Source: an uncultured Pseudomonadales bacterium (lineage in GTDB: Bacteria; Pseudomonadota; Gammaproteobacteria; Pseudomonadales; Azotimanducaceae). Taken from it: a stretch of DNA of 64,000 nucleotides. Shown here in pieces: positions 1 to 64,000 of this stretch. The notes under the pieces are model-generated. The model was not told where the DNA came from. It did not search any database and worked only from the letters and a program-made list of their open reading frames with translations. Location: NCBI GenBank assembly GCA_951813295.1, contig CATOTI010000002.1, positions 2,232,001 through 2,296,000 on the forward strand, given 5' to 3'. Every line of letters starts with the position of its first letter. Positions within the stretch are counted from its first letter, which is position 1. The translations under genes were made by a program, and so were the position numbers.

Positions 1-390
1 TTTGGTGGCCCATTCGTTCCGGCGCAGCTCGAAAACCTGGCCCGGGCAACCGCAAACGGCGGTTTGGCGGCCTTGGGTGACGAAGTACCGATGAACCTGG
101 TGGTCTCGAACGTTCCCGGGCTTACCACGCCGATCTATCTTGCCGGCGCCCGAGTCATCGGTAGCATCCCTTGTTCGATCGTGACGCACGGCTCGGGCCT
201 CAACGTCACCGTCACGAGCTACCTCGATCGAATGGATCTCGGCTTGACGGCCGCACGATCTGTCGTCGACGACGTTCAGTCACTCCGTGACGACTTTGAC
301 GCCGCATATGCCGCCCTCGTCGAGGTCGTCCTCGGCCAGCCGGTCGTGGCCGAGGGGTTCGAAGCCGAACCCGCCGTTGCAGCCGCTTGA
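1..390 (+). CDS. Wax ester synthase/diacylglycerol acyltransferase (WS/DGAT), C-terminal part, truncated by window start
   Basis: Frame 1 is open from base 1 (FGGPFVPAQLENLARATANGG...) to the TGA at 390; NLVVSNVPG...SIPCSIVTHGSGLNVTVTSYLDRMDLGL is typical of the WS/DGAT C-terminal domain. Confidence 0.85.
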   Translation, partial: FGGPFVPAQLENLARATANGGLAALGDEVPMNLVVSNVPGLTTPIYLAGARVIGSIPCSIVTHGSGLNVTVTSYLDRMDLGLTAARSVVDDVQSLRDDFDAAYAALVEVVLGQPVVAEGFEAEPAVAAA

Positions 391-428
391 GTTGACGGCG
401 GGCAACAGCGAATCTCGTTTGTCGGAGC

Positions 429-1355
429 GTGAGTGAGGTAGTCGTGGATCGATCGGTCTTTGTTGCGAGTGACGGCAAGGAAATAGCGCGTTTTCACTGG
501 CCGCATGCGAGTCCCGTCGGTGTCGTGCAGATCGCTCACGGCATGGGCGAGCACGCCGAACGTTATGACGGTGTTGGCGCGAGTCTCAATGAGGCCGGTT
601 GGGCTGTGATCGCGAGCGATCATCGTGGCCACGGGCAGACCGATCCCGATGCGCTCGGGGACCTGGGCGCCGATGGCTGGAACCGGGTGGTGGCGGATCT
701 CTACGAGCTCAATCGATTCTGTGCGGTCTCGTATCCCGGGCTTCCGCTCGTGCTACTCGGTCACAGCATGGGGTCGATGCTCGCCCAGCAATACGTCTAC
801 CGGTACGGCGGGAGCCTCAACGGGCTCGTACTGTCGGGGTCGCCCGGTTTTGCGCCGGCGTCACAGTCGCTGCTGGGGCGGACGGTCGCGCTCGTCGAGC
901 GCAAACGACTCGGCGCGGGTAGCCAAAGCCCGGTATTGCAACGACTGCTGTTCGGCGGAGCCAACAAACCATTCGATGGTCCCGAAGCCACCGGGTTCGA
1001 GTGGTTGTCGCGGGATGCGGTGGAAGTCGAGAAGTACATCAACGATCCGGGGTGCGGGTTCGTGATCGCCACCGGTTCGTTGATCGATATGTACGGTGGC
1101 ACGAGTCAGGCGAGCCGCCCCGAATCCGTCGCGAGAATTCCGAAAGCCCTGCCCGTATACATCTTCTCGGGCGCCGAAGACCCGGTACACGGTGAACAGC
1201 GCAATCTCCAGCGAATGGTCTCGATGTATCGCGATGCCGGGATCAGCGTTCAGTACAAGATTTATCCGGCGGGGCGCCACGAGATGTTCAATGAGACAAA
1301 TCGAGATGAGGTTGTGAGCGACCTCATCGAATGGCTGGGTAGCGCGATCGATTGA
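429..1355 (+). CDS. Alpha/beta hydrolase, monoacylglycerol lipase-like
   Basis: HGMGEHAERYDGV, DHRGHGQTD, GHSMGSM nucleophile elbow, C-terminal GRHEMFNE; 308 aa. Confidence 0.85.
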   Translation: MSEVVVDRSVFVASDGKEIARFHWPHASPVGVVQIAHGMGEHAERYDGVGASLNEAGWAVIASDHRGHGQTDPDALGDLGADGWNRVVADLYELNRFCAVSYPGLPLVLLGHSMGSMLAQQYVYRYGGSLNGLVLSGSPGFAPASQSLLGRTVALVERKRLGAGSQSPVLQRLLFGGANKPFDGPEATGFEWLSRDAVEVEKYINDPGCGFVIATGSLIDMYGGTSQASRPESVARIPKALPVYIFSGAEDPVHGEQRNLQRMVSMYRDAGISVQYKIYPAGRHEMFNETNRDEVVSDLIEWLGSAID

Positions 1356-1369
1356 TAGATCGCGCTACC
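1338..1369. terminator. Perfect 12-bp inverted repeat (GGTAGCGCGATC / GATCGCGCTACC, 8-nt loop) between convergent genes; putative bidirectional terminator
   Basis: Read directly; overlaps the stop of the hydrolase gene and precedes the convergent WS/DGAT stop; no clear U-tract. Confidence 0.55.
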
Positions 1370-1385
1370 ACCTGTGGCGTAGCGG

Positions 1386-2924
1386 CTATGCGCCGGCCGC
1401 GACCATCAAATCCCCGTCGGATTCCGACACGATCGGCTCATCGCGAACGGCGGCATCCGTTTCGGCTAGTGATTTGAGCTCCTCGAACGCCTCATCCATG
1501 GCGAGGAGAATCGCATCGACGTCCGGGATCAGGCGCGGATCGGCCGTGAAGTTGATGCTGATGTCGCCGTTGCCGCTGCCGCACGAAACACCCAATCCGA
1601 GGGTCCCACCAATCATCATCGTGCCGGTGCCGTAGAGCATGCGGTGTCCTTTGATGTAGGTCTGATGGGGGATGCCGGGGACGTTGGTACACGTGAAGTT
1701 GAAACCGACGAGCGGCGGACGGGGACCAACGTGGGGTAGCACAGGTACGGGGTTTTGGGCGGCGAAAGCCGTCGGATCGAACGGCGTCCCGACGGCGAGT
1801 GTCGAAGCCATCGCCGCGGCTGGCGCATCGGCGTTTGCCTGGGTCATCGCATGCAACGCCGTCGCTTCGTCGTTGGCTTTGAGCTTGTCCATTTCGGCCC
1901 TGACGGCCGCATGACGTTCACGGATCGTCATCGGCCAGGCCGGCAAGCGCGGGTAGAGCGCGGAAACCTTGTTGCCTAGGTCCGTGTCGCCTTCTTCGCG
2001 AACGTTGACCGGACACATCAGACGGACGTACTGACCAGCGACCCATTCGTTCTTGTTCGCCATATAGCGCGCCGCGCCTTCGGAAACGATGGTCAAGACG
2101 ACGTCGTTGATCGTGCCGCCGATCGTCTTGCGCAGGGCCTTGAACTCTTCCAACCGGTAGATTTTGTAAGCGAGTGAACGCTTCGGGCCGATGAAGCTCG
2201 CATTCCAGGGGGCCGTCATGACGGGTTCCGTCACGAAGCGCTACATGATCGTGTTGCCTTGGGCGAGCAGCGCGGGATCGATCGGCTGCGGGCCTCGAAG
2301 CCCCTTGCTGACGTTCTCGTCGACCGCCTCGGCCCAGAGATCGAGCGGTGTCGGCAGCGGCGCGGGACGCCACGGGGTCGCCGGCGCCTCGATCGGTGGC
2401 GGCGAAGCTTCGTGATCGACCATCACGACCGCGGCTTCGACGGCGGACGCGCCATCGAGCATCGCGTGGTGGCTCATCTGGATCAGTACGGTGTTGCCGT
2501 CGATGTTCTCGGCGACGTAGGTCTTCCAGAGCGGCTTGGATCGATCGAGGAGGTCTTCGCCGAGCGTGAGTGCTTGCGGGATCAGCTCCTCGAGCGTGGT
2601 ACCTTCGGGGACATCGAAGCGCTGGATGTGGTGCTTGAGGTCGAAATAGGGATCGTCGACCCATTTGGGATGCGCGATGTTGCCAGGGACGAAAACGAGA
2701 CGTTGGCGGAATCGCGGGACGAGATGAATACGTTCTTCGTGGTAGTCGAGAACGTCCTGATACGAAAGGTCGCCCTCGATTACGCTCAGCGTCACCCCGT
2801 GCATTGGACCGCTGGCGGTTTCGGTATAAAGAAACGAGGCATCGTGGCTCGATAGTCGCAAGGTTCTCTCCTTTGTCCGTGTTCCTGGCACGTGCCTTGC
2901 TTTCCGGAAAAACGGGCGGAGCAA
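1386..2924 (-). pseudogene. WS/DGAT acyltransferase interrupted by an in-frame TAG at 2241-2243
   Basis: ORFs 2241..2924 (with HHxxxDG motif, SHHAMLDG) and 1386..2234 are in the same frame: ...LAQGNTIM * RFVTEPVMTAPWNASFIGP...; 1539 nt in total, no frameshift. Confidence 0.85.
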
Positions 2925-2947
2925 AGACGTGTACTACCGCCGCCGTG

Positions 2948-2962
2948 AACCGGTTGCGAACC
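2948..2962. promoter_or_regulatory. Overlapping palindromes AACCGGTT and GGTT-GCG-AACC, candidate operator
   Basis: Read directly in the divergent intergenic region between the WS/DGAT gene and gpsA. Confidence 0.3.
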
Positions 2963-3007
2963 AGTATCAGAAAGGAAGGTATCGCAGGTAACAGTAGTTA
3001 TGTGTAA

Positions 3008-3023
3008 CGTATCTCATGATACG
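3008..3023. promoter_or_regulatory. Inverted repeat CGTATC-TCAT-GATACG upstream of gpsA, candidate operator
   Basis: Perfect 6-bp arms with 4-bp spacer, about 40 bp upstream of the gpsA start. Confidence 0.3.
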
Positions 3024-3064
3024 ACCTTCCCGCAACTCCCGCTCGCCTCACTGGAGACTTCGCT

Positions 3065-4102
3065 TTGAACATCGCAATCCTCGGACTAGGGAATTTCGGA
3101 ACGGCGATCGCGGCCTGCTGGTTGCGTGCGGGGCATGACGTCGCGGGGTGGACTGTCGAAGACGAGGTTTTCGAGTCGATCGAGTCGACCGGGATGAACC
3201 AGAAGTATCTTGATCACGTTTCGCTCGATGGACTTGCGTGCACGATGGACATCGAAAACGCGATTGCCGATGCCGAAGTCGTCGTGCTCGCCCTGCCGTC
3301 CCATGTCATCTGCAACTTCCTCGGTGATCTCAAACCCCATCTCCGAGAAGCCCAGGTCGTTCTGAACGTCTCGAAAGGTCTCGGTACACGCGACCGACTC
3401 ATGAGCGACGTCATCGCCGAGAATCTCACCAACCCCGCGGCGATCATGGTCGGCCCGACGATTGCACCGGAGTTGGCCGACGGCGTTTTCTCGACAGCGA
3501 TCGTTGCCTCACGAGAAGCGTCAGTCGCTGACCGGTTGGCCCAGAACCTGACGACCGATACGTTTCTATTGAGCGTTGGCGTCGATCCCCGGGGTGCGGA
3601 ACTCTGGAGCGTCTTCAAGAACGTGATCGCGCTCACTTGTGGGCTGTCGGATGGCCTGGGCGCGGGTGGCGACAACCTGAAGGCAGCGCTTTTCCTGGCA
3701 GGCTGCCGCGAAGCGACACGTCTTCTGCCCCAATTGGGTGCGAGTCCGGATACGTTCTTGACGCCCGCGGGACTGGGCGATGTTTTTGTGACCGCGACCT
3801 CGGCGCATGGACGCAACCGGAGTCTCGGCGAGCAATTGGGCTCGGGCGCTAGCCTCGCGTCGGCCGAAGCGTCGTCAGCGATGGTGACGGAAGGCGTTCG
3901 CGCGAGTCGGCTGCTGAAAAAACTCGCGTGGGCCGACGGACTGTCCTCCGTTTACCTCGATGACATCAACGCCCTTTTGGATGGCGCTCTGACGGCCACT
4001 GCCTGCATCGAGCGATTGACCGCCGCAACCGAGCCTAAGTCGGTAGGCTTGCGCGTGCGGGCCGAAACCGCTTTCCCGCGAGTGGCGAACCTGCATCGTT
4101 GA
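3065..4102 (+). CDS. gpsA: NAD(P)-dependent glycerol-3-phosphate dehydrogenase
   Basis: GLGNFGTAIAACWLRAGHDV Rossmann motif, KGL, GPTIAPELADG, KNVIALTCGLSDGLGAGGDNLKAALF, LGASPDTFLTPAGLGDVFVTATSAHGRNRSLG; TTG start. Confidence 0.92.
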   Translation: MNIAILGLGNFGTAIAACWLRAGHDVAGWTVEDEVFESIESTGMNQKYLDHVSLDGLACTMDIENAIADAEVVVLALPSHVICNFLGDLKPHLREAQVVLNVSKGLGTRDRLMSDVIAENLTNPAAIMVGPTIAPELADGVFSTAIVASREASVADRLAQNLTTDTFLLSVGVDPRGAELWSVFKNVIALTCGLSDGLGAGGDNLKAALFLAGCREATRLLPQLGASPDTFLTPAGLGDVFVTATSAHGRNRSLGEQLGSGASLASAEASSAMVTEGVRASRLLKKLAWADGLSSVYLDDINALLDGALTATACIERLTAATEPKSVGLRVRAETAFPRVANLHR

Positions 4103-4119
4103 CGATCTGGAGTGAATCG

Positions 4120-4497
4120 ATGGCTGACGACCCCAGTAAGGAGCCTTCCTTTTCCGAACGCGTCACCGAATGGGAACGCGCGACTGACGAAGCGGCGAAC
4201 AGGCTCATGGGAACGGAAGCCTTTTCGGAGTGGATGAACGGCATGCAGGGCAATCAACTCGCCGTGCAGAAGGCCTATCTCGGCGCCGTGACCGAGCAGA
4301 TGCACGCCATGAACATGCCCACGCGAGACGATGTCGTTCGACTCGCCGACGCGGTAGCGCAGATGGATCGTCGTCTCGAGCGAATGGAACGACTGATGTT
4401 GCGCTTCGTGAAGCAGGAACGGTCAGGGCGCATCGAGGCGGGCGAGCGCCCGCGTCGAACGCGACAGCCGATGGACGACGACGCGAGCAGTTCTTAA
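4120..4497 (+). CDS. phaE: Small PhaE-like PHA synthase subunit (about 125 aa)
   Basis: Immediately upstream of phaC; C-terminal MNMPTRDDVVRLADAVAQMDRRLERMERLMLRFVK resembles the PhaE C-terminal coiled coil. Confidence 0.6.
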   Translation: MADDPSKEPSFSERVTEWERATDEAANRLMGTEAFSEWMNGMQGNQLAVQKAYLGAVTEQMHAMNMPTRDDVVRLADAVAQMDRRLERMERLMLRFVKQERSGRIEAGERPRRTRQPMDDDASSS

Positions 4498-5589
4498 GTG
4501 AAAGAAACCCTCGACCCCGGGGAAGTACCGTTCGAGATCGAAGAGGATCGACGTCGGCGCCTGGCGGCCGAAGCGCTTCAGAAGAGCGCGAAACTCCTCG
4601 AGATTGCGAGCGCGGGCGTACCCGCGGTTGGACTCACGCCAAAAGACGTACTGCTCGAGCGCGGCACGCTGCGGCTATACCACTATCGACCAAAGACGGA
4701 CGAGGTTTACCGCGTTCCTGTTCTCATCGTCATGGCGACGACGAACAAGGGATTCCTGTTCGACCTCATGCCGGGTCAGAGCATGGTCGAGTGTCTCGTC
4801 CGGCGAGGTTTCGACGTCTACATGATCGACTGGGCCGAGCCTCGGCCGGAGGAGCGTGGCCTGACGCTTGCCCACTACACCCAGGATTTCATTCCGTCGT
4901 GCATCGATCGCGTTCGTGAAGACTCAGGCGTCGACGATGTATCGCTTGTCGGCTATTGCCAGGGCGGCGTGCTGGCGCTGATCTATGCCGCGACGCACGT
5001 TGGTGGCCCGCTCAAGAACCTCGTTCTCTTCACGACGCCGATCGATCAGCATCAGATGGGGTTGGCGCGGATTTGGGCAGATCCCCGGTTCCACGACGTC
5101 GATGCGCTGGTCGACTTCTACGGTGTCATTCCCGAAAGCATCATCAAGGGCTTCTTCGAGATGCTCCGACCGGCTGGACGCCGGGCGGGACAGATGAGGC
5201 TTTGGGATCACGCCCTCGATCAGGCGTACGTTTCCTCCTTCGCGGTTCTCGAACGCTGGGGCAACGAAACGCTACCGCTCGCGGGCGAGTACTTTCGCGA
5301 AACGACAAAGAAGCTTCTCTGGCGCAACGAACTCTACAAGGGAGAACTCGTCGTCGCCGGGAAGCGAGTGGAGCTTGGCGCGATCACCGTGCCCGTACTT
5401 CACGCCGTTGCGCAGCACGACCATATCGTTCCCTATGCGGCGAGTCGGCCACTCCTTGAAATGCTCGGGTCGACCGACAAACACGAAATCCTCCTAAAAG
5501 GGGGGCATGTGAGTCTGGTGGCCGGGCCGCGCGCCAAACGGCGTTTGTGGCCGGCAGTCGACCGTTTTCTTTCGCACCGATCGGTTTAG
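4498..5589 (+). CDS. phaC: Class III poly(R)-hydroxyalkanoate synthase subunit PhaC
   Basis: GYCQGG lipase-like box with Cys nucleophile, MIDWAEPRPEERGLTLAHY, NELYKGELVVAGKRVELGAITVPVLHAVAQHDHIVP, GGHVSLVAGP; GTG start abuts the upstream stop. Confidence 0.9.
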   Translation: MKETLDPGEVPFEIEEDRRRRLAAEALQKSAKLLEIASAGVPAVGLTPKDVLLERGTLRLYHYRPKTDEVYRVPVLIVMATTNKGFLFDLMPGQSMVECLVRRGFDVYMIDWAEPRPEERGLTLAHYTQDFIPSCIDRVREDSGVDDVSLVGYCQGGVLALIYAATHVGGPLKNLVLFTTPIDQHQMGLARIWADPRFHDVDALVDFYGVIPESIIKGFFEMLRPAGRRAGQMRLWDHALDQAYVSSFAVLERWGNETLPLAGEYFRETTKKLLWRNELYKGELVVAGKRVELGAITVPVLHAVAQHDHIVPYAASRPLLEMLGSTDKHEILLKGGHVSLVAGPRAKRRLWPAVDRFLSHRSV

Positions 5590-5721
5590 ATCGAACGCCT
5601 GAGATGATGGTCGTTTGGTATCACCGAACTCATTCGTCATGGTGCCATTCTCTGAGTACACGAAATTTGACCCGCCCTCATACCGGTGCAGGATGGGGCT
5701 GAGCACGCCCCGGGGAGGGGT

Positions 5722-6600
5722 ATGACAGACGAGCAACAGGTGGTGCCGGCGCGAGTGGCGGTCGGTATCGGACTCTCGGGCGAGTCGGGCTATGTGCTAG
5801 AGAAAGTCGTCGCGCTCGCAGGCGATCCTTCGCTCGTGGCGGCGGTGCACGTCATCGCGCCTAAACATCAGCTCTACAACCTCGGTTCAAAATCCCCGCA
5901 GATTTACGATCTCGTTTCGGCGAATGTATCGGCGCGACTCGAACGGCTTTGCCGGCGCTTCGGTGTCGCGAATTACCACGTCCGCACCGGTCATTCGCCC
6001 ACAGTGATCGCGGAATTCGCGGCGGAAGCGGGCGCATCGATCATCGCTATCGGTACGCACGGACGGCAAGGCCATCGTCGGTTTCTCGGCCAGACCTCGA
6101 ACGACATCCTGCATCGCCCGTCGGTCGACGTGTTGGCGGTTCAGACACCTGACGAGTTGCCCCCGGTAGCGGCTGCGTATCGGCGGATTCTGGTTGCCAT
6201 CGATCCGTCGCTCGACGTCGACCGTGTGCTCAAAAGAGCCCAGGCGCTACGGGGTCACTTCGATGCCCGACTCGACATCGCGACGGTCATTCGACCGGCG
6301 AGTTATCTGGTCGGTGGAATCGACCTCGAAAACGCGCCTGAGGCCAAGAAGCTCGAAGCAGTAGCACTCGAACGTCTCGAGGGCGTGCGAGACGACGTTC
6401 TGTCGACCTACGACGACATCTCGTCGGGGTTTGTGCGTCGAGGTGATCCCGCGGTCGAGATACAGCGTGTAACGGACGAGATCGGTGCCGATCTGGTCGT
6501 ACTCGGCATCGGCAGCGCCCATGGCGAAACTTGGCTCGGGTCGTCGCCGACGTTGCTACATGACATTCGCCAGGATCTATATTGCGTGAGCGTCCCTTAG
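5722..6600 (+). CDS. Tandem universal stress protein (UspA family)
   Basis: Two UspA-like halves: ...IIAIGTHGRQGHRRFLGQTSNDILHRPSVDVLAVQ and ...RILVAIDPSLDVDRVLKRA...DLVVLGIGSAHGETWLGSSP. Confidence 0.8.
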   Translation: MTDEQQVVPARVAVGIGLSGESGYVLEKVVALAGDPSLVAAVHVIAPKHQLYNLGSKSPQIYDLVSANVSARLERLCRRFGVANYHVRTGHSPTVIAEFAAEAGASIIAIGTHGRQGHRRFLGQTSNDILHRPSVDVLAVQTPDELPPVAAAYRRILVAIDPSLDVDRVLKRAQALRGHFDARLDIATVIRPASYLVGGIDLENAPEAKKLEAVALERLEGVRDDVLSTYDDISSGFVRRGDPAVEIQRVTDEIGADLVVLGIGSAHGETWLGSSPTLLHDIRQDLYCVSVP

Positions 6601-6634
6601 TCACCGTCGCGCAGAACTCTCTAGGAGGTTGAAG

Positions 6635-7654
6635 ATGGTTCAGTACGTTCTGCTCTTGAACTACAAGGCCGGCGGTATCCATTCGGTACGCGAGGACCCC
6701 GGGGTCTTGCGGCGTTTGGAAGAGTCGCTCATAAGGTGGGAAGCGAAGATCCTCGAGAACTTTCACCTGCTCGGCGAGTACGACCAATGCCTGGTGATCG
6801 ATGCGCCGGACAACTTCAAGGCCTACCGCGGTGTGCTCGAGCAGGAGTTATCGGCAACGGCAGACACGCAGATCCTGCCCGCGATCGATATGGATCTGTT
6901 CATCGACATGGCAAAGCGGAACTTCCATATCGAGGGTCCGCATCGGTGGCAGATTTCCTGGTGGGCGAAGATCGCGCGGCTCGCCTTCCGCTGGCAGACC
7001 ACGGAACAGTACGTCTACAAGTACTGCCGGCCACGGACGATCACCGGGCGGCATCATTTCAATTCGATTCGCGGCCCCTGCATCGTGGTCGCGAACCACA
7101 CCAGCATGGCCGATGCTTTGTTGCTGCAACACGCGTTGCCGCAGCGTATCCGGTTCAACATCTACTCGGGCGCGGCAGCGGACCGGTGGTTCGTCAAACG
7201 CGACGACCGTAAGGAGCTCGTCTTCAAGCCCTGGTACCAGTCGTTGGCGCTCGGCTCGTTTCCCATTCAACGCGGCGGTGGCTCGCGGACGCTGGAGCAC
7301 TCGCACTGGCTCCTCGAGAACGGTGCGAACCTGCTGATCTTCCCCGAAGGTACGCGCTCGACGAGCCGCTCGATGGCGCGTTTCAAGCACGGCGTGTCCA
7401 TTCTCGCCCTCGAGCACGATGTACCCGTGGTGCCTTGCTATCTCACGGGCATGAACAACGTCCGGCGCAAGGGCACGAGCGGGATGGTGGAAGCACCAGT
7501 CTCGGCAAGTTTTCTGCCGCCGATTCGATTCGAGGCCGGTCTGTCGGTTCCCGATGCGACGCACATGATCTATGAACGGCTGAACACGGTTCACAAGGCG
7601 GTTCAGGAACGCGGCGTGGAAGCGGCGGTCGAGGCGAGTGAGGCGGTCGGTTAG
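6635..7654 (+). CDS. Apparent fusion of an N-terminal GYD domain and a C-terminal PlsC-type lysophospholipid acyltransferase
   Basis: N-terminus VQYVLLLNYKAGGIHSVREDP...LLGEYDQCLVIDAPD is GYD-like; C-terminus has NHTSMAD (HX4D) and FPEGTRS; AGGAGG ribosome binding site before the ATG at 6635. Confidence 0.78.
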   Translation: MVQYVLLLNYKAGGIHSVREDPGVLRRLEESLIRWEAKILENFHLLGEYDQCLVIDAPDNFKAYRGVLEQELSATADTQILPAIDMDLFIDMAKRNFHIEGPHRWQISWWAKIARLAFRWQTTEQYVYKYCRPRTITGRHHFNSIRGPCIVVANHTSMADALLLQHALPQRIRFNIYSGAAADRWFVKRDDRKELVFKPWYQSLALGSFPIQRGGGSRTLEHSHWLLENGANLLIFPEGTRSTSRSMARFKHGVSILALEHDVPVVPCYLTGMNNVRRKGTSGMVEAPVSASFLPPIRFEAGLSVPDATHMIYERLNTVHKAVQERGVEAAVEASEAVG

Positions 7655-7664
7655 GCGGTGAGCC

Positions 7665-8426
7665 TCAGCCGGCCATCGACAGACCGCCCGAGACGCTGAT
7701 CGTTTGACCCGTCACGAAACCGGCGTCGCTCGACAGGAAGTAGCTGACGAGGCCCGGGTAGTCGTCAGGCTGTCCGAGGCGTCCCATCGGAATGGCACGC
7801 TCGAGCGCTCGCGCGAGTTTGCCTTCGCTGGATGCATCGAACGAAGCAAGCAAGGGTGTGTCGGTCGGTCCCGGGCATACGGTGTTGCACGTGATGCCGG
7901 CGCGCGCGTTCTCGCGTGCGAGCGTCTTCATGAAAGCGATGATCCCGCCCTTGGCAGCGGAATACACCGCTTCGCCAGATGAACCGACTCGCCCCGCGTC
8001 GCTCGCAATCGAGACGACGCGGCCCTCGCCACGTTCGTGCATCTTGAGGAGTGCCGCGTGCGTCACGTTGATCGGTCCGCGCAAGTTGATGTCGATCACC
8101 TTGCGCCACAATGACTCGTCGCTATCGACGAAGTTGATGGCCCGATCCCACCCGGCGTTGTTGACGAGTCCGTATAGCGGGCCGTTGTCGTCCACGAAGC
8201 GATCGACGGCCGCTCGAACGACGTCGTTGTCCGAGATATCGACGGTGTAACTGAACGCCTGATATCCCGACTGTCGTAAGGCCGCCGCGATGGCGTCTGC
8301 CGCTTCGCCGTTCAAATCGAAGATTCCGACGCGCGCGCCCTCGGCGGCGAGCCGTTCGACGATCGCGCGCCCGATGCCGCTTGCGCCGCCCGTGACGATG
8401 ATGGGGTGTTGATCGAACTGCGCCAC
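7665..8426 (-). CDS. SDR family oxidoreductase
   Basis: TGGASGIGRAI, NNAGW, YSAAKGG, C-terminal GQTISVSGGLSMAG. Confidence 0.88.
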   Translation of the reverse strand: MAQFDQHPIIVTGGASGIGRAIVERLAAEGARVGIFDLNGEAADAIAAALRQSGYQAFSYTVDISDNDVVRAAVDRFVDDNGPLYGLVNNAGWDRAINFVDSDESLWRKVIDINLRGPINVTHAALLKMHERGEGRVVSIASDAGRVGSSGEAVYSAAKGGIIAFMKTLARENARAGITCNTVCPGPTDTPLLASFDASSEGKLARALERAIPMGRLGQPDDYPGLVSYFLSSDAGFVTGQTISVSGGLSMAG

Positions 8427-8451
8427 GCGCTTACTCCCTTCCTGTTCTCGA

Positions 8452-8847
8452 CTATGGCATCTGTGCGTGGCGCGGGTGGTCGCCGGCCAGGGCGTACATG
8501 CTCGGTTTGTCGGCGCAGAAGATCTCGCCGTGCAGTTCGAATACGTCCGGATCGTCGAAGCAACCGACGTTCATGATGTAGGTATCGGGCTTCAGAAGGT
8601 AGAACAGGCTCGAACCGCACGCCTTGCAGAATCCGCGCTCTGCCCAGGCGGACGACTCAAAGCGGCCGAGGTTCTCCTCGCCGTTAAACGTCACCGAATC
8701 GACTTGGGTCGCGAAGCCGGGTGCGCCGCCGTTCCAGCGTCGGCACATCGAGCAATGGCACGCATGGATCTCCCTTTCGGCGCCGGTCACTTCAATGGAA
8801 ATGGCGCCGCACAGGCACTGCCCCGACGCGTTGATCTTTTCCGTCAT
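8452..8847 (-). CDS. GFA family protein (Gfa-like zinc protein)
   Basis: CLCGAI, CHCSMCRRWNGG, FCKACGSSLFY cysteine motifs. Confidence 0.87.
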   Translation of the reverse strand: MTEKINASGQCLCGAISIEVTGAEREIHACHCSMCRRWNGGAPGFATQVDSVTFNGEENLGRFESSAWAERGFCKACGSSLFYLLKPDTYIMNVGCFDDPDVFELHGEIFCADKPSMYALAGDHPRHAQMP

Positions 8848-8964
8848 CCGTTGATCCTCAAAAGCTCACGTTCTCGTCCTATCCTGCGCCAAACATCGAG
8901 ATACGCAATCGTTGGATCGACACCGTCGGGCACGACACCACTCACTCAAGAACTAGAAGAATCA

Positions 8965-10320
8965 ATGAACCAATTGGCCAATCGAATCATCCGTGTCTTC
9001 GACAAGTACATGCCGGAGCCGTTTGCGTTTGGCGTCCTCATGACGCTGATCGCCATGGTGATCGCCTGGGCGAGCACGGATAGCAGTCCGCCGGAGGTGG
9101 TCGTCGCGTGGGGGGATGGTCTGTCGTCGCTCCTACCGTTCATCACGCAGGTGAGCCTCACCATCCTCTTTGCGTTTTCGCTCGCGCATCTCGGGCCGAT
9201 GCCACGCTTGCTCGCGAGAATGTCCGGGATTCCGAAGACGGCGCGGCAGGCATACGCGTTCTGCGCGCTCTTCACGAGTGCGGTCTGTCTCATCGCCTGG
9301 CCCCTCGGCACGATCCTCGGCGGTCTGATGGCGCGCCAGGTGGCGCTGCGTTTCCGCGAGCGTGATGTGCCCGTTCACTATCCGCTACTCGGTGGCGCGG
9401 CCTTCAGCGGTTTTGTTGTCTGGCATATGGGCTACTCCGCTTCGGCACCGCTCCTCGTGGCGACCGCCGGCAACCCGACGGAGGCGATGCTCGGCGGCGT
9501 TCTGCCGGTAACGGAGACATTGTTGGCGCCCTTCAACCTCGTGATCCTGGTGGCCACGGTGGCCGTGGTTGCCCTCTTCGCGACCCGTCTCGCGCCGCGC
9601 GACGAGGACGTGGAACTCATCGGCCCGACCGAGAGCTCGACGGGCGAGGTACCGTCGGTGTCGTCGAATGAGCGAAGAGAAGGCTTCGCCGGATGGGTCG
9701 AGAGTGCGCGTTGGCCGACCACGGCGCTCGGGTTGTTTCTGCTCGGGTATCTGGCGTTGTGGTTCTACGAGAAGGGGCCGCAGCTCGAACTCAACGTCGT
9801 CAATTGGACGTTTCTCACGCTCTGCCTGCTACTCGCCCGCTCAGCTGTCGATCTCACGAACGTCATGATGCAAGCCGGGCGCGCGGTGATTCCGACGCTG
9901 CTGCAGTACCCGCTCTATGCCGGAATCATGGGCATGATGATGAATACGGGCGTCATGAATCATGTCGCGACGTATTTTGCCGAGACGGCAACGGCCGCGA
10001 CGCTACCGGTCATCGCTTTCCTCTCTGGCGGCCTCATCAACATGTTCATCCCGTCGGGTGGCGCGCAGTGGGCCGTGCAGGGACCGGCTTTCCTGGAAGC
10101 GGCCAAGCTTTTGGGGACCGATCCGGAACTCGTCGTAATGGGCGTCGCGTACGGCGATCAGTGGACCAACATCATCCATCCGTTCGTCGCGATTCCGCTT
10201 CTGATCATGACGGGATTGAAAGCCAACAAGGTGCTTTCTTACTCGTTCATTCTGTTTCTGGCGGCGGGCGTGACCCTCGGGCTCGGGATCTACATCGCGA
10301 GCCTGACCCGGCTTCTCTAG
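8965..10320 (+). CDS. atoE: Short-chain fatty acid transporter, AtoE-like
   Basis: MNQLANRIIRVFDKYMPEPFAFGVLMTLIAMVIAW...; GGLINMFIPSGGAQWAVQGP; YGDQWTNIIHPFVAIPLL; hydrophobic throughout; start moved from ORF start 8467 to ATG 8965. Confidence 0.85.
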   Translation: MNQLANRIIRVFDKYMPEPFAFGVLMTLIAMVIAWASTDSSPPEVVVAWGDGLSSLLPFITQVSLTILFAFSLAHLGPMPRLLARMSGIPKTARQAYAFCALFTSAVCLIAWPLGTILGGLMARQVALRFRERDVPVHYPLLGGAAFSGFVVWHMGYSASAPLLVATAGNPTEAMLGGVLPVTETLLAPFNLVILVATVAVVALFATRLAPRDEDVELIGPTESSTGEVPSVSSNERREGFAGWVESARWPTTALGLFLLGYLALWFYEKGPQLELNVVNWTFLTLCLLLARSAVDLTNVMMQAGRAVIPTLLQYPLYAGIMGMMMNTGVMNHVATYFAETATAATLPVIAFLSGGLINMFIPSGGAQWAVQGPAFLEAAKLLGTDPELVVMGVAYGDQWTNIIHPFVAIPLLIMTGLKANKVLSYSFILFLAAGVTLGLGIYIASLTRLL

Positions 10321-10336
10321 GAAAGGTGCTGGGTGC

Positions 10337-11974
10337 TTACACCTGGCGCCGTTGGTGTTGCCAATAGGGATCGCGCAGGTCGCGCTTCAGGATCTTGCCA
10401 GTCGGCGCTTTGGGCAGTGCGTCGACGAAATCGACTGATTTCGGTTTCTGGTACGACGCGAGATGTCGTGCAGCCGCGTCGATGATTTCCTGTTCTGTCG
10501 CCACGTGGCCCGGTTTCAGGACGACGACCGCTTTGACGGCTTCGCCCCAGACATCGTCAGGAATCCCGAACACCGCTGATTCGAGCACGGCCGGATGTTG
10601 ATGGATGGCCGCTTCGACCTGCGTGCTGTAGATGTTCTCACCGCCTGAGATGATCATGTCTTTGGCACGGTCGACGATGAAGATGTAGCCGTCCTCATCC
10701 CAGGTCGCGATGTCGCCGGTCCACATCCAGCCGTCGCGAAGAGTCTCGGCGGAAAGGTCGGGCTTGCGCCAATAGCCGACCATGTTCGCTTCCGATCGAA
10801 TGATGATCTCGCCGGGCGTTCGGCCGTCGAGTGGGATGTCGTTGCCTGCTTTGTCGACCAGACGGACCGACGTGACGAAGCCTTCGCGCCCGCAGGAACT
10901 CAGGCGCTCGGGATGATTCCCGTCGATCGCCTCGGCGTGATCTTCCTGGGACAGGAAACACATCGTCATGCCTTCGGTTTGCCCATAACCCTGGATCAAC
11001 GTGCAGGGAAACTTGTCGAGCGCCGCCGCGACGACGCTCCGCGGCATCGGTCCGCCGCCGTATTGGATATTGCGCAGGCTAGAAAGATCGAAGTCCTCGA
11101 ATTTCTCGTCCGCCATCATCCAATTCAACATCGTCGTGATGCCGAGGAAGGCCGAGACCTTTTCGCGCTCGATCACCTCGAGCGCGGTTCGCGCGTCGAA
11201 GTTGATGAGCACGACCGGGCATCCGTGCGCCATGTAGTTCATCGCGAGGGCGACCGGGATGTGAAACATCTGTCCCGTCAGCATGTAGACGTCGGTCGGC
11301 ACGATCCGTTCAGCGACCGTCTGATTGAGCATGCCCATGAAGAGCGAACGATGGGTGTGCAGAGCACCTTTGGACTCCCCCGTCGTACCGCCGGTGTAGA
11401 GGATCAGCACCGGGTCGTCGCCGCCGATTGTCGATGAGATCGCGGGTTCGTCATCGGCGCCCGTTTCGATCATCGCCTCAAAGGATCCATCGCCTTTTTC
11501 ACCGAAGAAGCGGACGTGATCGACCAGATGCTCGAGTGCGGCGGCCACCTCTTCGTACTCGTCCGAGCAGATGAGCATCTTCGGCTCGCCGTTTTCGATG
11601 ATGCGTGTCACTTCGACGATGCCGAGGCGCCAGTTCATCGGCTGCGCGATCAAGCCGATCCGTGCACACGCGAAATAGATCTCGAGATACTCGATCGAAT
11701 TCTTCGCGAGAATCGCGACGCGATCGCCTTTCTCGAGCCCGGTGTCGAGGAAAGCGTTGGCGAGCTTGACGACCCGTCGATCCAACTCGTGGTAGGTGAT
11801 CCTGCGGTTCTGTGAAACGTCGATGAGCGCGTCGCGGGCCGGGCTCAGCCGCGCGGTTTTGGCGGGAATGAATCCGATGTTCAGATCAGTACCCCTCGGT
11901 TCGATGGCTTGTCCGGCACGCACGATTGACCCGAAATCTTGGCGGCCGACGAAGCCAGGTCCGCGCGCCGCCAT
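10337..11974 (-). CDS. AMP-dependent synthetase/acyl-CoA ligase (start uncertain)
   Basis: ILYTGGTTGESKGALHTH, QGYGQTEG, WMWTGDIATWDEDGYIFIVDRAKDMIISGGENIYSTQVE, PTGKILKRDL. Confidence 0.9.
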   Translation of the reverse strand: MAARGPGFVGRQDFGSIVRAGQAIEPRGTDLNIGFIPAKTARLSPARDALIDVSQNRRITYHELDRRVVKLANAFLDTGLEKGDRVAILAKNSIEYLEIYFACARIGLIAQPMNWRLGIVEVTRIIENGEPKMLICSDEYEEVAAALEHLVDHVRFFGEKGDGSFEAMIETGADDEPAISSTIGGDDPVLILYTGGTTGESKGALHTHRSLFMGMLNQTVAERIVPTDVYMLTGQMFHIPVALAMNYMAHGCPVVLINFDARTALEVIEREKVSAFLGITTMLNWMMADEKFEDFDLSSLRNIQYGGGPMPRSVVAAALDKFPCTLIQGYGQTEGMTMCFLSQEDHAEAIDGNHPERLSSCGREGFVTSVRLVDKAGNDIPLDGRTPGEIIIRSEANMVGYWRKPDLSAETLRDGWMWTGDIATWDEDGYIFIVDRAKDMIISGGENIYSTQVEAAIHQHPAVLESAVFGIPDDVWGEAVKAVVVLKPGHVATEQEIIDAAARHLASYQKPKSVDFVDALPKAPTGKILKRDLRDPYWQHQRRQV

Positions 11975-12093
11975 ACGCTATAGTCGACGCAAAGACCCGA
12001 TGCTGGAAGGCCGCGCGAAAGCGCACTCCAGTTGATCCAAGAATTCAGACCTTGAGACCGGTTGTTTGCCGGCCAGTCTTCGGAGGAAATTCC

Positions 12094-13719
12094 GTGTCAT
12101 CAGAAAAGCCTGATTACGATGTGATCGCCATCGGCGCCGGATTCGCGGGGCTTGCCGTCATTCATTTCATGCGCGAGGCGGGGTTGTCGGTCAAGGTATT
12201 GGACCGGGCGTCCGATGTCGGTGGCACATGGACCTGGAACCGTTACCCGGGTGCCGCGACCGATAGCGAGAGCTTCTACTACTGCCTGACGTTCTCCAAA
12301 GAGATTCTCGAGGAGTGGCGTTGGTCGGAGCGCTATTCCGGTTGGGAGGAGACCCTTCGCTACATGCATTTCGTCGCCGACAAGTGCGACATGTGGCCGC
12401 ACATCCAGCTCGACACCGAGATCGTGAGCGCCGACTACGAGGAGGATGCCGGTCTCTGGCGCCTCACCGACGGCGCCGGTGAGACCCATACCTGCAAGTA
12501 CTTTGTGAGCGCGATGGGCATGATTTCGCAGCCCGTCATGCCGAATATCAAAGGCATCGATCAGTTCTCTGGTCCCTGTTTCCATTCATCGCGCTGGCCG
12601 CAGGAAGGTCTCGACTACGCGGGTAAACGCGTCGGCATCATCGGCTGTGGGGCGACGACGGTGCAGATGGTGCCGGTGATGGCCGAAACGGCCGCCAACG
12701 TGACGGTATTCCAGCGCACACCCAACTTCGTGATGCCGGCCGTGCAGAAGCCGATCACGGATGAGTGGGAAGCGGAGATCAAGGCCGACTACCAGGCCAT
12801 CATCGACAAGTGCCGCAATCATGTCTTCGGAATGGCTTTCGATAGCCCGGTGGGTCGCAACATCGCGGATACCGATCCCGACGAGGTTCAGCGTGTTCTC
12901 GAGGAGGAGTACCCGCGCGGGAGTTTCAGCTTCGTTTTCGAGACGTTCGACGACCTACTTGGCAGTGCGGAATCGAACGAGGTGATATCGGAATTCCTGC
13001 GCGCCAAGATCCGTGAAAAGGTGAAGGATCCGGCCGTCGCGGAACTCCTCACGCCGAAGGGCTACCCGCTGTTCGCGAAACGTCCGCCGCTTGATCATGG
13101 CTTCTACGAAGCCTTCAACCGCGACAACGTGCATCTCGTCGATATCAAAGACCGCGAGCCGATCGAGGAAATCACCGCGACGGGAATCCGCACGGCCGAG
13201 GACCACTACGAATTCGACATCATCGTGCTCGCGACCGGGTTTCAGGCCTACACCGGTGCGCTCGAAGCACTCGACATTCGAGGCAAGGGAGGGCTGCTAC
13301 TTCGAGACAAGTGGGAGTCCGTTTCGGGATCCATCATGGGTGTGTTCGTGGCCGATTTCCCGAACATGTTCATGATCACGGGGCCGCAAGCGCCGTTCGC
13401 GAACCTGCCCACGTCGATCGAGCAGAACGTGATGTACATCGCCGATTGCATCAAGAAGATGGAAGCGGAGGAATTCGACGTCTGCGAACCCCGCCAGACG
13501 GCCGAAGACGAATGGGTGGAACACACGGCCGACATTCATGCCCAGACGCTCATGGCGCAGGGCGACCGAGTGAATTCGTGGATGATGGGCGCGAATCTCG
13601 AGAACAAAGCGCCGCGGGTACTGATCTACTTCGGCGGCGCGAACCTCTACTACGACAAGCTGCGCGAGTCGGCCGACGATGGCTTCCCGGAACTGACCTT
13701 CGAGCGGCTCGCCTCGTAA
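12094..13719 (+). CDS. Flavin-containing monooxygenase of Baeyer-Villiger type
   Basis: GAGFAG; FSGPCFHSSRWP matches the BVMO fingerprint FxGxxxHxxxW; GIIGCGATTVQ; ATGF; GTG start after AGGA. Confidence 0.85.
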   Translation: MSSEKPDYDVIAIGAGFAGLAVIHFMREAGLSVKVLDRASDVGGTWTWNRYPGAATDSESFYYCLTFSKEILEEWRWSERYSGWEETLRYMHFVADKCDMWPHIQLDTEIVSADYEEDAGLWRLTDGAGETHTCKYFVSAMGMISQPVMPNIKGIDQFSGPCFHSSRWPQEGLDYAGKRVGIIGCGATTVQMVPVMAETAANVTVFQRTPNFVMPAVQKPITDEWEAEIKADYQAIIDKCRNHVFGMAFDSPVGRNIADTDPDEVQRVLEEEYPRGSFSFVFETFDDLLGSAESNEVISEFLRAKIREKVKDPAVAELLTPKGYPLFAKRPPLDHGFYEAFNRDNVHLVDIKDREPIEEITATGIRTAEDHYEFDIIVLATGFQAYTGALEALDIRGKGGLLLRDKWESVSGSIMGVFVADFPNMFMITGPQAPFANLPTSIEQNVMYIADCIKKMEAEEFDVCEPRQTAEDEWVEHTADIHAQTLMAQGDRVNSWMMGANLENKAPRVLIYFGGANLYYDKLRESADDGFPELTFERLAS

Positions 13720-13739
13720 CCGAGTGAGCTCCTAGAGGG

Positions 13740-16700
13740 TCAGGACGCGCGCGCGAGGATCCGCTCGCTCCTGATCACGTCGATGAGTTCGCGCCGCTTC
13801 GTTTCGGCGCGCGCCATGGCCGCCGCCTTGACCGGGCCGAAGCCGCGGATCTCCTGCGGTAGCTCGAGGAGCGCTAGTGCGGCCTGCTCATCACCCCGAT
13901 CCAGACGCTCGATGACGAGTGCCATGTCGGTTTCGTAGCGGCGGATCCATTCCTTTTCCGCACGCCGCTCCACCGACCAACCGAACACGTCGAAAGCGGT
14001 ACCGCGTAGTCGTTTGAGCCGCGCCAGAAGACGAAACGCGGGGAGAATCCAGGTGCCGAAGGCACGTTTCTTGGGGCGACCGTCCGCCGCGCGACCCGGA
14101 AGGAAGGGCGGCGCCAGGTTGAAAGAGAGACTGGGCGATCCATCGAACTGATCGCGCACGCGGTCGAGAAAATCAGTGTCGCTAAACAGACGAGCCGTCT
14201 CGTACTCGTCCTTGTAGGCAAGCAGTTTGGCGTAGTTGATGGCCACGGCTCGGCGAATCGACTCTCGCCTGGCGGGATCGATTCGCCCCTGGATGGCGCT
14301 ATCCATCGCCGTGACGGCCTGGGCATAGCGTTCGGCGAGCTCTGCCGACTGATATGCCGTGAGATGGTCTTGGCGGTGGCGAACGATCTCGTCGGTCGTC
14401 ATGTCGTCCAGCGTCCGCTGGGGTTCCTCGGATCGACTGAAAGCGTCGGGATCGATCGCGAGCTTGCGGCCCCACGCGAGGGCGGCGAGGTTGGGGTCGA
14501 CCGCGACGCCGTTCAACTCGATCGCGCGCTTGATCGACGCGAGTTGCAGCGGGATGAGACCCGACTGCCAGGCATAGCCGAGCATCATCGTGTTGACGGA
14601 GATCGCGTCGCCGGTCACCACCAGTGCGGCGGCGGTGAAGTCCTGGAAGTGTTGCTCGGAGCGCAGCGCGTCAGCGACCGTTCGCTGGGTCGATGCCGTC
14701 CTGAAATCGAAATCACCGTCGAGCACGAATCCGGACGTCGGTGTGAGACTCACGTTGAGTACGCCTTCGGTGCGGTCGGGGTCGCAGAGGGTCGCGACGT
14801 CCCGGGAGGCGGCGACCACGGCATCCGCGGCGATGAGAAGGTCGGTCTGCCCCGCACCGATGCGTGGCGCACGTACACGTTCGGGACTGTCGGCGAGGCG
14901 GATCTGACTCATCACGGAACCGCCTTTCTGTGCGAGTCCGGCCATATCGAGCACAAGAGATGCTTTACCTTCGAGGTGCGCCGCCATGCCGATCACGGCG
15001 CCGATCGTTAGAACCCCCGTGCCGCCGACGCCGGCGATGGCGATGTTCCAGGGCGCGTCGAGCGAGGCGATCACCGGCTCGGGCAGGTCGCGATCGAGCG
15101 GAGCGTTTTCGGCGCTCCCTCGTTTGAGCTCCGCGTTTTCGACCGTGACGAAGGACGGGCAGAAGCCCTTCAAGCAAGAAAAATCCTTGTTGCAGCTCGA
15201 TTGGTTGATTCGGCGTTTGCGTCCGAATTCCGTTTCGAGGGGTTCCACCGAGACGCAATTGGATTGCACGGAACAGTCGCCGCAGCCTTCGCAGACGGCT
15301 TCGTTGATGAAGACGCGACGCGCGGGGTCGGGCATCGTGCCGCGTTTTCGCTTGCGCCGTTTTTCCGCCGCGCACGTTTGTACGTAGACGATCGCAGAGC
15401 AGCCTTCGCTCTCGCGGAGCGTACGCATGACGTGATCGAGTTCGTCCCGGTGGCGGACGCGTACGTCGCTCGCGATGTCGTCGCGCGCGTAGGCTTCCGG
15501 CGCATCGGTCACGATGTAGATCGGCGATACGCCTTCCGCGGCCAACTGGTGTGTGACTTTTTGCGGTGTGAGCTCGCCGTCGAGTGCCTGGCCACCCGTC
15601 ATCGCGACGGCGTCGTTGTAGAGGATCTTGTAGGTCATGTTCGCGCCGGACGCGACCGCCTGGCGGATCGCGAGGACGCCGGAGTGGAAATAGGTACCGT
15701 CGCCCATGTTGACGAACACGTGGTTCTCGTCGGTGAACCGACTCTGTCCCGCCCAAGGCGCGCCTTCCGAACCCATGTGGGTATAGGTGTCGGTGTCCCG
15801 GTCCATCCACTGCGCCATGAAATGACAGCCGATTCCCGATAGCGCGCGGCTGCCCTCCGGCACCTTGGTCGAGCTGTTGTGCGGACACCCGGAACAGAAA
15901 TACGGCGTTCGAACGACATCGGGCGCGAGATTCGACATGGCGACGGTACGTGCATCGAGCGCCTGCCGGGCGGCCGTCACTCGCGCTTTGAGTCCGTCAT
16001 TCGCGGGGAGGCGCGCGATACGAGCCGCGATCGCCCGGGCGATTGCCTCGGCATCCAGCCCTGTGATACAGGATAAAAGCTCTTTGCCGTGCTCGTCGTA
16101 TTTTCCGACGACTGTCCGCGGGGTGTTCGCGGCGTTGAAGAGATGCGATTTGAGCTGGCCTTCAATCAGATCGCGGCGTTCTTCGACCACGAGGATATCG
16201 TCGAAGCCCTCGGCGAACTCGCGGATTCCGCGCGGTTCGAGCGGCCAGGGCATGCGCACCTTGTAGACCCAGAGACCGAGTTCCTCGCGCTCGACGGTAC
16301 CAATGCCCAGTCGGTCGAGCGCTTCGAGAACGTCTTCGAAAGCCTTGCCCGAGGCGACGATTCCGAACTGTTTGCGTCGCGTTGAAAGAACCACCTGATC
16401 GATCTGGTTGGCGTGGGCGAAGGCGAGTGCGGCGGGCAGCTTGTAGCGTTGGAGACGCTCGTCCTGAGCAAGAAAGGGATCGGGTGAGCGCAGGGAGAGC
16501 CCGCCGGGCGGAATCTCGACCTCAGGGATCACGAACTGGCGACGCTCCTGCGCGAGATCGACGACACCCGTGGTTTCCACCGTATCGGCGATGACTTTGA
16601 AGCCGATCCAGCAGCCCGAGAAGCGCGACATCGCGAGGCCCAAGAGACCCAGCTCGAGGAATTCCTGGACGGACGACGGATAGAGCACGGGGACGAAAGC

Positions 16701-17198
16701 GGCGATGAAGGTCTGGTCGGACTGCGCCGGTAAGGTGGACGATTTGCAGGTGTGATCATCCCCCGCGATAGCGAGCACGCCGCCGCGGGGGTGTGTTCCG
16801 GCGGCGTTGGCGTGCTTCAAGGCATCGCCGGATCGATCGACACCCGGGACCTTTCCGTACCAGAGTCCGAACACCCCGTCGCGCGTCGGCGCCGACGAAA
16901 GCGCAATCTGCTGGGTCCCCCAGATCGCCGACACGCCGAGGTCTTCGTTGACGGCCGGCATAAACTCGACGTGGTGTTCGCGCAGGCGCTTGGTCTGGCG
17001 ATTGAGCTCCATGTCGTAGCCGCCGAGCGGCGAACCCCGATATCCCGAGATGAAACCGCCCGTGTCGAGGCCCGCCGCCGCATCCCGACGAATCTGGGTG
17101 AGCGGAAGTCTGACAAGCGCCTGGGTACCCGATATGAAAACCGGGCCTTCGGTTGCCTCGTACTTATCGTCGAGCGTGATCTCGTTTTCTTTCTGCAT
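13740..17198 (-). CDS. Indolepyruvate:ferredoxin oxidoreductase, fused subunits (1152 aa)
   Basis: GYRGSPLGGYD, FCSGCPHN, GIGCHFMAQWMDRDT, MGSEGAPWAGQ, NMGDGTYFHSG, Cys-rich CEGCGDCSVQSNC, GVGGTGVLTIGAVIGMAAHLEGK. Confidence 0.9.
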   Translation of the reverse strand: MQKENEITLDDKYEATEGPVFISGTQALVRLPLTQIRRDAAAGLDTGGFISGYRGSPLGGYDMELNRQTKRLREHHVEFMPAVNEDLGVSAIWGTQQIALSSAPTRDGVFGLWYGKVPGVDRSGDALKHANAAGTHPRGGVLAIAGDDHTCKSSTLPAQSDQTFIAAFVPVLYPSSVQEFLELGLLGLAMSRFSGCWIGFKVIADTVETTGVVDLAQERRQFVIPEVEIPPGGLSLRSPDPFLAQDERLQRYKLPAALAFAHANQIDQVVLSTRRKQFGIVASGKAFEDVLEALDRLGIGTVEREELGLWVYKVRMPWPLEPRGIREFAEGFDDILVVEERRDLIEGQLKSHLFNAANTPRTVVGKYDEHGKELLSCITGLDAEAIARAIAARIARLPANDGLKARVTAARQALDARTVAMSNLAPDVVRTPYFCSGCPHNSSTKVPEGSRALSGIGCHFMAQWMDRDTDTYTHMGSEGAPWAGQSRFTDENHVFVNMGDGTYFHSGVLAIRQAVASGANMTYKILYNDAVAMTGGQALDGELTPQKVTHQLAAEGVSPIYIVTDAPEAYARDDIASDVRVRHRDELDHVMRTLRESEGCSAIVYVQTCAAEKRRKRKRGTMPDPARRVFINEAVCEGCGDCSVQSNCVSVEPLETEFGRKRRINQSSCNKDFSCLKGFCPSFVTVENAELKRGSAENAPLDRDLPEPVIASLDAPWNIAIAGVGGTGVLTIGAVIGMAAHLEGKASLVLDMAGLAQKGGSVMSQIRLADSPERVRAPRIGAGQTDLLIAADAVVAASRDVATLCDPDRTEGVLNVSLTPTSGFVLDGDFDFRTASTQRTVADALRSEQHFQDFTAAALVVTGDAISVNTMMLGYAWQSGLIPLQLASIKRAIELNGVAVDPNLAALAWGRKLAIDPDAFSRSEEPQRTLDDMTTDEIVRHRQDHLTAYQSAELAERYAQAVTAMDSAIQGRIDPARRESIRRAVAINYAKLLAYKDEYETARLFSDTDFLDRVRDQFDGSPSLSFNLAPPFLPGRAADGRPKKRAFGTWILPAFRLLARLKRLRGTAFDVFGWSVERRAEKEWIRRYETDMALVIERLDRGDEQAALALLELPQEIRGFGPVKAAAMARAETKRRELIDVIRSERILARAS

Positions 17199-17329
17199 GA
17201 CCTTTTATCGAAGACTCCAGGTGCGGGCCTCGCAGGTGATTGCGAGGAGCTGAAGTATCTTCGATGACGTTGGGCGACGTCTTGCCTCTCGGAAAAGGGC
17301 TCGAGGCGAGTGGTGACGGTCCGCGACGC

Positions 17330-17818
17330 TCAGGGGCCGGTCGAAAGCTCCTGGGCGCTCTTTCGGACCTTGTCAGCCAGGGCATCCTTGAAGGCGCGAA
17401 GTCGCTCGCGCAGCGCGGAGTCGCCTTTCGAGACGATCTGCGCGGCGAGGATTCCGGCGTTCCGACCGCCGTCGATCGCTACCGTTGCGACCGGAACACC
17501 CGCCGGCATCTGCACGATCGACAGGAGCGAATCCTGGCCCTCGAGGCTCGTGGCGTTGACCGGCACCCCGATTACCGGCAACACCGTCATGGCAGCCATC
17601 ATCCCGGGAAGATGTGCGGCCCCGCCGGCGCCGGCGATCACGACATCGAGTCCACGCGCTTCGGCGGTCGTTGCGTAGTCGTAAAGCCGTTGTGGCGTGC
17701 GATGGGCGCTCACGATTTCGATTTCGTGCGGCACGTCGAGTTCATCGAGCACCTCGCCAGCCGCGGCCATGACACGAAGATCGGACGTGCTCCCCATGAC
17801 GATCCCGACGCTCGTCAT
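17330..17818 (-). CDS. purE: 5-(carboxyamino)imidazole ribonucleotide mutase
   Basis: VGIVMGSTSDLRVM, SAHRTP, AGAGGAAHLPGMMA. Confidence 0.93.
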   Translation of the reverse strand: MTSVGIVMGSTSDLRVMAAAGEVLDELDVPHEIEIVSAHRTPQRLYDYATTAEARGLDVVIAGAGGAAHLPGMMAAMTVLPVIGVPVNATSLEGQDSLLSIVQMPAGVPVATVAIDGGRNAGILAAQIVSKGDSALRERLRAFKDALADKVRKSAQELSTGP

Positions 17819-18957
17819 GGCGCGAAGGCTCGCTCGACGAGTTGTTCGGTCTGATCCACTGTTTGGAGCGCCGATGCGGTGCTGTCACCGAGAGCGGTGA
17901 TATGGCCCATCTTCCGCCACGGGCGTGCGTCCCGTTTACCGTACCAATGCAGCGACGCGTCGCGGCAAGCCGCGATGCTCTCGAGTTCGTTCCCCTCCAG
18001 GCGACGTGAATCGTGTTGCCAGAGAAGGTTGCGCATCACGGCGGGTCGCGCTTGTGCGGGCGGTCCCAGCGGAAGACCGCAGACCGCGCGAAGGTGCTGT
18101 TCGAATTGCGAAGTCGCGGCGCTTTCGATCGTGTGGTGACCTGCGTTGTGGACCCGTGGCGAAATCTCGTTGATCAGTAATTCGCCGTTCGCGAGGAAGA
18201 GTTCGAGTGCAAAGAGACCCGTGCCGCCGAGCGCGGTGAGCGTTGCTTCGGCGATCTCGATTGCCTGATCACGAAGCGCGGCGGGTAAACTCGCGGGCGC
18301 CTCGACCGTTTCGAGCACGTTGTGCTCTGGATGAAAGAAGATCTCGACCGGCTCGAAGGCGACGATTTCGCCCGAACGGCCGCGTGCTGCAACGACTGCC
18401 AGTTCGCGAGCATCGGCGACGAAATCTTCCACAAGTGACGGGATCGGCCACAGCTGCCGGAGGCTCGCCTCGTCACGAAGAATCTGCACACCGCGACCGT
18501 CGTAGCCGCCAACGCGTGCCTTCTGCACGAGGGGGACACCGAAACCACGGGCTGCCTGATGCATTGCATCATCGCCTTCTACGCCGATAAAGCGCGCCGT
18601 GGGTAGTGCGTTGTCGACCATCCACTGCTTCTGGACGAGCTTGTCCTGAAGCGTGCGCATGACGTTCGAATCGGGGTGTACGGCGACGTCGCCTCGCGCG
18701 ACTGCTTCGTCCAGCAAGGTGATTGTCGACGACGGAATGGCTTCGAGATCGAACGTGATGACGTCGGCGCGCGAGATCAGTTCCTTGACGAGGTTGAGAT
18801 CGTCGAGATCACCCGATAGCACCGAGCCGGCCGTCGTGGCCGCCGGACTGTCGGCCGAGTGTGCAAGCACCGTGGTTTCGATACCGAGCGAGTCGGCGGC
18901 GCTACAGAGAAACATGGCGAGCTGACCACCACCCAGGATACCGACGTGTTGACTCAC
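17815..18957 (-). CDS. purK: 5-(carboxyamino)imidazole ribonucleotide synthase
   Basis: VGILGGGQLAMFLC, QKARVGGYDGRGVQ, NEISPRVHNAGHHTIE; GTG start at 18957; 3' end overlaps the purE start. Confidence 0.92.
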   Translation of the reverse strand: MSQHVGILGGGQLAMFLCSAADSLGIETTVLAHSADSPAATTAGSVLSGDLDDLNLVKELISRADVITFDLEAIPSSTITLLDEAVARGDVAVHPDSNVMRTLQDKLVQKQWMVDNALPTARFIGVEGDDAMHQAARGFGVPLVQKARVGGYDGRGVQILRDEASLRQLWPIPSLVEDFVADARELAVVAARGRSGEIVAFEPVEIFFHPEHNVLETVEAPASLPAALRDQAIEIAEATLTALGGTGLFALELFLANGELLINEISPRVHNAGHHTIESAATSQFEQHLRAVCGLPLGPPAQARPAVMRNLLWQHDSRRLEGNELESIAACRDASLHWYGKRDARPWRKMGHITALGDSTASALQTVDQTEQLVERAFAP

Positions 18958-19257
18958 AGCGTCGACCTCACGGGCTGGGTGTCGGGAATGAGAAAAATCG
19001 AATGGATCAGGCCGGTCGTGACGGGCCCGAGAGAGAAGGTAGACATCAGAGGGTTTTGATTGCCAGCGGGCCGGTTTAGTCCGCCATCGAGCGACCGATT
19101 GGTCTGCTCGACCGGCGTTTTGCGGGTCCCGGGCTTGAGCGCACGGCCAAAGGAGTAAGGATGTCACGGCCAAGATCGCCGTGGCAACGGAGGCTGTGCT
19201 GAAATTGATCGGGCGACGTCATGCGTTCGGCCGACGGTAAGTTGAGGAGATGGGCGG

Positions 19258-20043
19258 ATGAACTTTGTAGAACGCCTTCGCGGCCAGCCCGGCGACGATG
19301 GTGAATGGCGCTTCGATCTCACCGAAGAGCTCAACGGCGGGTTCGGCGGCACGAACGGCGGCACGTTGGCCGCGGTCTGCGTCTATGTCGCGAGGTCGAT
19401 CTCGCCCTCGAGAATCCCGGCTGGCCTCGATATTCGATTCCTGCGGGGGTTCCGGCCCGGTATCGCACGGATTCGGCCGACGGTTCTCAATGCCGGTCGC
19501 ACGCTGACGACGGTGAGCGTCGATGTGCTGACGCACGACGATAAGCTCGCGACGCGCGCGACCGTCTCGCTCGCCGCCCCGGGAGGCCTCGCCGCTATCG
19601 ACCAAGCGCCGTCGCGCGAACGCCCCGCTGACCTGGCGGACTATGCGGATGGAAAAACCTGGCGCCAGCCCAGGGGCGGCGTCATCCCGCTCATCGAGAC
19701 ATTCTCTCCGCGTGCGATGGGCCGTGGTGAGGACGGTATCGCGACGGGTATCACGGTCATCTGGGAGGGCGACACGTACTCGGCGGAAGCAGCGTGCATC
19801 GCCGCGGATATCTCGGTGGGGCCGCCCGTCGCAGCGGCGCTTAAGGGCCGTCCCTTAGCGATGCCGAATCCCGATATTGCGCTTCGCTTTACGGGACGCA
19901 TGAGCACCACTGACCACCTCGTTTCGGTTTGTCGTCTGGAAGGCATCAGCGCCGGACTCGCCACGACCTCGATGGTCGTGTTCTCCGGTACGACGTTGTT
20001 GGCTGTCGGCGCGTCGACGACGACCTGTCTCGGATCGACCTGA
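19258..20043 (+). CDS. Acyl-CoA thioesterase-like (TesB-type hot-dog) protein
   Basis: Hot-dog-like pattern LNGGFGGTNGGTLAAVCVYVARS...RTLTTVSVDVLTHDDKLATRATVSL. Confidence 0.65.
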   Translation: MNFVERLRGQPGDDGEWRFDLTEELNGGFGGTNGGTLAAVCVYVARSISPSRIPAGLDIRFLRGFRPGIARIRPTVLNAGRTLTTVSVDVLTHDDKLATRATVSLAAPGGLAAIDQAPSRERPADLADYADGKTWRQPRGGVIPLIETFSPRAMGRGEDGIATGITVIWEGDTYSAEAACIAADISVGPPVAAALKGRPLAMPNPDIALRFTGRMSTTDHLVSVCRLEGISAGLATTSMVVFSGTTLLAVGASTTTCLGST

Positions 20044-20095
20044 TTCTCGAGGCAGGCTAAGGATGGGAGGAAATCGATGAGTCAGAAAGCGCCCG

Positions 20096-20710
20096 TTGCT
20101 GGAACTCGTACTCGCCGGCGGGCCCGGCACGGCACCGATCGTGCTGGAAACCGCGCGATCTCTATACGACGAAGTGCGCGTGCACGATCACGGTGGCCCC
20201 ATCGACCTCGACGAGCCGGGTCTGTCGATCGATCCCGCCGATGTCCGCGGCATCGACGAGCTGACCGGCGCGGGCGACGTTTTTGTCGCGATCCGCGAGG
20301 TCGATATCCGCGCTCGAGCCGTCAAGGCAGTGGGTCAGCTCGAACTCACACGGATCATCCATCCGAGTGCCTTCGTGTCGCCGTCGGCCACGCTCGGCAA
20401 CAACACCTTCGTGGGCCCACAGTGCACCGTGAACATCAGTGCTGAGCTGGGCGAGCGCGTTTTCGTCAACGCGGGCTCATCGATCGACTATCACTCGACG
20501 ATCGGGGATGACTGTTTCGTCGGCACGGGCGTCGCGATACCGAGCAGCGTGAGGATTGGCGCCCGGTGTTTCATCGGCGCGGGCGTGGTGTGCCGGCCGG
20601 ACGTCTCGATCGGGCCGGATTGCGTGATCGGCGCCGGCGCGGTCGTCGTCCGCGATTTACCGGGCGGCGGGACTTACATCGGCAATCCGGCACGTGCGCT
20701 CGGCAAGTAG
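20096..20710 (+). CDS. NeuD-like sugar O-acyltransferase with left-handed beta-helix hexapeptide repeats
   Basis: LVLAGGPG..., IIHPSAFVSPSATLGNNTFVGPQCTVN, repeating hexapeptides, GGGTYIGNPAR. Confidence 0.75.
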   Translation: MLELVLAGGPGTAPIVLETARSLYDEVRVHDHGGPIDLDEPGLSIDPADVRGIDELTGAGDVFVAIREVDIRARAVKAVGQLELTRIIHPSAFVSPSATLGNNTFVGPQCTVNISAELGERVFVNAGSSIDYHSTIGDDCFVGTGVAIPSSVRIGARCFIGAGVVCRPDVSIGPDCVIGAGAVVVRDLPGGGTYIGNPARALGK

Positions 20711-20804
20711 CGAACGGGCGGGGAGAAGAAAGCCTCCGACATGCTGGTGGCAAATCAGGTACAACCTGACGGCGCACGCGCTGAAAAACTCAAAGGAGCT
20801 TTCA

Positions 20805-22346
20805 ATGGCAATCGTCGAGACTCAATACGGCCGCGTGAGCGGCGTCGAGCAAGAGGGACTTCAGGTATTTCGCGGCATTCCATTTGCCGCACCGCCGGTC
20901 GGCGAACGCCGCTGGGCGGCCCCTGTGGCACCGGAGCCCTGGACCGGCGTGTTGGAAACGGCGGATTGGCAAGGCCAGTCGTGGCAACCGATTATGGAGG
21001 GCATGGGACCGCTCGGTTTTGCCTTCAACGCGGGCGCAGCCGCGAATCGCAACGAAGACTGTCTGTATCTGAACGTCTGGACGCCCGGGCTCGACACACG
21101 CAAGCGACCGGTACTCGTCTGGATTCACGGCGGCGGTTTCTCGGGCGGGACGGGCGGCACGCCGATGTACGACGGCACCGTACTGGCCGAACGCGGCGAT
21201 GCTGTCGTCGTCACCATCAACTACCGCCTCGGCGCGCTCGGGTTCCTGAACCTGAACGAAGTCACCGGGGGGCGTATTTCCGCGACCGGCAACGAGGGCT
21301 TGCTCGATCAGGTTCAAGCACTCACTTGGGTACGCGACAACATCGATCGGTTTGGCGGTGATCCCCATCGCGTCACGATCTTCGGCGAGTCGGCCGGTGG
21401 TATGAGCGTTGGCGCTTTGCTCGCCTTCGCTCCCGCCGGCGGGCTTTTCCATCGGGCGGTCCCGCAGAGCGGCGCGTGCAGTACCGCGCAATCGACTTCT
21501 CGGGCCGCGGAGGTCGCCGAGGCGGTACTCGACAGCGTCGGGATTTCGACCAACGCCGGGGTCGAGGAATTCCTGGCGCTCGATCCCGACAAACTCACCA
21601 CTGCGGGCCAAGCGGCCGGTGCGGCCCTCGGCGGCGCCATGATCTTCCAACCTTGTATCGATGGCACCGAGCTCGCCGACGTCCCGCTCGAAAACGTCGC
21701 CAACGGTTGCGCGGACGGGATTCCGGTGATGGTCGGCGCAACCCGCGACGAGTGGCGGCTCTTCACTTCGATGCAGGGTTTCGAAGTGAGCTTCGACGAC
21801 GCGATGCTCGAAGGGGCTTTGGGCATGAAGATGGATGATCCGGCCAAGGTGATCGCAGCCTACAAAGACGCCCGTACGGCCCGTGGTCAGGCGGTCGAAC
21901 CGAACGACCTCTATGCGGCGATCGAAACCGACCGGATTTTCCGGATGCCCGCCATCCACCTCGCCGAAACCTTGAGCGCGCGCGGTCAGGACGCTTATCA
22001 GTATCTCTTCACGTGGGACTCCCCCTGGGGCGACGGAAACCTCGGTTCACCCCACGCAATCGATATCGGCTTCGTCTTCGGTACCCACGATTTCAGCGAA
22101 GGTAGTGGCGAGTTCTTCGGTACCGGCCAGGAGGCGAATACGCTGGCGGAACACGTGCAGGATGCGTGGCTCGCGTTCGCAAGCTCGGGTGATCCGAAAA
22201 CGGACGCGCTTGGTGGCTGGCAGCCCTACGCACAGGAAACCCGCTCGACGGCGATGTTCGGCGCGCCCGTTGAGGTCGAGAATGATCCGTTCGGGCCGGA
22301 GCGGGCGGTTTGGGGCGAGGTAAACGCGCAGGTCGGCTCGCTCTAA
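20805..22346 (+). CDS. Type B carboxylesterase
   Basis: FRGIPFAAPPVGERRW, NEDCLYLNVWTP, WIHGGGFSGG, GDPHRVTIFGESAGG. Confidence 0.92.
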   Translation: MAIVETQYGRVSGVEQEGLQVFRGIPFAAPPVGERRWAAPVAPEPWTGVLETADWQGQSWQPIMEGMGPLGFAFNAGAAANRNEDCLYLNVWTPGLDTRKRPVLVWIHGGGFSGGTGGTPMYDGTVLAERGDAVVVTINYRLGALGFLNLNEVTGGRISATGNEGLLDQVQALTWVRDNIDRFGGDPHRVTIFGESAGGMSVGALLAFAPAGGLFHRAVPQSGACSTAQSTSRAAEVAEAVLDSVGISTNAGVEEFLALDPDKLTTAGQAAGAALGGAMIFQPCIDGTELADVPLENVANGCADGIPVMVGATRDEWRLFTSMQGFEVSFDDAMLEGALGMKMDDPAKVIAAYKDARTARGQAVEPNDLYAAIETDRIFRMPAIHLAETLSARGQDAYQYLFTWDSPWGDGNLGSPHAIDIGFVFGTHDFSEGSGEFFGTGQEANTLAEHVQDAWLAFASSGDPKTDALGGWQPYAQETRSTAMFGAPVEVENDPFGPERAVWGEVNAQVGSL

Positions 22347-22405
22347 CGGCGCGGGATCAAGACGGGCTTGATGGAGTGCCACATGCGCTTGTCTGGCGGA
22401 GCCGC

Positions 22406-22555
22406 TTACTTCGCCTGCCGCTGAAGGATGCCTAGTGAGACGACGGCCAGCGCGGCTAACAACAGCAGGATCATCTCTTTCGAGTCGACGAGCGCGACGA
22501 CCAGAAGGGCGCTCGCCCACATGATCGATTGCGAGATGGCGGTCTTCTTGTTCAT
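22406..22555 (-). CDS. Small predicted membrane protein (49 aa)
   Basis: MNKKTAISQSIMWASALLVVALVDSKEMILLLLAALAVVSLGILQRQAK: two hydrophobic stretches. Confidence 0.5.
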   Translation of the reverse strand: MNKKTAISQSIMWASALLVVALVDSKEMILLLLAALAVVSLGILQRQAK

Positions 22556-22601
22556 TTTCTCTCCGTCGGCCAAGTGATTGGCGTTCTTCTGCAGCGTCGC
22601 T

Positions 22602-24161
22602 TCAGTTGAGCCGTAGTGCGTCGCCAAGCGCGTTGATGACTACATCGAGGGACCACTCGGCGTTGCTTCCGCCGAAGACGTAGCGGTCGGGACGCACGAC
22701 CATCGCCTCGAACGTTTCGAAACCGCGGTCGAAGTGACCGCGCACGGTATCGAGCGACGAGAGATCGACGAACGTGATCCCGAGCGTCGCGGCGATCGTA
22801 TTGGCGGGTTCGTTGACCGATAGAGCGGCCGCGTCGCGACCGACGATCGCGAAACCCGACCCGAGCAATTCGTCGAGCCGGAACGGTCCGTCGCGCGTTT
22901 CATTCGAGACGATCGGTTGAGAAAAGAGCGCGCCGATGGCGGCGTCCACGGGAATCTGCTCCGCGAGCACGACGCCGTCTCGTAATGGCGGTTGCTCGCG
23001 ACCCTGGCCGTAGCCCGAGGACTGCAACCCGCCGGGCTCCGACGGCCGGGGCTCACCGTTCCGCTCGGCCCGCTCGACCTCCGCGAGGTGCTCCATCAGC
23101 CGACCGATCGATACCGCCCACTCGACGAGATCGTGCGCATGGGCTTCACGTTCGGACTGGTAGCTGTCGAGCAAGCGCTCGCTCGCCGTTCCGTTGATCA
23201 CCATCGGGAGCTTCCAGGCGAGGTTGACCACGTCGCGAAGGCCCGCGTTCATGCCCTGACCGAGAAAAGGAGGCGTCTGGTGGGCCGCGTCCCCGGCCAG
23301 GAAAACATTGCCGACGCGCCAGGTGTCCGCGGTCGCGGCGTGGAACTGATACATCGCCGCTCGGCGAATCTCGTAGGTCCCCTGCGGGGTCCAGGTCTCG
23401 ATGAGTTCGCGGATCTTCGCGGGCTCGAGCATCTCGTCCCAGGTCTCACCGGGATTCAGCTTGAACTCCCATCGTCGGTACGGGTCCTTGGTGCAGACGT
23501 ACGTGCTGATCCGGTCGGGATCGCAAACCTGCAGCGTGGTCGTTCCCAGCGTGTGTCCCGGTCGCGTGATGACGTCGACGACGAGCCAATCGTGGTTGTA
23601 GCCGAGGTCGTGCCAGCCGATGCCGAGCTGCCGCCGAGTCGAACTCGATGCCCCATCGGCGGCGAGCAGATACCGACCACGTAGCGTCGTGGTTTCGCCG
23701 TCGCGCTCGATCGTGACCGTGACGCCGGCGCCATCATCCTCGAGCCCGGTCGCTTCGACGCCGAGGCGGGTCTCGACGTTTTCGTACGCCGCGGCCGTAG
23801 CTCGCAGATAACCTTCGAGCTCGGGTTGATCGAACATGTTGAGCGGTTGCCAGCCGTTGACGCCGAAGTTCGAGACGCGGTTGCCGAACAGGAACTCACG
23901 TTTAGAGTTGGCGAAACCGACTCGCTCGCCTTCTCTCACGGGTTGTAGGAGCGCCGCCAATGCGTCGGCGTGGCCGAGGGGTTGCATGGCCCGCACGAGT
24001 TCGCCGTCGAGGTTCACCGCCCGCGGCAGTTGGTATACCTCTTCGTCACGATCGATCGTGACGACCCTGAGTCCGGCGCTCGCGAGGAGAATCGCGCCCA
24101 TCGATCCAACCGGTCCCATCCCGAGGATCACCACGTCGAACTCGCCGGTTTCCGAGCTCAT
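22602..24161 (-). CDS. FAD-dependent aromatic hydroxylase, MhpA-like
   Basis: VVILGMGPVGSMGAILLASAGLRVVTIDRD, AADGASSSTRRQLGI, FLAGDAAHQTPPFLGQGMNAGLRD. Confidence 0.85.
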   Translation of the reverse strand: MSSETGEFDVVILGMGPVGSMGAILLASAGLRVVTIDRDEEVYQLPRAVNLDGELVRAMQPLGHADALAALLQPVREGERVGFANSKREFLFGNRVSNFGVNGWQPLNMFDQPELEGYLRATAAAYENVETRLGVEATGLEDDGAGVTVTIERDGETTTLRGRYLLAADGASSSTRRQLGIGWHDLGYNHDWLVVDVITRPGHTLGTTTLQVCDPDRISTYVCTKDPYRRWEFKLNPGETWDEMLEPAKIRELIETWTPQGTYEIRRAAMYQFHAATADTWRVGNVFLAGDAAHQTPPFLGQGMNAGLRDVVNLAWKLPMVINGTASERLLDSYQSEREAHAHDLVEWAVSIGRLMEHLAEVERAERNGEPRPSEPGGLQSSGYGQGREQPPLRDGVVLAEQIPVDAAIGALFSQPIVSNETRDGPFRLDELLGSGFAIVGRDAAALSVNEPANTIAATLGITFVDLSSLDTVRGHFDRGFETFEAMVVRPDRYVFGGSNAEWSLDVVINALGDALRLN

Positions 24162-24316
24162 GTTTGTCCCGCCATCAAGCGATCATGACCAAGACGCGTG
24201 TCCCACACCATTGAAGATCACGTTTGGGTCGGGACGGGTGCCTCTTGTGACGGCCGTAGTGGGATCTCGCTCACTCTCGGTAAGATAAGCGGTCACGCCA
24301 TCGAACGAGATGAGAC

Positions 24317-25381
24317 ATGGAAATGAAGACCAAGGCCCTCGGCTTCGTCAGCACGATCGCGGTACTCGGTGCGCTCACGAGTGCGGCCGATATCGCGCGC
24401 ACGGCTGACGGTAAGCCGGATCTTTCCGGTTTCTACGACACGGCGACGTTGACACCGCTCGAACGTCCGCAGGAATACGGGGAAAACCTATACCTCACCC
24501 CGGAGGAAGCCGAGAAGATCGCCAATCGGCGCAACGAGCTTCTGCCTGACGTCAGCAACGATCCGAATCGTGACGCACCGCCGGTTGGTGGCGATGGTTC
24601 GCCGGGTGCCGCGGGTAACGTCGGCGGCTACAACAGTTTCTGGATCGATCGGGGCGAGGATAGCGTGCTGGTCGACGGCAAGTTCCGCACGTCGATCATC
24701 ACGGAACCGGCGAATGGCCGCATGCCGCAGCGAACGCCGGAGGCGATGCGCGCGATGATGCAGCTATTCGCGAGCTTCGGGCGCAAGAACGAAGGTGTCG
24801 CGTGGTGGGTGCACGAAGGTGACGGCAGCGGCCCGTATGACGATCCGGAGCTTCGTCCGCTTTTCGAGCGTTGCATCGTCGGGTTTGCGCCAACCGCACC
24901 GATCGTCCCCTCGCTCTACAACAACCACAAACGCATCGTGCAGACGCCGGATCACGTGATGATCATGAACGAGATGGTGCACGATCCTCGGGTGGTCCGG
25001 ATGAACGCGGAGCACGCGCCCGAAGGCGTTCGTAAGTGGATGGGGGATGCGATCGGCCGGTGGGAAGGCGACACGCTCGTCGTCGAAACCACCAACTTCA
25101 ACGAGAACAATCGCAAGATGATCCCGGGCGCATCACCCGACATGTACCTGGTCGAACGCTTCACGGCGCAAGAGAACGGCGACCTTTTGTACTCGTTCAC
25201 GGTCGACGACCCGGCGACCTGGGCGGATACCTGGAGCGGGTCGTACACCTGGCCGCGCACGGATGAGCCGCTGTACGAGTACGCGTGCCACGAGGGTAAC
25301 TACTCGTTCGGCAACATCATGCGCGGCGCACGCCGTCTCGAAGCCGACGCCATGGCGGAATCGAGCGGCGGGCAGGAATAG
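24317..25381 (+). CDS. Exported uncharacterised protein (copy A); paralogue of 47264..48325
   Basis: N-terminal hydrophobic segment, IARTADGKPDLSGFYDT; extensive identity to the protein at 47.3-48.3 kb. Confidence 0.75.
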   Translation: MEMKTKALGFVSTIAVLGALTSAADIARTADGKPDLSGFYDTATLTPLERPQEYGENLYLTPEEAEKIANRRNELLPDVSNDPNRDAPPVGGDGSPGAAGNVGGYNSFWIDRGEDSVLVDGKFRTSIITEPANGRMPQRTPEAMRAMMQLFASFGRKNEGVAWWVHEGDGSGPYDDPELRPLFERCIVGFAPTAPIVPSLYNNHKRIVQTPDHVMIMNEMVHDPRVVRMNAEHAPEGVRKWMGDAIGRWEGDTLVVETTNFNENNRKMIPGASPDMYLVERFTAQENGDLLYSFTVDDPATWADTWSGSYTWPRTDEPLYEYACHEGNYSFGNIMRGARRLEADAMAESSGGQE

Positions 25382-25398
25382 CCTTCAGCCAGCGAGTT

Positions 25399-25432
25399 GC
25401 TCGAGCCCGGGAATAATCCACCGGGCTCGAGC
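25399..25432. terminator. Perfect 12-bp inverted repeat GCTCGAGCCCGG-N10-CCGGGCTCGAGC, putative terminator/stem-loop
   Basis: Read directly; 18 bp after the preceding stop; no T-tract. Confidence 0.55.
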
Positions 25433-25443
25433 GCATAGTCTGT

Positions 25444-25620
25444 ATGGAACTCGTCGAACGAAATGATATCGAGCCGCTTTGCCCCCACTGCGAAGCGGAA
25501 CTACACACAGCCGGCTTTCGGCTCTTGTCCGCCTGGATGGGCCGACGCTACCTCTACTTCTGTCTCGCCTGTCACAAGACCCTCGGCGTGAGCCACCGCA
25601 AGGGATTCTTCATGGGTTAG
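25444..25620 (+). CDS. Small zinc-ribbon-like protein (58 aa), absent from the supplied ORF track
   Basis: ATG...TAG: MELVERNDIEPLCPHCEAELHTAGFRLLSAWMGRRYLYFCLACHKTLGVSHRKGFFMG with CPHC and CLAC pairs. Confidence 0.65.
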   Translation: MELVERNDIEPLCPHCEAELHTAGFRLLSAWMGRRYLYFCLACHKTLGVSHRKGFFMG

Positions 25621-25678
25621 CGGCCTCGTCCGTCGGCGAGAGTGTAATCTCGACCGAAACAACTCATAGACGATCGAC

Positions 25679-27697
25679 ATGAAACGAATCGTTAGCGGCG
25701 TCGCGTTGCTCCTGATCGCAACCGTCGCGGTGGCGGAGGAGTACCGAGCCATCGTCGGTGGTGTTGACGCCGGCTTCATGAAGGCCGAACGCGGCGACCG
25801 AACGGTTGATATCGAACTCGACATCAAACAGAACGGCCGTGGCCCCACCGTCAGCGAAGAGATCGAACTCGACGAAGACGGCTTACCCACGGCGTGGACC
25901 GTCACAGGCAGGACGACCTTCGGGAGCGCGGTGGACGAATTCTTCCGCCGCGAGGGAGACGTGGCCCGTTGGCGCGACACCACCGGTGAAGGTGAGTACT
26001 TCATCGACGACGACACGCCGTTTTATGTGACGCAGAACGGCAGCAGCTATTCGCTTGCCCTGCTCGTCGAGGCGCTCGAGGCGAGTGGCGAGGACGCAAT
26101 CGCTCTGGCGCCGAGTGGCCGAGCGCAGGTTCGCCGGCGCGAGAGCCTGACGGTTGCGGGCGACGCCGGTGAGCTCACGGTAACGGGGTACGAGATCATC
26201 GGCATCTCGATGAATCCGCAGTTGGTCATCCTGGATGAGGCGGGCCGGTTCTTCGCGACCGCGAACCCGAGGATGAGCCTCGTCAGGAAGGGGTATGAGA
26301 GCGCGGATCTTAAGTTGCGCGAATACGCTGAGAACCTCTCGACGCAGCGTTTTGTCGATATTCAGTCGGACGTTGCTCGCAACTTCGACGCGCCCGTGCG
26401 AATCAGGAACGTCCACGTATTCGATCCGCTGTCGCTTTCGCTGACCGGGCCAAAAGATGTCGTGATCTATGGTCAGCGCATCTCGAGCGTTCAACCGGCC
26501 GGTAGCCCTTCGCTGTCGGATGAGGTGGCGATCGACGGTGCCGGTGGAACGCTTGTGCCCGGGATGTACGAGATGCACGGGCATCTCGGCCAGGGGAATG
26601 CGCTGCTGAATATCGCGGCCGGCGTCACGTCGCTGCGCGACATGGGTAACGAGAACGACGTGCTCGAAAGCCTGATGGATCGAATCGATCAGGGGATCAT
26701 TGCCGGCCCCCGGATCACGCGCTCTTGTTTCATCGAAGGAAAGAGTGAGTTTTCGGCCGCAACCGGGGAGACGGTCTCAACGCTCGAGGAAGGGCTCGAG
26801 ATGGTCCGCTGGTGTGCCAGCCGTGACTTCCATCAGGTCAAGTTCTACAACTCCATGCGGCCGGAGTGGGCGGCCGAGTTGGTCGCCGAGGCCAAGAAGC
26901 TGGGCTTGCGGGTCGCGGGACACGTCCCTGCCTTCGCGACGGCGGATCAGATGATCGAGGCCGGATTCAACGAGATCACGCACGCGAATCAGCTCATGTT
27001 GGGGTGGGTCCTCGAATCTGGTGAAGACACAAGGACGTTGTTTCGCTTCACGGCCATGAAGCGTTTCCCGAGCCTCGACGTAAAAAGTGAAGCCGTTCAG
27101 GCGACGATTGCGCGGATGCTCGCCAAGGGGGTGGCGCACGACCCGACGGCCGGGATCCATGAGCATGGCTTGACGGCGCTCGATGGCGAACCGGCACCGC
27201 TCGCGCGTCACGTCATCGATCACCTACCAGCGAGTTCGCAACGATCTTTTAAGGCGGAGATGTTCGGCACGGATTCGCCCGCCGAGCGCGCCGAGTACGT
27301 CGCCGCCTTCGAGTTCATCATGGCGGTGCTTGGTGAAATGCACGAACAAGGGGTTCTGCTTTTGCCCGGTACCGACATGGGCGGATCGTTCAGTTATCAC
27401 CGCGAGCTCGATCTCTTTCAGAGCATCGGCATGACGCCGGCCGAGGTCTTGCGGCGTGCCTCCTACGACATGGCGGTCTACCTCGACCAGGATGAGGATC
27501 TTGGGAGCATCGAGAAAGGCAAATATGCGGACTTCTTTCTGGTTCCGGGTGATCCGACTGAGAGCCTGAGCCAACTCCGCGAGATCACAATGGTGGTCTC
27601 CGACGGCGTCGTGTACTTCCCCGCCGAGATCTACCCCTACTTCGGTATCAGACCCTTCGCCGAAAGCCCTGAGCTCACGACGCCGGATGGCGCGTAA
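25679..27697 (+). CDS. Exported amidohydrolase with an N-terminal extension
   Basis: Signal-like N-terminus; GTLVPGMYEMHGHLG, AGHVPAFATADQMIEAGFNEITHANQ, LPGTDMGG, GSIEKGKYADFFLVPGDP. Confidence 0.82.
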   Translation: MKRIVSGVALLLIATVAVAEEYRAIVGGVDAGFMKAERGDRTVDIELDIKQNGRGPTVSEEIELDEDGLPTAWTVTGRTTFGSAVDEFFRREGDVARWRDTTGEGEYFIDDDTPFYVTQNGSSYSLALLVEALEASGEDAIALAPSGRAQVRRRESLTVAGDAGELTVTGYEIIGISMNPQLVILDEAGRFFATANPRMSLVRKGYESADLKLREYAENLSTQRFVDIQSDVARNFDAPVRIRNVHVFDPLSLSLTGPKDVVIYGQRISSVQPAGSPSLSDEVAIDGAGGTLVPGMYEMHGHLGQGNALLNIAAGVTSLRDMGNENDVLESLMDRIDQGIIAGPRITRSCFIEGKSEFSAATGETVSTLEEGLEMVRWCASRDFHQVKFYNSMRPEWAAELVAEAKKLGLRVAGHVPAFATADQMIEAGFNEITHANQLMLGWVLESGEDTRTLFRFTAMKRFPSLDVKSEAVQATIARMLAKGVAHDPTAGIHEHGLTALDGEPAPLARHVIDHLPASSQRSFKAEMFGTDSPAERAEYVAAFEFIMAVLGEMHEQGVLLLPGTDMGGSFSYHRELDLFQSIGMTPAEVLRRASYDMAVYLDQDEDLGSIEKGKYADFFLVPGDPTESLSQLREITMVVSDGVVYFPAEIYPYFGIRPFAESPELTTPDGA

Positions 27698-27703
27698 GGA
27701 TCG

Positions 27704-28936
27704 TTAGTCGAAGACGTCGCGCAGCGCCCTGCGAACGGCAGTCTGAAAGTCGCGCACCTGCGCACCGGGCGTCTGGATGATGAGGACGACGATGCGATCC
27801 TCGATGATGCGCAGGTGGGCGTCCGTGCCGAAAGCGCCGCCGTGGCCGACGTGGACCAACTATCCACCGGTGCCATAGCCGAGCATGGTGCCCAATCCGT
27901 ATCCCGAAGAGGCGTACGGCATATCAAACCCTGGCGCTCCGCGTTGCGCGGTCAACATCGCATCGATCGCGGCGGCGGACATCACCGTCCCGTTGGGTCC
28001 GCGTCCGCGGCGCCGCAGCATGTCGTAGAACGCCGCGAGGTCCCGAGCGGTCGAGATCAACCCGCCGCCGGCGTTGGCCATCGTGCCGTGCGGACGGTAT
28101 TGAGGTTTCGGTACCGCTACGAGACCGCCTTCCGCGTGTCGATATCGGTTCGGCATGGTCGCGATGAGGTCCGGCGAAGGGTAGAAGGTGGTGTCTGCTA
28201 ACTCGAGTGGTTCGAGCAATAGCTCGCCCATGATGTCCGCGAAGAACTTCGCCTCGCCGTACTTCTTTTGCCAAGCAACTTCCGCCGCGCGGGCAGCGAC
28301 CGACGGGCCGATGCCGCCGTAGCGAAAGTCCGTGCCCGGCCGAAAGGCCAGTCCCTGCTCGGCGATCAGCTGCGAGAGGTCGTCGTTCGTCGGCGCGCCA
28401 CTCATTCTCATGAGCGCCTGATAGATCGAACCCCACGCCTGCGGGCTCGGCATCCCGCTGGTGTGACTCAAGAGTTCGCGGATGGTGGGTGCCCGAGTAC
28501 TCCGCCCGTCTTCGAGCCTGGCCTCGCGCCACTCGTCGAGAACCGCGTCGAGCCGATCATCCAGATCCAGCACGCCGCGGTCATCGAGCATGGCGAACGT
28601 TGCGGCGACGAGGGGCTTCGTCGACGACGCGATCATGACGCGTTCGCCGGTACTGAACGGTCGGGCGGTGTCGATGTCGGCAACGCCGTGGCTCTCTTCG
28701 AACACCACTCGGCCCTCGACCGTCACGAGAAGTGATCCGCCGGAGATCTCGCCGTTCTCAATGGCCGCGAGCAGTGGGCGACGCAGGCGGTCGGCCTCTT
28801 CATCGGTTAGCTCGTATCGATCGAGCCCGCTCTGATCGGATCCCGTTGCGCAACCCGCGATGAAAAGGCAGTCCGTGAGGACTCCCGCGAAGTTGAGGGG
28901 TGATGAGCCCCTCAACGGCCGCGATGTGAGGTTCAT
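27704..28936 (-). pseudogene. Beta-lactamase-family (class C-like) serine hydrolase interrupted by an in-frame TAG at 27860-27862
   Basis: ORF 27860..28936 contains IASSTKP (SxxK); the same frame continues past TAG: GYGTGG*LVHVGHGGAFGTDAHLRIIEDRIVVLIIQTPGAQV...DVFD-TAA at 27704; HGGAFG is the expected late motif. Confidence 0.85.
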
Positions 28937-28943
28937 TCTGGCT

Positions 28944-30488
28944 TCAATTGGATGCCAGGAATCGCCTCACTTCGCTGAGTTCCGGCAGGTCCCTGTCCTT
29001 CCAGATGCTCATCAGCTGGGCGTAGAGCGCTTGCGCCGCCTCGTGTTCACCGATAGCGGTATTTGCTCTGGCGAGACCGAGTAGCGAACGCGGTCGGTTG
29101 CGCATTCGCGTCAGCGATTCCTCGAAAGCAACGACGGCATCGGCCGGCCGGCCCGCTTGCAGCAACGCTTCGCCGAGTAGTTCATGCGCCGGCTTGATGG
29201 GGTTGGGCGCGCCGCGCGGAAGGGGCATCGCCTGTGCGATGGCGGCGGCTGCCGTCAGTTTCTCGAAACCTGCTTCCGTGTCGCCGTCGGCGATCGCTAC
29301 GGCCCCGGCGAGTTGAAGTTTCATGATCTCGAGCGGCTTCTTGAAATAGGACCCCGTTTCGGATTCGTCTTTCGCGCCGAGTGCCCGCGTTGCGGCCCGC
29401 GCCAGGGCCAGGTCGCCGAGTTGGATCGCGCTGATTCCGGACGCGAAAAGCTCGGCGGCCGGGGCGGAGTCCGTGACGGGGGTCGTGCGCCATTGACCGG
29501 TTTCCAACACGTACCGTGCCTTGACGGTCGGTAGCGTCATGGCGATGCGTTCCGGGCCGTCGACTTTTTTTGCGATGGCTTCCATTCGCTCGATCCATTG
29601 CCGAGCGCGCTCGTAATCGCCGAGTTGGAGGTCCCCGTATTGGCCCCAGTCGAGCGCATGCACCATGTCGCCGGCGCTGTCGCCTGGCTCGTAGAGATCG
29701 ACCGCGGCTTCGTAAGCCGACTGATTCGAGTCGGACACCTGCTGCCACATGCCGAGTTGGATGAAGATGTGGGACGGCATATGACGCGCGTGGGAAACAC
29801 CGGGTGCGATACCGGCGAACTTCCTGGCGGCCGGTAGCGCGAGGATCGCGTGAGTCGGATCGTCGAAGGCATGGATCGTGTAGTGCGCGGCACCCGGATG
29901 GTTGGCGTTTTCAGCGAGCAGACGTAAGCCGATCGAGCCGGCCAGAACGCGCTCGGGTTCGCCTTCTTTACCGGCCGCGCCGCCAGCACTGATCAGCGAA
30001 AGGGCATAAAACGCGGCGACCTCGTCGTCGTCCGGCATCGCCTCGTGCAGGTCCCGCATCGCCTCCATGTAGGCAACCCGGCGCGCCTTGATATCGCCTT
30101 CGCCGAAGAAGAGCGCGTCGACCGCGCGAAGAAAACCTTTCTCGCGCATCGTCGGTGCTTTGGCGAGCCGGGCTTCGAGTGTGGGTCCCAGCTTTTGCAG
30201 CACCTCCTGCGGCGTGTCGCGATCGCGCTCCGGCAATAGCGGGTGGTTGTAGCAAAGCGCCTCACCCCAATAGGCCATGGCGAAATCAGGATCGGCGGCC
30301 TGGGCTTCTTGGAAGGCCTGAATCGCCTGCTTCCAGCCAAAACTATGGAGAATCGTAGCGCCGCGCTGGAAGTGCGCTTGTGCTTCTTTTGATGGTGTCG
30401 ATGTCGGAAAACTGATCGTCCCGATGTCGGTTGATGCGCCCATCGGCAGAGCGAGGATCAGCGAGAGCAGGATTGCGGGTCGTTTCAT
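28944..30488 (-). CDS. Exported TPR-containing protein
   Basis: Signal peptide MKRPAILLSLILALPMGAS; HFQRGATILHSFGWKQAIQAFQEAQAADPDFAMAYWGEAL. Confidence 0.75.
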   Translation of the reverse strand: MKRPAILLSLILALPMGASTDIGTISFPTSTPSKEAQAHFQRGATILHSFGWKQAIQAFQEAQAADPDFAMAYWGEALCYNHPLLPERDRDTPQEVLQKLGPTLEARLAKAPTMREKGFLRAVDALFFGEGDIKARRVAYMEAMRDLHEAMPDDDEVAAFYALSLISAGGAAGKEGEPERVLAGSIGLRLLAENANHPGAAHYTIHAFDDPTHAILALPAARKFAGIAPGVSHARHMPSHIFIQLGMWQQVSDSNQSAYEAAVDLYEPGDSAGDMVHALDWGQYGDLQLGDYERARQWIERMEAIAKKVDGPERIAMTLPTVKARYVLETGQWRTTPVTDSAPAAELFASGISAIQLGDLALARAATRALGAKDESETGSYFKKPLEIMKLQLAGAVAIADGDTEAGFEKLTAAAAIAQAMPLPRGAPNPIKPAHELLGEALLQAGRPADAVVAFEESLTRMRNRPRSLLGLARANTAIGEHEAAQALYAQLMSIWKDRDLPELSEVRRFLASN

Positions 30489-30616
30489 CGGCTAGCTCCT
30501 TGAGGATCACCCGCGCGGCACCGTGCGCTCGGGTTCCCTTCGTGACTGGTCGTTGCAAGCACCCTCGATGCTGGTACTTTCGATCAACGCTTCAGTACGC
30601 ATCATTACGGATACGC

Positions 30617-32524
30617 ATGCCTTTGAGAAAGTGGTTCGGATACCTGGCGGCTCTGCTCCCGCTCGGCGCCTTCGCTGACAGCCTTCCGGTGCCCTCCAAC
30701 ATCGTCACCTCGAATGTGCCGGAAATCGACCGATCCGTGGGCGCGCAACTCGAGCGTTACGCCAACACGCGCAGCGCGTCTCTTGTCGGTTGGCAGGGCG
30801 ACGCGGCGCTCGTCATGACACGTTTTGGCGAGACCACTCAGCTACACCGGGTTGGTCAGCCGCGCGGATACCGCGAGCAACTGACGTTCTTCAGCGAACC
30901 CATCGGCGGCGTATCGGTGCCGCGAAATGGTGCCGCGGAGGAGATCATCGTCTCGCGAGACACCGGCGGTTCGGAGTTCTACCAACTGTTCGTCCTGAAC
31001 CTCACCACGGGATCCAGTCGTCTGGTCACGGACGGCAAGTCGCGCTACGGCAACGCGATGTGGTCGCCGGATGAACAGAGCTTCGTGTACACGACAACCG
31101 AGCGAAACGGGCGCAACTGGGACATTCATCACCAGAGCCTCGACGGCGAGATAACCCCGGTGCTCGAGACCGATGGCGGCGCGTGGGCGGTTCAAGATTG
31201 GTCGGACGACGGCAACCGCTTGCTGGTCGGTCGGTATGTCTCGATCAACGAGTCGTACCTCTACGAGCTCGATCTCACGACGCTCGAGCTGGAGCCGTTG
31301 CTCGATCATGCCAAGGCGGTATCCCTCGGGGGTTCGCAGTACGACGGCCGCGGTGGCGTTTTCTTTACGACCGATGATGGGTCGGAGTTCATGCGCCTTA
31401 GCCGGCTCGATCTCCAAACCGGGCGCGTGGAGGTCATCACCGACGACATTCCCTGGGATGTCAGGGCGTTTGGTCTCTCTCGAGACCGATCGATCCTGGT
31501 GTTCACCATCAACGAAGGTGGTGTGTCGAAGCTGAGCGCCTGGCGTTTGCCCGATCGCACGCCGATTCCGCTTCCCGAGTTGCCCACGGGGGTCGTGACA
31601 TCGGTTGCCTTCACTGGTGGCGGCGACGGATTGGGTGTCACGCTCAATAGCGCCGTTGCACCATCGGACGTCTACAGCTTCACCTTTGGTGATGACGAAC
31701 TCACGCGGTGGACCGTGAGCGAAATCGGTGGGCTCGATCGCAGCCGATTCGTCGAACCCGAGCTCATCGAGTACGAATCCTTCGACGGTCGCATGATCCC
31801 CGCGTTCGTCTATCGACCGTCAACGCCGGGACCGCATCCGGTCGTGATCTCGATCCATGGTGGCCCGGAAGGACAGTACCGGCCGTTTTTCTCGACGACG
31901 GTGCAGTCCTACGTCCAGGAACTCGACGTCGTCTATATCGCGCCCAATGTGCGTGGCTCCGCCGGTTACGGCAAGAGCTACTTGAAGCTCGACAACGGCG
32001 TTCTACGCGAGGACTCGGTGACGGATATCGGGGCGTTGCTCGACTGGATCGACGCCCAGGACGAGCTCGAGAGTGACAAAGTTGCGGTGATGGGCGGCTC
32101 GTACGGCGGCTACATGGTGCTCGCCTGCATGGTGCACTACGGCGAACGCCTCGCCGCCGCGGCCGAGAGCGTCGGTATTTCGAACTTCGTGACGTTTCTC
32201 GAGAACACGCAGCCCTATCGGCAGGATCTACGCCGTGCCGAATACGGCGATGAGCGGGATCCCGACATGCGCGAGTTCCTGGAGCAGATCGCGCCGCTCA
32301 ACCATGTCGACAAGATGGTCACGCCCGTGCTGATCTCCCAAGGCGCAAACGACCCGCGTGTCCCGGCAAGTGAGTCCGAACAGATCGTGCAAGCGCTACA
32401 CGTCGCCGAAGTGCCCGCCTGGTACATCCTCGCGGGCGACGAAGGCCACGGTTTTCGCAAGAAAGGCAATCGTGATTTTGCGAATGCGGTTCGCTTCGAG
32501 TTCTTTCGGCGGCACCTGGAATAG
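30617..32524 (+). CDS. S9 family (prolyl oligopeptidase-like) peptidase
   Basis: VISIHGGPEGQYRPFF, NVRGSAGYGKSY, GGSYGGYM, QGANDPRVP, DEGHGF. Confidence 0.92.
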   Translation: MPLRKWFGYLAALLPLGAFADSLPVPSNIVTSNVPEIDRSVGAQLERYANTRSASLVGWQGDAALVMTRFGETTQLHRVGQPRGYREQLTFFSEPIGGVSVPRNGAAEEIIVSRDTGGSEFYQLFVLNLTTGSSRLVTDGKSRYGNAMWSPDEQSFVYTTTERNGRNWDIHHQSLDGEITPVLETDGGAWAVQDWSDDGNRLLVGRYVSINESYLYELDLTTLELEPLLDHAKAVSLGGSQYDGRGGVFFTTDDGSEFMRLSRLDLQTGRVEVITDDIPWDVRAFGLSRDRSILVFTINEGGVSKLSAWRLPDRTPIPLPELPTGVVTSVAFTGGGDGLGVTLNSAVAPSDVYSFTFGDDELTRWTVSEIGGLDRSRFVEPELIEYESFDGRMIPAFVYRPSTPGPHPVVISIHGGPEGQYRPFFSTTVQSYVQELDVVYIAPNVRGSAGYGKSYLKLDNGVLREDSVTDIGALLDWIDAQDELESDKVAVMGGSYGGYMVLACMVHYGERLAAAAESVGISNFVTFLENTQPYRQDLRRAEYGDERDPDMREFLEQIAPLNHVDKMVTPVLISQGANDPRVPASESEQIVQALHVAEVPAWYILAGDEGHGFRKKGNRDFANAVRFEFFRRHLE

Positions 32525-32527
32525 ATC

Positions 32528-32699
32528 GCTTGGGCGTGACGTCATACGCGTCGAGCAGATTCTTGAACTTGCGTTTGGTCTCGGCGTTCTCGACGTGCAC
32601 GCCCGGTAGCGGGTCGCCGCGCACCGCGTAGGTTCCCGACGCGGCGCCGGTGTGGTGCCACATGAACCGCTCGTGCCAGACGAAGCCGGTGTTGTTCAT
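32528..32699 (-). pseudogene. N-terminal remnant of a class II histone deacetylase/acetylpolyamine amidohydrolase-type gene
   Basis: MNNTGFVWHERFMWHHTGAASGTYAVRGDPLPGVHVENAETKRKFKNLLDAYDV resembles the start of that family; no deacetylase domain follows. Confidence 0.55.
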
Positions 32700-32728
32700 A
32701 CAATCTCTCCGCAGCGTATCGTGCACCG

Positions 32729-33976
32729 ATGAATCCCGACCAATACCGAACCGCGGCCATCGACTCCGGGTACGCGTGGATCCGCTTGTTCGTTGCACTC
32801 ATTCTGACGACTGTCGGCTGTGCTGGCATGTACCTGGCGATGCTGGGCCTGCCGGCCTTCCAAGGCGCGTTCGAGGTGGGCCGGGGTGATGCGTCGCTGC
32901 CCTTTACCTTCGTCATGCTCGGCTTCGGCTTGGGCAGTCTCGTCGTCGGTCGGGTCGTCGACCGTTATGGCGTGGTGCTACCCCTCCTGGGGGCGAGCGT
33001 GGCGCTGGGGCTCGGCTTCGCCTGGGCGGCAGCCACCGAAAGTTTCATGGCTTTCGTCGCCGCGCATCTGGCGATCGGCGCGTTCGGCTGTGCGGCGGTG
33101 TTCTCGCCGCTGATGGCCGACATCTCGCAGTGGTTCGAACGTTACCGTGGCCTCGCCATCGCGATCTGTGCCAGTGGTAACTATCTCGCGGGCGTGGTCT
33201 GGCCGCCGATCATGCAGATCGCCCTCGACGGTTGGGGATGGCGGACGACTTACCTTGCTCTCGCGGTGGTGAGCGTCGGGATCATGCTGCCGCTGTTGCT
33301 CGGTCTCAGGCGGAGGCCCGTGGGGATGGCGCCCGGCGTCGACGGTGGCGGGTCGCTCGGATCGCCGGGGCTGCTTGGGCTCTCGTCGCGTGCGTTGGTC
33401 ACGATGCTTTGTGTGGCGGGTGTCGGCTGCTGCATGGCGATGGCGATGCCGCAGGCTCACGTCGTGTCCCTCGCGCGAGACATCGGGCTCGAGCTCGCCC
33501 ACGGGGCGCAAATGCTGTCCTTGATGTTCGGTCTCGGCATCGTCAGCCGATTGGTGTTTGGCTGGATTTCCGATCGGCTCGGCGGTCTCGCCACGTTGTT
33601 GCTGGGCTCTACCGCCCAGTGTGTCGCGCTGACGTTCTTCCTACCGGCCGACACCATGACGACGCTGTACGTCGCGGCCGGTCTCTTCGGGCTTTTCCAA
33701 GGGGGCATCGTTCCCTGCTATGCCCTCATCGTGCGGGAGTACTTTCCGGCCAACCAGGCGGGCACGTTCATCGGCATCATCATCTTCGCCACATTGATGG
33801 GAATGGCCGGTGGCGGATGGGCGTCCGGACTGATTTACGACTTCACGGGCTCCTATGACGCGGCGTTTCTCCATGGCATCGCCTGGAACCTGGTGAACAT
33901 GGCGGTGATCGGCTTTCTCGTGCTGCGTGGTCGCGCAGCACGTTCTCGGCCTGTGGAGGCGGCGCTCATCGACTGA
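32729..33976 (+). CDS. MFS transporter
   Basis: About 12 hydrophobic segments; GRVVDRYG, GWISDRLGG loop motifs. Confidence 0.88.
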   Translation: MNPDQYRTAAIDSGYAWIRLFVALILTTVGCAGMYLAMLGLPAFQGAFEVGRGDASLPFTFVMLGFGLGSLVVGRVVDRYGVVLPLLGASVALGLGFAWAAATESFMAFVAAHLAIGAFGCAAVFSPLMADISQWFERYRGLAIAICASGNYLAGVVWPPIMQIALDGWGWRTTYLALAVVSVGIMLPLLLGLRRRPVGMAPGVDGGGSLGSPGLLGLSSRALVTMLCVAGVGCCMAMAMPQAHVVSLARDIGLELAHGAQMLSLMFGLGIVSRLVFGWISDRLGGLATLLLGSTAQCVALTFFLPADTMTTLYVAAGLFGLFQGGIVPCYALIVREYFPANQAGTFIGIIIFATLMGMAGGGWASGLIYDFTGSYDAAFLHGIAWNLVNMAVIGFLVLRGRAARSRPVEAALID

Positions 33977-34026
33977 ATCTCGCTGCATTCCAAGACAGCG
34001 TCGGCGCGGGCCGTAATTACCGAGTG

Positions 34027-35580
34027 CTAAGTGCTTCGGCCGGTCGTTCGGTACTTTTCGAGAAGCCCCCGAAGGTGCGCCACTACGTCGGGATGATCTC
34101 CCTGAACATTGTTCGACTCCTTGATGTCGCGCTCGAGATCGTAGAGCTGAATCGGCGGCAGTCCGCGCGCCGCGACCTGGTCGGGTCGCATTCGATAGTA
34201 ACCGCCGGAACTCGGCATCAGTTCGAGCTTCCATTTCCCCTGGCGTACGCTGAAACCACCGGTGGCCGATTGTGAGATCGTCGCTTCGCGGATGGGTGTC
34301 TCGCCCGGTTGGCCGAGAAGCGCGGTCAAGATGTTGTAGCTGTCCTCGCCCGCATCGACCGGCAGCGGCTGTCCGGTGAGCGCCGCCATGGTTGCGAGCA
34401 GATCGGTCAGGCAGATGATCTCATCCGATGACGATCCGGCCTCGATGGCTGCCGGCCAGCGCGCGAGAAATGGAATGCGGTTGCCACCTTCGTAGATGTC
34501 GGCCTTGTATCCCCGGAAGACGAAGCTCGGGTAGTGGCCCATCCGGTTCATTTCGTCGACCCCGATGTAGGGCGCGCAACCGTTGTCCGCCGTGTAGACG
34601 ACGAGGGTCGAGTCGGCCAATCCGTTCCGATCGAGGGCGTCGAGGACCCGACCGATGTCGTCGTCGATCTGTATGCAGAAGTCCCCGTAGGGTCCGAGTT
34701 GGCTCTGTCCCTGATACGCCTTGCTCGGCACGATGGGGATGTGCGGTGCGGCGAGCGCCATGCAGGCGAAGAATGGCCGATCTTTCGACTGTCGATCGAT
34801 GAAGTCGACCGTCTTATTCGTGATTTCGACTTGCACGTCCTCTGCGACGAAGTCGGCATGGGACGGCCCCATATTCTTGCCGTGATCCGCCGGCATCGTG
34901 TCGCGCGTGTTGAAGAGGAGGTCCTGTTCGGTCGTGCACTCGCCGACGAATCGATCGCCATCGATCCAGATGTAGGGGTGCATGTCGAGCGAGGCGGAGA
35001 TGCCGTAAAACTCGTCGAATCCGACGGCGAGCGGACCATTTTCGATCTCGGCTTGCCAATCGATGTCGCCGGTAAACGCCCGTCGGTCGACCACCACGTC
35101 CGGCGGCTCGAGACCTCGGCCATCGCGGGTCATCATGTCCATGCCCATGTGCCACTTGCCGAAGCACCCCGTGTTGTAGCCGGCTTGCTTCAGCAGCGAC
35201 GCGACGGTCAGCCGGTCCGGCTCGATCAGATGCCGGCTGTAGCCCCACGTGACGCTGTTCTTGATTCTCGTTCGCCAGCAATACCGTCCGGTATGAATGC
35301 CGTATCGCGTCGGCGTGCAGATCGAGGAGGGCGAATGAGCGTCACTGAAGTAGGTCCCCTCACGCCCGATCCGGTCGAGATTCGGCGTCGGAATCTTCGA
35401 GTCGGGATTGAGATAGCTGACGTCGCCATAGCCCATGTCGTCGGCCAGGATGAAGACGACGTTCGGCGGATTGGGACTCGACGCGGCACGCGATCCCAGA
35501 AAAGGCGAAACCGCTGCCACGGTCCCTGCAGTCTTGATGAAATCTCGGCGCCTTAAGAGTGTCATCGGGTTCTCCGTCAT
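34027..35580 (-). CDS. Sulfatase (arylsulfatase family), likely exported
   Basis: RRRDFIK signal, PNVVFILADDMGYGDVSYLNPDSKIPTPNLDRIGREG, sulfatase Cys motif SICTPTRYGIHTGRY. Confidence 0.92.
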   Translation of the reverse strand: MTENPMTLLRRRDFIKTAGTVAAVSPFLGSRAASSPNPPNVVFILADDMGYGDVSYLNPDSKIPTPNLDRIGREGTYFSDAHSPSSICTPTRYGIHTGRYCWRTRIKNSVTWGYSRHLIEPDRLTVASLLKQAGYNTGCFGKWHMGMDMMTRDGRGLEPPDVVVDRRAFTGDIDWQAEIENGPLAVGFDEFYGISASLDMHPYIWIDGDRFVGECTTEQDLLFNTRDTMPADHGKNMGPSHADFVAEDVQVEITNKTVDFIDRQSKDRPFFACMALAAPHIPIVPSKAYQGQSQLGPYGDFCIQIDDDIGRVLDALDRNGLADSTLVVYTADNGCAPYIGVDEMNRMGHYPSFVFRGYKADIYEGGNRIPFLARWPAAIEAGSSSDEIICLTDLLATMAALTGQPLPVDAGEDSYNILTALLGQPGETPIREATISQSATGGFSVRQGKWKLELMPSSGGYYRMRPDQVAARGLPPIQLYDLERDIKESNNVQGDHPDVVAHLRGLLEKYRTTGRST

Positions 35581-35733
35581 GGGGCGAATTGCCCATGATC
35601 GCAGGGCAAAGTCGACAGGCCAAAGGCCCTGACAGCGCCGGTCTTCAAACGCTGATACGCTGCATGAGATCGACCGCGTCTGGCCGAACCCTTCTTCGAA
35701 TGGCTGCGGGATCTGGGGTGGACAGGCTAACGC

Positions 35734-36303
35734 ATGAAATGGCAAACCGTCGGCGACCGCGTGCCACGCGCAGGCAATGCCATCAGCCGGAAGCTCGGAC
35801 ATTGGTTGTTCGGCGCCATGGGCTGGGAGTTGCATGGCGAGCTGCCGAACCGACCGAAATTGATCATCGCGGTGGCGCCGCACACCTCGGCCGCCGATTT
35901 CGTGCTCACGATCGGTGTGATCCTCGGCTTGGGAATCCGGGCGTCGTACCTGGCTAAAGCATCGCTATTCCGTTTCCCGTTGGGGATTCTCATGCGTGCC
36001 TTCGGCGGCGTGCCCGTCGAACGCGGCAAGTCGCAGGGCCATGTCGACGAAATGGCCCGTCGGTTCCGCAGCGAAGAGCGCTTGATTCTCGGGATCACGC
36101 CGGAAGGTACCCGAGCTCACGTATCGCAGTGGAAACGTGGTTTCGCGCTGATCGCGCAAGCGGCGAGTGTGCCGATTCTGCCCGCCATCATCGACAATCG
36201 ACGACGCATCGTCACGTTCGGTGAGCTGATCGAAGACGTCGAAAACCCCGCCCAGAGCGTTTCGCACGTACAGCAGGCAGTGGAGCGAATGCGGTCGACG
36301 TGA
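35734..36303 (+). CDS. PlsC-type lysophospholipid acyltransferase
   Basis: APHTSAADFV (HX4D), KASLFRFPLG, GGVPVERG, TPEGTR. Confidence 0.82.
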   Translation: MKWQTVGDRVPRAGNAISRKLGHWLFGAMGWELHGELPNRPKLIIAVAPHTSAADFVLTIGVILGLGIRASYLAKASLFRFPLGILMRAFGGVPVERGKSQGHVDEMARRFRSEERLILGITPEGTRAHVSQWKRGFALIAQAASVPILPAIIDNRRRIVTFGELIEDVENPAQSVSHVQQAVERMRST

Positions 36304-36505
36304 CGACCGGAAGGTCACCATCGGACGGCACGACGAGTCCCGGCAGGCCTCGATACCGCGAAAAGCGACGGTCGCCGAAGGTTTCAAGCGGACGCGGGGA
36401 TATTGTGCGCATCCGAAGGTGGGCTGAGCCGCGATGGGCCTTTTGTGACATGACCGCCGCGACGCCGCACACTCCAGCGAGATATCGAGCGGAGAGTCTT
36501 CTGCC

Positions 36506-37360
36506 ATGCTGACGACGGGACTCGAAGGAAAGATCGCCCTGGTAACCGGGGCCGCCAGTCCGCGTGGACTCGGTCGCGCCATGACGGAAGCACTGGTGCG
36601 TGCCGGTGCGCGAGTATCGATGCTCGACATCCGTGCGGACTGGCTCGACGAAGCCGCAGACGCCATGCGTCTGATCGGCGGCGCAGAATGCGTCATGACG
36701 CAAGTCGTCGACGTTGGTTCCGCAGCCGAAGCGGAACGTTCGGTCGAAGCGACGATCGACAAATGGGGCGCGCTGCATGTCTTGGTCAACAACGCCGGCA
36801 TCGCTCGCGCCAACATGCTCTCCGTGAAGACCTCCAACAACTTCTGGGACATACCGGTGGCGGAGTGGGACCGCGTTTTCTCCGTGAACGCTGACGGCCC
36901 GTTCTACATGAGCCGGGCGGCGATTCCTCGCATGCTCGAGAGCGGTTGGGGGAGGGTCATCGGCGTTACGACCAGCATGGGCACGATGTACGGGGCCGGA
37001 AATGCACCGTACGGGCCTTCTAAATCGTCACACGAGGCGCTGATGGCGATGGCATCGAGGGAACTGCGCGGCTCCGGCGTTACCGCCAACGTGCTCGTGC
37101 CGGGCGGACTGACGAATACGGACCTGATACCCGATGACAACCCGTTCGCGCGCGAGGAAATGATTCAGCCGGAGGTGATGCAGGCGCCGATCGTGTGGTT
37201 GGCGTCGAACGCGTCCGACGACGTCACCGGCCAGCGATTCATCGCCTATCACTGGGATCCCGATCTGCCGATTGAACAACGCCTCGCCAAGGCCGGAGCG
37301 CCGGCCGGCTGGCCACAGCTCAAGTCCCACGCCATACGACCCAACTCTCCCAAGCAATGA
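36506..37360 (+). CDS. SDR family oxidoreductase
   Basis: ALVTGAASPRGLGRAM, NNAGIARANM, YGPSKSSHEAL. Confidence 0.88.
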   Translation: MLTTGLEGKIALVTGAASPRGLGRAMTEALVRAGARVSMLDIRADWLDEAADAMRLIGGAECVMTQVVDVGSAAEAERSVEATIDKWGALHVLVNNAGIARANMLSVKTSNNFWDIPVAEWDRVFSVNADGPFYMSRAAIPRMLESGWGRVIGVTTSMGTMYGAGNAPYGPSKSSHEALMAMASRELRGSGVTANVLVPGGLTNTDLIPDDNPFAREEMIQPEVMQAPIVWLASNASDDVTGQRFIAYHWDPDLPIEQRLAKAGAPAGWPQLKSHAIRPNSPKQ

Positions 37361-37461
37361 TGGCGGCCCGCACGCGCGGGCTGGCAGGTTGACTACGGGG
37401 TCGACAACGTCGACTCGAAATCGAAGGATCTCGCCACGATCGGCTACGAGGGGGGGTGCCG

Positions 37462-37536
37462 ATGGGTGCGAGCGTTCAGGAAAGTGCCTATACCTCGCCG
37501 ATTTGGTCCCCGCCTGGGACCAATGGTCGTGACTGA
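37462..37536 (+). pseudogene. Possible C-terminal remnant of a DUF3604-type protein
   Basis: MGASVQESAYTSPIWSPPGTNGRD* resembles the ...ERAYTSPIWY C-terminus of that family; no intact upstream ORF. Confidence 0.35.
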
Positions 37537-37656
37537 GTAAGAACGTTTGTCTGCGTTCCCTGTTTCTGGCTGGCGCCGGCGCAGCAGAACGAGGGCGACC
37601 TTCGAAGGGCTATCGCGCCGCCTCGCGCGACGAGGAGGCTTTGATAGGCTCAGATC

Positions 37657-39222
37657 ATGAAGAAGTCACACTCCCTCTTCCTGTTTCGACTCATCGGCGG
37701 CGTCGGGCTCTGCCTTGGTGCCGCCCTTTCGTGGGCGAACACACCCGCACAATGTGACGCGATCGGCGAACTGGCTTTGCCGGCAACGACGATCACCCAG
37801 GCCGAGTTTATCGCGGCCGGCGAGTTGGCTTTGGAGGTGCCGGGGCGCGATGCGTTGCCGGCGTTCTGTCGTGTTACCGCGACGACGGAACCCGCGATTC
37901 GCTTCGAAGTGTGGATGCCGGCCACGCATTGGAATTCGCGTTTCACGGGGCTCGGCAACGGCGGTATGGCGGGCACCATCCGCTACGACGGGTTGGCCGG
38001 CGCGCTGTCGCAGGGCTATGCCGCTGCCAGCACCGATACCGGCCATCGCTCCAGTGGACGGCCGTTCGACGCCAGTTGGGCGACGGGTCGAGACGACCTC
38101 ATCCACGATTTCGGCCATCGGAGCCTGCATGAGATGACGCTGCGCGCGAAGGCCATCGTGGCGGCCTTCTACGGAGAGCCCGCGGCGTATGCCTATTACC
38201 GCGGATGCTCGAAAGGCGGGCAGCAGGGAATGATGCAGGCGCAGCGCTACCCCGGCGATTACGACGGCCTGCTGGTGGGCAATCCGGCGAACGACTGGAC
38301 GCGGTTCTACGCGGGCGCACACCTCTGGTACTCCATGGCGATGCTCGCCGACGAAGGGTCGTGGTTGCCGCCTGAAAAAGTACCGACGCTTGGTGCCGCG
38401 ATCGATGCGCAGTGCGACGCCCTCGATGGCGTCCGTGACGGCGTCATCAACGATCCGCGCGAGTGTGACTTCGACGTCGCGACGCTCTCGTGTCCGGTCG
38501 GCGAGGACAGAACGGACTGCCTGACCGCGCCGCAGGTCGAGGCGGTGCTAAAGATCTATGCCGGTGTCGAACGGGCCTCGGGCGAGCTGGTTTTTCCGGG
38601 GCTCGTCCCCGGCGGCGAAGCGGACCCGGGTGGCTGGTCGCGCTGGGTCACGGGTGAGCAACCCTTCTCGTCACTGCACTGGTTCGCCGGTAACGGATTC
38701 TTCCGCGATTTCGTCTTCGGCGCCGACTTCGAGTTCCGCGACTTCGATTTCGATCGCGATCTCGACGTAGCACTCGGGAAAGTGGGACCCGCCCTCGATG
38801 CCGTCGATCCCGACCTGCGGCTGCTCGCGGAACGCGGCGCGAAGCTTCTCGTCTATCACGGCTGGAGTGATGCGGACATCTCCCCGCTCGCATCCATCGA
38901 CTACTTCGACTCGGTATTGGACTTTGTCGAGCAGCGCGGGGCGGTCGATCCACTTGCGGCAACGCGCGATTTCTATCGACTCTTCATGGTGCCGGGGCTC
39001 GGGCACTGTTTCGGCGGTCCGGGAGCGGCCGACTTCGACGCGATGAGCGCGCTCGAACGCTGGGTCGAGCAAGGTATCGCGCCTGACGTGATCCCCGCCC
39101 GACGCGTCGTCGGTGACGAGATCGTTTTCGAGCGGCCGCTCTGCGCGTACCCGGCGGTCGCGCGTTACGACGGTGTCGGTGATCGCGATGCCGCGTCCAG
39201 TTTTCGTTGTGAAAGCCAATAG
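37657..39222 (+). CDS. Tannase/feruloyl esterase family protein, exported
   Basis: Signal peptide; CRVTATTEPAIRFEVWMPATHWNSRFTGLGNGGMAG, GCSKGGQQGMMQAQRYPGDYDGLLVGNPANDW, YHGWSDADISP, PGLGHCFGGPG. Confidence 0.9.
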   Translation: MKKSHSLFLFRLIGGVGLCLGAALSWANTPAQCDAIGELALPATTITQAEFIAAGELALEVPGRDALPAFCRVTATTEPAIRFEVWMPATHWNSRFTGLGNGGMAGTIRYDGLAGALSQGYAAASTDTGHRSSGRPFDASWATGRDDLIHDFGHRSLHEMTLRAKAIVAAFYGEPAAYAYYRGCSKGGQQGMMQAQRYPGDYDGLLVGNPANDWTRFYAGAHLWYSMAMLADEGSWLPPEKVPTLGAAIDAQCDALDGVRDGVINDPRECDFDVATLSCPVGEDRTDCLTAPQVEAVLKIYAGVERASGELVFPGLVPGGEADPGGWSRWVTGEQPFSSLHWFAGNGFFRDFVFGADFEFRDFDFDRDLDVALGKVGPALDAVDPDLRLLAERGAKLLVYHGWSDADISPLASIDYFDSVLDFVEQRGAVDPLAATRDFYRLFMVPGLGHCFGGPGAADFDAMSALERWVEQGIAPDVIPARRVVGDEIVFERPLCAYPAVARYDGVGDRDAASSFRCESQ

Positions 39223-39405
39223 CCGCGGCGGTCCTTGGTCCTGGCCCAGCCGTCACGAAACTCCGGTTCCCGCCTTGGTCCGTCGTCCTGGCTTGGAACT
39301 TGGCGTACGCGCCGCTCGCCGGGAAGCGACATAGCGGCACGGAGCCACACCTGAGAGGGGTGTAGGGTCGTCCTCCGCCTCGTCGGGCAAGGGCCACGGA
39401 CCCGC

Positions 39406-41934
39406 CTAACCGGCCCCCGCCTCGAACAGCATCGCCATTAACTCACTCCGGCCGCGCGCCTGCTGGGGCCACGCGGACTGCAGCACGGTTCTCCCGCCTC
39501 CATCACGCAGCGAAATGTCGGCGCCGGTGTCCAGCAAGAGCCGCACGGCGTCCAGCTGATGAAAACGGATCGCTTCGTGCAGCGCGGTTGTCCGTCGCGC
39601 CCTGGCGTCTACGTCGACGCCGGCGTCCAACGCCACCTGAATGATATCCAGGTGGCCGAACTTGGCGGCGCCGACCAGTGCCTCGGCGTGCAACCCTTCG
39701 TCCGGCTGTGCGAGGTACCGACGGACCCAGTCGACCTGATGGGCCGCGGTCGCCGAGCCGATGTCCCATTCGAGCCCAGCTCGAGCAAGCGCTTCGGCCG
39801 ATGCGACGAGAGGAATGTGCTCGCGTGTCTGGGTTTGACCGGAGACGTATTGCAGCAACCGTTCCCGAATCCAGGGCGGGTCGATCAGATGGGGAGCCTG
39901 GCGGATGATTGCGTCCAGGGCATCACCATCATCGTCCAATGCTGCGTCCAGGAATCTCGCGCGACGGGCAAGAATCGCATCACGGTCTACCGCACGGAGG
40001 TTGAGGACATGGGCGATGTCCTCCAGAAGCGCCGCCGCCATGGTGTGGCCGTGAGCGCGCGCTTGGTCGATCGCGTTTCCTTCCGGATGTTCTGCGAGGG
40101 GATTAGTACCCAGGCAGCCAAGCTGCTCGATGATGCCAGTCTGTCCGTTTTGCGCCGCGAAACGCATGGCGTTCTCGCGCGTCGTCTGGTCCAAGCCGCG
40201 ACGCAGCAGTTGCCGGGCACCGAGCATGTCACCGTAGTGCGCGGGCCAATTGAGACCCATCCCGGTGTGGTTGGGGTCGAGATCGTTGTCCAGCAAGGTG
40301 TCGAGCACTTCTCGACTACCGAAGCGGGATGTAAACAACGTCAGGCCGCCGCCTAGCGGCCACCGCGCGGGCATTGAGGCGGGATGAAGCTCGGCGCCGG
40401 CTTCGATGAGTCGTGGGACCAAGTGGTCCTGACGCATGACGATCGCGCCCGTCAGCGGCGAGGACACCCAGTCCCGGCCACGCTGCGGCGGGTTCGGGTC
40501 TGCTCCCGCGTCGAGCAACAGGTCGAGGATCTCCCGATTGCCAGCGACGGCGGCGTAGGTCATCGGGAACTGACCGCTCCGTCCGCGCCCTGCTAACGAA
40601 CGATCAGCCGCCAACATTTGACGCACAATGCGCACCTGGCCTAGACCGATCGCGCTAAAGATGTCGGTCGCCGCACCGGCTGAAACGAGAGACGCCACCA
40701 TTCGAGGATCGCCGCGCCCCATTGCGGTCATGAGCGGGGTCAGGCCGTCCTCGTCCGGCAAGCTGGGATCGGCGCCGTGTGCGAGCAGCAAGTCGAGCGT
40801 GGCGAGATTCGCCAGACAGGCCTTCTGTAAGACACCGCGCTTACTCGCCTCGGCGGGGTTTTTGCGTAGCAATTGCCGCGTCTCGCGCATGAGACCCAGT
40901 TGCACGGTATTCAGCACGTCGTATTGTGCGCCGGCTTTGACGAGCATGCGGAAGATCTCCCCACCACGGTGACCGGCCGCCGTCGCTGTTGGCGGAGACA
41001 TCGCCCAGAAACGTCGATTCGGATTTGCGCCGTTCTTTAGGAGGAGTCGCACTATGCCTTTCTCGGCGCTCCACACCGCACCATCGAGCGGGGTACACAA
41101 GCACGCGTCTCCCTCGCCGCCGAGCACATCCATGTCGATGCCTTCGTCGATGAGGAACTGAGCCACGGCCAAGTGACCCCGCGTCGCCGGTCGAGACCAG
41201 TTGATGGCTCTCGCCACTGTCCGGTGCAGGAGCGTACTGCCGGTCGTCACGTCGCTGGGAGTACGAGCGTGGATCCGAGCTGGGTTCTCCTCGATCAGCT
41301 CTTTGGTGGCTTTGATATTTCCTTCGGTGACCGCCGTCCGCAGTGCTTCCAGTCGTTCGGGGAACGCGCCGGTCGACTGCATGTAGTTATCGGCTTGTGG
41401 AATGTCAGCCAGGTGGTCGGCCAGTTCGCCAAAACTGCCGAAATCGAGTTCTTGCGCAATCACCTGTTCGGCGTCCCGCCGCGAAAAGGCGGCCCCGAAA
41501 ACCGACCCGTCCGATGCGTTCGAGAATGCCGGCAGCGACTTCCGAATTCGGGTAGCCGCGATCTTGCGGTGCGCTTTGTGGTCCTCGACCAGGAAACCCG
41601 CCTGGTAGCGAAGATTCGTAAGGTCGTCGTGCTCCAACACGCGCGACATCGAAATCAGATCAGGCCAGTCGGTCGCCTGGTAGCTGAGCGCGACCGCCTC
41701 GCGAACTCGCGCCGCGCCGATGCGCGCTGCGAGGATCTCGCGCGGGTCTTCACCGACGAATTGAGGCAGAAAACGCAGCGTGGCAGTGCAGGCCTCGACG
41801 CCTGCTTGGTGTTGCGCATAGATCTCTTTTGCGCGGGTCCTCAGCACCCCCTCCGACGGGACCTGCCAGAATGCCGTCGGTGAGGGCGGTTCGTAGCTTG
41901 GATCGACGTACTGTCGAAGCGCGACCCACATCAA
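39406..41934 (-). CDS. Large ankyrin-repeat protein (842 aa)
   Basis: Multiple ankyrin units, e.g. DEDGLTPLMTAMGRGDPRMVASLVSAGA, ILDLLLDAGADPN, DAVRLLLDTGADISLRDGGGRTVLQSA. Confidence 0.88.
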   Translation of the reverse strand: MMWVALRQYVDPSYEPPSPTAFWQVPSEGVLRTRAKEIYAQHQAGVEACTATLRFLPQFVGEDPREILAARIGAARVREAVALSYQATDWPDLISMSRVLEHDDLTNLRYQAGFLVEDHKAHRKIAATRIRKSLPAFSNASDGSVFGAAFSRRDAEQVIAQELDFGSFGELADHLADIPQADNYMQSTGAFPERLEALRTAVTEGNIKATKELIEENPARIHARTPSDVTTGSTLLHRTVARAINWSRPATRGHLAVAQFLIDEGIDMDVLGGEGDACLCTPLDGAVWSAEKGIVRLLLKNGANPNRRFWAMSPPTATAAGHRGGEIFRMLVKAGAQYDVLNTVQLGLMRETRQLLRKNPAEASKRGVLQKACLANLATLDLLLAHGADPSLPDEDGLTPLMTAMGRGDPRMVASLVSAGAATDIFSAIGLGQVRIVRQMLAADRSLAGRGRSGQFPMTYAAVAGNREILDLLLDAGADPNPPQRGRDWVSSPLTGAIVMRQDHLVPRLIEAGAELHPASMPARWPLGGGLTLFTSRFGSREVLDTLLDNDLDPNHTGMGLNWPAHYGDMLGARQLLRRGLDQTTRENAMRFAAQNGQTGIIEQLGCLGTNPLAEHPEGNAIDQARAHGHTMAAALLEDIAHVLNLRAVDRDAILARRARFLDAALDDDGDALDAIIRQAPHLIDPPWIRERLLQYVSGQTQTREHIPLVASAEALARAGLEWDIGSATAAHQVDWVRRYLAQPDEGLHAEALVGAAKFGHLDIIQVALDAGVDVDARARRTTALHEAIRFHQLDAVRLLLDTGADISLRDGGGRTVLQSAWPQQARGRSELMAMLFEAGAG

Positions 41935-42099
41935 CTGCCAACAGCCCCTCGGCTGACTGTGGCTATAGCGATTCTGTCGGCGTCATTCGAGCGTTGGCGA
42001 ATAACGGTTTCTATCGAATGGGGCTCGGTAGGTCCTATGTACAGCTTCATATCGAGCTGGGGCCCGACGATACGGTAGTGGAGGTTCGAGAAGAACCGT

Positions 42100-43803
42100 T
42101 TAAATCGTACCTATAATCGGTAATCGTTGTGCGCAATAAAACGGGTCGAAAAACAAAAAGGGGTCGAAGCCGATAGGCGCGATGCCCTCGTTCTCCGCGA
42201 TCCACGTGCCGTCGGCCGCGAACACGCGGTTTTCCGGCGCCGTGACGAAGCCACCATCGATCAATGGGAACGCGGACGAGCTTCGGACGAGCCCGCCCCA
42301 CGTTCTGGTCCCGATCAGCGGACCCGCATCGAGCTGCCGGAAGATCCATGGGAAGTAGTCACCCCCGCTGCCGGCCCATTCGTTGATGAGCAGCACCTTC
42401 GGGCCGAGGACGCCCGCCGGCAAGCGCGCCGGGCGCTCGTCCCAGCGCCTCGTTCGTGTAGCCCGCGTGCAACCGGCGCGTCATCAGATCGACCACGTAG
42501 TCGTCGAGGAGACCTCCGGCATTGAACCGTTCGTCGATGATCGCGGCCTCTTTGTCCTGTTGTGCGAAGGAGTAGCGATCGAACGAAACGAGACCCGGAC
42601 CCCCGGTGTTCGGCATCCAGACATAGGCGATGCGGCCTTCCGACAGCGCATCGACGCGGCGCCGGTCGTCCTCGACCCAAGCGCGCACGCGCAAGTTCCT
42701 CTCCGAACTGATCGGGCGCACGGTGACATCGCGCGCCTCATCCGGATCGGTCGTCTCCCCACGCGAAGGGCGATCTGTCGTCCGGCCGTACCATCGAGCA
42801 GCTGGTACGGCTCGATCGATGCGTCGACCGGCACGCCATCGATCGCGAACACGTACTGGTCCTCAGTGACGTCGAGACGAGGTCGATCGAGCGGGGCATC
42901 CATCCCCGGATTCCAGCTCTCGAAGGTATAGATCCGCTCGATACGCCAGAGACCGTCACTCGCGACGAGATCAGCGCCGAGGGCGGCTCCGGAGGGCTTC
43001 GCGACCTCGGGGAAATCACCACCCCCGACGAAGCTGTGACCGACGGAGAGTTCGCCACTCACTTGGTCGAGGAGATAGGTCAGATCGGCTCGGCGCCGCA
43101 CGTGGTCGACGAGCGGCCCGTACTTCTCGAAGACCGACTTCCAATCGCGGCCGTGATGACCTTGGTCATAGAAGAAATCGCGTTGCTGTCCCACGCCTCG
43201 GTGAAGATCTGGCGCCACTCGGCGAGCCGATCTATACGCATCCTGAGGGCAACATCGATCTTGCCCGCGCCCGCTTTCGGCGGCTCCGATGTGCCGACGA
43301 TCCGCCACGCACCCTTGTCGCGAAAGAGCATCTTCTTGCCGTCAGCCGAGACGACCGTGACGGGCGTGGCGCCCCCGGCAGTACCCGGCGGGATGCGGGA
43401 TCGTACCGGACGAAGGGCGTGGCCTTGCGCTCCGCAATATCGAATTCTCGATCACCACGCCGCGTTCGCCGCCGCCCGCCGGGCGCGCGAGGAACACGAC
43501 GCCTTCGGGCCCGGCGATGAGACGCTGGAACGGCTTGGTCGGCATGGGCAGTGCGACGATTCGCCGCTCGATGGCGTCGATGTCGAGCGCGACGGTCGAA
43601 GCATCCTCCGAACCCGAACCCGCGGCCGGGTCATCGCTGCCGGCACCGTTCGTGCCGTTCTCGATCGGCTCGGTCTCCGGCTCTTCGCCGGCACCGGGCT
43701 CCGCCTCGTCTTCCGCGCCCGGCTCTTCGTCGCTTTCGTGTGGGAACGGCGTCGCCGCATCGACATCAAGGACGATCGCGTACGCCGAAGTGCTGGAATC
43801 CGC
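42100..43803 (-). pseudogene. Tricorn-type S41 peptidase pseudogene, N-terminus missing and several frameshifts
   Basis: Homologous segments shared across frames: SSTSAYAIVLDVDAATPFPHESDEEPG..., IDAIERRIVALPMPTKPFQRL, DVALRMRIDRLAEWRQIFTEAW, YGPLVDHVRRRADLTYLLDQVSGELSVGHSFVGGGD, RIAYVWMPNTGGPG, KVLLINEWAGSGGDYFPWIFRQLDAGPLIGTRTWGGLV. Confidence 0.82.
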
Positions 43804-43878
43804 GGTTCTAGCTCACGCTGCTGTGGGTCGCCTGCTGACAGAGCAGGATGACGGCCCACGGGTGGCTGTGGGCGCCGA
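43804..43878. repeat. 75-bp direct repeat, copy 1 (putative IS91-type element end next to GTTC/GAAC)
   Basis: GGTTCTAGCTCACGCTGCTGTGGG...GGCTGTGGGCGCCGA; two mismatches relative to 45098..45172; contains hairpins CCTGCT-GACAG-AGCAGG and GCCCAC-N8-GTGGGC. Confidence 0.88.
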
Positions 43879-43916
43879 GCTAGTTGAAGCTGAGCAAAGT
43901 TGAAGGCGGCTTTCCG

Positions 43917-44750
43917 TTAATCTGCACACCTCATTTGAATTTCATTAAATCGCAGAGTTGCCAGTTCACTTGGTTGGCCTTTTTTGCAGAAAGCTAATTT
44001 AGCCAATCTCCTATTTGGATTTTCAACAGCCAGTTTCCCATTTGCTATCTTCTGTTCCAACCTTGAAAAGGCTTCCTTAAACCGCTTGTCATCTCGGGCA
44101 CTTTTATAAAAGGACAAAGCGTAGCAATAATAAAACAAATTATATCTCAAAAAAGGGTATTCTGTCTGCATAAATAAACTACCTATGCCAAAATTGCAGG
44201 GGCCAATTGGTTGCTTTACTTCCCAATGGTACAACAGAAATTCTACCGCCTGGTCCAGTCGCTGTTCTGTATTTAGATAGGAACTATGCCTGAAGGCATC
44301 TAATGCCTCCAATGTAACTCCCGGATTAGAAAAATCTGTCAACCTGCTCTTTCCCAATTTTACTGCATTGCATCTCCAGCCCCCATCAGCATGTTGTATA
44401 TCAAATAAATGATCGAACGTCTTTTGAAGCCTTTCATCATCAACATATCCCAGATAGCATAGTACCCGAAGAGCTGTAATTGTGTGGCAGGGATAGATAC
44501 TGCCTGAAGGCATAAGTTTAAACCGACCGTCAGGTTTCCAGCATTGGAAAATCCTTGAAGACAACCCTCTGATTTCCGGATCTTCCTTGAGAAAACCCAG
44601 TTCCGTCAAGATGATGGCTGCGTCTCTGGCCGAAAAAGGACTCCCTTTCCCTATTCGGTTATCCTCAGTTGTCCAATAATCACCTTCCAGGTGATATCTC
44701 TTGGACATAATAAAATCTATGTCCGATTTATATTGTTCTCTCGGGTTCAT
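43917..44750 (-). CDS. AT-rich cargo gene: squalene cyclase/prenyltransferase-like alpha-alpha barrel protein (277 aa)
   Basis: DGGWRCNAVKLGKSRLTDFSNPGVTLEALDAFR and repeated helical units; strikingly AT-rich codon usage compared with neighbours. Confidence 0.6.
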   Translation of the reverse strand: MNPREQYKSDIDFIMSKRYHLEGDYWTTEDNRIGKGSPFSARDAAIILTELGFLKEDPEIRGLSSRIFQCWKPDGRFKLMPSGSIYPCHTITALRVLCYLGYVDDERLQKTFDHLFDIQHADGGWRCNAVKLGKSRLTDFSNPGVTLEALDAFRHSSYLNTEQRLDQAVEFLLYHWEVKQPIGPCNFGIGSLFMQTEYPFLRYNLFYYCYALSFYKSARDDKRFKEAFSRLEQKIANGKLAVENPNRRLAKLAFCKKGQPSELATLRFNEIQMRCAD

Positions 44751-44937
44751 TTTATTTCAATACTATGAATATCCTCAGATCGGCCTGAATATCGGGCTTT
44801 GGGGCAGTTTTGTTTATGGGTAAAATCGGGAGGATCCAAAGAACCAGGCACCAGTCCGCCTTACCGGAAGTTTGTCCATTCAGGCTCAGGGGTACCGCGT
44901 TTCAGGCACTGATCTGCGCCAACAACCCTTTTACGCA

Positions 44938-44960
44938 ATAGGCGGATAGGCGGATAGGCG
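44938..44960. repeat. Short tandem repeat (ATAGGCGG)x2.9
   Basis: ATAGGCGGATAGGCGGATAGGCG read directly. Confidence 0.7.
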
Positions 44961-45097
44961 AGATTACCGGCCCTTTCGGACATAGGCCAGAGTATCGATT
45001 TGGGGCGGACGTGGCACGTGCTCGTGCCACATCCTCGGTAGGCGGCCAACGGAGTGGTTCGTGGGTTAGGGATGTTGGACGGCTGGCAAGGTAGCTG

Positions 45098-45172
45098 GGT
45101 TCTAGCTCACGCTGCTGTGGGGCGCCTGCTGACAGAGCAGAATGACGGCCCACGGGTGGCTGTGGGCGCCGA
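45098..45172. repeat. 75-bp direct repeat, copy 2 (putative IS91-type element end next to GTTC/GAAC)
   Basis: 73/75 match to 43804..43878; lies just 3' of the transposase remnant at 45188..45420. Confidence 0.88.
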
Positions 45173-45187
45173 TCACGACGCGCTGAT

Positions 45188-45420
45188 CAGGTCGGGTTGC
45201 TGTGGTCTGGCGGTACGCGTCGAGGTGCCGGCGGCCCGCGCTTGCGTACATGCGCCAGAGTTCGGTTGATCAGCGCGGGGCCGGTCACATCCGCGATCAC
45301 CCGCAAAGTTCCGCCGCCGTGCGGACACAGGGTGATGTCAATCAGGAACACGCGCTTGAGGCGCTGCGCTCAGGTCAGCGGTGCCTGAGGGTCGGTGACC
45401 GGCGCGCTCGCTGGTTTGGC
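45188..45420 (-). mobile_element. IS91-family transposase C-terminal remnant (pseudogene)
   Basis: PLT*AQRLKRVFLIDITLCPHGGGTLRVIADVTGPALINRTLAHVRKRGPP resembles the IS91 tail ...LKRVFxIDIxxCPxCGGxLRVIA...ILAHL; internal TGA and a Cys-to-Gly change indicate decay. Confidence 0.78.
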
Positions 45421-45534
45421 CTGATTGGTGCGAAACCGATGGGTCTGGGAATTGCGGATGTGCGAGGTGGTCCGGGTGCAACCCTGGGAGACGGTCATCG
45501 CGAAAGTGGTGACACCCCCCACGGTCCTCTCCCC

Positions 45535-46587
45535 TCATCCTTCGAGGCGAACACCAAACGCCGTCTCCCATGTCTCGCCTGCCTGCAAGACCACGAGTCC
45601 ATCACCATTGTTGAAACAGTCCGTCTGACCCGACATGGGTTCCACTGCGACCACACCGAGATCGCGCATCCCGGTATACACCTGGATAAAACGGCACTGA
45701 CCGTCCTGCCACAAAACGATCGGCGCAGGCTCCCACCCTTCTGGATGGTCGTGGATTCGCGTTTCCAACTGGGGGACGGCGCGGGCGCTGGCGGTTGCTT
45801 TGAATCCATCATCCCAATATTTGTCACCCAGGGGCTGCCCTCGAGTGAAGTCGTCCGAAGGAAGCGCCAAACCCGTCGGATGGGTATCGCGTTTAGGCCC
45901 CGCAGGACCCGGGCCAATGGGCTCAGACACGTTGTACGTCGTCCGTCTATCGAACGCGACGACCGCATTCGAAACTGCACCTTCCAACTGAAAGTAAGGA
46001 TGCCAACCAACCATGAACGGAGCCGGCAGCCCCGTTTCTGAAACGTTGGTTGCTGCAACCTCAATCGCAAAACCATCGAAACCCAGGCTATAGGTGAAGG
46101 CAACATTCACGAGAAACGGGTAGCCCTCGTAGGAACCATCAAACGAGGCCGTCAACGTCAGTCGGGCATCACGCGACGTAGCGTCGCGATTAGATACGTT
46201 CAGTTCCTGTGGCAGGAGACCGTGGATGGCATGCTGACCGTTGCCCGTAATACGCGTCTCGACTTCATCCCAGTTGCAGGCAAGCTGGTGCTGCTCTCCG
46301 CCAAAGTTGAACAACCCGTTACGAACGCGGTTGGCAAAAGGTGCCATCACACCACCGGCAAACCCCCGCCGATGTGGCAGCACTTCCCTCAACTTGTTGG
46401 TTTGGGGATCCCTTAACAACAGACCATTGACCGCGCCTGCACCCGTGCTCCGGTTTTGCCCGCCTGGTGTATTGAGCAGAATTTCCGCCAATTCCCCATT
46501 TTCAGAATTGCCCAGAACTGCGACGCGAACCCGACGCCCTTGCTGGTCTGCGTAGGCATCTTCGGTAACTGTGAATACATCAGCCAC
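45535..46587 (-). CDS. Aldose 1-epimerase family protein
   Basis: GVMAPFANRVRNGLFNFGGEQHQL, HAIHGLLP, PAPFMVGWHPYFQLEG, VAVEPMSGQTDCFNNGDGLVVLQAGETW; likely GTG start at 46587. Confidence 0.82.
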   Translation of the reverse strand: MADVFTVTEDAYADQQGRRVRVAVLGNSENGELAEILLNTPGGQNRSTGAGAVNGLLLRDPQTNKLREVLPHRRGFAGGVMAPFANRVRNGLFNFGGEQHQLACNWDEVETRITGNGQHAIHGLLPQELNVSNRDATSRDARLTLTASFDGSYEGYPFLVNVAFTYSLGFDGFAIEVAATNVSETGLPAPFMVGWHPYFQLEGAVSNAVVAFDRRTTYNVSEPIGPGPAGPKRDTHPTGLALPSDDFTRGQPLGDKYWDDGFKATASARAVPQLETRIHDHPEGWEPAPIVLWQDGQCRFIQVYTGMRDLGVVAVEPMSGQTDCFNNGDGLVVLQAGETWETAFGVRLEG

Positions 46588-46639
46588 GTCGGACCCGCTC
46601 CTGCTGTAGCACTCGTTGCGTCTCCCCGCGTTCGTCCGG

Positions 46640-46795
46640 GCACTCTGTGTGCCGGCGCTATCGTGGCACGCTGCGTCTGATCGGGACCTGGCCGCCCCGC
46701 AGCTCATCGACCGCATCCTGACCGATTTGCGCAAGCGCGGCGCCCGCAAACCCCACCAACCAGACTTGCTCAGCGCCTCCTGGTCTGATGTCTCT
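46640..46795 (+). mobile_element. Second IS91-like transposase C-terminal remnant, opposite orientation, frameshifted
   Basis: RGTLRLIGT in one frame followed by LAAPQLIDRILTDLRKRGARKPHQPDLLSA in the next frame. Confidence 0.55.
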
Positions 46796-47263
46796 GGGGT
46801 GCGTACGCAGTGGCGTGCTTGGCTCTCTGTGCGTGCAATCTTCGTTCGGCAGAGTATGCATGGGCGCGTGTCAGCGTTGGGTTGCGACTGACGTGACCCT
46901 GAGTGCGCCTACGCGTCAATCGAGCACCCGACTCGGTCCGTTGAGGCTATGGGCGGCATGCCGGACATTTCCATCGAACCTGATCGGTTCGCCACCGCGC
47001 TCCGTCGCCCACCTGATCGGGCTGCGTGTTACTGAGGAAACTCTCGACGAGAGTGAAGGCCCCGGAAGGTCACCGGCTCAGCCGGGTGTTTGGAGCGCCC
47101 GTAGGAGTCGACAGAGTCTCCGGCCCATGCCCGTCGCACTTCACGCGAATGAAACCGCCATCGAGGTGGCTGGGTATAGAACGGAGGGATTGCGCGCACC
47201 GTGTCAGGGCAGAGCTAGACGAATCCGGCCCTGTCCTAGAGGGACGCCGACGGTTGGTCGGAG

Positions 47264-48325
47264 CTACTCCTCGCCGCCGCCGGCCAGCGCGTCTGCTTCT
47301 AAGCGACGTGCGCCGCGCAGGATGTTGCCGAACGAATAGTTGCCTTCGTGGCACGCGTACTCGTAGAGCGGCTCCGCGGTTTTCGGCCATCGGTATTCGC
47401 CGCTCCATGCCGCGGTCCACGTCGTCGGATCGTCGACGGTGAACGAATACATGAGATCGCCGTTTTCTTGCGGCGAGAAGCGCTCGGTGAGGTAGAGACT
47501 GGGCGCGCCGCCCGTGATCGTCCTTTGATTGTTCGGGTGGAAGTTCGTCGTTTCGACGACCAGCGTGTCGCCTTCCCACCGACCGATCGAGTCGCCCATC
47601 CATTTGTAGACGCCTTCGGGGGCGTGTGTGCCGTTCATCCGAACCACGCGTGCGTCGTGCACCATCTCATTCATGATCATGACGTGATCGGGCGTCTGCA
47701 CGATGCGTTTGTGGTTGTTATAGAGGCCCGGGAGAATCGGCGCGGTCGAGGTGAAGCTCATCAGACAGCGCTCGAAGAGCGGGCGGAGTTCGGGGTCGTC
47801 ATACGGGCCGCTGCCGTCACCCTCGTGCACCCACCAGGCGACGCCTTCGTTCTTGCGCCCGAAACCGGCAAAGGCAGCCATTCGCTGCTGCATGCCCGCC
47901 GGCGTGAATTGCGGCATTCGCCCGTTGGTCGGATTCGTGATGATCGACGTTCGAACCATGCCGTCGACGGTGAGGCCGGATTCGCCCGCATCGATCCAGA
48001 ACGTGTTGTAGCCGCCCACGTTTCCGGCGGCTCCGCCAGAACCGTCGCCGCCGACGGGGGGCGCTTCACGGTTCGGGTCGTTGTCGAGATCCGGCACGAT
48101 GCCGGCCAGTTGCTCACCTACGACCCGTTCAGCCTCCTCAGGCGTGACGAATGCCTTATCGCCGAACACTCCCGGGCGCTGCAGTGGCGTTTGCGTTGCC
48201 GTGTCGTAGTAGCCGGAGAAGTCTGGTTTGCCGTCGGCGGTACGCGCGATATCTGCGCTGCTACTCATGGCCCCGAGCACGGCGATCGTGCTGATGAGGC
48301 CGAGAATCTTGCGGTCTGTTGCCAC
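47264..48325 (-). CDS. Exported uncharacterised protein (copy B); paralogue of 24317..25381
   Basis: IARTADGKPDFSGYYDTATQTPLQRP...GRKNEGVAWWVHEGDGSGPYDDPELRPLFERC...; near-identical blocks to copy A. Confidence 0.75.
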   Translation of the reverse strand: MATDRKILGLISTIAVLGAMSSSADIARTADGKPDFSGYYDTATQTPLQRPGVFGDKAFVTPEEAERVVGEQLAGIVPDLDNDPNREAPPVGGDGSGGAAGNVGGYNTFWIDAGESGLTVDGMVRTSIITNPTNGRMPQFTPAGMQQRMAAFAGFGRKNEGVAWWVHEGDGSGPYDDPELRPLFERCLMSFTSTAPILPGLYNNHKRIVQTPDHVMIMNEMVHDARVVRMNGTHAPEGVYKWMGDSIGRWEGDTLVVETTNFHPNNQRTITGGAPSLYLTERFSPQENGDLMYSFTVDDPTTWTAAWSGEYRWPKTAEPLYEYACHEGNYSFGNILRGARRLEADALAGGGEE

Positions 48326-48481
48326 GTCATTCCTCGTTGGATAGCTCGATGGCTCCATACTACAGAGTGAACGGACGTGCGGGCATCGTCGGTGTGACGA
48401 TCGACGAGGGTGAAGACCGTCGTCGTGCGAGCCGGCGCGTCTCGTGTGCAATCATGTTTCGTTTGTTTGACCCCACGAAGA

Positions 48482-49489
<1,008 letters not shown>

Positions 49490-49526
49490 CTTCTTCTACT
49501 AACGCCTTTCCACTGGACTCATTTCA

Positions 49527-52211
49527 ATGCGAGCTTCGCTATCTGCCGTTCTGATAATCGCTTTTGCTCTCTTTGGCTTTGAAGCTGCCTCGGCAGAAAC
49601 GATCACCGCGGTTCACGTCGATCCGCGGGATGCTGACGAGGTGATGTTCCCGCCGGATGTCGCCTTCGATGAGTCCATCCCCACGCCTGAGGCGTTTCTC
49701 GGTTTCGAGCTTGGCGAGCATGCCGTTCGAACGCACCAACTCGTCGAGTACCTGCGTCAAGTTGCTGCGCTGAGTGACCGTTTGACGGTCGAGACCATTG
49801 GCTACTCGCACGAGCGCCGGCCGATTTTGTTCCTGGTCGCGACGTCGGCAGAGAACCACCAACGCCTGGATGAGATCCGTGCGCAGCATGTGGCGCTCAC
49901 CGAGCCCGACAGCGGCCAGGACATCGACGACGAGATGCCGGTCGTGACTTGGCTGAACTACGGCGTGCATGGCGCCGAGTCCAGTGGCTTCGACGCTGCG
50001 CTGCCGTTCGTCTATCACCTCGCCGCAGCCCAGGGGCCAGCGATCGAGCGCGTCCTGTCGGAGTCGGTTGTTCTCGTGACCGCGGTTTTCAATCCTGACG
50101 GCCATGCCCAACGCATATCCTGGGCCGATGCCTTCGGGGGCGAGAGCCGCATCGCCGATCCTGCGCATGTCGAACATCGAATCAACTGGCAATTCGCCCG
50201 GACCAACCACTACTTCTTTGACCTCAACCGTCAGTGGCTTCTGCTGACGCAGCCGGAGCCGCGCGCCTGGATGAAAAAGTGGCACGAGTGGCGCCCCAAC
50301 CTGACCGTGGACTACCACGAGATGGGTTCTGACCGGACCTACTACTTCCACCCGGGCGTCGCGGTGCGCACGAACCCCCTCATCCCGGAACGCGCGGAGG
50401 AACTCCTGGCCGAGACGGTTCGAAACTCGGAAGACTTCCTCAGCAGCGAAGGGCGTCTCTTCTTCCATGGCGAGACGTACGACAACTTCTACATCGGCAA
50501 AGGGTCGACGTTTCCGCTGATCAACGGCGGGGTCGGCGTGCTCTACGAGGCGGGGGCGGCTCGCGGCCGCGAACTCGAGACACCAAACGGGCTGCGCACG
50601 TTCCGCGAGAACATCCGCAAGCACTACCGTACGAGCGTTGCCAGCATCGAGGCGGCCGTCAATCTGAGGAAGCCATACCTCGAGTACCAGCGCGACTTCT
50701 ATTCCAATGCCCTCAAAGACGCGAACGAGAGTGCAACGAAGGCCTGGGTCTTCGCTGCGCCGGGAGATCCGGCTCGCCTGCATTTCTTTGTGGACCTCCT
50801 GAATCAACACCGGATCCGCACCTATCGATTGGCGCGTGATGTCGATACCGATGGTGTGCGCTTCGACGCGGACGACGCATTGATCGTGCCGGTTGAACAG
50901 CCGCAATTTCGGCTGATTCGCAGTCTCTTCGAGCCGCTCGACGAGTTCGAAGATTCGACCTTTTACGACGTATCCACGTGGACGATGCCGCCGGCGTTCG
51001 GGCTCGATTACGCACCGTTGTCGGGACGAGCGTTCCGGGAAAACCTGGTCGGCGAGGAGTACTCGCCACCGTTGCCGGTTGCGCGTGCCCCGGATGAGTC
51101 CAGCTACGGCTACGTGTTCGAGTGGGGGCCGTATCACGCCCCGCGCGCGCTGCAGCGCGTGCTGGAGGCGGGCGTACTGGCTCGAGTGGCGATTAAACCC
51201 TTCAGTGCGGCGACGTCGACGGGCGAGCGTCAGTTCAATCTCGGCAGCGTGGTCGTTCCGCTCGACCGGCAAGAGCGGCGCCGGAGCGATATCCATACGC
51301 TCGTTGAGACCATCGCCAACGAAGACGGTGTCCCGGTTCATGCCCTGACGTCTGGCCGAAGCACGATCGGTTCGACCGGCGTCAACGTAGGTGGACCTTC
51401 CGTGCGTCCTGTCGAGGCCGTGAACGCGCTTCTCGTGATCGGCGATGGTGTGAATCTCTATGACGCGGGCGAGATCTGGCATCTGGCGGACGTGCGCATG
51501 GACCTGCCGATGACGTTGCGACGGCGGGACGCCCTTGGAGGGATCGATTGGAGTCGCTACACGCACATCATCTTTCCGTCCGGCGACTACGGTGGGTTTG
51601 AGCCGGGCTGGGCGGAAAGATTGAGGACCTGGATCGCCGAGGGCGGAACCGTGATTGGTATGCGTGACGCGGCATCCTGGGTTCGCGCGAACACGATCGA
51701 CTGGAGCGCCCCGAACGATGGGGAAGCCGAGGTGGTTGCCGAAAAGGAAGAGCAGGAAGTCGAAGTCGGGGAAACGACGGACGCAGAGCCAAAACCTGCC
51801 GAGTCGGAGCGTCTCCGCTACGCCGACAAAGCGGTGACGGAAGCACAAAAAGTCATCGGTGGCGCAATCTTCGCAGCCGATCTCGATAACTCGCATCCGC
51901 TCGGCTACGGCTACGACGGTCGCGACATCTACCTGCACAAAAACACCGAAGAACCCCTGCAGCCCACCGAAAATCCCTACGGCACAGTGATCTCCTACAT
52001 CGAAGACCCGGTCTTCTCAGGATATGTGTCGCAAAAGAACGTCGAGAAGCTGGCCGGCACGCCGGCGTTGATCGCGGAGCGCTCGGGCCGTGGTTCAGTG
52101 ATCCTCTTCGCTGACAATCCGAGTTTCCGCGGCTACTGGTACGGCACGAACAAGCTGTTCCTGAACGCACTCTTTTTCTCGAGGTTGTTCGACGCGCCGG
52201 CGAGGGACTAG
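49527..52211 (+). CDS. M14 family zinc carboxypeptidase, exported
   Basis: Signal peptide; NYGVHGAESSG (HxxE), NPDGHAQR, DLNRQWLLLTQPE, VDYHEMGSDRTYYFHPG. Confidence 0.88.
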   Translation: MRASLSAVLIIAFALFGFEAASAETITAVHVDPRDADEVMFPPDVAFDESIPTPEAFLGFELGEHAVRTHQLVEYLRQVAALSDRLTVETIGYSHERRPILFLVATSAENHQRLDEIRAQHVALTEPDSGQDIDDEMPVVTWLNYGVHGAESSGFDAALPFVYHLAAAQGPAIERVLSESVVLVTAVFNPDGHAQRISWADAFGGESRIADPAHVEHRINWQFARTNHYFFDLNRQWLLLTQPEPRAWMKKWHEWRPNLTVDYHEMGSDRTYYFHPGVAVRTNPLIPERAEELLAETVRNSEDFLSSEGRLFFHGETYDNFYIGKGSTFPLINGGVGVLYEAGAARGRELETPNGLRTFRENIRKHYRTSVASIEAAVNLRKPYLEYQRDFYSNALKDANESATKAWVFAAPGDPARLHFFVDLLNQHRIRTYRLARDVDTDGVRFDADDALIVPVEQPQFRLIRSLFEPLDEFEDSTFYDVSTWTMPPAFGLDYAPLSGRAFRENLVGEEYSPPLPVARAPDESSYGYVFEWGPYHAPRALQRVLEAGVLARVAIKPFSAATSTGERQFNLGSVVVPLDRQERRRSDIHTLVETIANEDGVPVHALTSGRSTIGSTGVNVGGPSVRPVEAVNALLVIGDGVNLYDAGEIWHLADVRMDLPMTLRRRDALGGIDWSRYTHIIFPSGDYGGFEPGWAERLRTWIAEGGTVIGMRDAASWVRANTIDWSAPNDGEAEVVAEKEEQEVEVGETTDAEPKPAESERLRYADKAVTEAQKVIGGAIFAADLDNSHPLGYGYDGRDIYLHKNTEEPLQPTENPYGTVISYIEDPVFSGYVSQKNVEKLAGTPALIAERSGRGSVILFADNPSFRGYWYGTNKLFLNALFFSRLFDAPARD

Positions 52212-52461
52212 GGGGCGTGTTGGCGAAGCCACCGGCGTCGCGGGTCAGGACAGCCACCTAGATCAGGAAGGTGTGGTAGCTACGGTTGGACTTGAACCAC
52301 CCGCGAAGGGGTGTAGCTCGACACCAAGGCCCCAGGGGTTCGCGCTGTCGGTCTGGTCTTGCTGAATCTCGAGAACAGCGGTTTGCTGAGCGCCTGGTTT
52401 CGCGCTGACCACGCTGACGTCCTGGCGACCGCCTGACGTTGCAGCCCCGAGGTCTGTCGCC

Positions 52462-54864
52462 TCAGGGCCGGAAGAAACCGTCGTCGACCTCGACGTTGAC
52501 CGCAAACTCCTCTACTTCGTAGACCGTTCGCCCGGCCAGTTCATTAGTTTCCTCGAAGCGAAACGCCACCCGCATACCCTCGACTTCACGATAGTCGGTA
52601 CTCAGAGAGGTCACGGGCAGGGCACCAACGCCGGGTAGGATGAAGTTCGCCTGGGCGCGCAGTACGTCGCCCGTTACCGCATCGACGCTGAGACGGATGG
52701 GCTCGCCACCTTCGCGTTGCAGCTTGACGATGTAGACGGCCTGGCCGTCGAGTTCGCTTCGTTCGAGCACCGTGGTGCTGTCGAAAAACTGTGTCCACTC
52801 GCCCGCGACGCGGGCCGGATGACTGTCGATCAACTGCTCGAGTGCTGCGCCGAAGACCTCGCGTACCGGTTCCATCTCGAACGACGAACCCCGCCAGCCG
52901 CGATCGCCATCCAGGATGACCGTCGTGCTGCCGAATCGGCCGAGATCGATGTCGATGCGGAAGCGATCGGCGCCGGCCGCGGTAATCCGAAACGTCCCCT
53001 CGATCCCGACATGCGGAAAATGCACCCGGCCGCGGGACTGCGTCGTACGCGGCGGCGGCGCCGGCGATTCTAGGGCCGCGGCCCGAGTCGCGAGGAGGCT
53101 CGCGATACTCGGCAGCGCGTCGGCGGGCGACGCGGCGGCAAGCTCGATCACGGGGGCGCCGCCCGGTCGGTGAAACGATGCGCCCACGATCGTCCCATCA
53201 TCATCGGTCTTGAACACGATCCCGAGTGCTTCGTTTGCACGTGCCGACCAGCGACCCTCGGCGTCGGGTGGGTGTAAGTCGAAGACCGGTCCGCCAGCAA
53301 CCTCGACCGCCAACCGATTGTTCTGAATCAACGTTCGCGCGCCGAGCGGCGGGGTCGCGGAATTGAACGTCCCGAGGTACCGGGCAAGCTCATCGAGCGG
53401 TATGTCCGGCGCGATTTCGACGCCTTCGCGCAGCACCTCGAAATTCATCCCGGCCTGGTGCAAGCGCAGGACGTCGACCTCGCCCGAGGCGTTCTTCTCG
53501 AACGAAACGGCGATCGTGTCGGTGAGCGCGAAATGCCACTTCCCTTCGTCGTCGGGCGGCTTCAGTTCGAAGACCATCTGCGACGGTATATCGAGTGCCA
53601 GCCGACCCTCTTTCTCGAGAACCGTGAACACCTCGTTCGAGAAGGTTGCGAAATTGGCAACGTAACGTCCGAGGTAAGGCTCGAAGTCTTCACCGTCGTC
53701 TTGCACAGCCACAGCGGGCCATTCGCCCAGCAGCGTGCTGGGCACGAGTTCGAGGGCCAGGCCAGGGAAGACCGTCGGGAATGCGTTCGCCATGACCACA
53801 AAGCCGAGATCTGAGTCCGGCAGCAGCGCGACCACCGTGCTGAACCCGCCGGGCACCGCACCGTCGTGGGCGATCAGTCGCTGCCCCTGCCAATCCCGCA
53901 TCATCCAGCCCATGCCATAACCCACGCCCGGGCCGGCGGCGATCTGGAATGCCCAGGTTTGATTCATCGACGCTTTGCTGGCGATCTGCTTGCCGTCGAC
54001 GGCACCGTGTGCCAGTAGGAATCGAAGCCACTTCGCCATGTCCGAGGCGCTCGAAGTGATCGAGGCGGCGGGGCCCACCGCATCGACGCCGGGGCTGTCG
54101 GGGCTGGGTTCAAACAGCGTGTGCGTCTCGTTGTGCTCGTCCCACGAATACGCGCGCGCCGCGGTCGCGCGTGCCTTTTGGACCGACGTACCGGACGAGG
54201 TCATACCCAGCGGATCGAATATTCTGCTCGAGATCAACGCATCCCACGTCGCGCCGCCCGCCGCGCCAGCCGCAAACCCAGCGGCCGAATAAGTGACGTT
54301 GTTGTAGTAGAAACGACTGCGGAAAGGTGCGTACGGCTCGCCGTTGACCGCGGCGCGAAGCACGCCTTCCGCGTCAAGCGCGCCGCCGGCCCAAAGCATC
54401 CCCATGCGCGGATACCCGGTGCGGTGGCTCAAAAGATCACGGATCGTCACTTCGGCCTTCGGATCGTCGCTGTCTATCGCCAGCTTGAAATACGGTAGAT
54501 GCCGTACCACCGGATCATCGAACGACATCTTGCCGTCGTCCACGAGCATCCCGACGAGCGTCGCTGTGAACGCTTTGGTCGTCGAAGCGATGAAGAACGT
54601 CGTATCGGCAGTCGCAGCGATGTCGTCTTCGATGTTGGCGGCGCCAAAACCACGTGCCATGACGACTTCGTCACCGTGCACGACCGCGATGGCTGCGCCG
54701 GGGACGTGATGCTCGATTCGCAGGCGTTCGAAATCAGCGGCGAGTTTTTCCAGGCGCTCCGCGAAGTCTGGATCGGCAGCACTCGCGGATCCTGCGCATG
54801 CCAACCCCAATCCGGTCGCCAGCAGCCATCCGATCCCGGCTCTACCGCGACGGCCGGCCTTCAT
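52462..54864 (-). CDS. Beta-lactamase-family serine hydrolase with long C-terminal extension
   Basis: Signal peptide; FIASTTKAFTATLVGML (SxxK), LSHRTGYPR, HDGAVPGGFSTVVALLPDS; C-terminal region resembles an outer-membrane lipoprotein carrier-like fold. Confidence 0.82.
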   Translation of the reverse strand: MKAGRRGRAGIGWLLATGLGLACAGSASAADPDFAERLEKLAADFERLRIEHHVPGAAIAVVHGDEVVMARGFGAANIEDDIAATADTTFFIASTTKAFTATLVGMLVDDGKMSFDDPVVRHLPYFKLAIDSDDPKAEVTIRDLLSHRTGYPRMGMLWAGGALDAEGVLRAAVNGEPYAPFRSRFYYNNVTYSAAGFAAGAAGGATWDALISSRIFDPLGMTSSGTSVQKARATAARAYSWDEHNETHTLFEPSPDSPGVDAVGPAASITSSASDMAKWLRFLLAHGAVDGKQIASKASMNQTWAFQIAAGPGVGYGMGWMMRDWQGQRLIAHDGAVPGGFSTVVALLPDSDLGFVVMANAFPTVFPGLALELVPSTLLGEWPAVAVQDDGEDFEPYLGRYVANFATFSNEVFTVLEKEGRLALDIPSQMVFELKPPDDEGKWHFALTDTIAVSFEKNASGEVDVLRLHQAGMNFEVLREGVEIAPDIPLDELARYLGTFNSATPPLGARTLIQNNRLAVEVAGGPVFDLHPPDAEGRWSARANEALGIVFKTDDDGTIVGASFHRPGGAPVIELAAASPADALPSIASLLATRAAALESPAPPPRTTQSRGRVHFPHVGIEGTFRITAAGADRFRIDIDLGRFGSTTVILDGDRGWRGSSFEMEPVREVFGAALEQLIDSHPARVAGEWTQFFDSTTVLERSELDGQAVYIVKLQREGGEPIRLSVDAVTGDVLRAQANFILPGVGALPVTSLSTDYREVEGMRVAFRFEETNELAGRTVYEVEEFAVNVEVDDGFFRP

Positions 54865-54974
54865 CGGTTGCAACAACGTCGCACCTCGCATCTGCTGAGT
54901 CCTGCGACGATGTTACTACCACACCGCCATATTCCTCCCGGCGTTCGCCTTGGGTTCCCAAACGTCGCAGGATT

Positions 54975-57900
54975 TCACGCACGCGTCGTCTGGCCCGAAG
55001 CGCTCGCATCCTGCGCCGTCGGGCTCGAATAGATGCGTCGGTAGAGGCGCTGGCAATCATCGACGATCAGAAGATTCGCGGGGACGAGGATCAAGGTGAT
55101 GGCGGTGGCGAAGAGAATCCCGAATCCGAGCGAGATCGCCATCGGAATCAGGAACTGGGCTGTCGTCGACTGCGCCATGAGTAACGGCGCAAGACCGAGG
55201 AACGTCGTCAGCGAGGTGAGCATGATGGGCCGAAACCGCACGACGCCAGCGTCGAGGATCGAGTCGACCAGCGGCCGGCCGGCACGGACCTGGCGATTCA
55301 CGGCATCGACGAGCACCAGACTGTCGTTCACGACGACGCCGGTGAGTGCCATGAGTCCGAGCACGCTCAACATCGACAAGGTATAGCCCATCAGCCAATG
55401 GCCGATCACGGCGCCGATCAGGCCGAAGGGGATGATCGACATGATGACGATCGGCTGGATATAGGATTTGAGCGGCAGGGCCAGCATGCAATAGATGACG
55501 AACAAAACGATCACGACGCCCGATTGCAGGCTCGCGAAGGACGCCCGCTGCTCGCGTGCCTCGCCTTCCATTTCGTATGACACGCCCGGATAGCGCACGA
55601 GCAGTTGGTCGATGTATTCGCGCAACTCGTTGGTGAGCGCCGTCATGTTGGTGTTCTGCTTCTCCACTTCCGCGGTGATGTTCAGTGTGCGGAACCGGTC
55701 GATTCGGCGGATCGATTCGGGGCCCTTGCCGGGGATGAGGTCCGCGACGTGGCCGAGCGGGATCTCGTTGCCGCCCGGTGTGCGGATGAGCATCTCGTTG
55801 AGCGTCGCGAAGTCGGCCCGTTCGTTGGCTGAGAGTCTGACGATGACGCGGATGTCGTCGCGGCCGCGCTGGATCCGCTGCGCTTCGAAGCCCTTAAACG
55901 CTTGGCCGACCTGCGAGACGATGTCACTACGGCTGAGCCCGAGAACGTGGGCCTGCTGTTTTAGCTCGATGCGCAGTTCTTCCTTGCCGTCGGACAAGCT
56001 GTCGGCGATTTCGTAGACCGTCGGATAGGTTTCGAGGTGCTGCTTGATGGTGGCCGCGACTTCGTTCATTTCCTCGAAGGAGCTACCGCTCAACTGCACG
56101 TCGATGGGATCGCCGGCACGGAAGAAGTCGGCGCGAAAGTTGAGCGACTCGGCGCCGGGTACGACGCCGATCAGGCGCCGCCATTCGGCGATGATCTGGC
56201 GTGTGCTTACATCGACGGGTCGCTGTTCGACGGGCACGAGCTCGATCTGCACCCGGCCGTATTGCGATCCCTGCGAGCCGCGTTGCGAACCGGTGCTCGC
56301 CAACACGTGGCGGATCGCGCTGGCGCCGTTTTCGTCCGCGTATTTGCGCTGCAGTTCTTGTGCGGCGTTGAGCATGCGTTGCACGTGACGATCCGTCACT
56401 TCGAACTGGGTACCGACGGGCATGGCGAGGCTGGCACGTGCCGTTTCACCCTCGACGCGCGTCATGAACGTGAATTGCGTCCAACCGCTGACGATCAACG
56501 CGAGCATCATGGTCAGCACACCCACGAATCCCGCCAACGTGGCGTAGCGGTGTTCGGTCAAAACCTTCAGGACCGGGCGGTAGTAGCGAATGATCTTTTC
56601 TTCGAAACCGTTGGCAAACGATTGCTGCCACTTGGCAAGGCGGCTGGCATCGTCGCCCGGGGTCGAGCGAAGGTGGCGCAGGTGCGCGGGCAGGACCAGC
56701 TTCGACTCGATCAGCGAGAAGAGCAGGACGCACATCACGACGGCGGCAACCGGTGCCATGATGGCGCCGAACCGTCCGTCGATGAACGCGAGAGGCGCGA
56801 ACGCGACCATCGTTGTCAGCACCCCGAAAGTCACGGGCACGGCAACGGCGTTCGTGCCGTTGATCGCCGCGTCGGCGCCTTCCTCGCCGAGGCGCAGATG
56901 ACGATATACGCTCTCGCCAGTCACGATGGCATCGTCCACGACGATGCCGAGAACCACGATGAAGGCGAAAGCGCTCATGAGGTTCAGCGTAAGGTCGAAG
57001 TACGCCATCGTCGTGAACGCGCCGAGGAAGCTGATGGGCACACCGATGAATACCCAGAACGCGATCTTCGGACGTAGGAAGAGGCCCAGCAGAACGAGCA
57101 CCAGGACGCTCCCCTGAAGGGCACTCGAACCCAGCACGCCAAGCCGGTCCTTGAGCTGCTGTGAGTCATCGTCCCAATAGGACAGATTCATGCCGACGGG
57201 AAGCAGTGCCTGCTGGTCGGCGATGTATTGCTTGACCGTATCGGCCACCTCGAGGGCCGACTCACGGCCGGTTCGCGCGATTTCGATCATCGCTGCCGAG
57301 GAGCCATCGAACTGGGTACGAACGGCGTCTTCCTGAAAGCCGTCGTTGACGTCCGCGACGTCGACGACGCGAATGATACTGCCGTCGGTATTCGTCTTGA
57401 CGACGATGTTCTCGAAGTCGGAGCGTCGATACGCCTGGCCCTTCGATCGAATCAGGACGTCGCCCCCATCGGTCCTGAGGTTGCCCGCCGAGAGATCGAG
57501 CGAGCTCTCGCGGATGGCGCTCGCCAGGTCTGCCAGTCGCAGGTTGTAGTTGCGCAAGCGATCCTGTGAGGCCTCGATGGCGATCTCATAGTCCCGAACG
57601 GCATCGAGGGCGACCTGGCTGATCCCCGGGAGGCGGACGAGATCGTCACGGACCTTCTCGGCGTACAGGCGGATTTCTTCTTCGATGAAGTTGCCCGAGA
57701 CGACCACGGTGATGACGTCGAACGAACGTTGCGCCAGGCGAATGCGTGGATTCTCGGCGTCGACCGGGAACGTATTGATCGCGTCGACGCGCGACTTCAC
57801 CTCGTCGAGCACGTTGCGCGGATCATAGTCTTCGTCGACTTCGATGCTCACGCTCGTGCTGCCTTCGCGCGATGTGCTGGTGACGCGTTCGATCCCTTCG

Positions 57901-58118
57901 AGACCCTCGAGAGACTCTTCGATTCGCACCGCGATGCCGAGTTCGGCGTCCTCCGGCGTCGAACCGCGCAGGGAAACCGACACCGAGATGCGATCCGGTT
58001 CGTTGGATGGGAAGACTTCGACCGCTGTCAGGGTGAACAGCGCATAGAGCCCCGAAATCAGCACGGTCGCCATCAGTAGATTTGCGGCGACTTCGTTTCG
58101 TACGAACCACGCGATCAT
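54975..58118 (-). CDS. RND efflux transporter permease (AcrB/HAE family)
   Basis: 1047 aa; two large extracytoplasmic loops; VLGIVVDDAIVTGESVYRHL; LMALTGVVVNDSLVLVDAVNR. Confidence 0.93.
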   Translation of the reverse strand: MIAWFVRNEVAANLLMATVLISGLYALFTLTAVEVFPSNEPDRISVSVSLRGSTPEDAELGIAVRIEESLEGLEGIERVTSTSREGSTSVSIEVDEDYDPRNVLDEVKSRVDAINTFPVDAENPRIRLAQRSFDVITVVVSGNFIEEEIRLYAEKVRDDLVRLPGISQVALDAVRDYEIAIEASQDRLRNYNLRLADLASAIRESSLDLSAGNLRTDGGDVLIRSKGQAYRRSDFENIVVKTNTDGSIIRVVDVADVNDGFQEDAVRTQFDGSSAAMIEIARTGRESALEVADTVKQYIADQQALLPVGMNLSYWDDDSQQLKDRLGVLGSSALQGSVLVLVLLGLFLRPKIAFWVFIGVPISFLGAFTTMAYFDLTLNLMSAFAFIVVLGIVVDDAIVTGESVYRHLRLGEEGADAAINGTNAVAVPVTFGVLTTMVAFAPLAFIDGRFGAIMAPVAAVVMCVLLFSLIESKLVLPAHLRHLRSTPGDDASRLAKWQQSFANGFEEKIIRYYRPVLKVLTEHRYATLAGFVGVLTMMLALIVSGWTQFTFMTRVEGETARASLAMPVGTQFEVTDRHVQRMLNAAQELQRKYADENGASAIRHVLASTGSQRGSQGSQYGRVQIELVPVEQRPVDVSTRQIIAEWRRLIGVVPGAESLNFRADFFRAGDPIDVQLSGSSFEEMNEVAATIKQHLETYPTVYEIADSLSDGKEELRIELKQQAHVLGLSRSDIVSQVGQAFKGFEAQRIQRGRDDIRVIVRLSANERADFATLNEMLIRTPGGNEIPLGHVADLIPGKGPESIRRIDRFRTLNITAEVEKQNTNMTALTNELREYIDQLLVRYPGVSYEMEGEAREQRASFASLQSGVVIVLFVIYCMLALPLKSYIQPIVIMSIIPFGLIGAVIGHWLMGYTLSMLSVLGLMALTGVVVNDSLVLVDAVNRQVRAGRPLVDSILDAGVVRFRPIMLTSLTTFLGLAPLLMAQSTTAQFLIPMAISLGFGILFATAITLILVPANLLIVDDCQRLYRRIYSSPTAQDASASGQTTRA

Positions 58119-59374
58119 GACTCTTCTCCTCCGTCGGTGAGGGGCTCGGGCGCATCGCCACGGGGTGTGCTGCGTGACGAGCCACCTTCGAACGGTGAAT
58201 CGGACACGCGCCGCGGCGGGGGTCGACGGGTGCTGTCGGCGATTTGCACGCGCGTACCGGAACTGACTTGTCCGAGCGCCGTGGTCACGAGCTGGTCGTT
58301 CGTCTCGAGTCCCGATCGGATGATCGCATCACGCCCGTTCTGCCAGTCGACGATGACGTCCCGGCGTTGCAGGACGTCGTCTTCGACGACGTAGACGTAC
58401 GTATTCTGATAAATGACGGCACTCGGAATGACGAGCGCACTGCGCATCTCCCGCCCCTTGATCTCGGCGGTGACGTACTCGCCGATCTTGATCGGTCGTT
58501 CGTTGACCGCCGATTCGAGCCCGAACGGATCGTCGATCTGAGCGATGACATGGAGTTGGCGCGAGCTCGTATCGATCGCCGACTCGGTTCGCACGATCCG
58601 ACCCTCGTAGCGGACATCGCCGAGTTCCGAGGCGAACGTGACCGCGGGTTGCGCTGCGTTGCCGGATTCCGGCAGGTCGACGTAGGGCAAGTCCGAGTTG
58701 CGGATCGGCAGGCGGACTTCCACGTAGTCGCTGGCAAAGATCTCCGCGAGCTGCGCGCCATTGTTGACGACCTGACCCCGGTCGACGAGTTGGCGTAGCA
58801 GGCGACCCGCGAAGGGGGCCCGAATCACCGTTCGTTCGAATTCGAGCCGCGCTTTTGCCAATGCACTCCGGGCGGAAGCGACCCGCGCTTCGGCTGCCGC
58901 GAGTTGGGGCTTGCGTAGTACGAGATCGGATGGGGGTTCGCCGCCGCCGAGGCGTTCCCAGTCGATGAGCGCCTGTTCGGATCTCGCCTGTTCCTGGGCG
59001 GCGACCTGCGCGGCATCCATGAGTGTCGCTTCGGCGATCTTCACGTTGGCGTCGTAGTCGCGTGGATCGATGGTCACGAGCACGTCGTCGGCTTGGAAGA
59101 ATCCGCCTGGTCGGAACGCGGGCTCGACATCGACGATCTGCCCGCTCACCTGCGCGACCAACATGCTCTGGGTGCGGGGTTGCACGGTGCCATAGCTTTG
59201 CACGGCGATCGCGTAGGGGCCGCGTTTGACGGACTCGACCTCAACCACCATGCGCGGTCCCGTCGGGGGGCCGCCGCGCTGGGCCTGGGGCGGGTTTTCC
59301 AGGATGAGGGCGGCGATCGCGATGAGCCCGGCGAAGATCGCGATTGGCAGCAGACGTTTCAGCAGCATCAACAA
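58115..59374 (-). CDS. RND efflux periplasmic adaptor subunit (MFP)
   Basis: VQSYGTVQPRTQSMLVAQVSGQIVDVEPAFRPGGFFQADDVLVTIDPRDYD; RAPFAGRLLRQLVDRGQVV. Confidence 0.92.
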   Translation of the reverse strand: MLMLLKRLLPIAIFAGLIAIAALILENPPQAQRGGPPTGPRMVVEVESVKRGPYAIAVQSYGTVQPRTQSMLVAQVSGQIVDVEPAFRPGGFFQADDVLVTIDPRDYDANVKIAEATLMDAAQVAAQEQARSEQALIDWERLGGGEPPSDLVLRKPQLAAAEARVASARSALAKARLEFERTVIRAPFAGRLLRQLVDRGQVVNNGAQLAEIFASDYVEVRLPIRNSDLPYVDLPESGNAAQPAVTFASELGDVRYEGRIVRTESAIDTSSRQLHVIAQIDDPFGLESAVNERPIKIGEYVTAEIKGREMRSALVIPSAVIYQNTYVYVVEDDVLQRRDVIVDWQNGRDAIIRSGLETNDQLVTTALGQVSSGTRVQIADSTRRPPPRRVSDSPFEGGSSRSTPRGDAPEPLTDGGEES

Positions 59375-60750
59375 CGGTTCTCCATGGATGGCGCCAAGTC
59401 CGCACCGAGCGCGTAGATGAGATCGACCCGATTGGCGAGCAGTTGCCGCCGGAGCTGGATCACGGTGGTTTGTGCATCGAACGCACGGCGTTGCGATTCG
59501 AGCACCGTCGTATAAGGCACGAGGCCACGTTCGTACTGATTCGACGCAATGCCGAGGGCCGCTTCGGCATTGCGTTCGACTTCGAGGAATGCCGAGTAGC
59601 GATCGCGGAGCGATACATCCGTACTGATGCCGTTTTCGACTTCGCCCATTGCACGATCGACAAGGTCGAGGTAGCGGGCTTCGAGTTCCTGCACTCGATC
59701 GCGCGCCTGATGTTCGATCGCATGCAGCCGCCCGCCCTGGAAAAGCGGAAGAACCAAACCGCCGCTGGCGTTCCAGGCGAAGTCGCTACCGGCTGCGAGA
59801 TCGCCGAACTCGGTCTGGCGATCGCGTACGACCCCGGTCAGATCGAGCCGGGGAAAGCGATTGCGATGGGCAATGGCGAGTGCGGCGTCGGCAGCGAGAA
59901 GCTCCGCCCACGCGAGTTGCAGATCGGCCCGACGTGCAAGGACTTCCGACGGCACGCCCGTGGTCACCGGCCAGTCGATCAGCGGCAGGGTGGAGGGAAG
60001 CTCGATCGATCCGCTGGGGTAGTCGGCGAGTAGTAATTCCAGTGCGCTCTGTGCGTTCAGCACTGCCTGGCGTTGGGTGGCGACGTTGGCACGCTCCTGG
60101 GCGACCGTGGTCTGGGCGAGATAGACATCGAGGGCTTCGTTCAAACCGCTGCGGTAGCCCTGCTCGATGACATCCAATGATTCGGAGAGGTTCGTGAGGC
60201 GTTGCTCGAAGAGCGCGAGCAGGTCGTTTGCCGCGACGAGGGCAAAGGCCGTGTCGATCACGTCGGCGACGAGACGTCGTCGGTCGTCATCGAACCGGGC
60301 GCGCTCGATCTCGTAGCGTAAGAAAGCCTGGCGGTGTTCCTTCGCGGTGCGCCCCCATACATCGATGTCGAGCGACGTGCTCAAAGCTGCATCGAAACCC
60401 TCATCGATGGCGTTGGCGAATGCACCGCGGGAGCGCTCGGCACCTGCGCTCAGCGAGAGCGATGGCAACCACCCGGCCCGGCTGATGGTGAGCCCACGAC
60501 GAGCCGATTCGAGGCGTTCGCGCTGTTGCTTGAGGGCGCGGTTGGCAGCGACTGCCTGGTTGATCAGTGGCTCGAGGAACGGTGCATCGAAGGCGCCGAG
60601 ATCGACGACGACCGGTTTGCTGGGTGCGGACAGCCGGTGGAACTCGGTCGGCAACTCCGGTGTCTGTGCCGTCTCGCTCACCGCCGAGACACATCCGCCG
60701 AGGACCGCGCCGATGCAGGCGACACCAAGAATGCGCGCGGCTCGATTCAC
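59368..60750 (-). CDS. Outer-membrane efflux lipoprotein (TolC/NodT family)
   Basis: Lipobox-like GAVLGGC; repeated OEP-type helices; GTG start overlapping the TetR stop. Confidence 0.88.
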   Translation of the reverse strand: MNRAARILGVACIGAVLGGCVSAVSETAQTPELPTEFHRLSAPSKPVVVDLGAFDAPFLEPLINQAVAANRALKQQRERLESARRGLTISRAGWLPSLSLSAGAERSRGAFANAIDEGFDAALSTSLDIDVWGRTAKEHRQAFLRYEIERARFDDDRRRLVADVIDTAFALVAANDLLALFEQRLTNLSESLDVIEQGYRSGLNEALDVYLAQTTVAQERANVATQRQAVLNAQSALELLLADYPSGSIELPSTLPLIDWPVTTGVPSEVLARRADLQLAWAELLAADAALAIAHRNRFPRLDLTGVVRDRQTEFGDLAAGSDFAWNASGGLVLPLFQGGRLHAIEHQARDRVQELEARYLDLVDRAMGEVENGISTDVSLRDRYSAFLEVERNAEAALGIASNQYERGLVPYTTVLESQRRAFDAQTTVIQLRRQLLANRVDLIYALGADLAPSMENRC

Positions 60751-61580
60751 GGCGTCGCCCCACCCGCGGGGCAGGCCGGTGCGCGCGCCGCGTTCGTGCG
60801 AGTGGCCTCGAAACCGCCGATCGAAAACGTCGTGATATGTCGGGCAATGGCGTCGAGCTTTGCCTTCGACGGACGCGCTGGAACGGCACCTGAAAAGCGT
60901 CGGTTGGCGGGTAGCAGGGCGCGACATTGCGACACCACGCTGAAGACGCAGAGATCCGTTGCCTCGTGGTCGGCACCGAGGATGGCTTGCACGGCTTCAC
61001 GCAAGTGGCGCATCGCCGACTGAAACAGGCTCGGGCCGAGCTCCCGTACCAGGCCGGTCGGGCTCATGCGTTCCTGGGTGAGAAGGTTCTGTAGATCGAT
61101 CGCGGGCCCATCGCCACCCATGCGATAGACGAGCGACCGGACGTTGCGAAAGAGTCGTTCCTCAGGGGATTCGTCGACCCCAGGTTCGTCATACGGCATC
61201 GCCGCGACGGCCTGGTCGTATGCGTATTCCCATGTCGCCGCGTACAACCCGGCTTTGTCGTCGAAGTAGTAACTGACGGCGGCGATGTTTGCATCCGCCG
61301 ACTTGCAGATCGCGGCGATCGTGGCGGCGTGGTAGCCGCGCGACCCGAAGATCTCGACGGCGGCGTTCAACAAGCGGCGCGACGTCTGATCCGCTTTGTC
61401 CGTCGAGGTGACATCGCTGCCGGGGTCTTTGCGACGATGATCCTTGCGACGAAGGTGCTTGCGGTGGCGATGTTTTGCGTACCGCGGCAGCTTCATCGGG
61501 CCGGGAAGCTCGTGCGGTGCCGGGTCGCGCGAACGAACGCCACAACGCCGTGGGAATGGTTGGCCAAAATGAGTTTTCAA
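60747..61580 (-). CDS. TetR/AcrR family regulator (CerR/YbiH-like), start uncertain
   Basis: RRLLNAAVEIFGSRGYHAATIAAICKSADANIAAVSYYFDDKAGLYAATWEYA. Confidence 0.87.
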   Translation of the reverse strand: MKTHFGQPFPRRCGVRSRDPAPHELPGPMKLPRYAKHRHRKHLRRKDHRRKDPGSDVTSTDKADQTSRRLLNAAVEIFGSRGYHAATIAAICKSADANIAAVSYYFDDKAGLYAATWEYAYDQAVAAMPYDEPGVDESPEERLFRNVRSLVYRMGGDGPAIDLQNLLTQERMSPTGLVRELGPSLFQSAMRHLREAVQAILGADHEATDLCVFSVVSQCRALLPANRRFSGAVPARPSKAKLDAIARHITTFSIGGFEATRTNAARAPACPAGGATP

Positions 61581-61897
61581 AAATGGATTTGAAATTCAAT
61601 TTTGGCAGAACTCATTCGGTCCTTGCCAACGTCTTGTTCTGAGTTGTCCGACGTGGTCGCCGCCCAACGATCGGTGTCATGCGAGCGCGATGCATCGTCG
61701 CCCCGGTGGGTTCGCGCCCGTACGACGAAGAAGCGCCCCAGGCGGCGTTTGGCATCGCAACCACGCCCGGCGACCCGTTCCAACGACCGGTCGAGGCGAT
61801 CGGCTACTCGCACGAGCGCCGGCCGGCTCTCCGTCGCCCTGAACTGGGCGGATGCTGCTTCGCGCCAGCGGTCCGATTAGGGCATGTGCTCGGTTTC

Positions 61898-62462
61898 GCC
61901 TGCCCGGTCGATACACCTCTTCGGCGTGCGCTTTGATGTCCTCGGGATAGAAATACACCGGACGTAAGTCGGCGTTCGCATAACGTTCCGCCTGGTCGTT
62001 GAAATGCGGCGATGTGGGATTGCCATTCGCACCGCCTGCCGTGATGGCGAGCGCGGTGTTGTTCGATGAGTTCGTGTGCATCGCCATGTTCTTGCGGTAG
62101 TCCGCGAGGTTCTTGCGCTTGGTGCGGTCCCACGACTGGATGAGGGGACATCGGCTCTTCCATCAGCGCGGTCGCGACCCAGTGGTCGCCTTCAGCGCGC
62201 ACGATCGGGCCGTGATGGGTGCGCTATGTCGTGAACGTTCGCTCTTCCATTCCCGTGTCGGTACGGATGAGAAGCGTGACGGGCTTCGTCTCGACCGGTC
62301 GCTCCTCGCCATCGACGACCCCCAATCATCGCGCGTGATCGTGATCTCGTCGGCCATTTCCGCCAACGCCGCTAACCCCGGTTGGTGCGGCGTCGCCGCA
62401 TCGGGACGGGGCTCGCAGGCGGCGAGGAAGACGAGGCTCGCGAAAGCGAGGTATCTCGTCAT
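61898..62462 (-). pseudogene. Penicillin acylase-family (Ntn hydrolase) pseudogene
   Basis: MTRYLAFASLVFLAACEPRPDAA...LAEMADEITITRDDWG, then shifted-frame pieces RAEGDHWVATALMEEPM and GNPTSPHFNDQAERYANADLRPVYFYPEDIKAHAEEVYRPG. Confidence 0.72.
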
Positions 62463-62548
62463 GGGCGTCGTCTCGGCAGGTTGCGGTGCTTTTTGACTCG
62501 ATCGTCGTCACTCATCAAGAATGCAACAACCACTAGACAAGGCCAAAC

Positions 62549-63361
62549 ATGAGCGACCAAGCGCCGACGACACCGGAATTCATCACGCTGGACGAAGCGG
62601 GTTCGATGACCAGCGGAACCCGAGTCACGTTCATCCCGGGTTTACCGGCGCTTTACGCCGAAGCTCTGAAAAACATCTGCTTCGTCAAAGGCATTCCTCT
62701 GATCCGCGCAATCCACCCGATGATGGGCGCGGACAAAGAGACCGGCGAAGACCGGCAAGCGCGGCTCTACGAACTCACCAGCCAGACCAGCATTCCGACG
62801 ATGTTCCATGACGAGGAACGGCCACGAAACGTCTGGCTCGAGCAGTTGGGACTCGCTGAACGGATCGGCGCGCCGGGTACGCCGCAGCTCATCCCTCGCG
62901 ATTTCAGTGAGCGCGCCGATGTCATGGGGCTCTGTGAAATCGTGCTCGGCGAAGACGGGTTGGTCTGGAACATGCGGATCTTCGGCGACAGCCCGCTCGC
63001 GCGGAAGTACGGCTACAGTGACGATGCGAGCGAGCTCGCACCCGCCAAAGTCGCCGAAGTCCTTGCGCTCATCGATGAGCGCCTCGCGAAACAGGAAGAG
63101 ATCGGCTCGCGCTATCTGGTCGGGGAAGCGGTGACGGCGGCCGACATCTACTGGGCAACGATGAGTATGTGTCTGTCGCCACCTGAGCCCGACATCATGC
63201 CGGTCACGAAACAGAACAAAGGCATGCTCAAGTTCTTTGCGATGAACGGGCAGATGTCCCCGATCGCCGAATCGCTGACAGAGCGAATCAAAGACCACCA
63301 GCGCTACATCCTCGCTACGTACTGTGAGACGCCGGCGGTACTCGGTGGCGATCCGCTATAG
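62549..63361 (+). CDS. Glutathione S-transferase-like protein
   Basis: Thioredoxin-like N-terminus and GST-like C-terminal RYLVGEAVTAADIYWATMSMCLSP. Confidence 0.72.
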   Translation: MSDQAPTTPEFITLDEAGSMTSGTRVTFIPGLPALYAEALKNICFVKGIPLIRAIHPMMGADKETGEDRQARLYELTSQTSIPTMFHDEERPRNVWLEQLGLAERIGAPGTPQLIPRDFSERADVMGLCEIVLGEDGLVWNMRIFGDSPLARKYGYSDDASELAPAKVAEVLALIDERLAKQEEIGSRYLVGEAVTAADIYWATMSMCLSPPEPDIMPVTKQNKGMLKFFAMNGQMSPIAESLTERIKDHQRYILATYCETPAVLGGDPL

Positions 63362-63386
63362 CTCGGTACTTGCCATCGTGAGGAAG

Positions 63387-64000
63387 ATGATGACGATCGA
63401 GATGTTTCTCCGCCAGCTCGCCCTCGTCGTGATGGGATCGCTTGGTGCCGCGGGGCTTGCGGCCGATGACCCGCTCGCCCGCTATCGCGTCGCCGGCAGC
63501 GCGACGCACTATGCGGAGGCGATCGACGCGAGTCGCGCCGAAGTCCTCGAGCTGATGGCGAGCGGCGTCCCGGGGGTGTCGATTGCGGTCGGCGTGGACG
63601 GCCGCATCGTCTGGGCCGAAGGGTTCGGTCACGCGAACGTCGAACATCGGGTCGCGGCCACGCCGGCGACGAAGTTTCGGATTGGCAGCGTCTCGAAGGC
63701 GATGACGACGGTCGCGCTCGGCGTGCTGCTCGAGGAAGACCGGATCGACCTCGATGTGCCGATTCAGGATTACCTGCCCGACTTTCCCGCGTCGCCTGAC
63801 GGCGTCGTCACCGCGCGTCACCTGGCTTCTCACCGCGCCGGTCTCCGCCATTACCTGCCGGACGGGTCGGACATGTTGGTCCGCAACCACTACGACGACG
63901 TGGTCGCGGCACTCGCCGTCTTCGACGACAACGCCTTCGCCGCGTCGCCTGGCGAGCAGTTTCTGTATTCGAGCCACGGCTTCAATCTCTTGAGCGCGGT
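63387..64000 (+). CDS. Beta-lactamase-family serine hydrolase, N-terminal part, truncated by window end
   Basis: MMTIEMFLRQLALVVMGSLGAAGLAADD...GVPGVSIAVGVDGRIVWAEGFGHANVEHR...FRIGSVSKAMTT (SxxK), HLASHRAGLRHY, LYSSHGFNLLSAV to the window edge. Confidence 0.88.
   Translation, partial: MMTIEMFLRQLALVVMGSLGAAGLAADDPLARYRVAGSATHYAEAIDASRAEVLELMASGVPGVSIAVGVDGRIVWAEGFGHANVEHRVAATPATKFRIGSVSKAMTTVALGVLLEEDRIDLDVPIQDYLPDFPASPDGVVTARHLASHRAGLRHYLPDGSDMLVRNHYDDVVAALAVFDDNAFAASPGEQFLYSSHGFNLLSA

What the first reader, a model, noticed from the sequence alone, without database searches (positions are those of the whole stretch)
43804..45172. AT-rich cargo gene between two 75-bp IS91-type ends, both abutting GTTC/GAAC
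Seen: 43804..43878 and 45098..45172 match at 73 of 75 positions in direct orientation and diverge immediately outside. Both begin at GGTTC|TAGCTCACGC, so on the minus strand each end is followed by GAAC. Copy 2 sits just downstream of an IS91-type transposase tail. Knowledge: IS91-family rolling-circle elements insert next to GAAC or CAAG without target duplication. Inference: the repeat is an ori-type end, and a foreign AT-rich gene lies between two such ends, as expected for one-ended or ISCR-like cargo mobilisation. This may be a cargo-carrying IS91-like element not yet catalogued.
Basis: partly seen in the sequence, partly recalled or inferred. Interest (0 to 1): 0.78.

Follow-up and report, generated by a model that had tools for sequence, protein, structure and literature searches.

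The report
Broken ISCR-like transposon beside foreign gene
A dead, truncated remnant of a known kind of rolling-circle mobile element lies next to a horizontally acquired foreign gene; the 75-base repeat that drew attention is an internal scrap of that element, not its end, so the site is mostly ordinary genomic debris.

Summary
The repeat is real: 43804-43878 and 45098-45172 match at 73/75, in direct orientation, around an intact AT-rich foreign gene. The reading as two IS91 "ends abutting GAAC" does not hold. GGTTC lies inside a longer repeat: other genome copies share the stretch to its left with copy 2, down to 44952. Exactly there, ~200 nt after the stop of an ISCR-like transposase tail, sits the oriIS-type terminus found after related transposases in the same bacterial family. 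Copy 1 has neither terminus nor transposase sequence. GAAC/CAAG follows 1 of 15 termini. Only about the last 100 codons of the transposase survive, with a stop inside; no other significant match was found in the genome. The foreign gene encodes a stand-alone 277-aa squalene-cyclase-like protein, without a close homologue in 206 other family genomes and 46-69% identical to proteins of Owenweeksia, Syntrophomonas and Enterococcus. Verdict: degraded ISCR-like element, a known kind, with a horizontally acquired gene on its ori side. How copy 1 arose, and whether the gene travelled with the element, are unresolved.

The parts
44952..45001 (-). oriIS-type terminus of the ISCR-like element (last bases GGTAATCTCGCCTATCC, the element ending at 44952)
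   Evidence: Best PWM site in 64 kb at 25.3 bits, next 13.3, PWM built from 11 relatives only; own copies 2-5 all end here and diverge outside; homology among relatives also stops here
   Evidence: Copies 3 and 4 share it across GGTTC; stop-to-terminus distance 235 nt, ~203 without the ~32-nt insertion, against 183-210 nt in ten relatives
45007..45038 (.). approximately 32-nt insertion containing the palindrome GTGGCACGTGCTCGTGCCAC, present in copy 2 only
   Evidence: Alignment with copies 3-5; palindrome unique in the genome at up to 1 mismatch
45187..45486 (-). C-terminal remnant of ISCR-like transposase (stop at 45187-45189, premature TGA at 45370-45372)
   Evidence: NF052416 ISCR_clade_Ia E 4.6e-12; only match of this family in the genome at a significant level; 32-65% identity to relatives' C-termini
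43804..43878 (-). copy 1: internal 75-nt fragment of the ISCR-like 3' region, lacking both the terminus and transposase sequence
   Evidence: 73/75 identity to 45098-45172; alignment; PWM at its end below -21 bits
43917..44750 (-). intact 277-aa foreign gene, squalene-cyclase/prenyltransferase-like fold
   Evidence: 13 homologous loci, aligned homologues 46-69% identical; absent from 206 other family genomes except one weak 27% match; model pLDDT 90.6, best fold matches squalene-hopene cyclase; GC 41%
44751..44951 (.). 201-nt spacer between the start of the foreign gene and the ISCR-like terminus
   Evidence: GC 49%; not part of any repeat copy
46641..46748 (+). possible second ISCR-like transposase tail in inverted orientation, DNA similarity only
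   Evidence: 70% over 112 nt to 45226-45334, E 3e-8 in the local comparison; no protein-level support
45535..46638 (-). aldose 1-epimerase gene between the two tails
   Evidence: PF01263 E 2.2e-23
42100..43803 (-). tricorn-type protease pseudogene spread over several frames and cut off at copy 1
   Evidence: PDZ_Tricorn, Tricorn_C1 and Peptidase_S41 matches in different frames

Best explanation
The site is the decayed 3' end of an ISCR-like element (IS91 superfamily, HUH rolling-circle transposase). Shown: its minus-strand transposase gene is reduced to about the last 100 codons with a stop inside; ~200 nt further on, at 44952, the element ends in an oriIS-type terminus shared with copies elsewhere in the genome and with related elements. 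A foreign squalene-cyclase-like gene lies 201 nt outside that terminus in the same orientation. Copy 1 is a 75-nt internal scrap of the same 3' region. Inferred: when active, such an element is nicked at oriIS and copied by rolling circle towards the other end; genes found on the oriIS side were brought there by earlier rounds, circle capture or later recombination, and may be read from promoters in the ori region. Here the element is dead and cannot move itself; the foreign gene either came with it or was acquired separately. Copies 3-5, which all keep the terminus but stop at different points on the transposase side, fit aborted rolling-circle insertions or later deletions.
For: Tail matches ISCR_clade_Ia at E 4.6e-12. 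84 of 207 family genomes hold such transposases or parts of them. Downstream of ten of them a common terminus lies 183-210 nt after the stop, and pairwise homology among relatives stops at that terminus, within a few nt (L034/L052, L034/L047, L052/L047, L038/L037, L033/L051, L052/L036). A PWM from relatives alone ranks 44952-45001(-) first in 64 kb, 25.3 against 13.3 for the next and 8.3-20.1 as maximum in 20 random sequences. Own copies 2-5 share this terminus and diverge immediately outside (|GCCT, |GAAC, |GCGT, |GCGG). No other significant transposase match of this family in the genome. Foreign origin of the gene. In ISCR1, variable genes lie on the oriIS side with a spacer of 0-1211 bp and outward promoters (PMC6218425).
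Against: The relatives' termini were aligned by eye on a CTATAC/CTATCC/CTAACC ending before the matrix was built, and five of eleven score 10.4 bits or less when left out, so the motif is loose. The terIS end was not found. No empty site was recovered. That the foreign gene moved with the element is not shown: none of its 13 homologous loci has such a transposase within the fetched flanks of up to 3 kb.
Confidence: 0.85

Rival explanations
1. One reading: the 75-nt repeat is an ori-type end that inserts next to GAAC, and the AT-rich gene is cargo between two such ends.
For: Two direct 75-nt copies flank the gene and both start with GGTTC.
Against: GGTTC is internal to a longer repeat in copies 2, 3 and 4; PWM at these ends is -21 to -43 bits; copy 5 keeps the terminus at 44952 but lacks the 75-nt repeat altogether.
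Confidence: 0.03
2. An ISCR 'sandwich': a circle carrying the foreign gene recombined with a resident copy, leaving ISCR 3' regions on both sides of the gene, as reported for ISCR28 and sul4. This concerns how the gene and copy 1 came together and is compatible with the terminus at 44952.
For: Two direct copies 97% identical flank the gene, closer to each other than copy 2 is to copy 3; the arrangement is described for ISCR28 (PMC12772301).
Against: The sandwich needs an oriIS in each flank; copy 1 has none and has no transposase sequence next to it. Two further deletions would be needed.
Confidence: 0.12
3. The foreign gene arrived independently (for instance by plasmid or natural uptake) and the ISCR-like remnant and copy 1 are unrelated neighbours in a decaying intergenic region. 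This too is compatible with the terminus at 44952; it denies only the link between element and gene.
For: Homologues of the gene stand alone in varied contexts without ISCR-like transposases in the fetched flanks; the neighbourhood holds a tricorn pseudogene and a possible second broken tail.
Against: The GC shift ends close to the terminus at 44952, and the gene lies on the side and in the orientation usual for ISCR-adjacent genes (PMC6218425).
Confidence: 0.3
4. Mis-assembly at a repeat.
For: Repeats can join unrelated contigs; the assembly has 7.4% estimated contamination.
Against: The repeat is 75 nt at 97%, and the site is inside a 4.36-Mb contig, so ordinary long-read assembly would span it. 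Reads could not be examined.
Confidence: 0.03

Closest known systems
ISCR elements (NCBIfam ISCR_clade_Ia; IS91 superfamily)
   Same: Transposase C-terminus, non-coding 3' region of ~200 nt (232-bp oriIS-containing region in ISCR1, PMC6218425), a terminus read as oriIS, a foreign gene on the oriIS side
   Different: Transposase reduced to its tail with a stop inside; below the curated ISCR cut-off even in intact relatives (617 against 925 bits); no terIS found
ISCR28 sandwich around sul4 (PMC12772301)
   Same: ISCR-derived sequence on both sides of a foreign gene
   Different: Only one side here has an oriIS-type terminus; the other is a 75-nt internal scrap
IS91 itself
   Same: Superfamily
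   Different: GAAC/CAAG flanking is seen at 1 of 15 termini here, as an occasional coincidence would give
Squalene-hopene cyclases / prenyltransferase-squalene oxidase repeat proteins
   Same: Alpha-toroid-like helical fold and conserved DGGW motif
   Different: Short stand-alone protein of 277 aa, best fold TM-score 0.56 by query length, function untested

Membership tests
ISCR-like (IS91 superfamily) | Transposase C-terminal sequence of the family | tested here: met
   NF052416 positions 440-492, E 4.6e-12; 32-65% identity to relatives
ISCR-like (IS91 superfamily) | Complete HUH transposase with catalytic residues | tested here: not met
   Only the tail is present, and no other significant match in the genome; the Y2_Tnp search was uninformative, no control rang
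ISCR-like (IS91 superfamily) | oriIS-type terminus downstream of the transposase | tested here: met
   44952-45001(-), 25.3 bits, ~203 nt after the stop without the insertion
ISCR-like (IS91 superfamily) | terIS at the other end | not tested
   The 5' part of the element is missing here; terIS was not searched for in relatives
   Only copy 3 of 15 termini (4 own, 11 relatives) is followed by GAAC, none by CAAG; the last base of the terminus is uncertain by one or two positions
IS91 superfamily | No target-site duplication | not testable with these tools
   No element with both ends and no empty site were available
ISCR sandwich | oriIS-bearing ISCR sequence on both sides of the captured gene | tested here: not met
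   Copy 1 lacks the terminus
Active mobile element | Circular intermediates or recent transposition | not testable with these tools
   Needs reads or PCR

The most novel reading that the evidence does not exclude
Copies 2-5 all keep the terminus exactly but are cut at different points on the transposase side (copy 5 at about 77 nt, copy 4 about 145, copy 3 about 258, copy 2 about 490 or more). They could be products of aborted rolling-circle transposition anchored at oriIS, a bacterial counterpart of end-truncated retroelement copies, rather than ordinary deletion remnants.
Probability: 0.15. Interest if true: 0.45.

Novelty: new member of a known kind. Interest (0 to 1): 0.22.

Why it matters
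It places an ISCR-like element, a kind known mainly from antibiotic-resistance plasmids, next to an unrelated foreign gene in a chromosome, in a family where 84 of 207 sampled genomes hold such transposases or parts of them. It also shows how a short repeat can look like a transposon end when the real terminus lies 146 nt away. Truncated copies that all keep the ori terminus would bear on how these elements insert; a 2018 paper states that transposition of ISCR elements had not been shown experimentally (PMC6218425).

Tried and rejected
Y2_Tnp family search in the genome: no hit, but no control rang, so uninformative. Exact pattern for the 75-nt core in genome contigs: none. Repeat in 98 other relatives and a 264-nt consensus in 397 order genomes: only this genome, apart from one 32-nt marginal match. 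Empty site in the genus by DNA: no informative match for the window locus; for copy 5 the left-hand gene was found in many genus members, but the right-hand gene was not beside it in the fetched loci. Integron attC: considered by eye from the letters only; the R and L boxes did not fit; no attC program was run. Single-strand DNA fold of the 3' region: z -1.0, not exceptional. Promoter scan: one match overlapping the start of the foreign gene, weak. PADLOC: no match. The C2:3541370 match was taken as chance from the look of its surroundings, not tested. A first script for stop-to-terminus distances failed to find the stops and was redone with a looser motif (L050 still not measured).

Full report
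Observation. The match is far beyond chance. The segment between them is 43% GC in a 62% GC window and holds one intact 277-aa gene on the minus strand. Right of copy 2, on the minus strand, is a transposase C-terminus matching NCBIfam ISCR_clade_Ia at positions 440-492 of 509, E 4.6e-12, with a TGA inside.

Where the element really ends. A search of the whole genome with 44751-45534 found further copies at C1:202701-202959, C1:206428-206572 and C2:3907476. The two C1 copies match copy 2 across GGTTC and leftwards, apart from a ~32-nt insertion in copy 2 and small indels, and all of them begin at window position ~44951. The family is rich in such transposases: 84 of 207 genomes have a match. 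Reading the DNA after the transposase stop in the best relatives shows a common ending, of the form GTTATTCTTCCTATACC, 183-210 nt after the stop in ten of them. In six pairs, homology between relatives stops at this ending, within a few nt; one pair (L034/L055) continues 400 nt beyond, as expected if both genomes share one insertion, and in many pairs homology ends before reaching it. A weight matrix was built from the 11 relatives' endings only, aligned by eye. Scanned over the 64-kb window on both strands, it gives 44952-45001(-) as best site at 25.3 bits, next best 13.3; the maxima in 20 first-order Markov sequences of the same length ran from 8.3 to 20.1. The matrix is loose: five of eleven relatives score 10.4 bits or less when left out. 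The distance from stop to terminus in the window is 235 nt, or ~203 without the ~32-nt palindromic insertion that copies 3-5 lack.

The flanking tetranucleotide. Outside the terminus, the four own copies read GCCT, GAAC, GCGT and GCGG; the eleven relatives show neither GAAC nor CAAG. GAAC/CAAG specificity is thus not supported for this group, with the caveat that the exact last base is uncertain by one or two positions.

What the copies are. Aligned at the terminus, copies 2-5 are nested: all keep it, and on the transposase side copy 2 runs for about 490 nt or more, copy 3 for 258, copy 4 for 145 and copy 5 for 77. Copy 1 is the exception, with neither terminus nor transposase sequence. It is closer to copy 2 (97%) than copy 2 is to copy 3. 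Simple capture of a circle by recombination should leave a terminus in copy 1 and transposase sequence beside it, so it would need two later deletions; how copy 1 arose remains open.

The foreign gene. Homologues of 46-69% amino-acid identity occur in MAGs or genomes labelled Owenweeksia, Syntrophomonas, Enterococcus, Vagococcus and others. Among 207 family genomes only this one has it, apart from a 27% match in one other. Two plasmid records carry 40-50% homologues, annotated as prenyltransferase or squalene oxidase repeat proteins. The predicted structure is confident (pLDDT 90.6); its best matches are squalene-hopene cyclases, as also found by profile search. Neighbouring genes differ between homologous loci. 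Its start lies 201 nt outside the terminus, in the orientation of the transposase. In ISCR1, the genes on the oriIS side lie 0-1211 bp away and can be driven by promoters in the ori region (PMC6218425); whether that holds here is untested, and the promoter scan gave nothing convincing.

Surroundings. Left of copy 1 is a tricorn-type protease in several frames, cut off at the repeat; nearby genes are open, so the frame breaks are probably real. Right of the tail is an aldose 1-epimerase and then a stretch 70% alike to the transposase tail in inverted orientation, which has no support at protein level.

Verdict. Ordinary in kind: a dead ISCR-like 3' end with a horizontally acquired gene beside it. 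Whether the gene travelled with the element is not shown.

Noticed in passing
45007-45038: A perfect 20-nt hairpin palindrome (GTGGCACG-TGCT-CGTGCCAC) inside a ~32-nt insertion in copy 2 only; unique in the genome at up to one mismatch.
   Followed up: partly
42100-43803: Tricorn-type protease (PDZ, C1 and S41 matches) spread over several frames and cut off at copy 1: a pseudogene.
   Followed up: partly
45535-46638 and 46641-46748: Aldose 1-epimerase gene lying between two divergently oriented transposase-tail-like stretches; the second is supported only by DNA similarity to the first.
   Followed up: partly
L004 7000-7700 and 10500-11430: DNA just outside the termini of copies 3 and 4 is lower in GC (about 0.52-0.57) than the inside; copy 5 shows the reverse (0.65-0.67 outside), so no general rule.
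   Followed up: partly
L013 3500-4262: This 763-nt stretch occurs again at 100% identity at C2:4108149, and 545 nt of it at 94% at C1:48235: another repeated sequence near copy 5.
   Followed up: no
39406-41934: An 842-aa ankyrin-repeat protein.
   Followed up: no
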